From Flavobacteriaceae bacterium CG_4_10_14_3_um_filter_33_47 (lineage in GTDB: Bacteria; Bacteroidota; Bacteroidia; Flavobacteriales; Flavobacteriaceae): a DNA stretch of 56,851 bases. The position numbers were made by a program, and so were the translations under genes. The notes under the pieces were generated by a model. It ran no database searches, was not told the DNA's origin, and saw only the letters and a program-made list of their open reading frames with translations. The number at the start of each line of letters is the position of its first letter. Position 1 is the first letter of the stretch. Location: assembly GCA_002784145.1 (NCBI GenBank), contig PFKE01000081.1:1-56851 (forward strand), written 5' to 3'. Positions 1 through 56,851 of the stretch are shown here, in pieces.

Positions 1-1
1 T

Positions 2-613
2 TTTGTGATGTTTTTAATTCTAGAATACAACAACACACTTGCTGAACATTCTACTTACGGAAAATTAGTCAATGCTTTGTTCGGAGCTGCAACACCTAGA
101 ACCGCTGGATTTAATTCGGTCGACATGACAGCCTTGGCGTTTCCAACTATTATGATAACTTTTTTACTTATGTGGATTGGTGCTTCGCCAGTCTCAACAG
201 GTGGTGGTATAAAAACCAGTACATTTGCTATTGCAACCTTAAATATTTTAAGTTTAGCCAAAGGAAAGCATCGTATTGAGGTTTATAGAAGAGAGATTGC
301 CGATATTTCTGTAAAAAGAGCCTTTGCAACCATATCTCTTTCATTAATTGTTATTGGATCTGGTATTGTACTCATTACCATTTTTGACCCGGAAAAAGGA
401 TTGTTAAAAATTGCGTTTGAGACTTTTTCAGCATTTGGTACCGTAGGTTTAAGTTTAGGTATCACTGGAGACTTAAGTACAGCTAGTAAACTTATTGTTG
501 CTGGAATTATGTTTGTTGGCAGAGTAAGTATGCTTTCCATAATTGTAGCTGTATTTAAAAAAATAAAACATAAAAATTATCGCTACCCAAGCGAAGAAAT
601 CACGATTAACTAA
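2..613 (+). CDS. TrkH/KtrB-type potassium transporter subunit, C-terminal part (5' truncated by window edge)
   Basis: Open frame from window start; motifs 'TPRTAGFNSVD', 'GASPVSTGGGIKTST', 'FGTVGLSLG' typical of Trk/Ktr channel subunits; followed by TrkA-like gene. Confidence 0.9.
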   Translation, partial: FVMFLILEYNNTLAEHSTYGKLVNALFGAATPRTAGFNSVDMTALAFPTIMITFLLMWIGASPVSTGGGIKTSTFAIATLNILSLAKGKHRIEVYRREIADISVKRAFATISLSLIVIGSGIVLITIFDPEKGLLKIAFETFSAFGTVGLSLGITGDLSTASKLIVAGIMFVGRVSMLSIIVAVFKKIKHKNYRYPSEEITIN

Positions 614-717
614 AAAAAAAAAAAATGAATTCAATCATTGTAAATATTTTAATATCAAGTCTATACTCAACGATTGACAAATGCCATTAAACTATTTAAA
701 AACAAACATCTAAAGAA

Positions 718-1401
718 ATGAAATATATAATTGTTGGTTTAGGAAATTTTGGAGCTTCTTTGGCTGAAAAATTAACGGCTCAAGGAAATGAAGTTATTGG
801 TATTGACAACAAAATGAATAAAGTAGATTTATTCAAAGAAAAAATTTCACATACCATTTGCATGGATTCTACAGACGAATTTACAGTCTCCGGCTTACCC
901 CTTAAAGAAACAGATGTCGTCATTATTGCCATTGGCGAAGACCAAGGCGCTAATGTGATGACGACCGCTTTATTTAAAAATTTTCAGGTAAAACGTTTAA
1001 TTAGCAGAGCTATTGATCCTTTACACGAAAAAGTGTTGATGGCCATCGGCGTAGATGAAATTGTGCATCCAGAAGAAGAAACCGCAGAACGCTGGGCAAA
1101 AAAATTGTGCTTAACAAATGTGATAGATTCATTTAAATTAAGCGACGACTTTAGCATAATAGAAGTGAATATTCCAAAGAAATTTATTGGCAAAACAATA
1201 GAAGAAATTCAATTACGAAGAAACTACAACATCTTGGCATTGACCACCATTAAAAAAACAGAAATTAAAAGCGTTGTTGGTAAAACCTGGAACGAGGATA
1301 AAGTGCAAGGTGTTGCCTCGCCAGACACACTTCTTGAGGAAAAGGATATTTTGGTTATTTATGGAGCCAATGCAGATTTACGAAAATTCACCAACCAATA
1401 A
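718..1401 (+). CDS. TrkA/KtrA-family potassium uptake regulatory protein (RCK domain)
   Basis: 'MKYIIVGLGNFGASLAEKLTAQGNEVIGID' Rossmann start and TrkA-C-like C-terminus; adjacent to TrkH. Confidence 0.9.
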   Translation: MKYIIVGLGNFGASLAEKLTAQGNEVIGIDNKMNKVDLFKEKISHTICMDSTDEFTVSGLPLKETDVVIIAIGEDQGANVMTTALFKNFQVKRLISRAIDPLHEKVLMAIGVDEIVHPEEETAERWAKKLCLTNVIDSFKLSDDFSIIEVNIPKKFIGKTIEEIQLRRNYNILALTTIKKTEIKSVVGKTWNEDKVQGVASPDTLLEEKDILVIYGANADLRKFTNQ

Positions 1402-1516
1402 AAAGTACACTTAAATTGGTATTAAATTTGGACTTGTTTTTGAGTTGTAAAACCCAAAGTGACAAATAATTGTATACCTTACAATTTTTAACATTCAAAC
1501 CCTATTTCAAAACACC

Positions 1517-1999
1517 ATGACCTTGTTTAATTTTAACGAAGTACAAGATATTTCTGACTGGAAGATAGTTGATGATGTGGTTATGGGCGGACAATCTAAC
1601 GGTATTTTTAGTTTAAGTGATTCTGGAACAGGACTTTTTAAAGGCAATGTGTCCTTAGAAAATAACGGTGGTTTCTCCATGGTTCAATATAGATTTGCCT
1701 GCAAGCAGTTTGAAGCTTTCACAAAGGTGTCCATCAGGATAAAAGGTGATGGTAAAGATTATCAATTTAGAATTAAATCCAACGAAAGTGATTACTACTC
1801 TTATGTAGCATCTTTTAAAACTTCAGGAGATTGGGAAACCATTGTCATCCCATTTGCTAGTATGTATCCAGCCTTTAGAGGCAAAAAAATAGATGCTGAA
1901 AATTATCCCGGAAATCAACTAGAACTCATCGCTTTTTTAATTGGCAATAAAAAAGAGGAATCTTTTCGCCTGGAAATTGAACGTATTGAGCTAATATAA
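1517..1999 (+). CDS. CIA30 family protein (NADH:ubiquinone oxidoreductase intermediate-associated-like)
   Basis: 'W.IVDDVVMGGQSNG' and 'F.G.VSLENNGGFSMVQYRF' signature. Confidence 0.75.
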   Translation: MTLFNFNEVQDISDWKIVDDVVMGGQSNGIFSLSDSGTGLFKGNVSLENNGGFSMVQYRFACKQFEAFTKVSIRIKGDGKDYQFRIKSNESDYYSYVASFKTSGDWETIVIPFASMYPAFRGKKIDAENYPGNQLELIAFLIGNKKEESFRLEIERIELI

Positions 2000-2008
2000 A
2001 GTTTTATT

Positions 2009-2989
2009 TTAATCTAAATAGCCCATGGAACGCATCCAGTCGTCATTAAACATTTTAGCCACATAACGGCTTCCATGATCGTGAAATAACACCACAACTA
2101 CATCATCTTTAGTAAAATGCTCTTTTAATTGAAGAACCCCTTTAATGGCTGCACCAGCAGAATTTCCTAAAAACATAGCTTCTTCTTTAGCAAGTCGCTG
2201 TGTATAAATAGCAGCCTCTTTATCGGTTACTTTTGTAAATCCATCAATCACAGAAAAATCAACATTTTTTGGTAAAATGTCTTCTCCAATGCCTTCCGTA
2301 ACGTAAGGATAAATTTCTTTCTCATCAAAAATACCCGTTTCATGATATTTTTTAAAAACCGATCCATAGGTGTCTATACCCCAAACTTTAATGTTGGGGT
2401 TTTGTTCTTTTAAATATTTGCCAACACCAGAAATGGTTCCACCTGTACCAACGCCAACCACAAAATGGGTGATTTTCCCATCGGTTTGTTTCCAGATTTC
2501 AGGACCAGTAGATTCATAATGAGCTAGTGAATTACTAGGGTTATCGTATTGATTGACATACCACGAATTAGGCGTTTCTTCAGCCAATCGTTTTGAAACT
2601 GAGTAATACGAACGCGGATCCGTTGGTTCTACGTTATTAGGGCAAACTACCACTTGTGCGCCCATAGCACGAAGTACATCTATTTTTTCTTTGGATTGTT
2701 TATCACCAATCACAAAAACACAATGATAGCCTTTTACAATAGCTGCCAATGCTAAACCCATTCCAGTATTGCCAGACGTGCCTTCAATGATGGTTCCGCC
2801 TGGTTTTAAGCGGCCATCAACTTCAGCATCTTCAATCATTTTAAGAGCCATTCTGTCTTTGGTAGAATGCCCAGGATTGAAGGTTTCATATTTTGCTAAA
2901 ACCAAACAAGGTAATTCCTTAGTAAGAACGTTTAATTTTACAAGCGGTGTATTCCCAATGGTTTCTAATATGTTTTTTTTGTAATCCAT
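2009..2989 (-). CDS. PLP-dependent cysteine synthase family protein
   Basis: 'IGNTPLVKLN', 'GHSTKDRMALKMIEDAE', 'GTSGNTGMGLALAA', 'GVGTGGTISGVGKYLKE'. Confidence 0.9.
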   Translation of the reverse strand: MDYKKNILETIGNTPLVKLNVLTKELPCLVLAKYETFNPGHSTKDRMALKMIEDAEVDGRLKPGGTIIEGTSGNTGMGLALAAIVKGYHCVFVIGDKQSKEKIDVLRAMGAQVVVCPNNVEPTDPRSYYSVSKRLAEETPNSWYVNQYDNPSNSLAHYESTGPEIWKQTDGKITHFVVGVGTGGTISGVGKYLKEQNPNIKVWGIDTYGSVFKKYHETGIFDEKEIYPYVTEGIGEDILPKNVDFSVIDGFTKVTDKEAAIYTQRLAKEEAMFLGNSAGAAIKGVLQLKEHFTKDDVVVVLFHDHGSRYVAKMFNDDWMRSMGYLD

Positions 2990-3056
2990 AAATTATTCAA
3001 CGATCTTCAAAAATAACAAAAAGCTATTTGGTAATTGTTAAAACTATCTTATTGTT

Positions 3057-3139
3057 GCGTTAGTGATGGCGCCATTGTTGGAGCTCTTTGAAAAAAGCGA
3101 CTGGCGACAGCACGACCATGCTAAAAAGCATGGGAACGC
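3057..3139 (+). ncRNA. Possible divergent relative of the 34926-35029 structured element
   Basis: GCGTT/AACGC closing stem, CCATGCT/AGCATGG hairpin, shared words GCGTTA..GAT and GCGACAGCACGACC vs GCGGAAAGCCTGAC. Confidence 0.5.
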
Positions 3140-3145
3140 CCAAAA

Positions 3146-4381
3146 TTATTCAAAACGAATGGATTTTACCGGCGATATTTTAGTGATAACGTATGAAGGC
3201 ACCAAAAGCATGACCAAGCAGAGTATAAGCGTTCCTACATTTAAAGCCAAGATGTAAACAACATTAATATAAATAGGTGCTTCACTTACATAATAAACCG
3301 TTGGATCCAATGGAAATAATTTAAAGTATTTTTGAGCAAAAAGAAGGCTTAAGCCTATGAGGTTTCCCCAGAATAACCCTAATAAAATAAGATAGGACGC
3401 ATTGTATAAAAACAGTTTTCGAATGCTCCAGTTATTACTTCCCAAAGCTTTTAAAATGCCTATCATTTGAGTACGTTCCAGAATTAAAACCAATAATGCC
3501 GTTATCATATTAATGCCTGCAACCAAAATCATGATACCAATAATGCCATAGATATTTTTATCAAATATTTTTATCCATTCAAAAATAGAAACGTATTTTT
3601 CACTAATGGTTTGCGTGTTAAACGTTGAAGGTGTGTTTTGATAAATTTCGATGCCTTTTTGCTGAAGTTGGTCAAAATCATCCACAAACACTTCAAAACT
3701 ACCTACTTGATCGTCATCCCATTTATTAATGCGCTGTAAATGCCTAATATCTCCAATAACATAGGTGGCATCAAAATCTTGAAACCCTGAATTATAAATA
3801 CCTACAATGCTGTAAGTGATGATGTTTGGCAACTTATTTGGATCGTCTTTAGCAAAAATCATTTGAAACGTATCGCCCACATTAAATTTTAAACGGTTGG
3901 CAATGTACTGAGACATTAATACGTCTTCATTGCGCTTTTGAGTATAATCTGGCAAGCGTCCTTGTACTAAAAAATCTTTAAAATAATCCCAATGATAATC
4001 AGCGCCGACACCTTTTAAAACCAAGCCTTCAAAATCGGTTTCTGTTCTAATCACACCAAATTTTGTAGCAACTGCTTGTATATATTTAATGCCTTCAACC
4101 GTTTTAAATTCTGGGTAAAAGTCCTGTTTAGTTGAAATGGGAACGAGACTTTCCTGAGAATTATTACTATCAAAATTATTTATAATAACATGCCCGTTAA
4201 AAGCTACCACTTTATCTCTAATTTTTTGTTGCAATCCTATTCCAGTTGCAATAGCAATCATCATAACAATAATGCCTATAGCAATAGCCGAAATACCAAT
4301 TTTTATTATTGGTGCCGATATGCTACTTTTATACGCTTTACTGCCAATAATACGTTTAGCTATAAAATACTCGTAATTCAA
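3146..4381 (-). CDS. ABC transporter permease, FtsX/LolC-E-like
   Basis: MacB/FtsX-like organisation, N-terminal TM and C-terminal 'MIGILKALGSNNWSIRKLFLYNA'. Confidence 0.8.
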   Translation of the reverse strand: MNYEYFIAKRIIGSKAYKSSISAPIIKIGISAIAIGIIVMMIAIATGIGLQQKIRDKVVAFNGHVIINNFDSNNSQESLVPISTKQDFYPEFKTVEGIKYIQAVATKFGVIRTETDFEGLVLKGVGADYHWDYFKDFLVQGRLPDYTQKRNEDVLMSQYIANRLKFNVGDTFQMIFAKDDPNKLPNIITYSIVGIYNSGFQDFDATYVIGDIRHLQRINKWDDDQVGSFEVFVDDFDQLQQKGIEIYQNTPSTFNTQTISEKYVSIFEWIKIFDKNIYGIIGIMILVAGINMITALLVLILERTQMIGILKALGSNNWSIRKLFLYNASYLILLGLFWGNLIGLSLLFAQKYFKLFPLDPTVYYVSEAPIYINVVYILALNVGTLILCLVMLLVPSYVITKISPVKSIRFE

Positions 4382-4390
4382 TTTTTTAGT

Positions 4391-5608
4391 ATGATATTTA
4401 ATATTTTCAAAAATACAGTTTTATTATTTCTTTTTGCGGTGATTTCTTGTGGAAACTTAACTAAGGGTGGAACAAATAAAGAAGCCATCAAAATTCAAAG
4501 AACAGAACCGATTGTAGGTGCTAATCAAATGGATGCCTATTTGCCTTTGTTAAAAGGAAAAAGGGTTGGTATTGTTGCTAACCAAACGAGTGTAATATTT
4601 AAAGGAAGTTCAAACAAAACCTACACGCATTTAGTGGATTCATTAGTGGCCTTAGACATACATGTGGTGAAAGTTTTTTCTCCGGAACATGGTTTTAGAG
4701 GCACAGCAGATGCTGGTGAATTGGTTGATGACAGCAAGGATAAAAAAACCGGTTTACCCATTATATCACTTCATGGTAAAAACAGAAAGCCAACCAAAGA
4801 ACAGCTGCAGGATATTGATGTCATAGTCTTTGATCTTCAAGATGTTGGCGTACGGTTTTACACCTATCTTTCTACCATGCATTATGTCATGGAAGCCTGT
4901 GCAGAAGCAAACATTGAAGTCATTTTACTTGACAGACCTAATCCGAATGCACATTACATAGATGGACCGGTTTTAGATATGAAATTTAAAAGTTTTGTAG
5001 GTATGCATCCGGTGCCTTTGGTTTATGGTATGACCATTGGTGAATATGCAAAAATGATTAACGGTGAGTATTGGCTAGAACATGGCGTTGTTTGTAGTTT
5101 AACGGTCGTTCCACTAAAAAACTACACACACCAAACAAAGTATAGTTTACCCATTAAGCCATCGCCCAATTTACCCAATGATAAAGCCGTCAACCTATAT
5201 CCCAGTATAGATATCTTTAGAGGAACCGTCATTAATGCGGGACGTGGTTCCAGTTTTCAGTTACAATGCTACGGAGCACCCTTTTTTCCTAAAAGTGATT
5301 TTAGTTATATTCCAAAACCCAATGAAGGCGCAAAACATCCGAGGTTTGAAAACGAGGTTTGTTATGGAGTAGATTTGAGAAATGAACCAACCCTCAACCA
5401 TTTCACTTTAAAATATCTTATAGATGCTTACTCTAAAACACCAAAAAGCGAACCATTTTTTGGTCCTACATTTACGGTTCATGCTGGGAATGATGTTTTA
5501 CAAAAACAAATAGAATTTGGATTATCTGAAACCAATATAAAAGCATCGTGGAAAGAAGATTTAGATGCTTTTAAAAAAACCAGAGCCAAGTATCTTATTT
5601 ACAACTAA
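4391..5608 (+). CDS. DUF1343 lipoprotein (NamZ-like exo-beta-N-acetylmuramidase family)
   Basis: Start set at ATG 4391 (lipoprotein signal MIFNIFKNTVLLFLFAVISC); 'GKRVGIVANQTS', 'PEHGFRG', 'VIVFDLQDVGVRFYTYLSTM', 'LDRPNPN'. Confidence 0.85.
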   Translation: MIFNIFKNTVLLFLFAVISCGNLTKGGTNKEAIKIQRTEPIVGANQMDAYLPLLKGKRVGIVANQTSVIFKGSSNKTYTHLVDSLVALDIHVVKVFSPEHGFRGTADAGELVDDSKDKKTGLPIISLHGKNRKPTKEQLQDIDVIVFDLQDVGVRFYTYLSTMHYVMEACAEANIEVILLDRPNPNAHYIDGPVLDMKFKSFVGMHPVPLVYGMTIGEYAKMINGEYWLEHGVVCSLTVVPLKNYTHQTKYSLPIKPSPNLPNDKAVNLYPSIDIFRGTVINAGRGSSFQLQCYGAPFFPKSDFSYIPKPNEGAKHPRFENEVCYGVDLRNEPTLNHFTLKYLIDAYSKTPKSEPFFGPTFTVHAGNDVLQKQIEFGLSETNIKASWKEDLDAFKKTRAKYLIYN

Positions 5609-5627
5609 TTTATTGAAGCCTACTGTC

Positions 5628-6707
5628 ATGAAAAAGATTATGGCATTTATCATGCTAACCTTAAGTTCGTTTGGTTTTAGTCAAACAATAGATAAAACAA
5701 TACAGGCAAAACCTAAAACCGCCAAGAAAATGGCCAAAGAGTTTTTAGAAATCCATCAAATACCTGGCATGGCCATTTCGGTATCAAAACATGGCAAACT
5801 TATCTGGTCCAAAGGTTTTGGATACGCCCAATTAAAACCGAAAGTTAAAATTAAACCCAAGAAAACCATCTTTAGAGTTGCTAGTATTTCAAAGTCAATC
5901 ACCGGCATAGCTTTGGGGAAATTGATGGATGATGCCTTGATTGATATAGACAAAAGCATTTATGAATATTTGCCCAGTTACCCAAAAAAATCTTATGATT
6001 TTAGTGCGCGCCAACTTGCTGGAAATCTTGCAGGTATTAGGCATTATAAAGACAATAGCGAATATGCTCTCAATAAAAAAATGAGTATTAGCGAAGGTTT
6101 ATCGCTTTTTAAAGACGATGAATTATTATTTGAACCCGGCACTAACTTTCATTACAGTTCAATGGGCTATGTGCTATTAAGCGATGTGATGCAAAAGGCC
6201 TCAAACATCCCGTTTGATACTTATGTGAGTGATTCTATTTTTAAACCTTTGAAAATGACGCGTTCGTCCATGGAAAATTCAAATATTGAAGTCCCAAAAA
6301 AAACGGCGTTTTACAAAATTTCCACATTAAAAAGCCCCGTGATTGCCAAGCCTGTTTCAAATGAATATAAAGTGGCTGGTGGTGGATTTTTGTCAACTTC
6401 GGAAGATCTTGTGAAATTTGGCAACGAAATTATTTTCCCGAAACTGATTTCAAAAGAAACCTTATCTGAAATCATCACTTCACAACGTTTAAAATCGGGA
6501 CAAAAAACCGGATACGGCATAGGGTTTTCTGTTGGGCATTCGCAAAAAGGAACCCCAAAATATTATCATACCGGCGGTGGTGTTGGTGCTTCATCCATAT
6601 TATTAATCTACCCCAAAGAAGAACTGGTAATAGCCGTTTTAACCAATTTAACTGGTGTAAATATGATTGATTTTGGCAATCAATTAGAGTCTGCTTTTAT
6701 TGATTAA
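5628..6707 (+). CDS. Serine hydrolase, beta-lactamase/PBP4-like (class C fold)
   Basis: Signal peptide; 'SISKSITGIALGKLMDD' (SxxK), 'YSSMGY' (YxN-like), 'YHTGGGVGASS' (HxG). Confidence 0.85.
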   Translation: MKKIMAFIMLTLSSFGFSQTIDKTIQAKPKTAKKMAKEFLEIHQIPGMAISVSKHGKLIWSKGFGYAQLKPKVKIKPKKTIFRVASISKSITGIALGKLMDDALIDIDKSIYEYLPSYPKKSYDFSARQLAGNLAGIRHYKDNSEYALNKKMSISEGLSLFKDDELLFEPGTNFHYSSMGYVLLSDVMQKASNIPFDTYVSDSIFKPLKMTRSSMENSNIEVPKKTAFYKISTLKSPVIAKPVSNEYKVAGGGFLSTSEDLVKFGNEIIFPKLISKETLSEIITSQRLKSGQKTGYGIGFSVGHSQKGTPKYYHTGGGVGASSILLIYPKEELVIAVLTNLTGVNMIDFGNQLESAFID

Positions 6708-6717
6708 TAAGTCGGTT

Positions 6718-7602
6718 TCAATTTTTGGATTTTAATAAAGCCAAGAGTTTATCTGGATAATCTGTGATAATACCATCTACATTAAAAGCTATCATCTCTG
6801 CCATGGTTTCAGTGGTATTAACTGTCCAAGGAATGATTTGATAGGTTTCTTTTTGATATTTTTCAACGATTTCTTTAGAAAGTAATGGATAATATGGACT
6901 TATAATTTCTGGTTTAAAACTAAGGCTATTAAGTTTAACTTCAATGGATTCGTTTTCGTCCACCAGTAAAGCCATTTTCATGGTTGGCGATTGTTTTTTT
7001 ATTTCTTCTAAAATACGCACATCAAACGATTGTAAATTTACTCTTTTAAAAACATCAAAATCAGCAATAACTTTCAGTACTAAACGAACAAACTCTTCTG
7101 GCTCTGGTGTAAAAATAGTATCATACTCGGGTTGTGCTTTTATTTCAATATTATATCGAATATTGGGATTTAAGTTTTCTGAAAGCTTAAACACTTCAGA
7201 CAATAAAGGTTTATATACTTTTACTTTTTCTTGGTTTGGGAATTTTCCATACTTTTTTGAACCACAATCAAATTGTTTTATAGAATCGTAGTTCATTTGG
7301 TATAGGTTATATTTTAATTCGTCTTCCTTTTTAATCTCATTTCCATTGGCACCCAAACAATAATCACTTTTCATATAGGGTTCATGCGAAATAACTACTT
7401 GCTTATCCTTTGAAATAGTTAGATCCATTTCTAGTGTTGTTACGCCGAGTTCTATGGCTTTTTTAAAAGCAGGCAAAGAGTTTTCTGGCATAAGTCCTCT
7501 GCATCCTCTATGACCTTGTACATCCATGTTGATAGAAGGTTTTAAATTACAACTCAGTATACTCGTTAAAAAAAGAGCAAAAATTATGGTATTAGTTTTC
7601 AT
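6718..7602 (-). CDS. Glycerophosphodiester phosphodiesterase family protein
   Basis: 'VQGHRGCRGLMPENSLPAFKKAIELGVTTLEMDL' and 'VDGIITDYPD'. Confidence 0.9.
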   Translation of the reverse strand: MKTNTIIFALFLTSILSCNLKPSINMDVQGHRGCRGLMPENSLPAFKKAIELGVTTLEMDLTISKDKQVVISHEPYMKSDYCLGANGNEIKKEDELKYNLYQMNYDSIKQFDCGSKKYGKFPNQEKVKVYKPLLSEVFKLSENLNPNIRYNIEIKAQPEYDTIFTPEPEEFVRLVLKVIADFDVFKRVNLQSFDVRILEEIKKQSPTMKMALLVDENESIEVKLNSLSFKPEIISPYYPLLSKEIVEKYQKETYQIIPWTVNTTETMAEMIAFNVDGIITDYPDKLLALLKSKN

Positions 7603-8434
7603 TTATATTAAGAATAGTAGGTTTTTTATACTTCTGAAAAGGCTGTTTAAGCAAGGTATTTATTTGACCATTTTCAACCTCATCAGGAAACACATCAACC
7701 CCAAAAACAAGCTTCTCCCTATCTAAATACTTATAAGTTCCAAGCAATCTGTCCCAAACAGAAAATATATTACCATAATTAGAATCGGTATAAGGTAGTA
7801 CATAATGATGGTGCACTTTATGCATGTCTGGCGATACCAAAACATAACTTAAAATTCTATCTATAGATATAGGCAATTTAATGTTAGCATGTGTAAATTG
7901 TGTGGCTACTAATGACAACGATTGATACAGCATAACAATACCCATAGGTGCACCAATAACAAAAACTCCAAAAAGTGTAAACACAAACCTAATGACACTT
8001 TCAATGGGATGATGCCTGTTAGCTGTTGTAGTATCTACATAATGATCGGTATGATGCACCAAATGAACCATCCATAAAGGTTTCACTTTATGTTCTACCA
8101 AATGTGGCAAGTAAGCCCCAAAAAAGTCCATAAACAAAACCCCAAGAATGACATATAACCAAAGGGGTGTTTCTGGTAACCAATTAAGAATCCCAAAATG
8201 GTGAGCCATAACCCAATCAGACGAATTTAATAACAAAAATGCTAAAACAAAATTGATAATAATGGTTGTTATGGTAAAGAAAATATTAGGAAAAGCATGA
8301 CGCCATTTTTTATAGTTGAATTTAAATAAAGGAACAGCGCCTTCAATCAACCAAAAAAAAGTTAAACCACCAACTAAAATAAGGCTTCGATGTGAAGACG
8401 GAATGGTTTCAAAATAATTAAGTAAATCTTGCAT
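7592..8434 (-). CDS. Sterol desaturase / fatty acid hydroxylase superfamily protein
   Basis: Multi-TM with His clusters 'HLVEH', 'HLVHHTDHY', 'NRHHP', 'HKVHHH'. Confidence 0.85.
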   Translation of the reverse strand: MQDLLNYFETIPSSHRSLILVGGLTFFWLIEGAVPLFKFNYKKWRHAFPNIFFTITTIIINFVLAFLLLNSSDWVMAHHFGILNWLPETPLWLYVILGVLFMDFFGAYLPHLVEHKVKPLWMVHLVHHTDHYVDTTTANRHHPIESVIRFVFTLFGVFVIGAPMGIVMLYQSLSLVATQFTHANIKLPISIDRILSYVLVSPDMHKVHHHYVLPYTDSNYGNIFSVWDRLLGTYKYLDREKLVFGVDVFPDEVENGQINTLLKQPFQKYKKPTILNINEN

Positions 8435-8476
8435 GCTAGACGAAATTTATTTTAAATATAATAAAAAAGACCTTGA

Positions 8477-8968
8477 CTATTTGATTAACTTTTTCATGGT
8501 TTCAACAATGTTATATGCTGCCGGACAAATAGCCACATTTTTTAAAGTAAGATTTGATATTTGCTGAAACTTTTTTCGGTCTGTATGCGGAAATTCACTG
8601 CAAGCCTTAGGTCTTACGTCATAAATTGAACAATAATTATCTTTTCCTAAAAAAGTACAAGGCACGCTTTGAAGCACATAATCATGATCCTCATCAACTC
8701 GTAAAAACTCATTTATAAACTGTTGCGGTTTTAATTTAAAATACTTAGAGATTCGCTCAATGTCTTTGGTTGTAAATAACGGTCCTGTTGTTTTACAGCA
8801 ATTGGCACATTTTAAGCAATCAGTCTGTTTAAACTCTTGTTCATGTAACTCTTGCATGACATAATCTAAATTCTTTGGTGGTTTCTTTTTTAGTTTATCA
8901 AAGAATTTTTTGCTTTCGTTATGCTTATCTTTGGCGAGCTTTGGAAGGTTTTTTATGAAGTCTTGCAT
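8477..8968 (-). CDS. YkgJ family cysteine-cluster protein (zinc/iron chelating)
   Basis: 'DCLKCANCCKTTGPLF' ... 'CTFLGKDNYCSIYDVRPKACSEFP'. Confidence 0.85.
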   Translation of the reverse strand: MQDFIKNLPKLAKDKHNESKKFFDKLKKKPPKNLDYVMQELHEQEFKQTDCLKCANCCKTTGPLFTTKDIERISKYFKLKPQQFINEFLRVDEDHDYVLQSVPCTFLGKDNYCSIYDVRPKACSEFPHTDRKKFQQISNLTLKNVAICPAAYNIVETMKKLIK

Positions 8969-8988
8969 GGTGTAAAAATAATGCTTTT

Positions 8989-9083
8989 CGTCATTACGAA
9001 GGAAGTATGACTTAAGTAATCTTTAAAATTAAACTATTAAATTAACAGATTGCCACGGCTTTTTTCAAAGCCTCGCAATGACA
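8989..9083. repeat. Imperfect inverted-repeat intergenic element
   Basis: Left arm cgtcattacgaaggaagtatgac..gtaatct matches, imperfectly, the reverse complement of right arm agattgccacggctttttcaaagcctcgcaatgaca. Confidence 0.6.
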
Positions 9084-9092
9084 TAAAGAAAT

Positions 9093-9788
9093 ATGAAAGA
9101 TTTATTTGGGAAAGCCTTATTAGATTATCAAAATAAAGAAAATTCAGAAGATATTATCACGTCTACCAATATTTCTGAAGAAGATGTTCTGCCAATCTCC
9201 TATCTTTTTAGAAGTTTTAAAGACATGCCTAAATTAGAACAAAAAGCTCTAAAATTAGCAAAAGGAAAGATTCTGGATGTTGGTTGTGGCGCTGGCAGTC
9301 ATAGTTTATACCTGCAAAAAAATGGATTTCAAGTAAAAGGTATTGACATTTCAAAAGGTGCAATTGAAGTTTGCAAACTAAGAGGCGTCAAACAAACCGA
9401 ATTAAAATCTTTTTTAGAAGAAATTGAAACTTTTGATACCATTTTAATATTGATGAATGGAACTGGCATTTTTCAAGAATTATCTCAAGTCTCCAGCCAT
9501 CTTAAGCATTTAAAATCATTGTTAAAACCAAAAGGTCAAATTTTAATTGATTCCTCAGACATTAAATATATGTATGAGGATGACGATGGTGGTTTTTGGA
9601 TGGATGCCCATGCTAATTATTACGGTGAACTTGACTACTATTTAAGCTACAAAGGCGAAAAAGAAATCCCAATGAAATGGCTCTATCTTGATTTTAATAC
9701 CTTGAAATTAGCGTGCGAAACCGTTGGACTGCACTGTGAATTGGTTTTAAAAGGTGAGCACTATGATTATTTAGCCAAACTTTATTGA
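9093..9788 (+). CDS. Class I SAM-dependent methyltransferase
   Basis: 'KGKILDVGCGAGSHSLYLQKNGFQVKGIDIS'. Confidence 0.85.
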   Translation: MKDLFGKALLDYQNKENSEDIITSTNISEEDVLPISYLFRSFKDMPKLEQKALKLAKGKILDVGCGAGSHSLYLQKNGFQVKGIDISKGAIEVCKLRGVKQTELKSFLEEIETFDTILILMNGTGIFQELSQVSSHLKHLKSLLKPKGQILIDSSDIKYMYEDDDGGFWMDAHANYYGELDYYLSYKGEKEIPMKWLYLDFNTLKLACETVGLHCELVLKGEHYDYLAKLY

Positions 9789-11404
9789 TTGTAAACCGCT
9801 TTGCCATCTATAAAGGTTTTTATGACTTTTATTGTGGGAATATGGTTAAGCGGAGTTTCCATGATATCCTTATCTAAAATGATGAAATCTGCCAATTTGC
9901 CTGCTTCTATACTGCCTTTTTCTTCTTCTTCAAAGTTTGAATAAGCGGCCCAAATGGTCATACCTTTTAAGGTTTCTTCTCTAGTTAAGGCATTTTCTAT
10001 TTGAAATCCATCTTCTGGATATTGGTCTAAATCTTGCCTGGACACTGCTGCATAAAAGGTTAAAAATGGACTTACATGCTCTACAGGGAAATCGGTTCCT
10101 AAGGCTATTTTACCATACTTGTTTAATAATTTTTTAAAAGCATACCCGTTTTTTATGCGTTCGTTTCCAATACGGTCTGCTGCCCAATACATATCACTGG
10201 TAGCGTGAGTTGGCTGAATTGAAGGTATAATATCATCAAACAACTCAAAATCTTCTTCAGAAAGAATTTGTGCATGTTCAACACGCCAACGTCTATCCTT
10301 TTTGTTCTTTAAAACGGTTTTATAAGTATTTAAAACGATATGATTTGCAGAATCGCCAATGGCATGAGAATTCATTTGAAACTTAGAGTTTGAAATTCGC
10401 TTTGCTACACTTTGTAATCGCTCAAAACTATTGGATAATGTTCCGTAATGATCTGCTCTGTCGCTATAAGGTGCTCTTAACGTTGCACCTCGAGAGCCTA
10501 AAGCACCATCAGCAACAAATTTAAAAGATCTTACATTTAATTTATTTGTTTTAACAATGCCTTTGTTTAAATAGTAGTCCAAATTTCTATCATCAGATCT
10601 TGCCATTGCGTAGACACGAATATTTAATTCTCCTGCTTGCTGTAAACTATCAATGAGATCAATAACACTTTTATCAAGTCCTGCTTCATCAACCGTTGTT
10701 AAGCCCAGATTTAAACAAATACGTTCTGCGTCTTTTAACGCCATAGTAGATTTTTCTTTGCTTATGCTAGGAATTACTTTTCTTATTTCACTCATAGCTG
10801 CATCTAAAATGACTCCTGTTAGTTTGCCGTTTTCCAATATTATTTCACCACCATCAATATGAGATTCTGCGTTTAAAGCCGTTAAATTTAATGCGGCCTG
10901 GTTTACTAACATAGCATGACCATCAACACGAGTTAACACTACTGGAATGTCTGGAAACACAGAATCTAATTTCTCTTTGGTTGGAAATTCTTTTGTTTCC
11001 CAATCGTTTTGATCCCATCCTCTGCCTACTATAAACGATACTTTTTTTCTATTCTGGAAATCAATAATGCGAGTTATAACCTCATTATAACTTGTTGTAC
11101 CTTCCAATTTAACTTCTTGTTCTGCTAAACCCATTCCAAAAAAATGGCAATGTGCATCAATAAAACCTGGAACAATAGTTTGCCCTTTGGCATCAATAAT
11201 TTCTTCTGAAGTATATTTTTTCTGAATGTCATTTGATGTACCTACTTCAACAAATTTTCCGTTTTTGATTGCAAATGCTTCTGCTTCTTCAAAATTTGAA
11301 TTCACACTATAAACTTTCGCATTCATTACAATAGCATCAACTTGAAGTTTATTTTGGCAAGACACAATTGAAATTACAAATAGGAATAAAATGGTTTTTT
11401 TCAT
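9782..11404 (-). CDS. Amidohydrolase (YtcJ-like) lipoprotein
   Basis: 'TIVPGFIDAHCHFFGMG', 'HAIGDSANHIVLNTY', 'ALGTDFPVEHVSPF', 'GSIEAGKLADFIILD'; lipobox 'VISIVSC'. Confidence 0.88.
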   Translation of the reverse strand: MKKTILFLFVISIVSCQNKLQVDAIVMNAKVYSVNSNFEEAEAFAIKNGKFVEVGTSNDIQKKYTSEEIIDAKGQTIVPGFIDAHCHFFGMGLAEQEVKLEGTTSYNEVITRIIDFQNRKKVSFIVGRGWDQNDWETKEFPTKEKLDSVFPDIPVVLTRVDGHAMLVNQAALNLTALNAESHIDGGEIILENGKLTGVILDAAMSEIRKVIPSISKEKSTMALKDAERICLNLGLTTVDEAGLDKSVIDLIDSLQQAGELNIRVYAMARSDDRNLDYYLNKGIVKTNKLNVRSFKFVADGALGSRGATLRAPYSDRADHYGTLSNSFERLQSVAKRISNSKFQMNSHAIGDSANHIVLNTYKTVLKNKKDRRWRVEHAQILSEEDFELFDDIIPSIQPTHATSDMYWAADRIGNERIKNGYAFKKLLNKYGKIALGTDFPVEHVSPFLTFYAAVSRQDLDQYPEDGFQIENALTREETLKGMTIWAAYSNFEEEEKGSIEAGKLADFIILDKDIMETPLNHIPTIKVIKTFIDGKAVYNQ

Positions 11405-11438
11405 TTTGGTGGTTTTTCAGAATCTAGTAAAAATACAA

Positions 11439-11462
11439 AAAGCGTTCAAAATAGAACGCTTT
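11439..11462 (-). terminator. Rho-independent-type hairpin downstream of the 11488-13209 gene
   Basis: AAAGCGTTC-aaaata-GAACGCTTT, perfect 9-bp stem, T-run on the minus strand. Confidence 0.75.
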
Positions 11463-11487
11463 AATTTTTTATTGAAAAATTATATGT

Positions 11488-13209
11488 TTAAAAATCGAAC
11501 TTATAGGTAGCACCAGCTAAAAACTGAATGCTTTGAACTGGGAAATTTTGCCATTTTTGATAACCTTCATTAGCCAAATTATTGGCTTTGGCAAACACTG
11601 ATAATTGCTCGTTAACATGATACCCTAAATGTACATTGGCATCAAAATAACTCTCTAGTGTTATGGTAAATGGTGTCGTGTTGATTAAAGGATTATTTAA
11701 AAAAAACTGGTCTTTACGTTCGCCAACATAAAACAAATTAGCACCTGCAAACCATTGCTCATTAATTTGATAATCTAAAAACAGAGAGCCTTTTACATCG
11801 GGCAAATTCCAAGCCTCTTCTTGGTTGTCTGAGTTGTAACTAAAATATTCTGCTTTTATTCCTAATTTAAAATTTCGGTTAATATCTACATTAATTTCTC
11901 CTGCAAGACTAAAGGTATCCACATCATCATAAACAATTCCAAAAGAGTTGCCATAAGAGTAGTTTTGTGAGGTTGCTGTAATCTCATTATTTATAAAAAG
12001 AGCTTTGTTTCGATCTGCTATATATCCACCACTAATATTATAGCTCATATGGCTTGAAACCTTTCCTTTTAAACCAACATACGCGTTATATAACTGATCT
12101 GTTGGTTGGATGAATAAGGTTGGCGACACAAATGGGTTTTCTGATGCTAAATCGAAATATGAGTTTTGAATTAATCGGCCTTCAATACCACCATAAGCAA
12201 TTAAAATATCGTTTACCAATCTATAAGTTGCTGTTATATTGGGGTACACATACAAGTTACTTTCATTAGCTTCGTTATCTTTTAAATAAAATACCGAAAA
12301 TCCTAAATTTACCGTTAAATCGTCTTGTTTTAATTGATATTTTGGTGTGACTCCTAATTGAAAATTACTGTATTTTAACTCGTCTGTGGTAACAAAATTT
12401 CTATCAAAGGTTCCGCTAAGATAATCAAACACTAGGTCGGTAGAAATTTCTTCTCTATCAATAGGAATGTCAATCGTTGTTTTTACAACAAACCTGTTTT
12501 CTCCGGAGCCTTGATTGTCTCCAAAACGCCTAAACAAAAAGCTGCCTGAATTAATATACGAGTTTTCGAAGGTTACATCGCTTCCAAAATGAATTCCATA
12601 AAACGAATGCCCCCCTTTTATATTGTTAGCTTCAGCATCATCAACCATAACTTGTGGCAACCCGTACCAATTATATTGTTGTTGATTAAAGCCAGCCTCA
12701 ATATTCCAAGTTAAATCTCTTAATCGTGTTGTATAATTCATGTTAATTTTTGAGTTAGAAAAATTATCCTCCAATAATAAATCTTCAATACCACCTTGAG
12801 ATGAATGATGACTGATGTAACCACCAACACTTTCGGTTCTGCTAATGCTGTGATTTAAATAAACTTCTCCTAAAATGGTTGTATACGTTCCAACGCCTAA
12901 AGTTGCATAATTATCATACAGTTTAACTGGTTTTGCTTTATCTACAACAGCCGCTTTTCCTTTAGCAGGTGTAAAGGTTGATGCCACCGGAAATGAAAAA
13001 ATATTGTATTTAATCTCTTTTTTAGTAGCCGTTTCTTCATCATCAATGGATGGTGTTTCTTTAACCTTAAAGGCATCTGAAATGGTTGGTGTATAAGGTT
13101 TCACTACATTAATTACACCGGTATTAATCGTATCTTTTTCTTGTGAAAAGACCATGGAAGTGCTTAATATGACAATGGCTAAAACCATTTTATAGATGTG
13201 CTTTCGCAT
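11488..13209 (-). CDS. Outer-membrane beta-barrel protein (TonB-dependent-receptor-like)
   Basis: Likely start MRKHIYKMVLAIV.. at 13209 with signal peptide; repeated beta-strand pattern; C-terminal 'VQSIQFLAGATYKFDF' ends in aromatic residue. Confidence 0.7.
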   Translation of the reverse strand: MRKHIYKMVLAIVILSTSMVFSQEKDTINTGVINVVKPYTPTISDAFKVKETPSIDDEETATKKEIKYNIFSFPVASTFTPAKGKAAVVDKAKPVKLYDNYATLGVGTYTTILGEVYLNHSISRTESVGGYISHHSSQGGIEDLLLEDNFSNSKINMNYTTRLRDLTWNIEAGFNQQQYNWYGLPQVMVDDAEANNIKGGHSFYGIHFGSDVTFENSYINSGSFLFRRFGDNQGSGENRFVVKTTIDIPIDREEISTDLVFDYLSGTFDRNFVTTDELKYSNFQLGVTPKYQLKQDDLTVNLGFSVFYLKDNEANESNLYVYPNITATYRLVNDILIAYGGIEGRLIQNSYFDLASENPFVSPTLFIQPTDQLYNAYVGLKGKVSSHMSYNISGGYIADRNKALFINNEITATSQNYSYGNSFGIVYDDVDTFSLAGEINVDINRNFKLGIKAEYFSYNSDNQEEAWNLPDVKGSLFLDYQINEQWFAGANLFYVGERKDQFFLNNPLINTTPFTITLESYFDANVHLGYHVNEQLSVFAKANNLANEGYQKWQNFPVQSIQFLAGATYKFDF

Positions 13210-13276
13210 AATAACTGTTGATGATTTATTATTGATTAATGTTGATTTACTATATAAGGGTCTAGACTGCGCTCGA

Positions 13277-13303
13277 CCTAACAACTTTTAACTTTTAACA
13301 AAA
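13277..13303. repeat. 7-bp-period array (ACTTTTA)
   Basis: cctaaca acttttaacttttaacaaaat. Confidence 0.6.
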
Positions 13304-16300
13304 TTAATCCTCTGATTTAATGGATGAATTTGTTTTTGATTCTTCCGCTTTAATTAAAGTTAATTCTTCTTTGGCTTCAGAAACAACAACATCAAATTCC
13401 TTAAAATTTTCAATAACACTTTCTAAGATATAGGTTGCCTGATAAGCATCCTTTAACGCATAAAAATTCTTTGCCATAAGCACTAATCCTTTAGCACTGT
13501 AATATTTATATCCGGAATAATCTTTGGCTAATTTTTGAACCGTGCTGTTTGAGGCTTCAAATTTACCATCTTTATTCTTAAAATAGGCATTATAATACAG
13601 GGCTTCGGCTGCCGTTTCGCCTATTGCAACAGTTTCCACTTTTGCATAATTTGCTTTAGCTTTAGCTTCATCACCTGTTTTCATGGCTGAACGTGCTATG
13701 ATTATATGAGCATCGGCTTCTATTTTATTATCAATTTTTGCATTTGATAATACTTTTTCTGCATAAGAAACAGCTTCCTTATACTTTTCTAATTGGTAAT
13801 TGGCTTTCATTAAATTAGATTGCGCAAACACCACATTCTGTGGAAAATTAGCTTCTAACTCTAATCTTTGCAATAATGGCATAGCCAAATTGTAATTTTT
13901 GGATTCCAGATAGAATTGCGATAAACGCAATAAAGCTTCTTCAGTAAATTCGTTTTGAGATGTTTCAACCACATACTTATAATGAGTGACTGCATTTGAG
14001 GCTAAATCTTTTTTATAATATAACTGGGCTATATAAAAATGAGCTTGTAAACTATGCAATCCGTTAGGAAATTGACTGATATAGCCATTAAACTGTTGGA
14101 TGGCCTTATCGGTATTATTATCTAAATATTGTTTTTCTGCAGCTTCATAGGTTGCATTATCCAAATCAGAATCTGATACCTCAACATAATCCAGTGTTTT
14201 TACCCAAGTTGCATAGTCATTTACACGACCTAAATCAATATAAATTAAACGTGCTGTGGCAACCGCTTGAACGGCTTCTGGTGTATTAGGATATTCTTTG
14301 GCAATGGTTTTAAACTTACCTAAGGCTTGTTCGTTATTGCTTGAATTGTAGTACACCAATCCTTGACGTAATAAGGATTTTGGTACGAATGAACTCATTT
14401 TGTACTCTGAATTTAAACGGTTGTAAAGTTGCATAGCCTTTTCTGACTCATTGGCTTTTACATAAGAATTCCCTAACTCATACATGGCGTCATCACGAAG
14501 TTTGGAGTTTGGATATTCTGAAATAAATTGCTCTAATTCTGTAATTTTTTTGCTGGCTTGCCCAACATAACCCGCACTTAAAGCTTTTTGAAAGAAGGCA
14601 TAATCTGAATCTATCTGATTTAGTTTAATAGCATTATTATAGGCTTTTATCGCATTATTATAATCGCTGGTAACAAAATAAGCATCGCCCAAGCGAAGAT
14701 ACGCATCATTCAATCTTACTTTATCGTCTATTTTGGTGGCCGTAAACTGATTGAAATAGCGCGAAGCAGGTTCGTAATTTTTAAGTTTGAAATACGTGTA
14801 TCCCAAATTATAATCTAGATTATGACTTTCTGGAGTTGTCTTTGAAATGGTTTGTTGTTCAAACTGTTTAAAGCCGATTAATGCCTCTTCATAATTGCTT
14901 AAATTATAGTCTGCTTCAGCTTTCCAAAAGGTAGCTCTTGCTGTATATATTTCATTTCTTGGTTCTTTTAAGGACTCGCTGAACAAGGTTCTGGCTTCAA
15001 AGTAATTTCCTTCGTTATAAAGTTCAATCCCTCTGTAAAAAGCCACTTTTTGATAGGCTACTTTGTTTTCAAAACTTCGTTTTCCTTCCAATAATTTCAG
15101 AGCCTCTTTATAGTTTTTTGAAGTAATGTACGAATCAATTAAAAGCGTTTCAAGTTCTTCTTTATAGCTTGAATTAGGGTATTTATCAAGATAGCTTGCT
15201 AAAACTTGAGGAGCAGATTGATACGGATTACCAATTTCATAACTAATCTTAGCATAATTGAGCCACGCATCTTCTTGAATTTTTAAATCGTAATTCATTT
15301 GAGAAGCGTTTCTAAAAGCGTTTAAAGCTTCTTGTTTTTTATTGACATTAATATAACTTTCGGCTAAATGGTAATAGGCATTTTGTGCAACTGAATTATT
15401 TCCACCAATAATTTTATTAAACTCTGAAATAGCTTTTTCATAATCTTTTTGCATATAATAGGCATATCCTAACTGGTAAAAATCGGTATTGCTCCATTTG
15501 CCATTTTTTCCTTTATATTCACTTAAATATGGAATAGACTCAGCGTATTTTTTTAAATTAAAATAGCTCTCTCCTATAATTTTTGAAAGTTCAGAGATTT
15601 CAGTATCATCACCTGTTATTATTCTTTCTTTGGCCAATTCAATGGCTTTTTCAAAATTTCCTAATTTAAAATTAAGATCGGCTTGATAGTACGACAGCTT
15701 TTCTTTATATTTTTCTTGGTTGTTTACCTGTTCAAAATATTCGTTAGCGGCATCGTAATCATCGCCTTCATAAGCCATAAAACCTATATAATACTTGGCT
15801 TGCGACCCGTATTCTTTTGAATTTTCAACTTTACTTAAATATTTTTTCGCGTCTTTATATTGTTTTGATGCAAAGGCGGAATATCCATTATTAAAGTTGA
15901 ATTTTTCTATTTCTTTGCTGGACAAAGCCTCTTCATTAACTTTATCATACCACTTTCTGGCATAAGCATATTTTGAGTTTTCAAAATAATAATCGGCTAC
16001 ATCGACAAAAGCGGTATTACGCTTAGTACTTGTTGGATATTTTTTTACAAAATCTTCTACTAGTTTATCAGCATTTTGTTGATTTAATCTAACAGCACAA
16101 TTAGCTATATAATAGGCACAATCAGATTGTAAAACCTCGTTTTTAGCCGTTTTTTGAATAGACCCAAACAACGATTGCGAGGCTAAATATTGTTGATTAT
16201 TGTAAAGGGTTAATGCCTTTTGATAGTCTGCTAAATCATTGGTGTATGCTGCAGATTGTTGAGCGTTTAAATGAAAGCTAAAACTAATGGCAATCCAAAG

Positions 16301-16324
16301 AAAAACTAGATTTTTTAATGTCAT
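13304..16324 (-). CDS. Large tetratricopeptide-repeat periplasmic/OM protein (~1006 aa)
   Basis: Signal peptide and many TPR-like units ('Y..A..YFEQV', 'AIKAYNNAIKLN', 'DAMYELGNSYVKANESEKAMQLYNRL'). Confidence 0.85.
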   Translation of the reverse strand: MTLKNLVFLWIAISFSFHLNAQQSAAYTNDLADYQKALTLYNNQQYLASQSLFGSIQKTAKNEVLQSDCAYYIANCAVRLNQQNADKLVEDFVKKYPTSTKRNTAFVDVADYYFENSKYAYARKWYDKVNEEALSSKEIEKFNFNNGYSAFASKQYKDAKKYLSKVENSKEYGSQAKYYIGFMAYEGDDYDAANEYFEQVNNQEKYKEKLSYYQADLNFKLGNFEKAIELAKERIITGDDTEISELSKIIGESYFNLKKYAESIPYLSEYKGKNGKWSNTDFYQLGYAYYMQKDYEKAISEFNKIIGGNNSVAQNAYYHLAESYINVNKKQEALNAFRNASQMNYDLKIQEDAWLNYAKISYEIGNPYQSAPQVLASYLDKYPNSSYKEELETLLIDSYITSKNYKEALKLLEGKRSFENKVAYQKVAFYRGIELYNEGNYFEARTLFSESLKEPRNEIYTARATFWKAEADYNLSNYEEALIGFKQFEQQTISKTTPESHNLDYNLGYTYFKLKNYEPASRYFNQFTATKIDDKVRLNDAYLRLGDAYFVTSDYNNAIKAYNNAIKLNQIDSDYAFFQKALSAGYVGQASKKITELEQFISEYPNSKLRDDAMYELGNSYVKANESEKAMQLYNRLNSEYKMSSFVPKSLLRQGLVYYNSSNNEQALGKFKTIAKEYPNTPEAVQAVATARLIYIDLGRVNDYATWVKTLDYVEVSDSDLDNATYEAAEKQYLDNNTDKAIQQFNGYISQFPNGLHSLQAHFYIAQLYYKKDLASNAVTHYKYVVETSQNEFTEEALLRLSQFYLESKNYNLAMPLLQRLELEANFPQNVVFAQSNLMKANYQLEKYKEAVSYAEKVLSNAKIDNKIEADAHIIIARSAMKTGDEAKAKANYAKVETVAIGETAAEALYYNAYFKNKDGKFEASNSTVQKLAKDYSGYKYYSAKGLVLMAKNFYALKDAYQATYILESVIENFKEFDVVVSEAKEELTLIKAEESKTNSSIKSED

Positions 16325-16431
16325 TAAAAATTATGGTTTTGTTTTAAAATCAAAGATAATTTAATCTAAATCCTATAACGCAACAATCGTGCTATAATTA
16401 TAAACCAACTTATTAAATATAAAAAAAGATT

Positions 16432-16472
16432 AAAATTGGTAGCAAACAGCTTTAGCTGAAAGACCCAATTTT
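16432..16472 (+). other. Nested hairpin upstream of ftsE
   Basis: AAAATTGG ... CAGCT-tt-AGCTG ... CCAATTTT, both stems perfect. Confidence 0.55.
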
Positions 16473-16514
16473 AAAACTTTTAACCTCCAATTTTTAACTT
16501 TCAACTTTTAAATA
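16473..16514. repeat. 7-bp-period degenerate array (TTAACTT)
   Basis: aaaactt ttaacct ccaattt ttaactt tcaactt ttaaata. Confidence 0.7.
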
Positions 16515-16547
16515 ATACATTTACAATTCTAAATATTTCTGAAATTT

Positions 16548-17231
16548 ATGTCCAATCCAATTTTACAATTAAAAGATGCTACTATTTCTCAAGGCGACAG
16601 TGTTGTGCTTAACCATGTAAATGTAGAAATCAATAAAGGTGAGTTTGTGTATTTAATTGGTAAAACTGGTTCTGGAAAGAGTAGCTTTATGAAAATTCTT
16701 TATGGTGATTTAATTCTTACTGAGGGAGAAGGCCATATCGTAGGCCATAATTTAAAAAACCTTAGCGATAAAGATATTCCGTTTTTAAGACGTAAACTAG
16801 GGATTGTCTTTCAGGACTTTAAATTACTTATAGACCGTACCGTTAATGAAAATCTGCTCTTTGTTTTAAAAGCTACGGGTTGGAAAGATAACAACGAAAT
16901 GAACAAAAGAGTTGAAGATGTTTTAAATAAGGTAGGCATGAAAACTAAAGGTTTTAAATATCCGCATGAACTTTCTGGCGGTGAACAGCAACGTATCGCA
17001 ATTGCTCGGGCTTTACTCAATAATCCAGAACTTATCTTAGCTGATGAACCTACAGGAAACCTTGACCCACAAACCAGTATAGAAGTGATGGAAGTACTTC
17101 AGGAAATTAATAAAAACGGCAATACTATTTTAATGGCTACCCACGATTATGCTTTGCTCTTAAAATATCCAAGCAAAACCTTAAAGTGTGATGACAATCA
17201 GGTTTTTGAAGTGGTGCAAAGACGTGTATAA
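16548..17231 (+). CDS. ftsE: Cell division ATP-binding protein FtsE-like ABC ATPase
   Basis: Walker A '[10 protein letters not shown]', '[36 protein letters not shown]'. Confidence 0.8.
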
Positions 17232-17961
17232 TACCCTAAAAAAATATATCAAATCTGTAGTTCCAAAGAACTTCCTTTTTAAAAATGAATGGTTGTTTCG
17301 CTATTTTTATGGACTTTTTTATTTAGGAAAAAATCATCAATGTACTATTTGCTCAAAAAAATTAAGGTCATTTATCAAACTTAAAAATGAAGATTTATTA
17401 TGTCCGTTTTGTGGAAGCTTGTCAAGAAACCGAAGGCTATGGGCATTGCTAAATAGAGATGGAGCCATTAAAGGAAAAATGCTTCACTTTTCACCCTCAA
17501 GAAGTCTTTACAGAACTTTAAAAAAGGAAAAATCTATTCATTATTTTAGTTCTGATTTTGAAAATGAATTTTTAGCAGATTACAAATTTGATATCACAAA
17601 TATCAATCTACCAAACGAAACGTTTGATATCATCATTTGTTATCATATATTGGAACATGTTATAGAAGATAAAAAAGCTATGTCTGAACTTTATAGAGTA
17701 TTAAAACCCAATGGAAGGGTTTTTATTCAGACACCTTTTAAAGATGGGGAGATTTATGAAGATTTTTCGATTGTTTTGCCAGAGGAACGATTAAAACATT
17801 TTGGACAGAATGATCATGTTAGGATTTATTCTGTTGAAGGATTGAAAAACCGATTAGAAAATATTGGATTTAAAGTTGAAGTTCAAATCTTCCAAAAGAA
17901 TAAAACAGATTTTCATGATGGGTTACAATCGCCAGAAACCGTTTTAAGAGCTACAAAATAA
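17224..17961 (+). CDS. SAM-dependent methyltransferase with Cys-rich N-terminal segment
   Basis: 'CTICSKKLRSF', 'LCPFCGSLSRNRRLW', 'DIIICYHILEHVIEDKKAMSELYRVLKPNG'; GTG at 17224 overlapping the ftsE stop is the likely start (ORF-track start is 17188). Confidence 0.75.
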   Translation: MYNTLKKYIKSVVPKNFLFKNEWLFRYFYGLFYLGKNHQCTICSKKLRSFIKLKNEDLLCPFCGSLSRNRRLWALLNRDGAIKGKMLHFSPSRSLYRTLKKEKSIHYFSSDFENEFLADYKFDITNINLPNETFDIIICYHILEHVIEDKKAMSELYRVLKPNGRVFIQTPFKDGEIYEDFSIVLPEERLKHFGQNDHVRIYSVEGLKNRLENIGFKVEVQIFQKNKTDFHDGLQSPETVLRATK

Positions 17962-18851
17962 TGCTTTCCATTTTAATTCCCACATATAATTACAACGTAT
18001 ATCGGCTTGCCTGTCAGTTGGAAAAACAAGCGCTCAAAGCACAAATTGAGTTTGAAATTATTTGTATTGATGACGGCTCAAATTCTAAAATTAATATTGA
18101 AAACAACAAAATAAATGATCTTCAAAACTCAAAATTCATTGCCCGAGAAAAAAACGTTGGATTAAGCAATAATCGAAACGCATTGGCTAAAGCTTCAAAT
18201 TATGAAAATCTTTTATTTATTGATGGTGATTCCCTTTTAATTGATGCAGATTATTTAAAAAATTATTTAATTGCCATAAAAAAAAATACAGGCGTTATTT
18301 ACGGAGGAAGAATTCACCCAAAAAACGTTGAACCCAATAGAAAACTCCGTTGGAAATACGGTATTTATCGTGAAGATCGCTTGGCTTCAAAGCGGAATAA
18401 AAACAAATACAAAAGTGTTCTTTTTAATAATACGTTAATTAAAAAAAGTCTTTTTGATGAAATTGGTTTTGATAAAAACATCGTACAATACGGACATGAA
18501 GATACCATTTTTGCATATCATTTATTTAAGATGAAAGCCTCTGTAACACATATAGACAATCCTGTTTTGCATGGCGATGTTGACTTAAATCTGGTTTATT
18601 TTAATAAAACCATAAATGGACTCGAAAACCTTAATTTTATTTATAATACAAGATTGATAGATCCCGATTTTATTACTTTTTTAAAGATTTTCAATAAATT
18701 GAACACCTATAAATTAAATTATTTATTGGCTCTGTCGCACAAATTATTTTTCCCTTTATTCAAGTTGAGTTTAACTTCTAAAAAACCTTCATTGTTCCTG
18801 TTTGATTTATTTCGATTGAGTTACTTTTGTTATATAAACCTAAAAAAATAA
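17961..18851 (+). CDS. Glycosyltransferase family 2 protein
   Basis: 'LSILIPTYNYNVYRL', 'ICIDDGSN', 'LLFIDGDSLLID'. Confidence 0.85.
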   Translation: MLSILIPTYNYNVYRLACQLEKQALKAQIEFEIICIDDGSNSKINIENNKINDLQNSKFIAREKNVGLSNNRNALAKASNYENLLFIDGDSLLIDADYLKNYLIAIKKNTGVIYGGRIHPKNVEPNRKLRWKYGIYREDRLASKRNKNKYKSVLFNNTLIKKSLFDEIGFDKNIVQYGHEDTIFAYHLFKMKASVTHIDNPVLHGDVDLNLVYFNKTINGLENLNFIYNTRLIDPDFITFLKIFNKLNTYKLNYLLALSHKLFFPLFKLSLTSKKPSLFLFDLFRLSYFCYINLKK

Positions 18852-19756
18852 TGCCTTTTTTCTCTGTAATCATACCGCTTTTCAATAAAGAAAAGTTTAT
18901 TAAACAGACTCTATTAAGTGTTTTAAACCAAACACTTACAGATTTTGAAGTGATTATAATAAACGATGGCAGCACAGATGACAGCCTATCTATTGCTAGT
19001 TCCTTAAAAGATAAAAGAATTCAAATTTTAAATCAACAAAACAAAGGCTTGTGCGCTTCCAGAAATTTAGGTATTAAAACTTCAAAAGGAACATTTATGG
19101 CATTTTTGGATGCCGACGATCTATGGATGGAAGATTTTTTGGAAACCATCTACAAGCTCATTCAATTACATCAAGAACAACTTATTTTTGCAACCAATGT
19201 TAAATTATTATTCCCAAATAAAACTCCCAATTTAAACAGCACAACATTTAGCATTGACAAAAAAACATTAATGACTAATTATTTTAGACAACGCAAAAAT
19301 ATTTTAGGCCCAAGCTCTTTAGTTATAAATAAATTGGTTTTTGAAGAAGTAGGTTACTTTGATGAAACCATCAATTATGGAGAAGAGGATGATTTTTATA
19401 TAAGATGTTTTAATATTTATAACTTGATTTACTATAACGATTTTAAAACCTATTACAGAACAGGTTTATCGAATCAACTAACCGCACCAAATAAAAATTT
19501 TGAACGTAAAATACCCGACTACGAAAAATATTTAAAAAACACCAATAACCCAGATTTAAAAAAATTTCTGGATTTTGTTCATTACAGACTTGTAGTTTTG
19601 TTTAAAATGGAAAAAAACCATAAACTGGTTAAATTTTATAAAAAAAAGATCGATATTTCAAATTTAACAGGCGTTCAAAAATTAAAATATTTTTTGCCTG
19701 CAGATTTGTTTTATATAACCAAAATTATTTATACAATTTTGTTAAAAAACCATTAG
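18851..19756 (+). CDS. Glycosyltransferase family 2 protein
   Basis: 'FFSVIIPLFNKEKFIKQTLLSVLNQTLTDFEVIIINDGSTDDSL', 'AFLDADDLW'; ATG 18851. Confidence 0.88.
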   Translation: MPFFSVIIPLFNKEKFIKQTLLSVLNQTLTDFEVIIINDGSTDDSLSIASSLKDKRIQILNQQNKGLCASRNLGIKTSKGTFMAFLDADDLWMEDFLETIYKLIQLHQEQLIFATNVKLLFPNKTPNLNSTTFSIDKKTLMTNYFRQRKNILGPSSLVINKLVFEEVGYFDETINYGEEDDFYIRCFNIYNLIYYNDFKTYYRTGLSNQLTAPNKNFERKIPDYEKYLKNTNNPDLKKFLDFVHYRLVVLFKMEKNHKLVKFYKKKIDISNLTGVQKLKYFLPADLFYITKIIYTILLKNH

Positions 19757-19806
19757 ATTCTCAAAAAACTTGAGGTTGTTTTAAAAACATCAATAAAAAA
19801 ACTATT

Positions 19807-20889
19807 TCAACTTTCTAAAATAGCTTTCCATCTATTTGAAATATTTTGTTTATTAAATTTTTGAATGCTTGAAATGGCATTACTTCTAAATTTTTCTAGT
19901 AATTCTTCGTTTGAAGCCATTTTCAACAAGGCATTTGATAATTCATTTTCGTCAAACGATTCCAACAACAAGCCATTAACATTATTTTGAATAATTTCTG
20001 AAGGTCCTGTCTCACAATCAATGGCTAAAACCGGTGTTCCACATGCCAATGATTCAATTAATACTAATGGAAAGCCTTCAAAACGGCTAGTTAATACAGT
20101 AAACATGGCATTTTTCATATAAACATACGGATTACTTGTAAATGCCTGAAAAACGATTTGATTGGCGATTTTTAAATTTTTAGCTAGTTTTTCGTAGTCA
20201 TTTTTATTTTCACCTTCACCTAAAAGGATTAATTGAATACCTTTTTTATACAGCTTAGATAGAGTATATGCCCTGATTAGTAGTTTAATATTTTTGCTAA
20301 ACTCTTCAAATCTTCCACAATATAAAATGTAACGATATGGCAATTTAAATTCTTGCAGTGATTTTCGAGTTATAAATTCAATATCAACAGAATTTTGTAT
20401 GCACGACAATTTATTTTCATTATAAAATAATTTCAAAAAAGGCAACATTCCTTCACTAACTGTTATAATTTTATATGCATTTTTTAATAACCATTTGTTT
20501 ACACAGATATTTTTTATCATCGTTTGTTTAAAAGAAGCTGAGTGAACAACATAAAGAATCTTTAAATTCCTATAAACATATTTAGAAATTCCAACCTCAT
20601 GCCATAGCCCGTTGTTTCGTCCTCTATTGTCTATAACAGCATCAAAGCTATTGTCTTTTAAAAATTTTCGAAACAAAAGTGCACGCCTAATTTTATTAAA
20701 TATGGAATTACTTTTATTTTTCATTTTTCCTAGATTAAAAACTTCACCATTAAATTCAAACAATATAATATTTGACATTAATACAAGATGAACCTCATAA
20801 CCCAATTCTGTTAACATAATAGATTGCATTGCAGCAGCGCGTTCTGAACCTCCTTGACCTAAAGATGTTGCTACTATACAAATTTTCAT
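19807..20889 (-). CDS. Glycosyltransferase family 4 protein
   Basis: 'SLGQGGSERAAAMQS', 'RFEGFPLVLIESLACGTPVLAIDCETGPSEII'. Confidence 0.9.
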   Translation of the reverse strand: MKICIVATSLGQGGSERAAAMQSIMLTELGYEVHLVLMSNIILFEFNGEVFNLGKMKNKSNSIFNKIRRALLFRKFLKDNSFDAVIDNRGRNNGLWHEVGISKYVYRNLKILYVVHSASFKQTMIKNICVNKWLLKNAYKIITVSEGMLPFLKLFYNENKLSCIQNSVDIEFITRKSLQEFKLPYRYILYCGRFEEFSKNIKLLIRAYTLSKLYKKGIQLILLGEGENKNDYEKLAKNLKIANQIVFQAFTSNPYVYMKNAMFTVLTSRFEGFPLVLIESLACGTPVLAIDCETGPSEIIQNNVNGLLLESFDENELSNALLKMASNEELLEKFRSNAISSIQKFNKQNISNRWKAILES

Positions 20890-20905
20890 AAAACTTCAGT
20901 CATTG

Positions 20906-22543
20906 TTATTTTATTTTACGAGATTTTAATTCATCGTAATTTCTATTCTTCAAAAGAATTCTTTTCCTTTTTTTAAATGACCTATTAAATATACTTCTTT
21001 TGGAATCTACATATTCACTTTTAATACGACATAAATTGGCAATACTATGAAATAAATCATCTAACATATATGATCTTCTTAATTCAATTTCAATTTGATT
21101 TTTTTGTTTGTATTTTTCTGATTGCCATAAGATAAAGGGAATTTCATACATTGGTAAAGTGCCAACATCATCATTATGCCCTACAAATTTTTTTGTATTA
21201 AAAACCTCTTCCCCATGATCTGAAAAATATAAAACAAAACTTTCTTTTTTTTCACTCTGAATTTTATTTATAATAGTATTAACTACAAAATCATTATACA
21301 ATATAGCATTATCATATTCATTCAGTATATCATAATCACTTGCCTCAACAATTAAATCATTATCAATTTTATTTCTAAAAACATTGTATGATTCTGGGTA
21401 TCTATTTTTATAATAAATATGAGTACCCTGCAAATGAATGAACAAAAATTTATTGGCTTCTTTAGAATTAAGTACTTCGTCAATCTTTTCAAAAACCACA
21501 TCATCATAAGACCTAGTATCTTCTGAGCTTTCTGTAGATAAATAAAATTTGTTTTTACACGAAAAAATTAGTTTTGTAATATCTGTTTCAGCCCAACCCA
21601 CAGGTTGTTGATTGGAAATCCAATAGGTTTCAAAATTAACCGCATTTAAAAGCTGAATTATAGAACCATTTTCTTTTAAAGATTCGTCGAAATTTTGTAA
21701 ACTAAGAGCCTTTGTTATAGAAGCTGTTGTCCCAGCATGAGGACTTATTACATCTGTAAAAACACTTAAATCGTTTCTTTGAGATAACAATGGAGATGTA
21801 TTTCTTAGATAGCCATACAAAGACATATTATTTCTAGTTGTAGATTCTCCAATAATAACTACATATAATTTTGAATTTGAGATATCAGCAATTTTAGCAT
21901 CTTCAAAAATTCCCTTTTCACTTTTATAAGCATCGCTTTCCAATACTTTCGATTCAAAATAAACTACGTAAAATGACTTTAAAATAAGATAGGGCAAATT
22001 TTGGAACCTTAAGGGCGTTACCCTTATCAAAATTAAGATCAATGCAAAACAAATTATTATATTTGAACCTTTGAAGTGTGTTTTATTTATATATTTTATT
22101 GCCATAGCTCTGCTAACGATAGCGGATACAATTATTATAGTTAATAAAAGAGCATACAGGATTAAATATATATCCAAATAAAGAGAAAGGAACTCTTTAG
22201 CCTCTCCATTATTTGACTCAAAAAAAATATAAATTGCTGACGGTGATAAGTTTACATTAAAAATATAATAATAAGAAGTTTCAATAAAAACAGATATGCT
22301 AAAAAGTAAAAATGAAATAAAAAAATAAAGCCTAAATATTTTTTTGTTTTGAATAAAACATAATGGAATTATTATAATTATAGAGAAAAGAATGTTTTCT
22401 AAAAGGTTTAAAATTCTATGTGTTTGAAACCCTTTAAAAAATATATCTACTAAAAATGAAACTAAGACAACAATAAAAAACAAAAATTCTATACTAAATT
22501 CATTTTTGTTTTTACTTAACCATATTTTTTTTGAATAACTCAT
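20906..22543 (-). CDS. Phosphoethanolamine transferase-like membrane sulfatase (EptA/CptA family)
   Basis: N-terminal TM bundle, 'VVIIGESTTRNNMSLYGYLRNTSP', 'HLQGTHIYY', 'YFSDHGEEVF', 'VGHNDDV'. Confidence 0.85.
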   Translation of the reverse strand: MSYSKKIWLSKNKNEFSIEFLFFIVVLVSFLVDIFFKGFQTHRILNLLENILFSIIIIIPLCFIQNKKIFRLYFFISFLLFSISVFIETSYYYIFNVNLSPSAIYIFFESNNGEAKEFLSLYLDIYLILYALLLTIIIVSAIVSRAMAIKYINKTHFKGSNIIICFALILILIRVTPLRFQNLPYLILKSFYVVYFESKVLESDAYKSEKGIFEDAKIADISNSKLYVVIIGESTTRNNMSLYGYLRNTSPLLSQRNDLSVFTDVISPHAGTTASITKALSLQNFDESLKENGSIIQLLNAVNFETYWISNQQPVGWAETDITKLIFSCKNKFYLSTESSEDTRSYDDVVFEKIDEVLNSKEANKFLFIHLQGTHIYYKNRYPESYNVFRNKIDNDLIVEASDYDILNEYDNAILYNDFVVNTIINKIQSEKKESFVLYFSDHGEEVFNTKKFVGHNDDVGTLPMYEIPFILWQSEKYKQKNQIEIELRRSYMLDDLFHSIANLCRIKSEYVDSKRSIFNRSFKKRKRILLKNRNYDELKSRKIK

Positions 22544-23807
22544 GTCTAAAAACAAAAAACATTAAAAAGGTATAAAACAAATAGCTTAGGGCATGTGCTT
22601 TAACAGCTCCTAAAACTCCCATATTATTTATAAAATAAACACTTGTAAAATAAATAAAAATCATATATAATAGTTCACATATTAAATACATACGAATCAT
22701 TTTTTTAGCCATAAATTGATACGCTATTGTAAATGACACAATCTTAAAAAAGTCACCAATCAATTGCCATCCAAATAAGTCTTTCATATTTAGAAAGTCT
22801 ACTGTAAAAATCAATTTTATAATAAAAACTTTAAAAACATAAATTACAATAAAACCTACCAGAACTAAGGGTAGAATGTGCTTGTAAAAATTTAATATTA
22901 TAGCTTTAAATTTAATATTTTTATTGTCTTCTGATAAAACAGGCAACAAATACATATCAAATAAGGTATAAATAAAAAGCATATAATAGTTTGATATTTT
23001 TCTAGTGCCTTCCCAATAGCCCGCTTCATTTAGTCCAACATTATTAATAATGAAATTTCTGATGAGCAAATAAATTAGTGGAATCATTATTCCCGAAAAC
23101 AAAGTCATTGAAAAAAAAGATGCTAGTCTCTTTATCACCTCTCTTGATATTAAAGTTATGTGAATATTACCAACAATAAACCTTAAAATATTAAACTGAT
23201 AAAAAAGGGAACAAAACAAAGCAAATGGCCCAATGACTATGGCCAGTAGCGCACCATTTAATTGTTTGTAATATATAAATATTACCATTAAGAGCGTTAT
23301 TAAAACATAACCCACAATATTGACACGAACTAATTCCTTAAATTTTTTTAATCCATTTATAATGGAAATAAAAAAAATATGAATAGAATAAAAAGGCATC
23401 ATTAAGGCAGATAACTTGAATAAAAAAGAAAAATCAATATTATTGAAAACCAACATACTTAAAGCTTCCGAAAATATTAAAAGTGAAGAAGAAGTTAAAA
23501 GAACTATAAATATTGAAAAAAAAAAAGATGAAGAAACAACTTGTTTAAACTCTAGGTTATTTTCTTTTGATTCTGCTACATACTTTATAGTACCATTTTT
23601 TAAACCTAAAGATGCTAAACTTTCTAAAGATTGTGTGAAATTTGACAAATTACCAGTGAGAGCAATGCCTGAAGGGCCAATTAAAATAGCCATTGTTTTT
23701 GATACAATAAATCCAGAAACAAGCTTAACAAATACGCTTATAGTACTATAAGAGGCAACTTTTATCAAAAAACTATTTTTATAAACTTGTCTTATTTCTT
23801 TTAACAT
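22512..23807 (-). CDS. O-antigen/lipid-linked glycan flippase (Wzx-like)
   Basis: Multi-TM polysaccharide-translocase pattern; clearly paralogous to the downstream gene. Confidence 0.8.
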   Translation of the reverse strand: MLKEIRQVYKNSFLIKVASYSTISVFVKLVSGFIVSKTMAILIGPSGIALTGNLSNFTQSLESLASLGLKNGTIKYVAESKENNLEFKQVVSSSFFFSIFIVLLTSSSLLIFSEALSMLVFNNIDFSFLFKLSALMMPFYSIHIFFISIINGLKKFKELVRVNIVGYVLITLLMVIFIYYKQLNGALLAIVIGPFALFCSLFYQFNILRFIVGNIHITLISREVIKRLASFFSMTLFSGIMIPLIYLLIRNFIINNVGLNEAGYWEGTRKISNYYMLFIYTLFDMYLLPVLSEDNKNIKFKAIILNFYKHILPLVLVGFIVIYVFKVFIIKLIFTVDFLNMKDLFGWQLIGDFFKIVSFTIAYQFMAKKMIRMYLICELLYMIFIYFTSVYFINNMGVLGAVKAHALSYLFYTFLMFFVFRHELFKKNMVK

Positions 23808-23827
23808 TTAAAATATTAGTTTAATAT

Positions 23828-25132
23828 TTAATTTTCATTCTTCACAACATCTACTCCAAACAGCGAACTTCCAAATATCAACAATACAACGCCATAATAC
23901 ATTAAGTAACTAACAAAATGACCTATGACAGCTCCTTTTACACCATAAGAATCAATTAAATAAACACTGGTTATGTATAATATAACAACAAAAAATGCTT
24001 CGGTAACAATGTAATGCCAGAACATTTTTTTAGCTAAAAATTGATAAGCAATGACAATAGATAAAACTTTTACAAAATCACCCAATAACTGCCATAAAAA
24101 CAAATCCTCTACGGGTTGAAATTCCTCTGAAAAAATCCCCAAAACAATAAAAGGTCTTAATAAGTAAATAATGATTAAACCAACTGCAAATAGTGGCATT
24201 ACCGTTTTGTAAAAACCAAAAACTTCCTTTCTAAACTCTTTAATACCATCAATCTCACTAAACCTTGGTAAGATATAAAGTGCCATTAATGAACTTATAA
24301 GCATTAAGTAATATTTTGAAATTCTGGTCATAGCTTCCCAAAAACCAGCATCTTTGTATCCCACATTATCAATAATATAATTTCGAATAGCCAATAAAAC
24401 CAATGGCAAAATTATAGATGAAAACAAAGCCATCATGGAGTAGGGACTCATCCGTTTTAAAACTCCTAAACTCATTTGTTTTACTTGAATAAGTGGCACT
24501 AAAGTTCTTCTGTTAATAATACCAACCAATGTAATTAGACAAATTAAAGCTTCGGCAATTGCCAAAGATATTAACGCCCCTTCTATTTTATTTTGATAGA
24601 TTAACAATAAGCTTATTGAAAGTCCTAAAATCTGCCCTATAATGTTTATAACGATAAGCATTTTGTAATTTGAAAATCCGTTCATTATTGAAAATGAGAA
24701 CATATTCAAAGCGTAAAAAGGCAAAACAATGGCAAATATTTTAATTACATAGGGGTAATTGTTGTACGTGGGGAATATAATATTATTAATACTTTCTGCA
24801 TTAAAATAGCAAAGGGTTGAAACGGCTATGGTTGCAATAAACCCTAAGTAAAAAACAGTGGATAGGGTCTTACTCAATTTAGCAGCATTATCCTTAAATT
24901 CAGCTACATATTTCACTAAACCATTATAAAATCCTAAAATAGAAATGGTTTGAAAAGAGCTAACAAAATTTCTTAAATTTCCTATTAAAGCCAATCCTTC
25001 AGCCCCAATAAAAATAGCAATGGCTTTTGAAGTCAAAATTCCTGCAATAATTTTAGTCAATAAAGACGCCGTTTGTAACGGGGTTACTTTTACTAATACT
25101 TGCTTGTTTATGTAGGACAATAATTTCTTCAA
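23828..25132 (-). CDS. O-antigen/lipid-linked glycan flippase (Wzx-like)
   Basis: Same family as 22512-23807 ('IRNYIIDNVGYKDAGFWEAMTRISKYYLMLISSL' vs 'IRNFIINNVGLNEAGYWEGTRKISNYYMLFIYTL'). Confidence 0.82.
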   Translation of the reverse strand: MKKLLSYINKQVLVKVTPLQTASLLTKIIAGILTSKAIAIFIGAEGLALIGNLRNFVSSFQTISILGFYNGLVKYVAEFKDNAAKLSKTLSTVFYLGFIATIAVSTLCYFNAESINNIIFPTYNNYPYVIKIFAIVLPFYALNMFSFSIMNGFSNYKMLIVINIIGQILGLSISLLLIYQNKIEGALISLAIAEALICLITLVGIINRRTLVPLIQVKQMSLGVLKRMSPYSMMALFSSIILPLVLLAIRNYIIDNVGYKDAGFWEAMTRISKYYLMLISSLMALYILPRFSEIDGIKEFRKEVFGFYKTVMPLFAVGLIIIYLLRPFIVLGIFSEEFQPVEDLFLWQLLGDFVKVLSIVIAYQFLAKKMFWHYIVTEAFFVVILYITSVYLIDSYGVKGAVIGHFVSYLMYYGVVLLIFGSSLFGVDVVKNEN

Positions 25133-25249
25133 ACAATATAATTATTTGTTAAGTATGAAGTAAACAGGAAATAAACTTAAAAATTGTAAAACAATTAAAT
25201 TTATATCTTAAATAATGCCAAATATACAAAATCATTTAAAGCCACTTTC

Positions 25250-25272
25250 TTAAAAAAGCTTAGGCTTTTTAA
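25250..25272. terminator. Bidirectional A/T-flanked hairpin
   Basis: AAAAAGC-ttag-GCTTTTT. Confidence 0.6.
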
Positions 25273-25293
25273 ACTTTAAAAACGCCTGAATAC

Positions 25294-25527
25294 CTAATTT
25301 TTCTTAAAAAACAAATAGTAAATATTGATTGCAAAAATTATGGCATTAGTAATGATGATAGGTTTTGATAAAGGTTGAAGCATAAAACCATAGATCACAA
25401 ATATTAAACATCCAAAAGAATTGACGATCCTTAATTTGATTACAGACTTCATTGTAAAAGAGATAAGTACTGTTGCCATGGCAAAATAACCCACCCATTC
25501 TGATATTGAAATACCTAAAATATCCAT
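25294..25527 (-). CDS. Small YgjV-like membrane protein
   Basis: 77 aa, three TM-like segments, 'WVGYFAMATVLISFTMKSVIKLRIVNSFGCLIFVIYGF'. Confidence 0.55.
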   Translation of the reverse strand: MDILGISISEWVGYFAMATVLISFTMKSVIKLRIVNSFGCLIFVIYGFMLQPLSKPIIITNAIIFAINIYYLFFKKN

Positions 25528-25529
25528 AC

Positions 25530-26294
25530 TTATATTGTTATTTTTTCTAGTTTTAAATCACCATTCAATTTCCAATCAAAAAAGGTTAAGATAGCATTCG
25601 CTAAATAAAAGATATGTTTAATAACATTGGCTAAATTTCCTTGAATACCGTTTTTAATGATTTGTGCCATATTATAAAAAGACCAAGTTAAAAACGTTTG
25701 TTCGTATTTAAACGCAGTACTTATATTTCCAACCAGTGAAATTCCAAAAATAATGGCCACGGTATGCTTAAAAATTGAATTTTTTATTTGGGTTCCAAAT
25801 ACATAAAAACCAAAATAAACTAAACTGTATGAAACAATAAAAGCCGCCAACACCAATAAATAATAAGTTGCATCAGCTTTTTTGATACGCTCTCCACGGT
25901 ACCATTTTTTAGTTGTAAAAATAGCAATTAAAAAAGTTAGCGGATAGGTAATTACTGCCGAATGATTGCCAAACAAATAATCAATAATTCCAGAATTTAC
26001 CGTTGTAAATATACCTATTAAATTTCCTAAATTTTGTTGTTTTACAATCATTCTCGCTGCCAGCAATGATATGATTGCGCCAATGGTAGATAACAGTCCT
26101 ATTGGAAATGCGCCTTCAGATATGTAGCTAAAAAAATTTGTTAATGGAATTCCAAATTGAATACGACCATTAAAGTAGATGGTTTCGTGAAAATCTTTGT
26201 ATATACAAATACATAACACCAGAATTACACCCGTTAAATCAATATATTTTGAGTGTACAATTTTTCTTAAAAGAAAATGTTCTGTTGGCAGCAA
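25530..26294 (-). CDS. Membrane protein, possibly PnuC-like nicotinamide nucleoside/NMN transporter
   Basis: Multi-TM with PnuC-like spacing; 'NLGNLIGIFTTVNSGIIDYLF' and 'FYLANAILTFFDWKLNGD'; family assignment tentative. Confidence 0.5.
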   Translation of the reverse strand: MLPTEHFLLRKIVHSKYIDLTGVILVLCICIYKDFHETIYFNGRIQFGIPLTNFFSYISEGAFPIGLLSTIGAIISLLAARMIVKQQNLGNLIGIFTTVNSGIIDYLFGNHSAVITYPLTFLIAIFTTKKWYRGERIKKADATYYLLVLAAFIVSYSLVYFGFYVFGTQIKNSIFKHTVAIIFGISLVGNISTAFKYEQTFLTWSFYNMAQIIKNGIQGNLANVIKHIFYLANAILTFFDWKLNGDLKLEKITI

Positions 26295-26303
26295 ACCTTA
26301 ATG

Positions 26304-28103
26304 TTAAATACTTTTATTTCGTTTTCTGTCTACTTCCGTTAAAAATATTTTACGTAAACGTATATGTTTTGGAGTAACCTCAACGTATTCATCTTTTTGA
26401 ATATACTCCAAAGCTTCTTCTAATGAAAATTTAATTGCAGGTACAATTCTAGCTTTATCATCAGCACCAGAAGAACGAACATTACTTAATTTTTTAGTTT
26501 TAGTAACATTGACCGTCATATCATCGCCACGAGAATTCTCTCCAATAACCTGACCTTCATAAATATCTTCTCCCGGATCAACAAAAAAGCGTCCTCTGTC
26601 TTGCAATTTGTCAATAGAATAAGGAATGGCTTGCCCTTTTTCCATAGACACTAAACTACCATTTTGGCGTTCAGGAATGCCTCCTTTTAAGGGTTGGTAT
26701 TCTTTAAAACGATGCGACATGATGGCTTCACCAGCCGTTGCTGTTAACAATTGGTTACGCAAACCAATAATCCCTCTTGAAGGAATCATAAATTTACAAA
26801 TCATGCGATCGCCTTTAGCTTCCATACTTAGCATTTCTCCTTTGCGAAATGAAACCATTTCGATGGCCTTACCCGAAACTTCTTCTGGTAAATCTATAGT
26901 CATTTCTTCAACTGGTTCACACTTTACGCCATCAATTTCTCTTATAATTACCTGTGGTTGACCAATTTGAAGTTCGTAACCTTCACGACGCATGGTTTCA
27001 ATTAAAACAGATAAATGCAAGACACCTCTACCAAATACCATAAATTTATCAGCACTATCTGTTTCTTCTAAACGAAGTGCTAAGTTTTTTTCAAGCTCTT
27101 TATAAAGTCTGTCTTTTATATGTCTAGATGTTACATATTTTCCGTCCTTTCCAAAAAATGGTGAATCATTAATGGTAAATAGCATACTCATCGTTGGCTC
27201 ATCAATAGCTATGGTTTTTAATGCTTCTGGTTTTTCAAAATCTGCAACAGTATCACCAATTTCAAATCCTTCTAAACCAACCAACGCACAAATATCTCCT
27301 GCTTGAACAGATTCCACTTTTTTACGCCCTAACCCTTCAAAAATGTGAAGTTCTTTAATTTTAGATTTTGTTATTTTACCATCTCTTTTAACTAAAGAAA
27401 TGTTCATTCCCACTTTTAATTCGCCTCTTTGTAAACGACCAATCGCAATACGGCCGGTAAAAGAAGAATAATCTAAGGAGGTGATTAACATTTGTGTAGA
27501 TCCTTCTGAAATTTTTGGAGAGGGTATGTGATTGATTACCATATCCAATAATGGTTCAATGGTTGTGGTTGGGTGTTTCCAATCGTCGCTCATCCAGTTT
27601 TGTTTGGCAGAGCCATAAACCGTTGGAAAATCTAATTGCCACTCTTCTGCCCCTAATTCAAACATTAAATCAAAAACAGATTCATGAACTTCTTCAGGAG
27701 TACAGTTTTCTTTATCAACTTTATTAATAACCACACATGGTTTTAAACCTAAATCAATGGCCTTTTGTAATACAAAGCGCGTTTGCGGCATAGGACCTTC
27801 AAAGGCATCAACCAATAATAACACACCATCAGCCATATTTAAAACACGTTCAACTTCACCGCCAAAATCGGCGTGACCAGGTGTATCAATAATATTGATT
27901 TTGGTATCTTTATAAATGACTGATACATTTTTAGAAGTGATGGTAATACCTCTTTCACGTTCTAAATCATTATTATCAAGAATTAAATCGCCTGTATTTT
28001 CATTGTCACGAAATAAATGACAGTAGTACATGATTTTATCAACCAAGGTTGTTTTACCGTGATCTACGTGTGCAATAATTGCAATGTTTTTTATATTAGC
28101 CAT
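26304..28103 (-). CDS. bipA: Translational GTPase TypA/BipA
   Basis: '[20 protein letters not shown]', '[12 protein letters not shown]', '[16 protein letters not shown]', 'INKVDKENC'. Confidence 0.97.
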
Positions 28104-28225
28104 AATAGTGCCTCTTTTTAAGCGCGCAAAGGTACGTTATATTTTGTAATTAAGTTAATTATATGTTATAATAAAAAAATGGCATACTAAGCGGTTTGCA
28201 AATACGTTTTTTAATTAAAATCATA

Positions 28226-28588
28226 ATGCTAAAATTCATCACTCAATATACAAAATTTGTTCCTTACTTTTATTTTATAAGTATTGTAGCTTATTGGTTT
28301 ACAGATATTAACAAAACCGAAGGCATTACAGCATATCCCATTTTATTATTGGGAATTCCGTTTTTATGGCAAATAATTAAACCCAATAAAAGCTTGAATT
28401 TTATTCTTGGAATAACCTTTGTTTGTGTCTCGTCTTATTTAATTTTAGCCTATCTTTTTAGTATTCTTAACATGATCACGTTGTCAACATCTATTAAAGT
28501 GTTTTTGGTATATGGCGGTATTTTTATTTTATTAAATTTTGTAATGGCATTATGGATTATAAGAAATAGTATTCACAGAACCTTTTAA
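28226..28588 (+). CDS. Small multi-TM hypothetical protein
   Basis: ~120 aa, four TM-like segments, likely start MLKFITQ.. Confidence 0.55.
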   Translation: MLKFITQYTKFVPYFYFISIVAYWFTDINKTEGITAYPILLLGIPFLWQIIKPNKSLNFILGITFVCVSSYLILAYLFSILNMITLSTSIKVFLVYGGIFILLNFVMALWIIRNSIHRTF

Positions 28589-28592
28589 ATGT

Positions 28593-28600
28593 GTAACTTT
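28593..28600 (+). promoter_or_regulatory. -7-like element TAACTTTG upstream of kdsA
   Basis: Matches Bacteroidota TAnnTTTG; no clear -33 TTG at optimal spacing. Confidence 0.45.
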
Positions 28601-28620
28601 GCATTTTTAAATTGAAAGAT

Positions 28621-29439
28621 ATGACGCTTTACGATGTCCCTAAACTAAAATACACTAGCTCAAATAATTTTTTCCTTTTGTGTGGTCCATGTGCTATTGA
28701 AGGCGAAGACATGGCTTTAAGAATTGCTGAGAAAGTAGTAAAAATTACCGATTCTCTTCAAATTCCTTACATCTTTAAAGGCAGTTTTAAAAAAGCTAAC
28801 CGAAGCAGAATTGATAGTTTTACTGGTATTGGTGATGAAAAAGCATTAAAAATTTTAAAAAAAGTTTCTGATACTTTTAATATTCCAACAGTAACTGATA
28901 TTCATGAAATATCTGATGCTGAGTTGGCTGCTCAATATGTTGATGTCTTGCAAATCCCAGCATTTTTAGTACGTCAAACAGATTTGGTTGTAGCTGCTGC
29001 CAAAACAGGCAAAGTGGTTAATCTTAAAAAAGGACAATTTATGAGTCCTGAAAGCATGAAGCATGCAGTACAGAAGGTTAAAGATGCAGGAAACGATAAA
29101 GCTTGGATAACCGACAGAGGCACCATGTTTGGTTATCAAGATATGATTGTGGATTTTAGAGGCATTCCTACCATGCGCCAATATGCGCCAACTATTTTGG
29201 ATGTAACACATTCTTTACAACAACCTAATCAAAGTAGTGGCGTAACTGGTGGAAGACCGGAGATGATTGAAACCATTGCAAGAGCTGGCGTTGTAAATCT
29301 TGTAGACGGCCTTTTTATTGAAACCCATTTCAATCCTGAAAATGCCAAAAGTGATGGTGCGAATATGTTGCACTTAGATTATTTAGAAAAACTTTTAACC
29401 AATTTAGTAACCATTAGAAAAACTGTAAACACCATTTAA
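28621..29439 (+). CDS. kdsA: 3-deoxy-8-phosphooctulonate synthase
   Basis: 'FFLLCGPCAIEGEDMALRIAE', 'FKGSFKKANRSR', 'ITDRGTMFGYQDMIVDFRG', 'DVTHSLQQPNQSSGVTGG'; ATG 28621. Confidence 0.96.
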   Translation: MTLYDVPKLKYTSSNNFFLLCGPCAIEGEDMALRIAEKVVKITDSLQIPYIFKGSFKKANRSRIDSFTGIGDEKALKILKKVSDTFNIPTVTDIHEISDAELAAQYVDVLQIPAFLVRQTDLVVAAAKTGKVVNLKKGQFMSPESMKHAVQKVKDAGNDKAWITDRGTMFGYQDMIVDFRGIPTMRQYAPTILDVTHSLQQPNQSSGVTGGRPEMIETIARAGVVNLVDGLFIETHFNPENAKSDGANMLHLDYLEKLLTNLVTIRKTVNTI

Positions 29440-29452
29440 TCTACTCATTAAA

Positions 29453-30316
29453 ATGAAATTATCCTCTTTATTAATAGCACTATTTACCATTGTTTTTTGC
29501 ACATTGCCTTTTTCGGGGTTTTCACAAGATTCCATTTCAAAAAAATATACCTCAACCAAAAAAGGGAAATTTTTTATTAGTTGGGGAGGCAATAGAGAAA
29601 CGTATTCAAAATCAGATATCACTTTCAAAGGAGACAACTACAATTTTACCATTAAAGATGCCTCTGCTAGAGACAAACCAAAAGGATGGCATATTGATTA
29701 TTTAAATCCTACAAGAATAACCATTCCACAAACCAATGTAAAAATGGGATATTTCATTTCAGACCACTATGCAATATCCTTTGGTGTTGATCATATGAAA
29801 TATGTGATGAATCGCAATAAAGATAGAATTATTGATGGATTTATTAATTTACCTAGCGAAGAAGCAGGATCTGTTTACAATGGTACTTACAACAATGAAT
29901 TATTTAATGTTTCTGAAGATTTCCTAAAGTTTGAACATACCAATGGCTTAAATTTTGCCTATCTGGAATTTGCAAGGTTTGATGATATTTCATCCATATT
30001 TAATTTACCAAATACCGATAAATTTCAAGTAAACCTTACTGAAGGTCTAGGTGGCGGTATTTTGTACCCAAAAACAAATACTACCTTATTACAAAAAGAC
30101 AGATATGATGAATTTCATTTAGCTGGTTATGGTGTTTCTATTAATGCTGGGTTAAATTTTACTTTTTTTAAACATTTTTTTATTGAAGGAGATTTAAAAG
30201 GTGGATACATTGATATGCCAGACATAAGAACCACCAGCAATTCTTCAGAAAGTGCGTCTCAACATTTCTTTTATTTACAGCGAATAATTTCTTTTGGTGG
30301 TATTTTCAGAATTTAA
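29453..30316 (+). CDS. Putative outer-membrane beta-barrel protein
   Basis: Signal peptide 'MKLSSLLIALFTIVFCTLPFSGFSQ'; alternating hydrophobic strands; terminal 'IISFGGIFRI'. Confidence 0.6.
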   Translation: MKLSSLLIALFTIVFCTLPFSGFSQDSISKKYTSTKKGKFFISWGGNRETYSKSDITFKGDNYNFTIKDASARDKPKGWHIDYLNPTRITIPQTNVKMGYFISDHYAISFGVDHMKYVMNRNKDRIIDGFINLPSEEAGSVYNGTYNNELFNVSEDFLKFEHTNGLNFAYLEFARFDDISSIFNLPNTDKFQVNLTEGLGGGILYPKTNTTLLQKDRYDEFHLAGYGVSINAGLNFTFFKHFFIEGDLKGGYIDMPDIRTTSNSSESASQHFFYLQRIISFGGIFRI

Positions 30317-30696
30317 GCAATATTAGCCCATACCTTTTTACTTTTACTCAATAATCGAGAAGCTTCAAGCAAAAGTTCAATAAAATGGTTATGGTCTAAA
30401 TCTTCTATGTTTTTTAGTTGAATGGACCGGACTTGCTTGCGTTTATTGTCGTTCTTTAAAATTGGAAATTGCTTTTCTAATAAAATACCTTGAACAAAAG
30501 CGACATCCACATAATTCTTTCCTTTTAAAACATTTAAATACAGCATGGGCTTTTTATCCATGTTGTAAAAAGGAATTTTATAACTATATCGTTCCTCTAC
30601 TTGTGGCAAGGTAATTAAAATAATACTCTTTACACAAAGCATTATGGATTGATAGGGCTCTTTTTGATTGAGAAAATAATCATCAACAGGTCTCAT
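30313..30696 (-). CDS. DUF1801 domain-containing protein
   Basis: 'VEERYSYKIPFYNMDKKPMLYLN...YVDVAFVQG' typical of DUF1801. Confidence 0.7.
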   Translation of the reverse strand: MRPVDDYFLNQKEPYQSIMLCVKSIILITLPQVEERYSYKIPFYNMDKKPMLYLNVLKGKNYVDVAFVQGILLEKQFPILKNDNKRKQVRSIQLKNIEDLDHNHFIELLLEASRLLSKSKKVWANIA

Positions 30697-30763
30697 TAAT
30701 TCAAATTAAAAATATTTTCAAACTTAATAAAAATTTATGGTGAAACATTGGAAATAATTTATT

Positions 30764-30782
30764 TACTTTGCTATTCAAAGTA
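30764..30782. promoter_or_regulatory. Palindromic operator copy 1: TACTTTG-N5-CAAAGTA
   Basis: Perfect 7-bp inverted repeat; a second copy lies at 32033-32051; followed by identical ctttaaatta. Confidence 0.7.
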
Positions 30783-30791
30783 CTTTAAATT

Positions 30792-31415
30792 ATGAATAAC
30801 AAAGATTATTTAAAAGACATTAGCGACATTAAAAATTTAATGAATAGATCCTCTCGATTTATTTCATTAAGTGGATTATCAGGGATATTAGCTGGTGTTT
30901 ATGCACTCATTGGAGCGTATTTAGCGAATGGCATCATAACTAAAATCCAAATGGAAACTCATCCGATCAAAAGATTTCTGATTGGTTACGATTCTATTGG
31001 AACCTTATTAATTATTGCCTTTACTGTAATTGTATTATCTGTTTTAACAGCTATATACTTAACTTACAGAAAAACTAAAAAACAACATGAGAATATTTGG
31101 GATATATCATCTAAACGACTCATTATAAATTTTTTAATTCCATTATTGACTGGTGGTATATTTTGTATTGTACTTATTGATAAAGAATATTTTGACCTTA
31201 TAGCCTCTTCAACACTTATTTTCTATGGTTTGTCCTTGATAAATGCTTCAAAATATAGTATTGGAGATATTCAATATCTGGGTTTTATTGAAGTAGTTTT
31301 AGGACTTATATGCGCCATGTTTCCTGGTTATGGATTTTGGCTTTGGGTGATTGGTTTTGGAATTATGCATATTATCTATGGTACTTATATGCATTTTAAA
31401 TATGACAAGCAATAA
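30792..31415 (+). CDS. Multi-TM hypothetical protein
   Basis: 207 aa, about six TM-like segments; first gene of a likely operon with a winged-helix regulator. Confidence 0.7.
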   Translation: MNNKDYLKDISDIKNLMNRSSRFISLSGLSGILAGVYALIGAYLANGIITKIQMETHPIKRFLIGYDSIGTLLIIAFTVIVLSVLTAIYLTYRKTKKQHENIWDISSKRLIINFLIPLLTGGIFCIVLIDKEYFDLIASSTLIFYGLSLINASKYSIGDIQYLGFIEVVLGLICAMFPGYGFWLWVIGFGIMHIIYGTYMHFKYDKQ

Positions 31416-31426
31416 CATAAATTATT

Positions 31427-31717
31427 ATGATAACACAAAATAAACGATGGATAGGTATCTTAGGTTCTGCAACACTTATTCTACTCGTCCCATTAATTGC
31501 TATGCAGTTTACCAATGAAGTGAAGTGGGAATTATCAGATTTTATAATAGCAGGCATTCTATTATTTGGAACAGGTTTAATGCTAGAGATGTTTATGAGG
31601 AAAATAAAAAACAAAAAAAACCGAATAGCCCTAATTGTAATACTTGTAGCTTTACTTATATTAACTTGGATTGAACTTGCCGTTGGCATTTTTGGATCTC
31701 CTATAGCCGGAAGCTAA
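31427..31717 (+). CDS. Small membrane protein
   Basis: 96 aa, three TM-like segments; tight spacing to neighbours. Confidence 0.65.
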   Translation: MITQNKRWIGILGSATLILLVPLIAMQFTNEVKWELSDFIIAGILLFGTGLMLEMFMRKIKNKKNRIALIVILVALLILTWIELAVGIFGSPIAGS

Positions 31718-31724
31718 GAAATTA

Positions 31725-32018
31725 ATGAGCATTATTAACAACATAAATAAAGTATTTGACCACAGAATCAGACTGGGTATCATGTCCGTTTTGATGGTGA
31801 ATGAATATGCCGATTTCAAAATGTTAAAAGACCTTCTAAAAGTTACCGATGGTAATTTAGCAAGCCATACCAAAGCCTTAGAATGCGCCAATTACATTAA
31901 AATACAAAAACAATTTATAGGCAGAAAACCAAACACAAGATACAGCACAACAAAACTGGGCGAATTAGAATTTAAAAAACATATCGACGCTCTTGAAAAA
32001 TTAATTAATACACAATAA
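31725..32018 (+). CDS. Winged-helix transcriptional regulator (ArsR/MarR-like, PF13601-type)
   Basis: 'VFDHRIRLGIMSVLMVNEYADFKMLKDLLKVTDGNLASHTKALECANYIKIQKQFIGRKPNTRYSTTKLGELEFKKHI'. Confidence 0.85.
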   Translation: MSIINNINKVFDHRIRLGIMSVLMVNEYADFKMLKDLLKVTDGNLASHTKALECANYIKIQKQFIGRKPNTRYSTTKLGELEFKKHIDALEKLINTQ

Positions 32019-32032
32019 TTTTTTTATTCATT

Positions 32033-32051
32033 TACTTTGCATTACAAAGTA
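32033..32051. promoter_or_regulatory. Palindromic operator copy 2: TACTTTG-N5-CAAAGTA
   Basis: Perfect 7-bp inverted repeat, same spacer length and same 3' flank ctttaaatta as copy 1. Confidence 0.7.
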
Positions 32052-32069
32052 CTTTAAATTAAATAAATC

Positions 32070-33434
32070 ATGGAAAGCAAACACACACTTCAACAAAACA
32101 AATTTGGTAATTGGCTAAAAACATCCATTACCGCAAGAATGCTTATGGTAGGATTTTTAATTTTAATTTTATTAATTCCATTAACATTCATTGAAAGCTT
32201 GATTTTAGAACGCTCTTTTCGCCAAAAAGATGTGGTAAACGAAATCAATCAAAAATGGGGAAATAACGTTTTGATTTATGGGCCCATTCTTAAATTACCC
32301 TATAAAACATACAACGAAATTTCCATCTTTAATGATAAAACTAAAATCTACAGAAAGGAAATTGAGACGACCATAAATTATGCCTATCTATTTCCCGAAG
32401 TACTTGATGCCAAATCAACGGCTGAATCAAAAACCTTGCATCGAGGTAATTTTGAATCGGCAGTATTTACAACCAAAATGAATTTTTCAGGCAACTACAT
32501 TGTTACTGATTTATCTTCAAAAGACATTAAAAATGAAGATATTGTCTGGAATAAAGCGTCCATAATTGTCAACACATCAAACTTAAAAGGCATCAAAAAT
32601 GAAATGCGAATGATGTTGAATGAAAACACCTATAATTTTGAAACCAATTTTAATGAATCATTAAGCCATTTGGACGAATTAGAATCGAGTTTTATTAATG
32701 AAAAGGATCTTCCAATAACCAACTCCGTAAATTTCAAGTTTGATATGACCTTCAATGGCAGCCAACAAATTGAGTTGATTCCTATTGGAAAAACCACGAC
32801 CATGAAGATGGAATCAAACTGGGTAGACCCAAGTTTTATAGGGAATTATTTGCCAAACGATGAAACAAAAGTCATTAGTGCTGATGGTTTTAAAGCAGAC
32901 TGGAAAGTACTGCACATCAACCGGGCATTTTCACAACAATATTTAAACAAAATTCCAAATTTGGACGAATTTGCTTTTGGCACAAAATTTATGGTGATGG
33001 TTGATGAGTATCAAAAAAGTGAACGCTCTGCCAAATATGGCTTTCTGGTCATTGCTTTGACATTTTTAGTGTTCTTTTTAATACAAACCTTGAGCAAAAT
33101 TCATATTCACCCGTTTCAATATTTGATGATTGGATTGGCACTTACTATGTTTTACACTCTTTTGGTCTCCATTTCTGAACATAGCAATTTCTTGAAAGCC
33201 TATTTAATTGCAGGTATTTCGGTGATTGTTCTCATCAGCTTATATTCAAAATCAATCCTCAAAACGTTTAAGTTTCCCCTATTTATTGGCATATCCTTAA
33301 CGGCCCTTTACGCCTTTATTTATATTATTATTCAATTGGAAAATTATGCGCTTTTAGTTGGTAGTATAGGCTTGTTCTTAATTTTAGCTGCTGTGATGTT
33401 TGTTTCTAGAAAAATCGATTGGAACAACGGTTAG
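32070..33434 (+). CDS. creD: CreD-family inner membrane protein
   Basis: 'LLIPLTFIESLILERSFRQKDVVNEINQKWG', 'HPFQYLMIGLALTMFYTLLVSISEH', 'ISVIVLISLYSKSIL'. Confidence 0.9.
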   Translation: MESKHTLQQNKFGNWLKTSITARMLMVGFLILILLIPLTFIESLILERSFRQKDVVNEINQKWGNNVLIYGPILKLPYKTYNEISIFNDKTKIYRKEIETTINYAYLFPEVLDAKSTAESKTLHRGNFESAVFTTKMNFSGNYIVTDLSSKDIKNEDIVWNKASIIVNTSNLKGIKNEMRMMLNENTYNFETNFNESLSHLDELESSFINEKDLPITNSVNFKFDMTFNGSQQIELIPIGKTTTMKMESNWVDPSFIGNYLPNDETKVISADGFKADWKVLHINRAFSQQYLNKIPNLDEFAFGTKFMVMVDEYQKSERSAKYGFLVIALTFLVFFLIQTLSKIHIHPFQYLMIGLALTMFYTLLVSISEHSNFLKAYLIAGISVIVLISLYSKSILKTFKFPLFIGISLTALYAFIYIIIQLENYALLVGSIGLFLILAAVMFVSRKIDWNNG

Positions 33435-33460
33435 TTTTATTGGCTAATTACTTATAAGTG

Positions 33461-33484
33461 TTTCCCTGAATTGCTTCGGGGAAA
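33461..33484 (+). terminator. Hairpin terminator after creD
   Basis: TTTCCCTGAA-ttgc-TTCGGGGAAA (one T-G wobble). Confidence 0.65.
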
Positions 33485-33601
33485 TGCTTTTTCTAAAATC
33501 ATTTAAAAATAAAGAATCCTTGATTTTTTATTTTGCTACTAGCTTTATTCAAAAAATAAAATTAAAAAAGCTAGCAATTTTAGGAAAGAAACAAAATTAA
33601 T

Positions 33602-34816
33602 TTATTCCAATCCATCAACATAATCTTGCAAATAAGCAAACCGTGAGGTCAATTGTCCATTTTCGGTAATCTTTGCACGCGCCAAAACACCATCTTTATC
33701 ATTATTAAAAAATGCTGGCATAACGTGTTGCAAAAACTGATTACCAAAACCTTCACTGGCATCCTTTGGAAGTTCACATGGCAAATTATCAACAGACATT
33801 ACTGCAATGGCGCTTTCGTTTTTATAACCTGTCTCTGCTTCGGTTTGTGGGTCGTAACCATAAAATGGCTCTTCTATGGTTGACGTTCTTAAGGTAGTAG
33901 GAATAGGCCCATTATTAACATCACAACTTATATCTGCAATTACTTTAATTTTAAAATCAGAGGATTTTACAGCTTCCTTCGTAAAAAATTCAGGAGCTCC
34001 ATTGCCATAAAAATGCCCAGCAATATAATAGTTGGTCACCTTAGCAAATCGCATAAAATTTGATTCATAATCCTGCGGATTATTAAAAAAATCAAACATA
34101 TCAATAACCTTTCCATCTTTTCGTTTATTATAATCTAATACATCAATTTTACAATAAACGGGTTCATTAAAAGTTTGATTTAAATAGTCATCTACTGAAA
34201 CCTTTTTTATAGGCACAGCATCCAGAATTTCTTGAGATCCATTGGCAACTTTACCACTTCCTGTAAGAAGTATTTTGATGTTAGGAAAGGTAAGGTTTTG
34301 TAATTGATTGATTAAAGCCTTTTGGTCATGTATGGCTTCGGCTTTTGGTAAATTCCATACATTATATTTTAATCCCCATGCTCTAAAGCCATTATAAGTT
34401 CCCACTATGCCAGCATAACGTCCAAAACCAATTAAACGAAATCCTTTTTCATTCACAATGGTTTCGTGGTCGTACAATACAATATTCTTTTCTAGAACAG
34501 CCTTTAGAAGCTTTCTGTTATAAGGTTGCTTTTTGATGGTATGAGAAAAGAAAAAATATGCTTTATTAGGAATTAAATTTTCAATGGGTACTTCTTTTAC
34601 GCCAATAAACACATCACAATCACTTACGTTATGGGTTACTTTAAATCCTGCTTTGGTGTAATCTTTATTAGAGAACACTCTAATATCACTTGATTCAATT
34701 TTAAATATTGCATCTGGAAATTGTTTTTGTGCTTGAATTAATTTTGATGGCGTTAACACAACACGTCTGTCTGCTGGCGTTTTTCGTTCTTTTATGATTG
34801 TAAATTTGATGCCCAT
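33602..34816 (-). CDS. NAD(P)-dependent oxidoreductase of alanine dehydrogenase/saccharopine dehydrogenase type
   Basis: Likely start MGIKFTIIKERKTPADRRVVLTPSKL; 'LLTGSGKVANGSQEIL'. Confidence 0.75.
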   Translation of the reverse strand: MGIKFTIIKERKTPADRRVVLTPSKLIQAQKQFPDAIFKIESSDIRVFSNKDYTKAGFKVTHNVSDCDVFIGVKEVPIENLIPNKAYFFFSHTIKKQPYNRKLLKAVLEKNIVLYDHETIVNEKGFRLIGFGRYAGIVGTYNGFRAWGLKYNVWNLPKAEAIHDQKALINQLQNLTFPNIKILLTGSGKVANGSQEILDAVPIKKVSVDDYLNQTFNEPVYCKIDVLDYNKRKDGKVIDMFDFFNNPQDYESNFMRFAKVTNYYIAGHFYGNGAPEFFTKEAVKSSDFKIKVIADISCDVNNGPIPTTLRTSTIEEPFYGYDPQTEAETGYKNESAIAVMSVDNLPCELPKDASEGFGNQFLQHVMPAFFNNDKDGVLARAKITENGQLTSRFAYLQDYVDGLE

Positions 34817-34887
34817 ATGGTAATTGATTATTTTAATAACATGCCAAGTTATTAATTGGTATAAATTTTGTGCTAATGTAAAAGGTT

Positions 34888-34920
34888 TTGAATGGTTATA
34901 CAAACTTTTTGATACCTTTG
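34888..34920 (+). promoter_or_regulatory. Candidate promoter for the leader element/tmRNA (TTG-N22-TACCTTTG)
   Basis: TACCTTTG at 34913-34920 fits TAnnTTTG; TTG at 34888-34890. Confidence 0.55.
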
Positions 34921-34925
34921 CAACC

Positions 34926-35029
34926 CGCGTTAAGGATTAAAGCGGCATCCTTTTTTGCAAATAGAAGCAAAAAAGATATAGCGGAAAGCCTGACGCACTT
35001 TTGCCATTAAAACAAAAGTGGGTAACGCG
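34926..35029 (+). ncRNA. Structured RNA element of unassigned family upstream of tmRNA
   Basis: Closing stem CGCGTTA/TAACGCG; internal GGAT/ATCC, TTTTTTGC/GCAAAAAA and CACTTTTG/CAAAAGTG stems, all perfect. Confidence 0.7.
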
Positions 35030-35061
35030 ATGATAAAAATTATTTTTCAATTAATGAGTAT

Positions 35062-35454
35062 GGGGTCGACTGGTTTTGACAGCGAGATTAATTGAATGGT
35101 AAGCACGCCGTGTAATGACTTTGAAACACGTAAAAGGCTAGGTCAAAATTTAAACGGCGAGAATAACTACGCTTTAGCTGCTTAATCTGAATCGAGTAAG
35201 ATAAGCCTCGGCACACAAGGTGTGCAAGCTAAATGTCTCTAGAAAGCCTTGGTTAGCGGCGGTCTGTATAGAGGCATCGTAAAAGTTAACATAGATAGGG
35301 TAGTGCTTTGATGCCCTTTTGAAACTAAAAAAGATAAGTTGTGAGTAGAGTGTTTTTAATCAGCTTACAATCGAAAACCATGAAAAAACTAAACGTGTAG
35401 AAAGCCTTTTTGTTACTTGTTTGGACGAGAGTTCGATTCTCTCCGGCTCCACTA
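35062..35454 (+). ncRNA. ssrA: Transfer-messenger RNA (tmRNA), tag peptide GENNYALAA
   Basis: 5' GGGGTCG pairs with 3' CGGCTCC; T-arm gagagttcgattctctc; tag reading ggcgagaataactacgctttagctgcttaa at 35156-35185. Confidence 0.96.
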
Positions 35455-35490
35455 AAAACCCTTGTATAGCTATATTTTACAAGGGTTTTT
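35454..35490 (+). terminator. Rho-independent terminator of ssrA
   Basis: AAAAACCCTTGTA ... TACAAGGGTTTTT, 13-bp perfect stem. Confidence 0.85.
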
Positions 35491-35758
35491 CTTTTTAGTT
35501 GACTATTTAGTTGACACCAAAACTTAACTGATAGAGACAAGGAATTTCTGTTAAGCTTTAACAAAGCAACTCCTAAATGGAACATTTATAATTTTGAAAA
35601 ATTCCCTAGCTGTCCAATGGAAATTGCAAAATCTTATTAAGATTAAGGCTAGCAATTTAGAAAAGTATAATACTCTTAATTTTTATTTGGAAGAAGTATT
35701 TAAGAAATCGTGAGACTTCCAAAAATCAACAAACATTAGAGTATAACAACCAATATTA

Positions 35759-35935
35759 TTAAAGTTTAGTTACTTGAAATAATTCATTATCTTTTAAAAT
35801 AGAATCTTCAAATTTTGACCTTATAAGCTTTTTTTGAATATATAGGTTGTTTCCAACTTGTTTAATCTGTTTTAATCCTTCTTCTGAAACTATGACAAAC
35901 AAAAAGGGGAAGCCTACAATTAATCTATCAATAAA
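35759..35935 (-). pseudogene. Possible gene remnant (58-codon stretch without a start)
   Basis: Protein-like frame FIDRLIVGFPFLFVIVSEEGLKQIKQVGNNLYIQKKLIRSKFEDSILKDNELFQVTKL* preceded by a stop. Confidence 0.3.
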
Positions 35936-35953
35936 CTAAATAAAAGTATATGA

Positions 35954-35983
35954 TTGAAATTATAAAATTCATTATTATATTTG
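35954..35983 (+). promoter_or_regulatory. Consensus Bacteroidota promoter TTG-N19-TATATTTG
   Basis: TTG 35954-35956, TATATTTG 35976-35983, exactly 19 bp apart. Confidence 0.65.
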
Positions 35984-35988
35984 TGCCA

Positions 35989-36097
35989 ACGAAATTCAAT
36001 TTTCTTACTAAAGAATACAGTAAAGTTTATAACAAATCAAAACTGGTAATTCACAGATTAGTCTTTAAAAAGTTAAGTTTGTATCCTTAACTTTTTT
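35989..36097 (+). ncRNA. Candidate small RNA (~110 nt) between consensus promoter and terminator
   Basis: No listed ORF; ends in AAAAAGTTAAG-N8-CTTAACTTTTTT hairpin (36067-36097). Confidence 0.45.
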
Positions 36098-36117
36098 ATT
36101 TTTGCAGAATTCTTTTT

Positions 36118-36202
36118 GCGCACGTGGCGGAATTGGTAGACGCGCCAGCTTGAGGGGCTGGTATTCGCTTAGAATGTGGAAGTTCGAGTCTTCTCGTGCG
36201 CA
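36118..36202 (+). tRNA. tRNA-Leu (anticodon GAG)
   Basis: Acceptor GCGCACG/CGTGCGC, D-loop ggcggaattggtagacgc, anticodon stem ccagc-ttgaggg-gctgg, T-arm agttcgagtct, long variable arm. Confidence 0.95.
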
Positions 36203-36257
36203 CTTTTCAAATATAAAATCCATGGATGTTTTTTTAAACTGATTATTTTAATTAATA

Positions 36258-36290
36258 TTGTTCAACTTTTTTTTATTAATAATGAACAAT
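36258..36290. promoter_or_regulatory. Inverted repeat and motif overlapping the start of the MerR gene
   Basis: ATTGTTCA (36257-36264) / TGAACAAT (36283-36290); TTGTTCAACTTTTTT matches TTGTTTAGCTTTTTT at 37207-37221. Confidence 0.5.
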
Positions 36291-37190
36291 TTAAGAACTG
36301 AGTTTAGTATCAAAGATTTAGAAAATCTTAGTGGAATAAAAGCTCACACCATTAGAATTTGGGAAAAACGTTATAATTTATTTCAACCTAAAAGAACCGG
36401 GACCAACATTAGATACTATTCAACAGAAAGCCTTCAAAAAATTTTAAATGTTGCTTTTTTAAACAATAACGGTTATAAAATTTCTAAAATTTCAAGGTTA
36501 AACAATCAAGATATTTCTTCTTTGGTTAAAGAGGTTGCAGCAAAAGATCTTTACAAAGACGATCATAGCATAAGTGCCTTAAAACTTGCCATGTTAACAT
36601 TTGATCAGCATTTGTTTTCTAAGACATACAATGAGTTATTGAGCAAAAAAACATTTAAGGAAATCTTTTATGATGCCTTTTTACCCCTTTTAAATGAAAT
36701 TGGCCTCTTGTGGCAAACAGGTACTATAACTCCCGCACATGAGCACTTTATTTCAACTAGAATAAAACAGAAAATACTATTAAACATCGAGAAAACTCAA
36801 GATAAAGAGAAAAATAATTGCAAAAAAACATTTGTGTTTTTTCTTCCAGAAAATGAGATCCATGACATTGGCCTTCTTTTTATTAATTATAAATTGATAA
36901 ACAGAGGTTACGAAACCCTATTTTTAGGACAAAGCATTCCAACGGACAACTTAAAAGATTTATTGAAGTTTTATAACGAAATTATCTTTATTTCGTATTT
37001 TACTGTAAAGCCCGATAAAGAGCATCTCACTAATTACCTTGAAGATTTTTATCAAAAACTTTTAAAAGACAAACCAAATGAACTTTGGATTTTGGGATAT
37101 ATGTTGGAACATTTAGACTATGATAATATTCCAGAGAAAATAATTCCTTTTTTAAGTATTGAAAAATTAGTTAATAAATTACAAAATTAA
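36282..37190 (+). CDS. MerR-family regulator with cobalamin-binding domain (CarH/LitR-like)
   Basis: MerR helix 'FSIKDLENLSGIKAHTIRIWEKRYNLFQPKRTGTNIRYYS'; Wx9EH motif 'WQTGTITPAHEH'; ExHxxG motif 'EIHDIG'; ATG 36282. Confidence 0.85.
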   Translation: MNNLRTEFSIKDLENLSGIKAHTIRIWEKRYNLFQPKRTGTNIRYYSTESLQKILNVAFLNNNGYKISKISRLNNQDISSLVKEVAAKDLYKDDHSISALKLAMLTFDQHLFSKTYNELLSKKTFKEIFYDAFLPLLNEIGLLWQTGTITPAHEHFISTRIKQKILLNIEKTQDKEKNNCKKTFVFFLPENEIHDIGLLFINYKLINRGYETLFLGQSIPTDNLKDLLKFYNEIIFISYFTVKPDKEHLTNYLEDFYQKLLKDKPNELWILGYMLEHLDYDNIPEKIIPFLSIEKLVNKLQN

Positions 37191-37238
37191 GTTAAATATC
37201 ATTATTTTGTTTAGCTTTTTTATACTTTTGTTAAACAT

Positions 37239-38699
37239 ATGAAACTATCAATTATTGGTTCTGGATTTTCGTCATTAGCTGCAGCTTGTTATCTAGCAAA
37301 GAGTGGCTATGAGGTTACTATTTTTGAAAAAAACAAAACCATTGGTGGTCGTGCAAGACAATTGATAAAAGAGGGTTTTACTTTTGACATTGGCCCAACC
37401 TGGTACTGGATGCCAGATGTTTTTGAGCGTTTTTTTTCAGATTTTAATAAGCAACCATCAGATTATTACGCGTTGGAAAAATTAAATCCAGCCTACAGCG
37501 TTTATTTTGGCGTTAATGATTACATCACCATTGAAGATACCCTAGAGAAAATTATTTTGGCTTTTGAGAAAGAAGAAAAAGGTTCTTCTGTAAAGCTCAA
37601 AAAATTTATAAACAATGCCAAAAACAATTATGATATTGCTATTAAAGATCTGGTTTACAATCCCGGCGTTTCTCCTTTAGAATTAATAACATTTCAAACA
37701 GCAAAAAAAATAAATCAATTCTTCAGCAACATTAAAAGAGATGTTAGAAAAGAATTTAAAAATGATAGACTGGTAAAAATTCTAGAATTTCCTGTGCTGT
37801 TTTTAGGCGCCAAACCAAGTGATACACCTTCTTTTTATAGTTTTATGAATTATGCCGATTTTGGTCTTGGAACCTTTCATCCAAAAAAAGGCATGTATCA
37901 AGTTATCTTGGCCATAGAATCTTTAGCTAAAGAACTTGGTGTTAAAATAAAAACCGAGAGTCCAATTGAAAAAATAATGGTTGAAAACGGTCAAGCTAAA
38001 GGAATTGTTTCAAATGGAAAAACCTACTTGAGCGATGTGGTTTTAAGCGGAGCCGATTATCATCATACTGAAACCTTATTAGACAAACCATACAGACAAT
38101 ACTCAGAAAATTATTGGAGTAAAAAAACATTCGCTCCTTCTTCTCTCCTGTTTTATGTAGGTTTTGATAAAAAATTGATAAATGTAAATCACCACACACT
38201 TTTTTTTGATGTGGATTTTGATAAACACGCTGAAGCCATTTATGATACTGCAAAATGGCCTGAAAACCCTTTATTTTATGCTAGTTTTCCTAGCAAAACA
38301 GATATGAATTCTGCGCCAGAAGGTAAAGAAGCTGGTATTTTTTTAATTCCACTCGCTCCTGGATTAGAAGACACACCTGTATTAAGAGATATTTATTTTG
38401 AAAAAATAATGACACGTTTTGAAAGATTAACATCTCAAAACATAAAAAAGCATATCATATTTAGGGAGTCATTTTGTGTTAATGATTTTGTAAATGATTA
38501 CAATTCGTATAAAGGCAATGCTTATGGAATGGCAAACACGTTAACACAAACAGCATTCTTAAGACCTAAATTAAAAAGCAAAAAAATTAAAAATTTATTT
38601 TTTACGGGTCAATTAACGGTTCCAGGACCAGGCGTTCCTCCGGCTTTGATTTCAGGCAAACTAGTGTCAGAATTAATAACCAAACATCACCTTATATAA
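37239..38699 (+). CDS. crtI: Phytoene desaturase (CrtI-type)
   Basis: 'SIIGSGFSSLAAACYLAKSGYEVTIFEKN.TIGGRARQL', C-terminal 'LFFTGQLTVPGPGVPPALISGKLVSE'. Confidence 0.93.
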   Translation: MKLSIIGSGFSSLAAACYLAKSGYEVTIFEKNKTIGGRARQLIKEGFTFDIGPTWYWMPDVFERFFSDFNKQPSDYYALEKLNPAYSVYFGVNDYITIEDTLEKIILAFEKEEKGSSVKLKKFINNAKNNYDIAIKDLVYNPGVSPLELITFQTAKKINQFFSNIKRDVRKEFKNDRLVKILEFPVLFLGAKPSDTPSFYSFMNYADFGLGTFHPKKGMYQVILAIESLAKELGVKIKTESPIEKIMVENGQAKGIVSNGKTYLSDVVLSGADYHHTETLLDKPYRQYSENYWSKKTFAPSSLLFYVGFDKKLINVNHHTLFFDVDFDKHAEAIYDTAKWPENPLFYASFPSKTDMNSAPEGKEAGIFLIPLAPGLEDTPVLRDIYFEKIMTRFERLTSQNIKKHIIFRESFCVNDFVNDYNSYKGNAYGMANTLTQTAFLRPKLKSKKIKNLFFTGQLTVPGPGVPPALISGKLVSELITKHHLI

Positions 38700-38701
38700 A
38701 C

Positions 38702-39541
38702 ATGAAGACATTATTTGATACCGTTTCATACCATTGCAGTAAGGTTGTTACAAAATCTTATAGCACATCGTTTTCATTAGCAACTAAAATGTTAGCTAAA
38801 CCCATTAGAAATGATATTTATAATATTTATGGCTTTGTTAGATTTGCCGATGAAATTGTTGACTCTTTTCATGATTATGATAAAACGACACTTTTTGATA
38901 ATTTCTCCAGAGATTTGGAAGATGGCTTACTGCATAAAATTAGTTTGAATCCTATTCTAAATTCTTTTCAACATACCTATCATAAATATGGAATTGAAAA
39001 ACATTTAGTAGACTCTTTTATGGAAAGTATGTGTTTAGATTTGCATAAATCAAACTATTTAACTCACGAGGAGTTTAAAAAATATATTTATGGTTCGGCA
39101 GATGTGGTTGGCCTCATGTGTTTAAAGGTTTTTGTTAAAGGAGATAATGAAAAATATAATGAATTAAAAGATTCTGCTATGTCATTGGGTTCTGCTTTTC
39201 AAAAAGTAAATTTCCTTAGAGATTTAAAAGCAGATCATGAAGGCTTAGACCGAAGTTACTTTCCAAATGCTGATTTGAATAATCTTGACGAGATGGCAAA
39301 ATTAGATATCATACAGGATATTGAGCAAGATTTTGCAAAAGGTCTTCAAGGAATAAAAATGCTGCCTATTGAGGCAAAATTTGGTGTTTTTATGGCCTAC
39401 AGATATTACAACCAATTATTAAAAAAATTAAAGAAAACACCGGCTTTACAAATAAAACAAGCAAGAATACGCGTTTCAAATCATAAAAAAATAGAGCTCT
39501 TAATGCGTAGTTATGTAAAATATCAATTAAATTTAATGTAA
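38702..39541 (+). CDS. crtB: Phytoene synthase
   Basis: 'SYSTSFSLATKML', 'YGFVRFADEIVDSF', 'ALGSAFQ'-like 'SLGSAFQKVNFLRDLKADHEGLDRSYFP'. Confidence 0.93.
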   Translation: MKTLFDTVSYHCSKVVTKSYSTSFSLATKMLAKPIRNDIYNIYGFVRFADEIVDSFHDYDKTTLFDNFSRDLEDGLLHKISLNPILNSFQHTYHKYGIEKHLVDSFMESMCLDLHKSNYLTHEEFKKYIYGSADVVGLMCLKVFVKGDNEKYNELKDSAMSLGSAFQKVNFLRDLKADHEGLDRSYFPNADLNNLDEMAKLDIIQDIEQDFAKGLQGIKMLPIEAKFGVFMAYRYYNQLLKKLKKTPALQIKQARIRVSNHKKIELLMRSYVKYQLNLM

Positions 39542-39550
39542 ATTTATAGC

Positions 39551-40000
39551 ATGCAAACTATTTATTGGATCTTAGTATTTATTACCGTTTTCTGCATTAT
39601 GGAATTTATGGCTTGGTTTACTCATAAATACATTATGCATGGTTTTTTATGGAGTTTACATAAAGATCATCACAAAAAAGATCATGATAGCTGGTTTGAG
39701 CGTAATGACGCGTTTTTTATTTTTTACGCCATAGTAAGTATGACCTGCTTCTATTTGTGGAGCTACGAAAACATATGGTATTGTTTACCAATAGGTTTAG
39801 GCATCATGGCTTATGGGGCAGCCTATTTTCTTGTTCATGACATCTTTATTCATCAACGTTTTAAATTATTCAGAAATGCCAATGGCTGGTATGCTAAAGG
39901 TGTAAGACGCGCTCATAAAATTCATCACAAACATTTAGGAAAAGAACATGGTGAGTGCTTTGGAATGCTATTTGTTCCTTTTAAATACTTCAAACAATAA
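39551..40000 (+). CDS. crtZ: Beta-carotene hydroxylase
   Basis: His motifs 'HKYIMHG', 'HKDHHK', 'HDIFIHQR', 'RAHKIHHKH'. Confidence 0.92.
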   Translation: MQTIYWILVFITVFCIMEFMAWFTHKYIMHGFLWSLHKDHHKKDHDSWFERNDAFFIFYAIVSMTCFYLWSYENIWYCLPIGLGIMAYGAAYFLVHDIFIHQRFKLFRNANGWYAKGVRRAHKIHHKHLGKEHGECFGMLFVPFKYFKQ

Positions 40001-40014
40001 TTACCGTCTAATAA

Positions 40015-41166
40015 ATGCTTTCAACGAATCATTTCGATTATATTATTATTGGAAATGGTTTAGCTGGATTACAATTGGCCTTAGAATTATCAAAAGATTC
40101 ATTTTTTGACGACAAACAAATCGCTTTAATTGATACATCCAAAAAAGACATCAATGATAAAACTTGGTGTTTTTGGGAAAAAGGCTCTGGAAAATGGGAT
40201 CATATAATCTATAAATCTTGGAAGGGTTCAAATTTCTATTCGTCTAAAAAATCTTTAAGCTTAAATTTAGAGCCTTATACCTATAAAATGATAAGGTCTT
40301 TAGATTTTTACAATCATGCTAAAACCATTCTATCAAAAAAAAATAATTTCAACTTTATCAATGAACATGTGTTAAGTGTTGAAGAACGTGATACCGTTTT
40401 TATTAAAACAGACTCTAAATCATATCATGCAAATCATGTTTTTGATAGTAGAATTAACGACTCTTTTTTTAATAAAAACAACAACTACACTATTATAAAC
40501 CAGCATTTTAAAGGCTGGATTATAGAAACTGAAAAAGACACTTTCAACACAGATTCTTTTACCATGATGGATTACCGTTTAAAAGATGGAAACCAAACAA
40601 CCTTTACCTATGTACTTCCTTTTACTTCAAAAAAAACACTTGTCGAGTTTACCTATTTTACAAAACACACGGTTGAGGACAATATATATGACAGCTTCCT
40701 GAACCACTATATTTCAGACATTTTAAAAATCGATACGTATCATATTTTAGAGGTTGAAACGGGCAATATCCCAATGACCAATTTTCCTTTTTCAAAAGAT
40801 TCTTCAAAAGGTATTACAAAAATTGGAACTGCTGGTGGTTGGGTTAAAGGCTCAACAGGTTATTCTTTTAAGCATACCGAAAAAAAAGTTTCAAAAATAG
40901 TAGAAAACTTAAAAAAAAATAGAATGCCATCAAAAGGGTTTACTAACAAGAAATATCAAATATATGATGCTGTTTTTCTTAAAGTTTTAGCGGATGAAAA
41001 CAAAAAAGGAGAATGGATTTTTGAACAATTTTATTCTAAGAACGATATTAAAACCATGTTTAGGTTTTTAGACGAAGAATCTTCATTTTATGAAGAAGTA
41101 AAAATCATGAAATCTTTATTTTCTTGGTCTTTTATAAAGGCCTTTTTCAAGACTTTATTCTTTTAA
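40015..41166 (+). CDS. crtY: Lycopene cyclase family protein
   Basis: 'DYIIIGNGLAGLQLALEL', 'DKTWCFWEKG', 'GTAGGWVKGSTGYSFKHTE'. Confidence 0.9.
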   Translation: MLSTNHFDYIIIGNGLAGLQLALELSKDSFFDDKQIALIDTSKKDINDKTWCFWEKGSGKWDHIIYKSWKGSNFYSSKKSLSLNLEPYTYKMIRSLDFYNHAKTILSKKNNFNFINEHVLSVEERDTVFIKTDSKSYHANHVFDSRINDSFFNKNNNYTIINQHFKGWIIETEKDTFNTDSFTMMDYRLKDGNQTTFTYVLPFTSKKTLVEFTYFTKHTVEDNIYDSFLNHYISDILKIDTYHILEVETGNIPMTNFPFSKDSSKGITKIGTAGGWVKGSTGYSFKHTEKKVSKIVENLKKNRMPSKGFTNKKYQIYDAVFLKVLADENKKGEWIFEQFYSKNDIKTMFRFLDEESSFYEEVKIMKSLFSWSFIKAFFKTLFF

Positions 41167-41718
41167 CAACGCATCAATGGTGGCTCTCACTTTATCACTA
41201 TTCCAATTGGCAGCTCCTTCTTCATCAATGATAATATTACCAGATGTATCAATTAGAAACGTCCTTGGAATGGATGACACTTTGAATAAACCAGAATCGT
41301 TTTTTATGGGTCTAAACACCTTAAATGTATAATCGTTTTTCTCTAAAAAAGAATTGATTTCTAGATAGTTATCTGAGGTAACAAATAAAAAAACAACCTT
41401 ATTTTGGTAATCATTATAAAGTTTTTGCATACTAGGCATTTCTGCAATACAAGGCGGACACCATGTTGCCCAAAAATTTATTAGAACCACTTTTCCTTTA
41501 GCGCTTTCAAAGTCAAAAAACTGTTCGTTTTCATCTTTTAGCTTCCAATCATAGCTTTTTAAAGCCTTTGCTTTTTCACTTGTTTGAACTGAAGGGCTTA
41601 TTAAAGCCATGCCTTTATTTAAAAAGACTTGAATGGGCTTTCGGGTTTGTGGAATGATTAAAATAAGAATAACCAATATAAAAAAAAGATTGCTTATTTG
41701 TGATTTTGTAAATTTCAT
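41155..41718 (-). CDS. TlpA-like thioredoxin-fold protein
   Basis: 'GKVVLINFWATWCPPCIAEMPSMQKLY', 'SSIPRTFLIDTSG'. Confidence 0.88.
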   Translation of the reverse strand: MKFTKSQISNLFFILVILILIIPQTRKPIQVFLNKGMALISPSVQTSEKAKALKSYDWKLKDENEQFFDFESAKGKVVLINFWATWCPPCIAEMPSMQKLYNDYQNKVVFLFVTSDNYLEINSFLEKNDYTFKVFRPIKNDSGLFKVSSIPRTFLIDTSGNIIIDEEGAANWNSDKVRATIDALLKE

Positions 41719-41945
41719 AAAAAATAATTCATTCAAAGTTAAGTCTTTATTTTAGACTATTTCTCATCAGTTTCTAAAAACAAAATTATCGCAAATTCAC
41801 AAATTATTTGTTTCAAGTCCCATACTTTTAATTTGCAAATTCGCGGTAAAATTAATCATCATAATATAAAAATATGTGAATTCGTGGCAAAAAAAGCATT
41901 AAAAAAAACCCTCTGAATTTAGAAGGTTTTTAATGGAATATAAAT

Positions 41946-42371
41946 CTATTCTTCTTCGTCTTGTTTTTTGTCTGCCCCATCATTTAATTCGGGTAGCAAA
42001 TTATGTTTTTGTAACAGATTATACCATTGGATAACTTTTTTAATATCACTGACATACACTCTGTCTTCATCATAATCTGGTAATACTTCAAAGAAATATT
42101 CTTCTAATTTATCTTTGCTCTCTTTTGAAGTTACACGAGTTGGTTGGCCGTTTTCTTTTTCTTTAATTTTTAAGAAAACCTGTTTTAAAGGCAGTTCTTC
42201 ATTTAACGTATAAATGGCAATTTCGCTTAATACACTAACATTTTGCTGAATGCTTACAGACAATTTTTTATGGTCTATTAATGATTCGGCAATAAAACCA
42301 GCACGTGTTTGAGTGACCAATTTAAATAAACCTGGTTTTCCAGCAATAGCTATAATTTTTTCTAAGCTCAT
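41946..42371 (-). CDS. DUF5606-type hypothetical protein
   Basis: 'MSLEKIIAIAGKPGLFKLVTQTRAGFIAESLIDHKK' as seen in Bacteroidota next to def/ruvX. Confidence 0.7.
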   Translation of the reverse strand: MSLEKIIAIAGKPGLFKLVTQTRAGFIAESLIDHKKLSVSIQQNVSVLSEIAIYTLNEELPLKQVFLKIKEKENGQPTRVTSKESKDKLEEYFFEVLPDYDEDRVYVSDIKKVIQWYNLLQKHNLLPELNDGADKKQDEEE

Positions 42372-42424
42372 AAATTATTTTTAAAAGGGGCAAATATCAC
42401 TTGTTTGTTAGTGTTTTGCAAGTA

Positions 42425-43015
42425 TTATCGTTTCTTTTTTTGATCTGGAAAACGCATTCTGTATTCAACATTTATGTTTCCCTTTGATATATTGGCTAGT
42501 CTTCCTTTAATTAAACGTTTTTTTAAAGCAGACAGTTTATCTGTGAATAAAATGCCTTCAATATGATCGTACTCATGTTGTATAACTCTTGCCACTAAAC
42601 CTTCATAGTCTTCAACATGCTTGTTAAAATTTTCATCTTCATATTCAATGGTCAATTTAGGCTTCCTAAAAACATCTTCTCTAATATCGGGAATACTTAA
42701 ACAACCTTCATTAAAAGCCCAGACATCACCTTGTTCATTGGTAATTTTGGCATTGATAAAAACACGTTTAAAATCTTTTAAAGCAGTACGCTCTTCAAGC
42801 GTTAAGTCATCATCCTCAGAAAAAGGAGTCGTGTCAATAATAAACAAACGTATAGGCAATCCTATTTGTGGTGCCGCTAAACCAACCCCAAAGGCATTAT
42901 ACATGGTTTCAAACATGTTTTCAATAAGCGTATCAAGATTTGGATACTCTTTAGTTATTGGAGTTCCCATTTTTTTTAAAACGGGGTCACCATAGGCTAC
43001 AATAGGTAAAATCAT
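42425..43015 (-). CDS. def: Peptide deformylase
   Basis: 'GVGLAAPQIG', 'EGCLSIP', 'QHEYDHIEG'. Confidence 0.97.
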   Translation of the reverse strand: MILPIVAYGDPVLKKMGTPITKEYPNLDTLIENMFETMYNAFGVGLAAPQIGLPIRLFIIDTTPFSEDDDLTLEERTALKDFKRVFINAKITNEQGDVWAFNEGCLSIPDIREDVFRKPKLTIEYEDENFNKHVEDYEGLVARVIQHEYDHIEGILFTDKLSALKKRLIKGRLANISKGNINVEYRMRFPDQKKKR

Positions 43016-43094
43016 GGTTGTTTTTTGAAAATTTTATGCAAAAATACAACACTTACTATTTATCACACACAATTAAAGAAAAAAACTAAGGGTG

Positions 43095-43514
43095 TTAATA
43101 GTCTTTTTTAGAATATAAATAGCTTTGAAGAATTAAGGTAGCGCTTATTTCATCAACTAAAGCCTTATTTTTTCGTTGCTTTTTTTTCAATCCACTGTCA
43201 ATCATGGTTTGAAATGCCATTTTTGAAGTAAAACGCTCATCAACACGCTTAATTGGAATAATCGGAAATGTTTTTTCTAAAATGGTCATGAAAGATCTAA
43301 TGTGCAGTTCACTTTCAGATGGCGTATTATCCATTTGTTTAGGTTCGCCAATTAAGAATAGCTCTACCAGTTCTTTTTTGGTATAATCTTGCAGAAAACC
43401 AATTAATTCTTTGGTATTAACGGTGGTTAACCCAGACGCAATAATTTGCAACTCGTCTGTTACAGCTATTCCTGTTCTCTTTAAACCATAATCAATGGCT
43501 AGTATTCTAGGCAT
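43095..43514 (-). CDS. ruvX: Putative Holliday junction resolvase YqgF/RuvX
   Basis: 'RILAIDYGLKRTGIAVTDELQIIASGL', 'VDERFTSKMA', 'VDEISATLILQSYL'. Confidence 0.93.
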   Translation of the reverse strand: MPRILAIDYGLKRTGIAVTDELQIIASGLTTVNTKELIGFLQDYTKKELVELFLIGEPKQMDNTPSESELHIRSFMTILEKTFPIIPIKRVDERFTSKMAFQTMIDSGLKKKQRKNKALVDEISATLILQSYLYSKKDY

Positions 43515-43543
43515 AAGGTAATTTTATACAAAAATAAACAAAA

Positions 43544-43575
43544 AAAAGAGGTTGCCCGTATGAACAACCTCTTTT
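43544..43575 (-). terminator. Hairpin terminator of the small secreted protein gene
   Basis: AAAAGAGGTTG ... CAACCTCTTTT. Confidence 0.75.
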
Positions 43576-43603
43576 CAAACTTTATAGATATGAACTTTAA
43601 TGA

Positions 43604-43894
43604 TTATGCTACTTTTTCTCTATAAATTTTTGGAAATAATAAATTTATATTTTGAACATTTCTAACTCTGTTTAAATAAATTCTAATATCGCTACTACTT
43701 CTTGCAATCACTTCATTAGTAGTATTTAATGCTTTAGAAATAATTAATTCAGAAGAAATTAAAACATTCATTTCTGAAATTGGATTTACATGTAACTCAT
43801 TAACCGATACAACTTTTGACTCAGTCGTTTTTTCTTGTGCGTTTGCTACTGAGAAAGAAAGTAATAAAATTAAAAGGATGTAAATTGTTTTCAT
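43604..43894 (-). CDS. Small secreted protein of unknown function (~96 aa)
   Basis: Signal peptide 'MKTIYILLILLLSFSVANAQ'; own terminator and -7-like box TATATTTG (43919-43926, minus). Confidence 0.65.
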   Translation of the reverse strand: MKTIYILLILLLSFSVANAQEKTTESKVVSVNELHVNPISEMNVLISSELIISKALNTTNEVIARSSSDIRIYLNRVRNVQNINLLFPKIYREKVA

Positions 43895-43976
43895 ATGATT
43901 TGGGTTATTTTGATAGGTCAAATATATAGACACTTAAACCCTGATATATAATAAATTAGTTGTAACCATTTAGATT

Positions 43977-44142
43977 TTCGATGAGTAGAGATAGCACATC
44001 ATTTTATCGACGAATAGATGAAATGCTATGTTTTTCTGCTTAAATAAGCACAAAATGCATTTCATCGATAAATAATTTTAGTTGAAAGGATTAATTGAAT
44101 TAAATATTTTAAAAATCATTTTAAAAACAGGTGCATTTCATC
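43977..44142. repeat. Cluster of CATCGA-like words incl. three perfect GCATTTCATC copies
   Basis: GATGAAATGC 44017-44026 (inverted), GCATTTCATC 44057-44066 and 44133-44142; nested TGCTT-aaat-AAGCA. Confidence 0.65.
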
Positions 44143-44223
44143 AGAAAATTTAATTTATAATAGCTTGTTAAACTTTTTATTTTAAACATAGGTACTATCT
44201 TTGTCAAAAAAAGAACGTAAGGA

Positions 44224-45039
44224 ATGACACATTTACAACAAATTATAGAAAAAGCCTGGGAAAACAGAGAACTTTTAAAAACCCATGAAACAACCTCTGC
44301 AATAAGAGAAGTTATTTCGTTATTAGATTCTGGGAAGCTTAGAGTTGCCGAACCGGTTGAAAATGGTTGGCAGGTTAACGAATGGGTAAAAAAGGCTGTT
44401 GTTTTATATTTTCCAATTCAAACTATGGAGACCATCGAAGTTGGACCATTTGAGTTTCATGATAAAATACCATTAAAAACAGGTTATGCAGAAAAAGGTA
44501 TTAGAGTTGTTCCTCATGCCGTTGCTCGTCATGGTGCTTATATTTCAAAAGGCACTATCTTAATGCCAAGCTATGTTAATATTGGCGCTTATGTAGATGA
44601 AGGTACCATGGTTGATACTTGGGCAACGGTTGGCAGTTGTGCCCAAATTGGCAAAAATGTCCATTTATCTGGTGGCGTTGGTATTGGTGGTGTTTTAGAA
44701 CCATTGCAAGCGGCACCTGTTATTATTGAAGACAACGCTTTTATTGGGTCTCGCTGCATTGTTGTGGAAGGTGTTCGCGTGGAAACCGAAGCAGTTCTTG
44801 GAGCCAACGTGGTATTGACCATGAGCACTAAAATAATTGATGTAACAGGAGAAACACCTATTGAATATAAAGGTAGAGTACCTGCGCGTTCTGTAGTAAT
44901 TCCTGGTAGTTACACTAAAACATTTCCTTCTGGAGAGTTTCAAGTACCTTGTGCCTTAATTATAGGAAACCGAAAAGAAAGTACCGATAAAAAAACATCA
45001 TTAAACAATGCCCTTCGTGAAAATGATGTGGCGGTGTAA
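44224..45039 (+). CDS. dapD: 2,3,4,5-tetrahydropyridine-2,6-dicarboxylate N-succinyltransferase
   Basis: Hexapeptide repeats; 'GAYVDEGTMVDTWATVGSCAQIGKNVHLSGGVGIGGVLEPLQAAPVIIEDN'. Confidence 0.96.
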   Translation: MTHLQQIIEKAWENRELLKTHETTSAIREVISLLDSGKLRVAEPVENGWQVNEWVKKAVVLYFPIQTMETIEVGPFEFHDKIPLKTGYAEKGIRVVPHAVARHGAYISKGTILMPSYVNIGAYVDEGTMVDTWATVGSCAQIGKNVHLSGGVGIGGVLEPLQAAPVIIEDNAFIGSRCIVVEGVRVETEAVLGANVVLTMSTKIIDVTGETPIEYKGRVPARSVVIPGSYTKTFPSGEFQVPCALIIGNRKESTDKKTSLNNALRENDVAV

Positions 45040-45071
45040 AAAGTTTTAACAGTAACGTTTATTAAGTTTCT

Positions 45072-46154
45072 ATGCTGTATAAGTTTTTAATTTACATATC
45101 ATATAGTTATGCAATCCCCATTGGGAATCCTCTTGAAAAAGAAATTATTAAACGTGGTTATACAGTAAAGTGGTTTAGTGATATAGATGATGGAGCCAAA
45201 GTATTACAAGGCAAAGAAAATAAACTAAATAACATAAAGGATGTTATTTTATATAATCCGGATATCATTCTTACAATTACAGATAGTGTCCCTGATTTTT
45301 TAAGAGGTTTAAAAGTACAGATATTCCATGGCTTTAATGCTGAAAAAAGAACATTTAAAAAAGATCATTTTAGAATTAGAGGTTTTTTTGATTTGTATTG
45401 CACTCAAGGCCCTAGTACCACATCTGTTTTTAAAAGTATCGCTAAAAAACTCAAACACTTTGAAGTTATAGAAACAGGATGGAGTAAAGTTGACCCATTA
45501 TTCCCTATAACAAAAGATTTTAAAGATGATATTCCAACTATTTTTATTGCTTCAACATTTACAGAACGGCTAAGCCTTGCCTATAACGATTCTGTTTTTT
45601 ATGAAATTAAAAGACTTGCTAACTCTGGGAAATTTAATTTTTTAATGGTATTACACCCTAAAATTCCTATAGAATTGGTTCATAAATGGAAGTCATTAAA
45701 TAATGACCATTTCAGGTTCTACGATACAACAAATTTGATTTCATTAATGAAAAAGGCAGACATAATGATTGCCGATACAACATCAGCAATTCAAGAATTT
45801 GGGTTACAAGGAAAACCAACTATTACAATAAATCATTATATAGCTAAGCCATATTTGATAAATATAACAAATGCTTCACAAATTGAAGAAACCATATATT
45901 ATGCCCTTTCTTATCCAGATAAAATCTTAAGTGAATTACATGTTTTTAACAAAGAATTACATCCTTATACAGATGGAAAATCAAGCGAGCGTGTTATTTC
46001 TACAACCATAGCCTTTTTACATAAAAACAAAAATTATCTCAAAAAAAAACCTCTCAATTTAATTAGAAAATACAAATTAAGGAAACGCTTAAAGTATTTT
46101 ACCTTAAAAAGTTTCGATAGTCCCTTTACCTTAGAATCAAAAATTAATACATGA
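45072..46154 (+). CDS. CDP-glycerol glycerophosphotransferase-like (TagB/TagF-type) protein
   Basis: 'IFHGFNAEKRTF', 'FIASTFTERLSL', 'MLVLHPK'-like 'LMVLHPKIP', 'ADIMIADTTSAIQEFGLQGKPTI'. Confidence 0.7.
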   Translation: MLYKFLIYISYSYAIPIGNPLEKEIIKRGYTVKWFSDIDDGAKVLQGKENKLNNIKDVILYNPDIILTITDSVPDFLRGLKVQIFHGFNAEKRTFKKDHFRIRGFFDLYCTQGPSTTSVFKSIAKKLKHFEVIETGWSKVDPLFPITKDFKDDIPTIFIASTFTERLSLAYNDSVFYEIKRLANSGKFNFLMVLHPKIPIELVHKWKSLNNDHFRFYDTTNLISLMKKADIMIADTTSAIQEFGLQGKPTITINHYIAKPYLINITNASQIEETIYYALSYPDKILSELHVFNKELHPYTDGKSSERVISTTIAFLHKNKNYLKKKPLNLIRKYKLRKRLKYFTLKSFDSPFTLESKINT

Positions 46155-46909
46155 TTAAACTTTCTGTTGTTATTATTACCTATAATGAAGAAGAGCATTT
46201 AAAAAAATGCCTAGGTTCTTTAACTAATGTTGCCGACGAAATTATTGTAGTTGATTCATTTTCTAAAGACGGTACCCAAAGTATATGTAAAGAATTTAAC
46301 GCGACATTTTACCAACATCGATTTGAAGGTTATATTGAACAGAAAAACTATGCCATATCTCTTGCTAAGTATGATTATATTTTATCGCTTGATGGTGACG
46401 AGGCCCTCTCAGAAAGCTTAAAATCGAGTATCTTAAGCGTTAAAGCCAATTGGCAATTTGATGGCTATTATTGTAATAGGCTTAATAACTATTGCGGACA
46501 ATGGATTAAACATTCTGATTGGTATCCCGATAGAAAATTAAGGCTCTTTAAAAAAGGAAGCGGAGAATGGAAAGGCATTAATCCGCATGATGTTTATACT
46601 TTAAAAAAAGAACTTAAATCGGGTACTTTAAAAGGTGATTTATTGCATTGGATTTACAGGGATTATTCTGAACATAATTTGAAAATTGAAAAATTCTCAA
46701 GCATTGCTGCCCACGCCTATTATGAACTAGGCAAAAAATCGTCAATCTGGAAAATTATATACAGACCTATTTGGGCTTTTTTTAAAGCTTACTTTTTAAG
46801 ACTTGGGTTTTTAGACGGTTTGAACGGATGGATTATTTGTGTACAAACCTACCATGTTACCTTTTTAAAGTATGTTAAACTTTATAGACTTTGGAAAATC
46901 AAGCCCTAA
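46151..46909 (+). CDS. Glycosyltransferase family 2 (LPS core WaaE/KdtX-like)
   Basis: 'LSVVIITYNEEEHLKKCLGSL..VADEIIVVDSFSKDGT', 'ILSLDGDEALSE', 'WYPDRKLRLFKKG'. Confidence 0.88.
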   Translation: MIKLSVVIITYNEEEHLKKCLGSLTNVADEIIVVDSFSKDGTQSICKEFNATFYQHRFEGYIEQKNYAISLAKYDYILSLDGDEALSESLKSSILSVKANWQFDGYYCNRLNNYCGQWIKHSDWYPDRKLRLFKKGSGEWKGINPHDVYTLKKELKSGTLKGDLLHWIYRDYSEHNLKIEKFSSIAAHAYYELGKKSSIWKIIYRPIWAFFKAYFLRLGFLDGLNGWIICVQTYHVTFLKYVKLYRLWKIKP

Positions 46910-46926
46910 TTTATTGTTTACCGACA

Positions 46927-47685
46927 CTATCCTAAAAATTTCTTTTTCAATCGTTTTTTTCTGTGGAATTTCTCCTGAAAAGACTCTGTTTCCTTCCACA
47001 TTAATTCAAATATTTTATTGTAATCACCCTCAGTAGATTTTGCATACTCGTCACTCATTACTTCTACCATAGATTTATGGATAGTAAGTTTTGAAAAGTT
47101 TTTTATCCTTGTTTCAAAATCCAATGGCTTAAAACGCATTCTATTTAAATCCACTAAATAAAAATCATAGGCTTTACCATTCTTTTTTATTAAGGTATTG
47201 CCCGGTGAATGATCTAAAAAAAGGATGCCTTTTTCGTGTAATTGAAACGTAAATCTTGTAAATGCCCTTAAAATGTTATCGTAATCAGGTATATTAAAAT
47301 CTTTTGTAAGCTCTCTATAAGTTAAATCGCAGTCCAAATGCACACTAACATAAAAACTTTTTTTAAAGAAAAAAAGTGTAGTATATTCAAAATAAGCGAT
47401 AGGTTTTGGCGTGCCTACTCCTAAGTCTGTTAACTTAATCGCGAATTCAAAAGATCTTTGGGCTTTGCTTTTCCTAAAAAACTTATAGACGATTTGATTA
47501 ACAAAATGAGGTCTTTTAAAAGATTTAATATTAAGTTGGTTGCCATTAAGTTCAATAACCTTAATGATGTTTCTTTTTCCAACACCCCCACGATAACTAT
47601 CGAAATCACGGATTGTATTAGTTATCGATTCCTTATCTTTTTCGCTAACATCAATATTAAAATACTTAAACTCTGTTCCTTCCAT
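46927..47685 (-). CDS. Lipopolysaccharide kinase (Kdo/WaaP)-family protein
   Basis: 'LHEKGILFLDHSPGNTLIKKNGKAYDFYLVDLNRMRF' kinase-like catalytic loop and DLN. Confidence 0.78.
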   Translation of the reverse strand: MEGTEFKYFNIDVSEKDKESITNTIRDFDSYRGGVGKRNIIKVIELNGNQLNIKSFKRPHFVNQIVYKFFRKSKAQRSFEFAIKLTDLGVGTPKPIAYFEYTTLFFFKKSFYVSVHLDCDLTYRELTKDFNIPDYDNILRAFTRFTFQLHEKGILFLDHSPGNTLIKKNGKAYDFYLVDLNRMRFKPLDFETRIKNFSKLTIHKSMVEVMSDEYAKSTEGDYNKIFELMWKETESFQEKFHRKKRLKKKFLG

Positions 47686-47731
47686 TTATTTTAATTTATA
47701 GCCTTACTATTTAAGCTTAATAAATTTTTAT

Positions 47732-47759
47732 TTCTTGATTCTTGATTCTCTATTCTCAA
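47732..47759. repeat. 7-bp-period array (TTCTTGA)
   Basis: ttcttga ttcttga ttctcta ttctcaa. Confidence 0.75.
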
Positions 47760-47866
47760 AATTACCATTAATTACGCCATATCTTTAAAGCTCCTTAATA
47801 GTACCCTAATAATTTTATTAGAAATTTGTATCATTGCAAAGATAAGTTTCAAAAATTAATAACGGA

Positions 47867-48712
47867 ATGTTCAAACATTTTTTAATCACTCGTTTTAACC
47901 TAAGACAACCCGATTGGAAAGCTAGCAAAAATAATAAATCTGTGCTTACAGATGCATGGCATAAAAACAGGTTTGAGCTTTTTATCGATTTTTGTTTTAA
48001 CAGTGTTGCTTCTCAAACAAACAAAAATTTTGAATGGTTGGTATTTTTTGATACTACAACACCAGAAAAATACAAAAAAATAATTGTGGAGCTTGAAACT
48101 AAAATGGATAATTTTACTCCTATTTTTGTTGATGGTATGGATCAATTTTTACCAGGCATTATAAACCATGTAGCATCCTGCAATACCCCTTATTTAATTA
48201 CAAGCAGATTAGATAACGACGACTGTATTGGTAAGTTATATATAGAAAATATTCAAAAACAATTCTATAATCAAAATTTTACAGCCATTGATTTTGTTGA
48301 TGGCTATACCATTCAAACACATCCTTCAGTTAAAGTTGGAAAACGGTTTGACCAATATAATCCATTTATTTCATTAATTGAAAAAAACGAAAATCCCAAA
48401 ACGGTTTGGTCCATTAGACACTCGCATTGGAAACGGGAAAAGCATGTCATTCAAATTAGAAACTCTAGAGTTTGGTGTTCTATAATACACGATGAAAACA
48501 AGGTCAATGAATTTTTAGGTTATGGGCATGTTAATATTTCAGACTTGTTCAAAGACATTAGTATAAACCAAGAAAAAGAAACTGTTATTAAGAAAGACCA
48601 TGTTCCTCAAAAAAAATGGAAATGGCAAAGTACTTTTAACCTCATTTCTTCTTATTGGAATTACGGCTTTAAAAAGTTTAAAAAAACAATGGGGCTATAT
48701 AAAATTAAATAA
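47867..48712 (+). CDS. Putative glycosyltransferase (rhamnosyltransferase-like)
   Basis: 'HFLITRFNLRQPDW', 'NFEWLVFFDTTTPEKY', 'YLITSRLDNDDCI'. Confidence 0.75.
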   Translation: MFKHFLITRFNLRQPDWKASKNNKSVLTDAWHKNRFELFIDFCFNSVASQTNKNFEWLVFFDTTTPEKYKKIIVELETKMDNFTPIFVDGMDQFLPGIINHVASCNTPYLITSRLDNDDCIGKLYIENIQKQFYNQNFTAIDFVDGYTIQTHPSVKVGKRFDQYNPFISLIEKNENPKTVWSIRHSHWKREKHVIQIRNSRVWCSIIHDENKVNEFLGYGHVNISDLFKDISINQEKETVIKKDHVPQKKWKWQSTFNLISSYWNYGFKKFKKTMGLYKIK

Positions 48713-48730
48713 TCTTTTGTTTATCTCCTT

Positions 48731-49291
48731 ATGAACAAAGAAATAAACAACACACTACAAACCTTAAAACAAGGTGGTCTTATCCTCTACCCAACCGATA
48801 CGGTTTGGGGCATTGGTTGCGATGCTAGCAATACAGAAGCCGTAAAAAAAATCTATCAATTAAAACAACGAAACGATAGCAAAGCCCTTATTTGTTTAGT
48901 TGCCGATGATAGAATGCTAAAAAAATATGTGAAAAAAATACCCGAAGTGGCTTTTAATATTTTAGATGTAACAGAAAATCCTATCACCATTATTTATGAC
49001 GACGCACAAAATTTAGCCGAGAATTTAATCGCCGAGGACCATACCATTGCCATAAGAATTCCTAATGATGATTTTTGTTTTCAATTATTACGACGGTTTA
49101 ATGGTGCTATTGTGTCTACCTCAGCAAATACAAGTGGGCAACCAACTCCAAAATCATTCAAAGAAATAGCTCCAGAGGTTTTAAAAGGTGTAGACTATGT
49201 TGTAAATTTGCATCTCGAAAAAACTTGTAACAAACCATCGACTATTATTAAATTGGGCAATGATGGAAAAGTTAAGGTAATAAGAGCATAA
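48731..49291 (+). CDS. L-threonylcarbamoyladenylate synthase (Sua5/YrdC family)
   Basis: 'GGLILYPTDTVWGIGCDA', 'KQRNDSKALICLV', 'IVSTSANTSGQPTP'. Confidence 0.92.
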   Translation: MNKEINNTLQTLKQGGLILYPTDTVWGIGCDASNTEAVKKIYQLKQRNDSKALICLVADDRMLKKYVKKIPEVAFNILDVTENPITIIYDDAQNLAENLIAEDHTIAIRIPNDDFCFQLLRRFNGAIVSTSANTSGQPTPKSFKEIAPEVLKGVDYVVNLHLEKTCNKPSTIIKLGNDGKVKVIRA

Positions 49292-49295
49292 AAAC

Positions 49296-49365
49296 TCAAA
49301 TTTCAAGAACCAAGTTCCAAACTAAATTATATTGGAATTTGGAATTTGATTATTGGAATTTAATT
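49296..49365. repeat. 7-bp-period double array with opposing halves (TCAAGNN / TTGGAAT)
   Basis: tcaaatt tcaagaa ccaagtt ccaaact aaattat attggaa tttggaa tttgatt attggaa tttaatt. Confidence 0.8.
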
Positions 49366-50785
49366 GATGAATTACAAAGAAGCATTACACCATCCAATAT
49401 TTAAAATTATAGCGCAATCTGCTAAAGAGTTAGAGCTTGAGGCCTATGTGATAGGTGGTTTTGTGCGTGATTTTATTTTAGGCAGAGGCGATGCCAAAGA
49501 TATCGATATTGTCACCGTTGGCAATGGCATAAAACTGGCAAAGCAAGTCGCAAAAAATCTCCCTGAAAAAACAAAGGTTCAGGTTTTTAAAACCTATGGA
49601 ACCGCCATGCTCCATTTTGATGGTATCGACGTTGAATTTGTTGGTGCCCGAAAAGAATCTTATCATGAAGATAGTAGAAATCCAGTGGTTGAAAATGGCA
49701 CGCTTGAAGATGACCAAAACAGACGAGATTTCACAATAAACGCTTTAGCATTAAACTTAAATGAGGCACATTTTGGTAATTTATTGGATCCGTTTGATGG
49801 CATTCAAGATTTGAAGGACAAAATAATTCGTACCCCATTAAATCCTGATATTACTTATAGCGATGACCCTTTAAGAATGATGCGTGCCATAAGGTTTTCA
49901 AGCCAACTTCATTTTAAAATTGAACAAACGTCTTTAAAAGCCATTTCAAAAAACAAGCATCGCATTCAAATTATTACCAGTGAGCGTATTGTTGTTGAAC
50001 TCCATAAAATTCTGGAAAGCAAAACGCCTTCGCTTGGTTTTATTCAGTTGGATGAAACTGGATTATTAAACTATATTTTACCAGAACTAACAGCCTTAAA
50101 AGGCATTGACGAAGTTGAAGGGCAACGTCATAAAGATAATTTTTATCACACTCTTGAAGTGGTTGATAATATTGCTTTAAATACTGATAACCTATGGTTA
50201 CGCTGGGCAGCGCTATTGCATGATATTGGGAAAGCACCCACAAAAAAATTCAACAAAAAAGTAGGCTGGACCTTTCATGGGCATGAATTTGAGGGCTCAA
50301 AAATGGTATATCATTTATTCAAACGCCTTAAAATGCCATTAAATGACAAAATGAAATTTGTTCAAAAAATGGTGTTTATGAGCTCCAGACCTATTGTGCT
50401 GGCTAATGATGAAGTTACTGATTCTGCTGTTAGGCGATTGGTTTTTGATGCTGGCGAATTTGTAGATGATTTAATGACGCTTTGTGAAGCAGATATTACC
50501 ACAAAAAATCCAAAAAAATTCAAAAAATACCATAACAATTTCAAAATTGTTCGTGAGAAAATTATTGAAGTTGAAGAACGAGATCATATAAGGAATTTTC
50601 AACCACCCATTTCAGGTGAAGAAATTATGGAAGCTTTCAATTTAAAACCTTCAAAAGAAATAGGCATTATAAAAGAAGCTATCAAGGAAGCTATCCTTGA
50701 AGGAGAAATTCCTAATGAACATGAAGCTGCATTTCAACGTATGCTAAGTGAAGGTAAACGTTTGGGGCTTTCAATTAACAATTAA
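49364..50785 (+). CDS. CCA tRNA nucleotidyltransferase / poly(A) polymerase family with HD domain
   Basis: '[27 protein letters not shown]', '[13 protein letters not shown]', '[15 protein letters not shown]'. Confidence 0.93.
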
Positions 50786-50819
50786 CAATTAACAATTTAC
50801 AATTTACAATTAACAAAAT
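50771..50819. repeat. 7-bp-period array (consensus ACAATTA)
   Basis: tcaatta acaatta acaatta acaattt acaattt acaatta acaaaat; overlaps the 3' end of the CCA-transferase CDS. Confidence 0.9.
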
Positions 50820-50838
50820 TCGTGTATACGTGGCTAGT

Positions 50839-51855
50839 ATGAAAAAGGATAACAAAAAAGTCATTTATTGGTTATTAACAGGATGTTTACTCATTTTCGT
50901 CATGGTTGTGGTTGGTGGTATTACAAGACTGACTCATTCTGGGTTATCCATTTCAAATTACAAATTAATTTCTGGTGTAATTCCACCCATGAATGAGATT
51001 GAATGGCAAGATGCCTTTGATTTATACAAACAATATCCAGAATACCAAAAACTCAATAATCATTTCAACCTTCAGGATTTTAAAGACATTTATTTCTGGG
51101 AATGGTTACATCGGGTTATAGGTAGGTTTATAGGCTTGGTGTTTCTTATTCCATTTTTATATTTTTTATTTAGCAAACAACTCACTAAAGCAACGGTAAG
51201 AAAGTCCATTGTATTACTTGCTCTTGGTGCCTTTCAAGGTTTTATGGGCTGGTATATGGTTAAAAGCGGTTTGGTTGATAATCCAGACGTAAGCCACTAC
51301 AGATTAGCGGCGCATTTAACAACAGCCTTTGTAACATTTGCCTATACATTTTGGGTTGCTTTAGACTTAATGTTTCCCAACAGAAAAGTAATTAACGTTG
51401 ATTTTAGAAATTTTATACGATCGGCCTTGGCCATTTTAATCCTTCAAATTATTTATGGCGCTTTTGTTGCAGGATTAGATGCTGGTTTTATACATAATCA
51501 TTGGCCTATGATGAGTGAAGGGAAATTTATGCACGAAACCGTTTTTATTGAGCAGCATCCTTGGTATAAAAACTTTATCGAAGGTAAAAGTGGTGTGCAA
51601 TTTGTGCACAGAATGTTAGCTTATTTAGTGGTGATTTTTATAGTTGCTATATGGTATAAATCAAAAAAATTGAACCCAACAACCACACAATCAAAAGGAA
51701 TTTTGGCTTTATTAATCATGGTTGGAATACAATTTATTTTAGGGGTTCTCACCATTTTAATGCAGGTACCTGTTTGGCTTGGTGTTGCACATCAGGTGGG
51801 TGCTTTTGTTTTATTAAGTGCTATGATATTTACGCTACATCGCTTTAGTAAATAA
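50839..51855 (+). CDS. ctaA: Heme A synthase, COX15/CtaA family
   Basis: 'VVVGGITRLTHSGLSI', 'FWEWLHRVIGRFIG', 'HQVGAFVLLSAMIFTLHR'; ATG 50839 preferred over GTG 50830. Confidence 0.93.
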   Translation: MKKDNKKVIYWLLTGCLLIFVMVVVGGITRLTHSGLSISNYKLISGVIPPMNEIEWQDAFDLYKQYPEYQKLNNHFNLQDFKDIYFWEWLHRVIGRFIGLVFLIPFLYFLFSKQLTKATVRKSIVLLALGAFQGFMGWYMVKSGLVDNPDVSHYRLAAHLTTAFVTFAYTFWVALDLMFPNRKVINVDFRNFIRSALAILILQIIYGAFVAGLDAGFIHNHWPMMSEGKFMHETVFIEQHPWYKNFIEGKSGVQFVHRMLAYLVVIFIVAIWYKSKKLNPTTTQSKGILALLIMVGIQFILGVLTILMQVPVWLGVAHQVGAFVLLSAMIFTLHRFSK

Positions 51856-51893
51856 TTCAAAAACCATTACATTTGCAACTTAATTTATAACAA

Positions 51894-52406
51894 ATGATTT
51901 ACAGGTTTAGAGTTATTCTTGACAATGATACGGATGAAGATGTGTTTCGTGATTTAGAAATAAAAGAAACAGATACCTTAGAAGATTTACATAATGCCAT
52001 TACCCAATCTTTTGGATTTGACGGCACTGAGATGGCATCATTTTACGCAAGTGATGAACAATGGAACCAAGGTGAAGAAATTTCGTTGTTTGATTTGAGC
52101 GAGGATGCTTCTGTTAAATTAATGAACGAAACTTCCATAAACAGTATGGTTTATGAAATGCAACCCAAGCTTATCTATGTTTATGATTTTTTTAATTTAT
52201 GGACCTTTTTTGTTGAATTAGCCGAAATTGTTGATGAAGTTGACGGCAATACCTATCCCAATTTAATATTCTCGAAAGGACAAATTCCAGATGTTGCTCC
52301 TGAAAAATTCTTTGAATCTGAAGATTTAGATGATTACAATGAATTTGAAGACGATTTAGATATAGACGATTACGAGAATTTGGATTTTGATGAAAACTGG
52401 AATTAA
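51894..52406 (+). CDS. Plasmid pRiA4b ORF-3-like / 'IS1096 TnpR-like' domain protein with acidic tail
   Basis: 'IYRFRVILDNDTDEDVFRDLEIKETDTLEDLHNAITQSFGFDGTEMASFYASDEQWNQGEEI'. Confidence 0.75.
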   Translation: MIYRFRVILDNDTDEDVFRDLEIKETDTLEDLHNAITQSFGFDGTEMASFYASDEQWNQGEEISLFDLSEDASVKLMNETSINSMVYEMQPKLIYVYDFFNLWTFFVELAEIVDEVDGNTYPNLIFSKGQIPDVAPEKFFESEDLDDYNEFEDDLDIDDYENLDFDENWN

Positions 52407-52415
52407 GCCATTCAT

Positions 52416-53471
52416 TTAAAATTTTGGATTAACATTTTCATAGTTTCTCAACACATACGCCAAGGCATTTTTAATAATATCGCCCATAGATTTACATCGC
52501 TTAAACTTAACATCAAGAGTATATTCGTATATTTTTGACTTTAATAAATCAATATTCTCTTTGGTTGAAATAGTGTCGTTCGCCATACATTCCATCAACC
52601 GCTCTATCCGGTCGTGATAGCTCTTAAATCGCTTTGCAATAATGGAACGCTCTTCAATTTTATATTGATCAATGGATAACTTTTGAAAACTATCGGTCAC
52701 TAATTTTACCATCGTAAAATTTTCTTTAAAAAATTGAGGACGATAAATGTTAATTTTACCTTCATAAGATTGTTGATCAAAATCAATAGCCCTAATTCTA
52801 TACACTACTTGGTCAAAATCATGCGTAGGCACAATAACGTAGTTGTAAGAACGCATATCGCCCAATAACCTAATCATACAGCGTTCATTAAACTTTACAA
52901 ACTCTTTAGCTATTTGAGATTTTTCAGATTTAGAGCATTTTGGCAACATATTTTTAATAAAATCGTCCCCAGGAATTCCAGAAATATGTTCTTCTATTAA
53001 GGTGTCTTTATACACCAAAAAATTCAAATTATAAGGCGATAACATATGTTCCAATTCCAACCCATAAACACGCGAAGCATCGGCTCTTTTAATATAAAAA
53101 TAAGTGAAGTTATCATTTAAAATATTCCTGACTTTAATTCTGAATGGTTTGGAATTTCCAAACGTACAATAATCTATGGCATCAACATTTAAAAACGGAA
53201 TAGAACTTTCATTCCCGTCAGAATGTAAAATAGTATACACTTTTTTAAGACTTAAATCTATTTCTTCCCGTTCAAACTCACTGTAATAAACACGAATCCA
53301 AAGCGTATCATTCTCAAATGCATCATAAACTGTTATGGAACCTTGAAATCTTAGTAAATCTTCATAAAATATAGGAAGCTTTATATTTCTGTTATATTCT
53401 GAAAGATAATCATGCAACGTATCATTTACAGGATAAGAAGGTTTCTTCTTTGAAATTTTTAAATCTTCCAT
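52416..53471 (-). CDS. Hypothetical protein, possibly divergent kinase-like fold
   Basis: 351 aa; 'RLLGDMRSYNYVIVPT....YRIRAIDFDQQSYEG' resembles catalytic loop + DFD. Confidence 0.7.
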   Translation of the reverse strand: MEDLKISKKKPSYPVNDTLHDYLSEYNRNIKLPIFYEDLLRFQGSITVYDAFENDTLWIRVYYSEFEREEIDLSLKKVYTILHSDGNESSIPFLNVDAIDYCTFGNSKPFRIKVRNILNDNFTYFYIKRADASRVYGLELEHMLSPYNLNFLVYKDTLIEEHISGIPGDDFIKNMLPKCSKSEKSQIAKEFVKFNERCMIRLLGDMRSYNYVIVPTHDFDQVVYRIRAIDFDQQSYEGKINIYRPQFFKENFTMVKLVTDSFQKLSIDQYKIEERSIIAKRFKSYHDRIERLMECMANDTISTKENIDLLKSKIYEYTLDVKFKRCKSMGDIIKNALAYVLRNYENVNPKF

Positions 53472-53590
53472 TTATAATTAAAATTTAAAGCTTATTTTTT
53501 AAATACATTTGTAACAAATTTAAGCAACTATCGTCATATTTTTAACTAACCCGTTGATTTTAGCTCAACGAAAAAAAATATAATACTTTG

Positions 53591-54484
53591 GAGTCTATCC
53601 TTACCATCAACAATCTAACAAAAAAATTTGGTTATTTAACAGCTGTAAAAGATTTAACCTTTACCATTAACAAAGGTAATGTTTATGGCATTTTAGGACC
53701 CAACGGAAGCGGCAAATCAACAACCCTTGGAGTTGTTCTAAACGTTGTCAATAAAACATCAGGCTCTTTTCATTGGTTTGATGGCAATACTTCTACACAT
53801 AATGCTTTAAAAAAAGTGGGTGCCATTATTGAAAGGCCTAACTTTTACCCATATATGACGGCTTATCAAAACTTGAAATTGGTTTGCAAAATTAAAGAGG
53901 TTGATTACAGCAAAATTGAAGAAAAATTGGAGTTGGTTGAATTATTGGATAGAAAAGACAGTAAATTCAGCACCTTTTCTTTAGGAATGAAGCAACGTTT
54001 AGCCATTGCTTCTGCCCTGTTGAATGATCCAGAAATTTTAATTTTAGACGAACCAACCAATGGTTTAGATCCTAAAGGCATTCATCAAATTAGAGAAATT
54101 ATAAAAGAAATTGCCAGTACAGGCACTACTATTTTGTTGGCGTCTCATTTGCTGGATGAAGTGGAAAAAGTCTGCACACATGTTGTGGTATTACGTAAAG
54201 GTGAAAAACTGTACTCTGGAAGAGTTGATGAAATGATTTCAAGTTATGGTTTTTTTGAATTGAAATGCCATAGGCAAGAAGAACTTGTTGCGTTTTTAGA
54301 AAGCCACACGTCTTTTGGAAAAGTTATCCAAAAAGACCATTTGATAACTGCGTTTTTAAATGAACCATTAGAATCTGCCGCTTTTAATAAATTATTGTTT
54401 GAAAAAGGCTTTACATTATCGCACTTAGTTCAGCGCAAAGAAAGTTTAGAAGAGCAATTCTTAACACTAACCAACAACCAATAA
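53591..54484 (+). CDS. ABC transporter ATP-binding protein
   Basis: 'GILGPNGSGKSTTLGVVL', 'FSLGMKQRLAIASALLNDPEILILDEPTNGLDPKG'. Confidence 0.93.
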   Translation, partial: ESILTINNLTKKFGYLTAVKDLTFTINKGNVYGILGPNGSGKSTTLGVVLNVVNKTSGSFHWFDGNTSTHNALKKVGAIIERPNFYPYMTAYQNLKLVCKIKEVDYSKIEEKLELVELLDRKDSKFSTFSLGMKQRLAIASALLNDPEILILDEPTNGLDPKGIHQIREIIKEIASTGTTILLASHLLDEVEKVCTHVVVLRKGEKLYSGRVDEMISSYGFFELKCHRQEELVAFLESHTSFGKVIQKDHLITAFLNEPLESAAFNKLLFEKGFTLSHLVQRKESLEEQFLTLTNNQ

Positions 54485-54531
54485 CCTAGAAATTTGTTGA
54501 ATCGATTAGTGTTGATTCGTTTAAACACTAA

Positions 54532-54573
54532 AACCTGAAACTAGAAACTAGAAACTAGAAACTAGAAACCTAA
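54532..54573. repeat. 7-bp-period array (consensus AACTAGA)
   Basis: aacctga aactaga aactaga aactaga aactaga aacctaa. Confidence 0.92.
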
Positions 54574-54583
54574 AACAAAAAAA

Positions 54584-55414
54584 ATGTACCGATTACTCAA
54601 TATAGAAATTCAAAAACTATTGCATAACAGAGCAAGTAAAATTTTAATCATTGCTTATTTTGTACTCCTTACCTCAATTGCACTCATAGCAGCAATTAAG
54701 TTTGATATTGGCCCCATAAAATTTCATTTAGCAGAAATGGGCATTTTTAATTTTCCGTACATCTGGCATTTCAACACTTATTTTGCTGCCATTTTTAAAT
54801 TGTTCTTAGCCATTATTATAGTCTCCATGATGGCCAATGAGTACAGTAATAAAACACTCAAACAAAACTTAATAGACGGGTTGAGCAAGAAAGAATTTAT
54901 TTTATCTAAATTCTACACCGTCATTTTATTTTCTTTGATTTCAACTATATTTATTTTTGTTGTTTCGTTAATTCTTGGTTTATCGTTTTCTAATTATACA
55001 GAGCTGAGCATTATATTTTCAGACCTGGAATTTATTTTGGCGTTTTTTGTTAAGCTTATAGGTTTCTTCTCGTTTTGTTTGTTTTTAGGTATTTTGGTAA
55101 AACGTTCTGCATTTGCCTTAGGGTTTTTATTTGTGTGGCAATTTATTGAAGGCATTGCTTTTGGGTTATTAAGGTGGCAAACAGATGCCGATATAGCAAC
55201 TGATGTGATGCGCTTTTTTCCATTAAATGCCATGTCAAACTTAATTAAGCAACCTTTTTCACGTTTAAGTGCTGTACAATCTGTAGCAAATCAAGTGGGT
55301 GAAAAATTCGATTTTGACTATGCAGTTCATTGGTATGAAATTTTAATTGTTTTAGGATGGACTGCTGTATTTATCTTTTTATCGTACAGATTATTAAAAA
55401 TGCGTGATTTATAA
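54584..55414 (+). CDS. ABC-2 type transporter permease
   Basis: Six TM-like segments, 'MMANEYSNKTLKQNLIDGLSKKEFILSKF'; adjacent to ATPase. Confidence 0.85.
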   Translation: MYRLLNIEIQKLLHNRASKILIIAYFVLLTSIALIAAIKFDIGPIKFHLAEMGIFNFPYIWHFNTYFAAIFKLFLAIIIVSMMANEYSNKTLKQNLIDGLSKKEFILSKFYTVILFSLISTIFIFVVSLILGLSFSNYTELSIIFSDLEFILAFFVKLIGFFSFCLFLGILVKRSAFALGFLFVWQFIEGIAFGLLRWQTDADIATDVMRFFPLNAMSNLIKQPFSRLSAVQSVANQVGEKFDFDYAVHWYEILIVLGWTAVFIFLSYRLLKMRDL

Positions 55415-55440
55415 TATCTTTGGTAGCTATGCTACAGAAG

Positions 55441-56851
55441 ATGAAAAAAATCACATTATTAGTTATTCTCCTATTTATAGGCTTTAAATCATTTAGCCAA
55501 AGCGAAGCTGCTAATTGGTATTTTGGCTTTGGTGGTGGCATTCGCTTTAATCAAATCGCAAATAATATAACCTCTTTAAATGACGGCCAATTATTTACCA
55601 ACGAAGGCTGCGCATCTATTTCCGATGATACCGGAGGTTTGTTATTCTACACCGACGGAACTTCTGTTTGGAATAGAAATCACAATGTGATGCCTAACGG
55701 ATTTGGTTTATTTGGTGATTCATCAAGTACCCAATCTGCCATTATTGTTCCAAAACCGAATGATCCCGATAAATATTATGTTTTTACAGTAGATATTAAC
55801 AATCGGCAAAATGGTGTAACTCGTGGTTTAAATTATTCTGAAATTGATATCACTTTAGATGGTGGTTTGGGAGATGTAACCAATAACAAAAATGTAAATT
55901 TACTTCAACAGAGTTCAGAAAAAATAACTGCCGTTTTAAAAGATTGTATTTCAAAATCTATTTGGGTGGTAGCATTCTCTTCAACCAATGGCATTAACGG
56001 CGATTTTAATACCTTCCATGCTTTTGAAGTTGATAATATTGGGATAAATCCTGTTTCTGTAAAATCACCATTTAATCTGTCTGTTCAAGATGCTAGGGGC
56101 TATTTAAAACTCTCGCCAGATGGTACTAAAATGGCTTCTGCCAACGTTAGAAATGGTTTGTATTTATATGATTTTGATACCCAAACTGGAGTGGTTAGCA
56201 ACCAATTGCCTATAGAAATTCAAGGAAATAGTATCAATCCTTATGGGATTGAGTTTTCACCAAATAGCCAACTTCTATACGTACATGCATCAAACGATTT
56301 CTTTAGTCCAGGGAGTAATGCAGATCAAAATCCATCCAATCATACCTCAACGTTATTACAATATAATTTATTAGCAGCAGACATTGAAGGGTCAAGTATC
56401 GTTATTGATAACAGAAATCTGTATAGAGGTGGATTACAACTAGGTCCTAACGGAAAAATATATAGAGCTTTAAGCGCAACCTATAACCAAGGCTTACCTT
56501 TCCTTGGAATTATTAATAATCCAGACAATATAGGTCTGGCTAGTAATTATGTGCACAATGCCATTAATTTAGCTCCTAACGAATCTTCTCAAGGCTTACC
56601 TCCTTTTATAGCTTCATTTTTCAACACTCAAATTGATATTATAAAAAATGGTGAAAGTAGCATTAATTTAGAACTTTGTGATGGCGACATTTACAAGCTA
56701 TCTTCTGAAAATATTCCTGGCGCTACCTATATTTGGACCCAAGACGGAAACCCATTACCAGAAACAACCTATGACCTTGAGATTTCTCAACAAGGCCATT
56801 ATGAAGTTTTTATTAACCCAAATAATGGCGATTGTGCTATTGAAGGTCAAG
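55441..56851 (+). CDS. Secreted surface protein with beta-propeller-like N-terminus (gliding/T9SS-type B-like), 3' truncated by window
   Basis: Signal peptide MKKITLLVILLFIGFKSFSQ; 'NWYFGFGGGIRFN', 'EGCASISDDTGGLLFYTDGTSVWNRNHNVMPNG'; frame open to window end; not in the ORF track. Confidence 0.75.
   Translation, partial: MKKITLLVILLFIGFKSFSQSEAANWYFGFGGGIRFNQIANNITSLNDGQLFTNEGCASISDDTGGLLFYTDGTSVWNRNHNVMPNGFGLFGDSSSTQSAIIVPKPNDPDKYYVFTVDINNRQNGVTRGLNYSEIDITLDGGLGDVTNNKNVNLLQQSSEKITAVLKDCISKSIWVVAFSSTNGINGDFNTFHAFEVDNIGINPVSVKSPFNLSVQDARGYLKLSPDGTKMASANVRNGLYLYDFDTQTGVVSNQLPIEIQGNSINPYGIEFSPNSQLLYVHASNDFFSPGSNADQNPSNHTSTLLQYNLLAADIEGSSIVIDNRNLYRGGLQLGPNGKIYRALSATYNQGLPFLGIINNPDNIGLASNYVHNAINLAPNESSQGLPPFIASFFNTQIDIIKNGESSINLELCDGDIYKLSSENIPGATYIWTQDGNPLPETTYDLEISQQGHYEVFINPNNGDCAIEGQ

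Follow-up and report, generated by a model that had tools for sequence, protein, structure and literature searches.

The ssrA locus and the element preceding it

The window, which is the whole analysed stretch of 56,851 nt, contains the tmRNA gene (ssrA) of a member of the Flavobacteriaceae. A compact folded segment lies between the probable promoter of this gene and the mature tmRNA, and a second element of the same family is found elsewhere in the window. The annotated features are as follows.

3057 to 3139, forward strand: second family element, type B (model R2, 69.8 bits, E 1e-14)
34887 to 34890, forward strand: TTTG, candidate -33 element for ssrA, 22 nt 5′ of the -7 box (sequence reading)
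34913 to 34920, forward strand: TACCTTTG, -7 promoter box of ssrA (TAnnTTTG match)
34926 to 34932 and 35023 to 35029, forward strand: CGCGTTA and TAACGCG, closing stem (exact)
34927 to 35028, forward strand: complete type A Flavo-1 element, forming a three-way junction of P1, P2 and P3 (Rfam, full-length model, covariation)
34927 to 34931, forward strand: GCGTT, 5′ strand of P1, with its partner AACGC at 35024 to 35028 (covariation and RNA fold)
34933 to 34991, forward strand: P2, the Flavo-1 hairpin, type A (Rfam match, covariation, pattern set of 115 copies)
34933 to 34935 and 34989 to 34991, forward strand: AGG and CCT, basal pairs of P2
34934 to 34937 and 34947 to 34950, forward strand: GGAT and ATCC (letters exact)
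34951 to 34958 and 34967 to 34974, forward strand: TTTTTTGC and GCAAAAAA, letters of the inner stem (exact)
34993 to 35023, forward strand: P3, variable side hairpin, the side stem plus an AC/GT base (fold and letter check)
34996 to 35003 and 35013 to 35020, forward strand: CACTTTTG and CAAAAGTG, letters of the side stem (exact)
35030 to 35061, forward strand: spacer between element and mature tmRNA, varying among relatives
35062 to 35454, forward strand: tmRNA (ssrA) with the tag GENNYALAA (Rfam RF00023, 139.3 bits; ARAGORN)

Promoters of Bacteroidota have a -33/-7 consensus. The last TAnnTTTG box 5′ of the tmRNA is TACCTTTG, with one earlier box at 34801 and, as a sequence-only reading of this DNA had stated, none between TACCTTTG and the tmRNA. 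The four stems which that reading had placed within 34926-35029 are present letter for letter. A tRNA-Leu(GAG) was recognised by eye downstream of ssrA (36118-38699), along with one gene for a MerR-like regulator and one resembling phytoene desaturase genes.

A match to Flavo-1 (RF01705) was found by cmscan with Rfam 15 at 34918-34999; it covers the full model (1-76) and scores 49.6 bits, above the gathering score of 42 bits, so that the earlier guess of an orphan Rfam model, with Flavo-1 as one example, proved to be right. The full-length model R1 matches at 34927-35028 with 63.9 bits. The folded segment 5′ of the tmRNA gene is a complete copy of Flavo-1, which is known as a repeat of Flavobacteria but is still without an explanation. 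The Flavo-1 unit extends beyond the Rfam model, which covers P2 alone, and P1 and P3 are added here. A P1 of the kind GCGTT..AACGC, a concerted P2 base and a variable P3 are common to the copies in this and in related genomes. P1 also occurs in relatives as GGTT/AACC, GTGTT/AACAC and GCGCA/TGCGC, and the basal triplet of P2 varies in concert (AGG/CCT, GCG/CGC, GGG/CCC, ACG/CGT, GTG/CAC). The covarying helix of the Flavo-1 P2 and its conserved AGCGG-type mismatched core are both present in the window family. There is also a simpler form of Flavo-1, close to the Rfam consensus, without P1 and P3 of the window kind. The hairpin that had been proposed for GGAT and ATCC does not form a conserved helix: GG is paired with the CC at 34989-34990 in the base of P2, and ATC, from ATCC, with the GAT following GCAAAAAA. 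The suggested GGC/GCC pseudoknot likewise received no support.

Fold energy and covariation

Folded as a single strand, 34926-35029 has -30.5 kcal/mol as RNA (z -3.6), a value reached by one of 200 shuffled sequences, and the DNA fold has -22.0 kcal/mol (z -4.4), reached by none of 200. Because the minimum-energy folds of RNA and DNA are both the three-way junction supported by covariation, the structure is above chance, and the earlier claim of a real structure is borne out. In an alignment of 47 type A copies, which was fitted to the model and is thus biased towards structure, 21 of the 24 pairs are altered on both sides, with 195 cells of two-sided change compared to 46 in shuffles; 94.6% of the cells are paired, the covariation score is 0.499 versus 0.148 after shuffling, and shifting the pair partners abolishes the signal. 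The same pairs covary in 115 copies that were collected by sequence pattern rather than by the model, and the purine mismatches at fixed sites (A.G, G.A, A.G, G.A) are almost invariant across these copies.

Dispersal of the family

The sequence-only reading had left open whether the unit belongs to ssrA alone; its copies are in fact dispersed. There are 11 matches of Flavo-1 and 11 of type B in the window's genome, and up to 45 Flavo-1 matches per genome were found elsewhere, with 12-45 in each of eight single-contig genomes. Flavo-1 is present in 124 of 201 Flavobacteriaceae genomes and in all seven of the genus; as at most 22 candidates per genome were scored in the scan of the 201 genomes, its per-genome counts are lower bounds. 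The dispersed copies have mixed neighbour genes and occur in either orientation, a consistent 5′ placement in sense being found only at ssrA. There is no replication-strand bias (81:69, p 0.37, with the origin assumed at the contig start).

No match was obtained for the type A copy of the window in phage and plasmid collections, nor for the type B consensus in the plasmid collection (short queries, E limit 1e-3). Visual inspection of the flanks that were read revealed no target-site duplication, and a clean empty site was not obtained. A Y1 transposase of the RAYT kind (PF01797) is absent from 13 of 20 genomes, including the high-copy genomes G072, G172, G071, G167 and G203; mobilisation by RAYT was rejected since PF01797 is missing from most high-copy genomes. 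No mobilising enzyme was found, the Y1 transposase (PF01797) being the candidate examined.

Some individual sites deserve mention. The simple form of Flavo-1 occupies the same antisense place in many genera, just 5′ of a gene starting MFNVDDIRKDFP, which we take to be SufS-like (loci L013, L018-L020, L024, L027, L034, L040, L042-L044, L049). Another copy, conserved and with P1 altered to GGTTA/TAACC, lies in what looks like the 5′ UTR of a gene that begins with MIKDTTEWFSSWFD and is presumably methyltransferase-like (L054, L055, L063, L065). Element-like sequences were seen in Mucilaginibacter (L323) and Crocinitomix (L271), which we assume to be outside the Flavobacteriaceae.

Type B and switching of the outer P2 module

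In many species the element at ssrA has the same P1, P2 base and P3, combined with another outer P2 (GAGGCATTTGTTGGAGCTC..GAGCGACTGCCGAAAG). The pairs of this form, type B, covary as well. No Rfam family matches the type B copy at 3057-3139 at E<=1, and ten further type B loci gave no Rfam match at the gathering threshold. Type B, too, is dispersed, with 2-39 matches per genome in 14 genomes. The copy at 3057-3139 is situated between a cysteine synthase-like gene (2009-2989, reverse strand) and an FtsX-like permease gene (ending at 3146, reverse strand) and is antisense to both. The reverse strand of type B is open in two of three frames, so that a gene lacking a stop just before the element would be extended by a tail that the repeat encodes.

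At ssrA, G000 and G203, which are congeners, have P1, the P2 base and P3 in common, while the outer P2 is of type A in G000 and of type B in G203. An equivalent switch occurs at the orthologous locus of 3057-3139, where G000 and G205 have type B and G202 has type A; the P2 base of the G202 copy is identical to that of the type B copies and its P3 is near-identical. We conclude from these comparisons that the scaffold is inherited at orthologous sites while the outer P2 module switches between A and B. In the G202 copy (L241), the type A P2 loop contains a nested second repeat, CGTCATTACGAGGAACAAAGTGACGAAGTAATCTC.. Further variants of the outer P2 share this scaffold; one kind resembles CCCACAGCGAGGACTTG and another is very short (L010, L011, L079, L097, L138, L139, L268, L300, L325).

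The element at ssrA loci

We compared 64 ssrA loci from Flavobacteriaceae, a non-random set with 36 loci from Flavo-1-positive genomes and the genus and 28 from Flavo-1-negative or low-copy genomes. At 37 of the 64, an element of the family is located between promoter and tmRNA, in sense orientation in all 37 cases. The element starts 5-6 nt 3′ of the -7 box in 20 of the 27 leaders measured. A TAnnTTTG box 3-8 nt 5′ of the element is found for 23 of 32 ssrA copies but only for 2 of 157 other copies, and one of these two (L152) is an ssrA copy missed by the filter. From the -7 box to the tmRNA there are 77-270 nt when the element is present and mostly 13-43 nt when it is not. With regard to the idea that the element might take the place of a boxA-like motif, such a motif (at least 9 of 11 matches) precedes the tmRNA at 12 of 34 loci with and 11 of 26 without the element. 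A scan of genome contigs for a pattern of -7 box and element start returned mostly chance matches; eight matches are ssrA, e.g. in Polaribacter porphyrae, Tamlana fucoidanivorans and Aestuariibaculum. Thus, ssrA is a special site for a dispersed family, and near adjacency to a -7 box is almost absent elsewhere.

On a quick tmRNA tree, which is based on a single short gene and has many weak branches, element presence is clustered (10 changes versus a shuffled mean of 19.9, with none of 500 shuffles as low), the element is missing from 26 of the 60 ssrA genes, and the type labels show 11 changes for A and 12 for B, close to the values for shuffled labels (means 12.9 and 12.7, with 43 and 183 of 500 shuffles as low).

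As the element is found between promoter and tmRNA and starts approximately at the predicted transcription start, the natural reading of its position is that transcription would include it as a 5′ leader of pre-tmRNA. The mature 5′ end of tmRNA is formed by RNase P. Of the two possibilities raised earlier, a leader or a separate RNA processed from the same transcript, position speaks for the former; the idea of a separate sRNA gene is not supported either, as there is no excess of wobble pairs and dispersed copies occur in either orientation.

Scarcity of wobble pairs

GU pairs make up 1.5% of the standard pairs in the elements, a figure that excludes a conserved U-G in the assumed type B pairing, versus 21.6% in the mature tmRNA helices of the same loci, tmRNA being the one RNA family used as a control. 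The GU:AC ratio is 11:16 in 35 ssrA leaders versus 386:6 in the mature tmRNA of the same genes, and it is 50:42 in 154 non-ssrA copies. Two-sided and one-sided changes are related as 195:12 in type A and as 158:109 in tmRNA. Because a model-based search tolerates GU more readily than AC, the search should not explain the scarcity of wobble pairs. As these are as rare as A-C mismatches, selection of an RNA with ordinary wobble tolerance is unlikely. We infer that folded DNA, or a recogniser that requires Watson-Crick pairs, probably fits the pairing better, and in the way it pairs, the element looks closer to a folded DNA repeat with exchangeable parts than to an ordinary RNA gene. Strict pairing could also stem from recognition of an RNA by a protein, and the conservation of orthologous copies across genera, together with the near-invariant unpaired bases in the 115 copies, suggests a selected function, possibly that of an RNA.

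We regard it as somewhat probable that this is a dispersed element which is kept largely as folded DNA, is inherited at ssrA, and is transcribed there as the 5′ leader of pre-tmRNA. On a constant scaffold of P1, P2 base and P3, different modules could form the outer P2 (type A, type B and further forms), and these modules may be exchanged between copies by recombination or template switching. What is maintained would mainly be an extruded or single-stranded DNA hairpin with strict Watson-Crick arms and fixed purine mismatches; such maintenance at the DNA level is the reading that we favour. The ssrA copy would be old and mostly vertically inherited, and it may be passively transcribed or may have come to protect the precursor as a cap at its 5′ end; the leader would be removed when RNase P makes the mature 5′ end. 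A more far-reaching proposal, which we put forward tentatively and with considerable doubt, is that Flavo-1 and its sister forms might constitute one superfamily of folded DNA rather than RNA genes, with a constant three-way-junction scaffold and interchangeable hairpin modules; a non-RAYT enzyme would have spread and recombined them in Flavobacteriia, and one copy would have come to rest at the transcription start of ssrA.

It is rather unlikely, and slightly more so than that proposal, that the element acts at ssrA as RNA, the junction at the 5′ end of pre-tmRNA binding a protein or blocking 5′ decay and thus being under selection. The sense orientation at all 37 element-bearing loci, the -7 box 3-8 nt upstream, the RNA fold (z -3.6) and the conserved non-canonical purine pairs would all agree with this, whereas the leaders lack the wobble pairs that abound in the tmRNA of the same genes, P2 alternates between two unrelated outer structures, and many ssrA genes on the tree manage without the element. 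The near-absence of wobble and the switching between A and B argue against a plain sRNA as well as against an ssrA-specific RNA.

Placement relative to neighbouring genes

Neighbour genes were assigned mechanically as open frames at 125 deduplicated sites, only 2 of which overlap an open frame. Antisense neighbours have their stop no more than 15 nt from the 3′ end of the element in 43 of 78 cases, and for sense neighbours the stop is that close to the 5′ end of the element in 7 of 52. Placement of the element is therefore not orientation-neutral. Stop-to-element distances of 10 and 4 nt are favoured, and a frame bias in the stop distances, which we had considered, mostly reflects these two values. 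In tandem gene contexts, the ratio of sense to antisense is 10:27 for type B (p 0.008) and 15:15 for type A.

The proximity to antisense stops, the favoured distances and the orientation bias of type B might indicate a 3′-UTR element, for which the relevant strand would be the reverse complement of that in Rfam; it would follow antisense stops and protect or end mRNAs, with the ssrA copy as an oddity. We consider this improbable: type A has no orientation bias, the reverse strand is also without wobble excess (50:42) and has no U-run after the stem, and ssrA copies are in sense throughout. That Flavo-1 is a stand-alone trans-acting sRNA gene, in line with its Rfam type 'Gene; sRNA' and its proposal in 2010 as a likely non-cis-regulatory RNA (Weinberg et al., PMC2864571), is highly improbable given the many copies per genome, the -7 box just upstream in only 1-2 of 157 non-ssrA copies, and the situation in Flavobacterium psychrophilum, where matches overlap several 5′ transcribed regions, are sense or antisense, are often outside transcribed regions, and are reported to be inconsistently transcribed (PMC9723704).

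Comparison with known systems

Flavo-1 has been an Rfam family without function since 2010, and we found no paper that gives its function or links it to ssrA. Given the complete unit, a sister that Rfam does not cover, a fixed home in the ssrA leader and a wobble test against selection as RNA alone, the nature of Flavo-1 can be tested directly. Should it be a DNA element, this 'sRNA' family of Rfam would have to be relabelled, and a new activity that mobilises or exchanges repeats would still have to be found in Bacteroidota.

REP/BIME elements with RAYT are similar in having many intergenic palindromic copies per genome, often near stop codons. The element described here differs in being a larger three-way junction with outer modules swapped at fixed sites, and Y1 transposases of the RAYT kind are missing from most of the high-copy genomes. 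MITE-like repeats (ERIC, Correia, RUP) are likewise short, non-coding, dispersed and foldable, but here the terminal inverted repeats consist of P1 only and the flanks that were read show no target-site duplication. Integron attC sites share the folded DNA, the conserved mismatches and the variable outer hairpins, while our copies are scattered and do not form cassette arrays. The termini of attC have the polarity TAAC..GTTA and those of the Flavo-1 element the inverted one, GTTA..TAAC, for which reason identity with attC was rejected. A cis-regulatory leader of the riboswitch kind would differ in its consistent sense placement 5′ of one gene or pathway, which is seen here at ssrA only.

The closest relative is Flavo-1 RNA (RF01705) itself, with P2 above the gathering score and a shared AGCGG..AGCGG core. 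The Rfam family is restricted to P2 and classified as an sRNA gene; the element found here has P1 and P3 in addition, occupies the ssrA leader in many genera, and is joined by a sister form, type B, for which Rfam has no family. In summary, this is a known orphan family, which sequence comparison reveals here as a larger, modular element with a sister form lacking an Rfam entry and a conserved place in the predicted ssrA leader.
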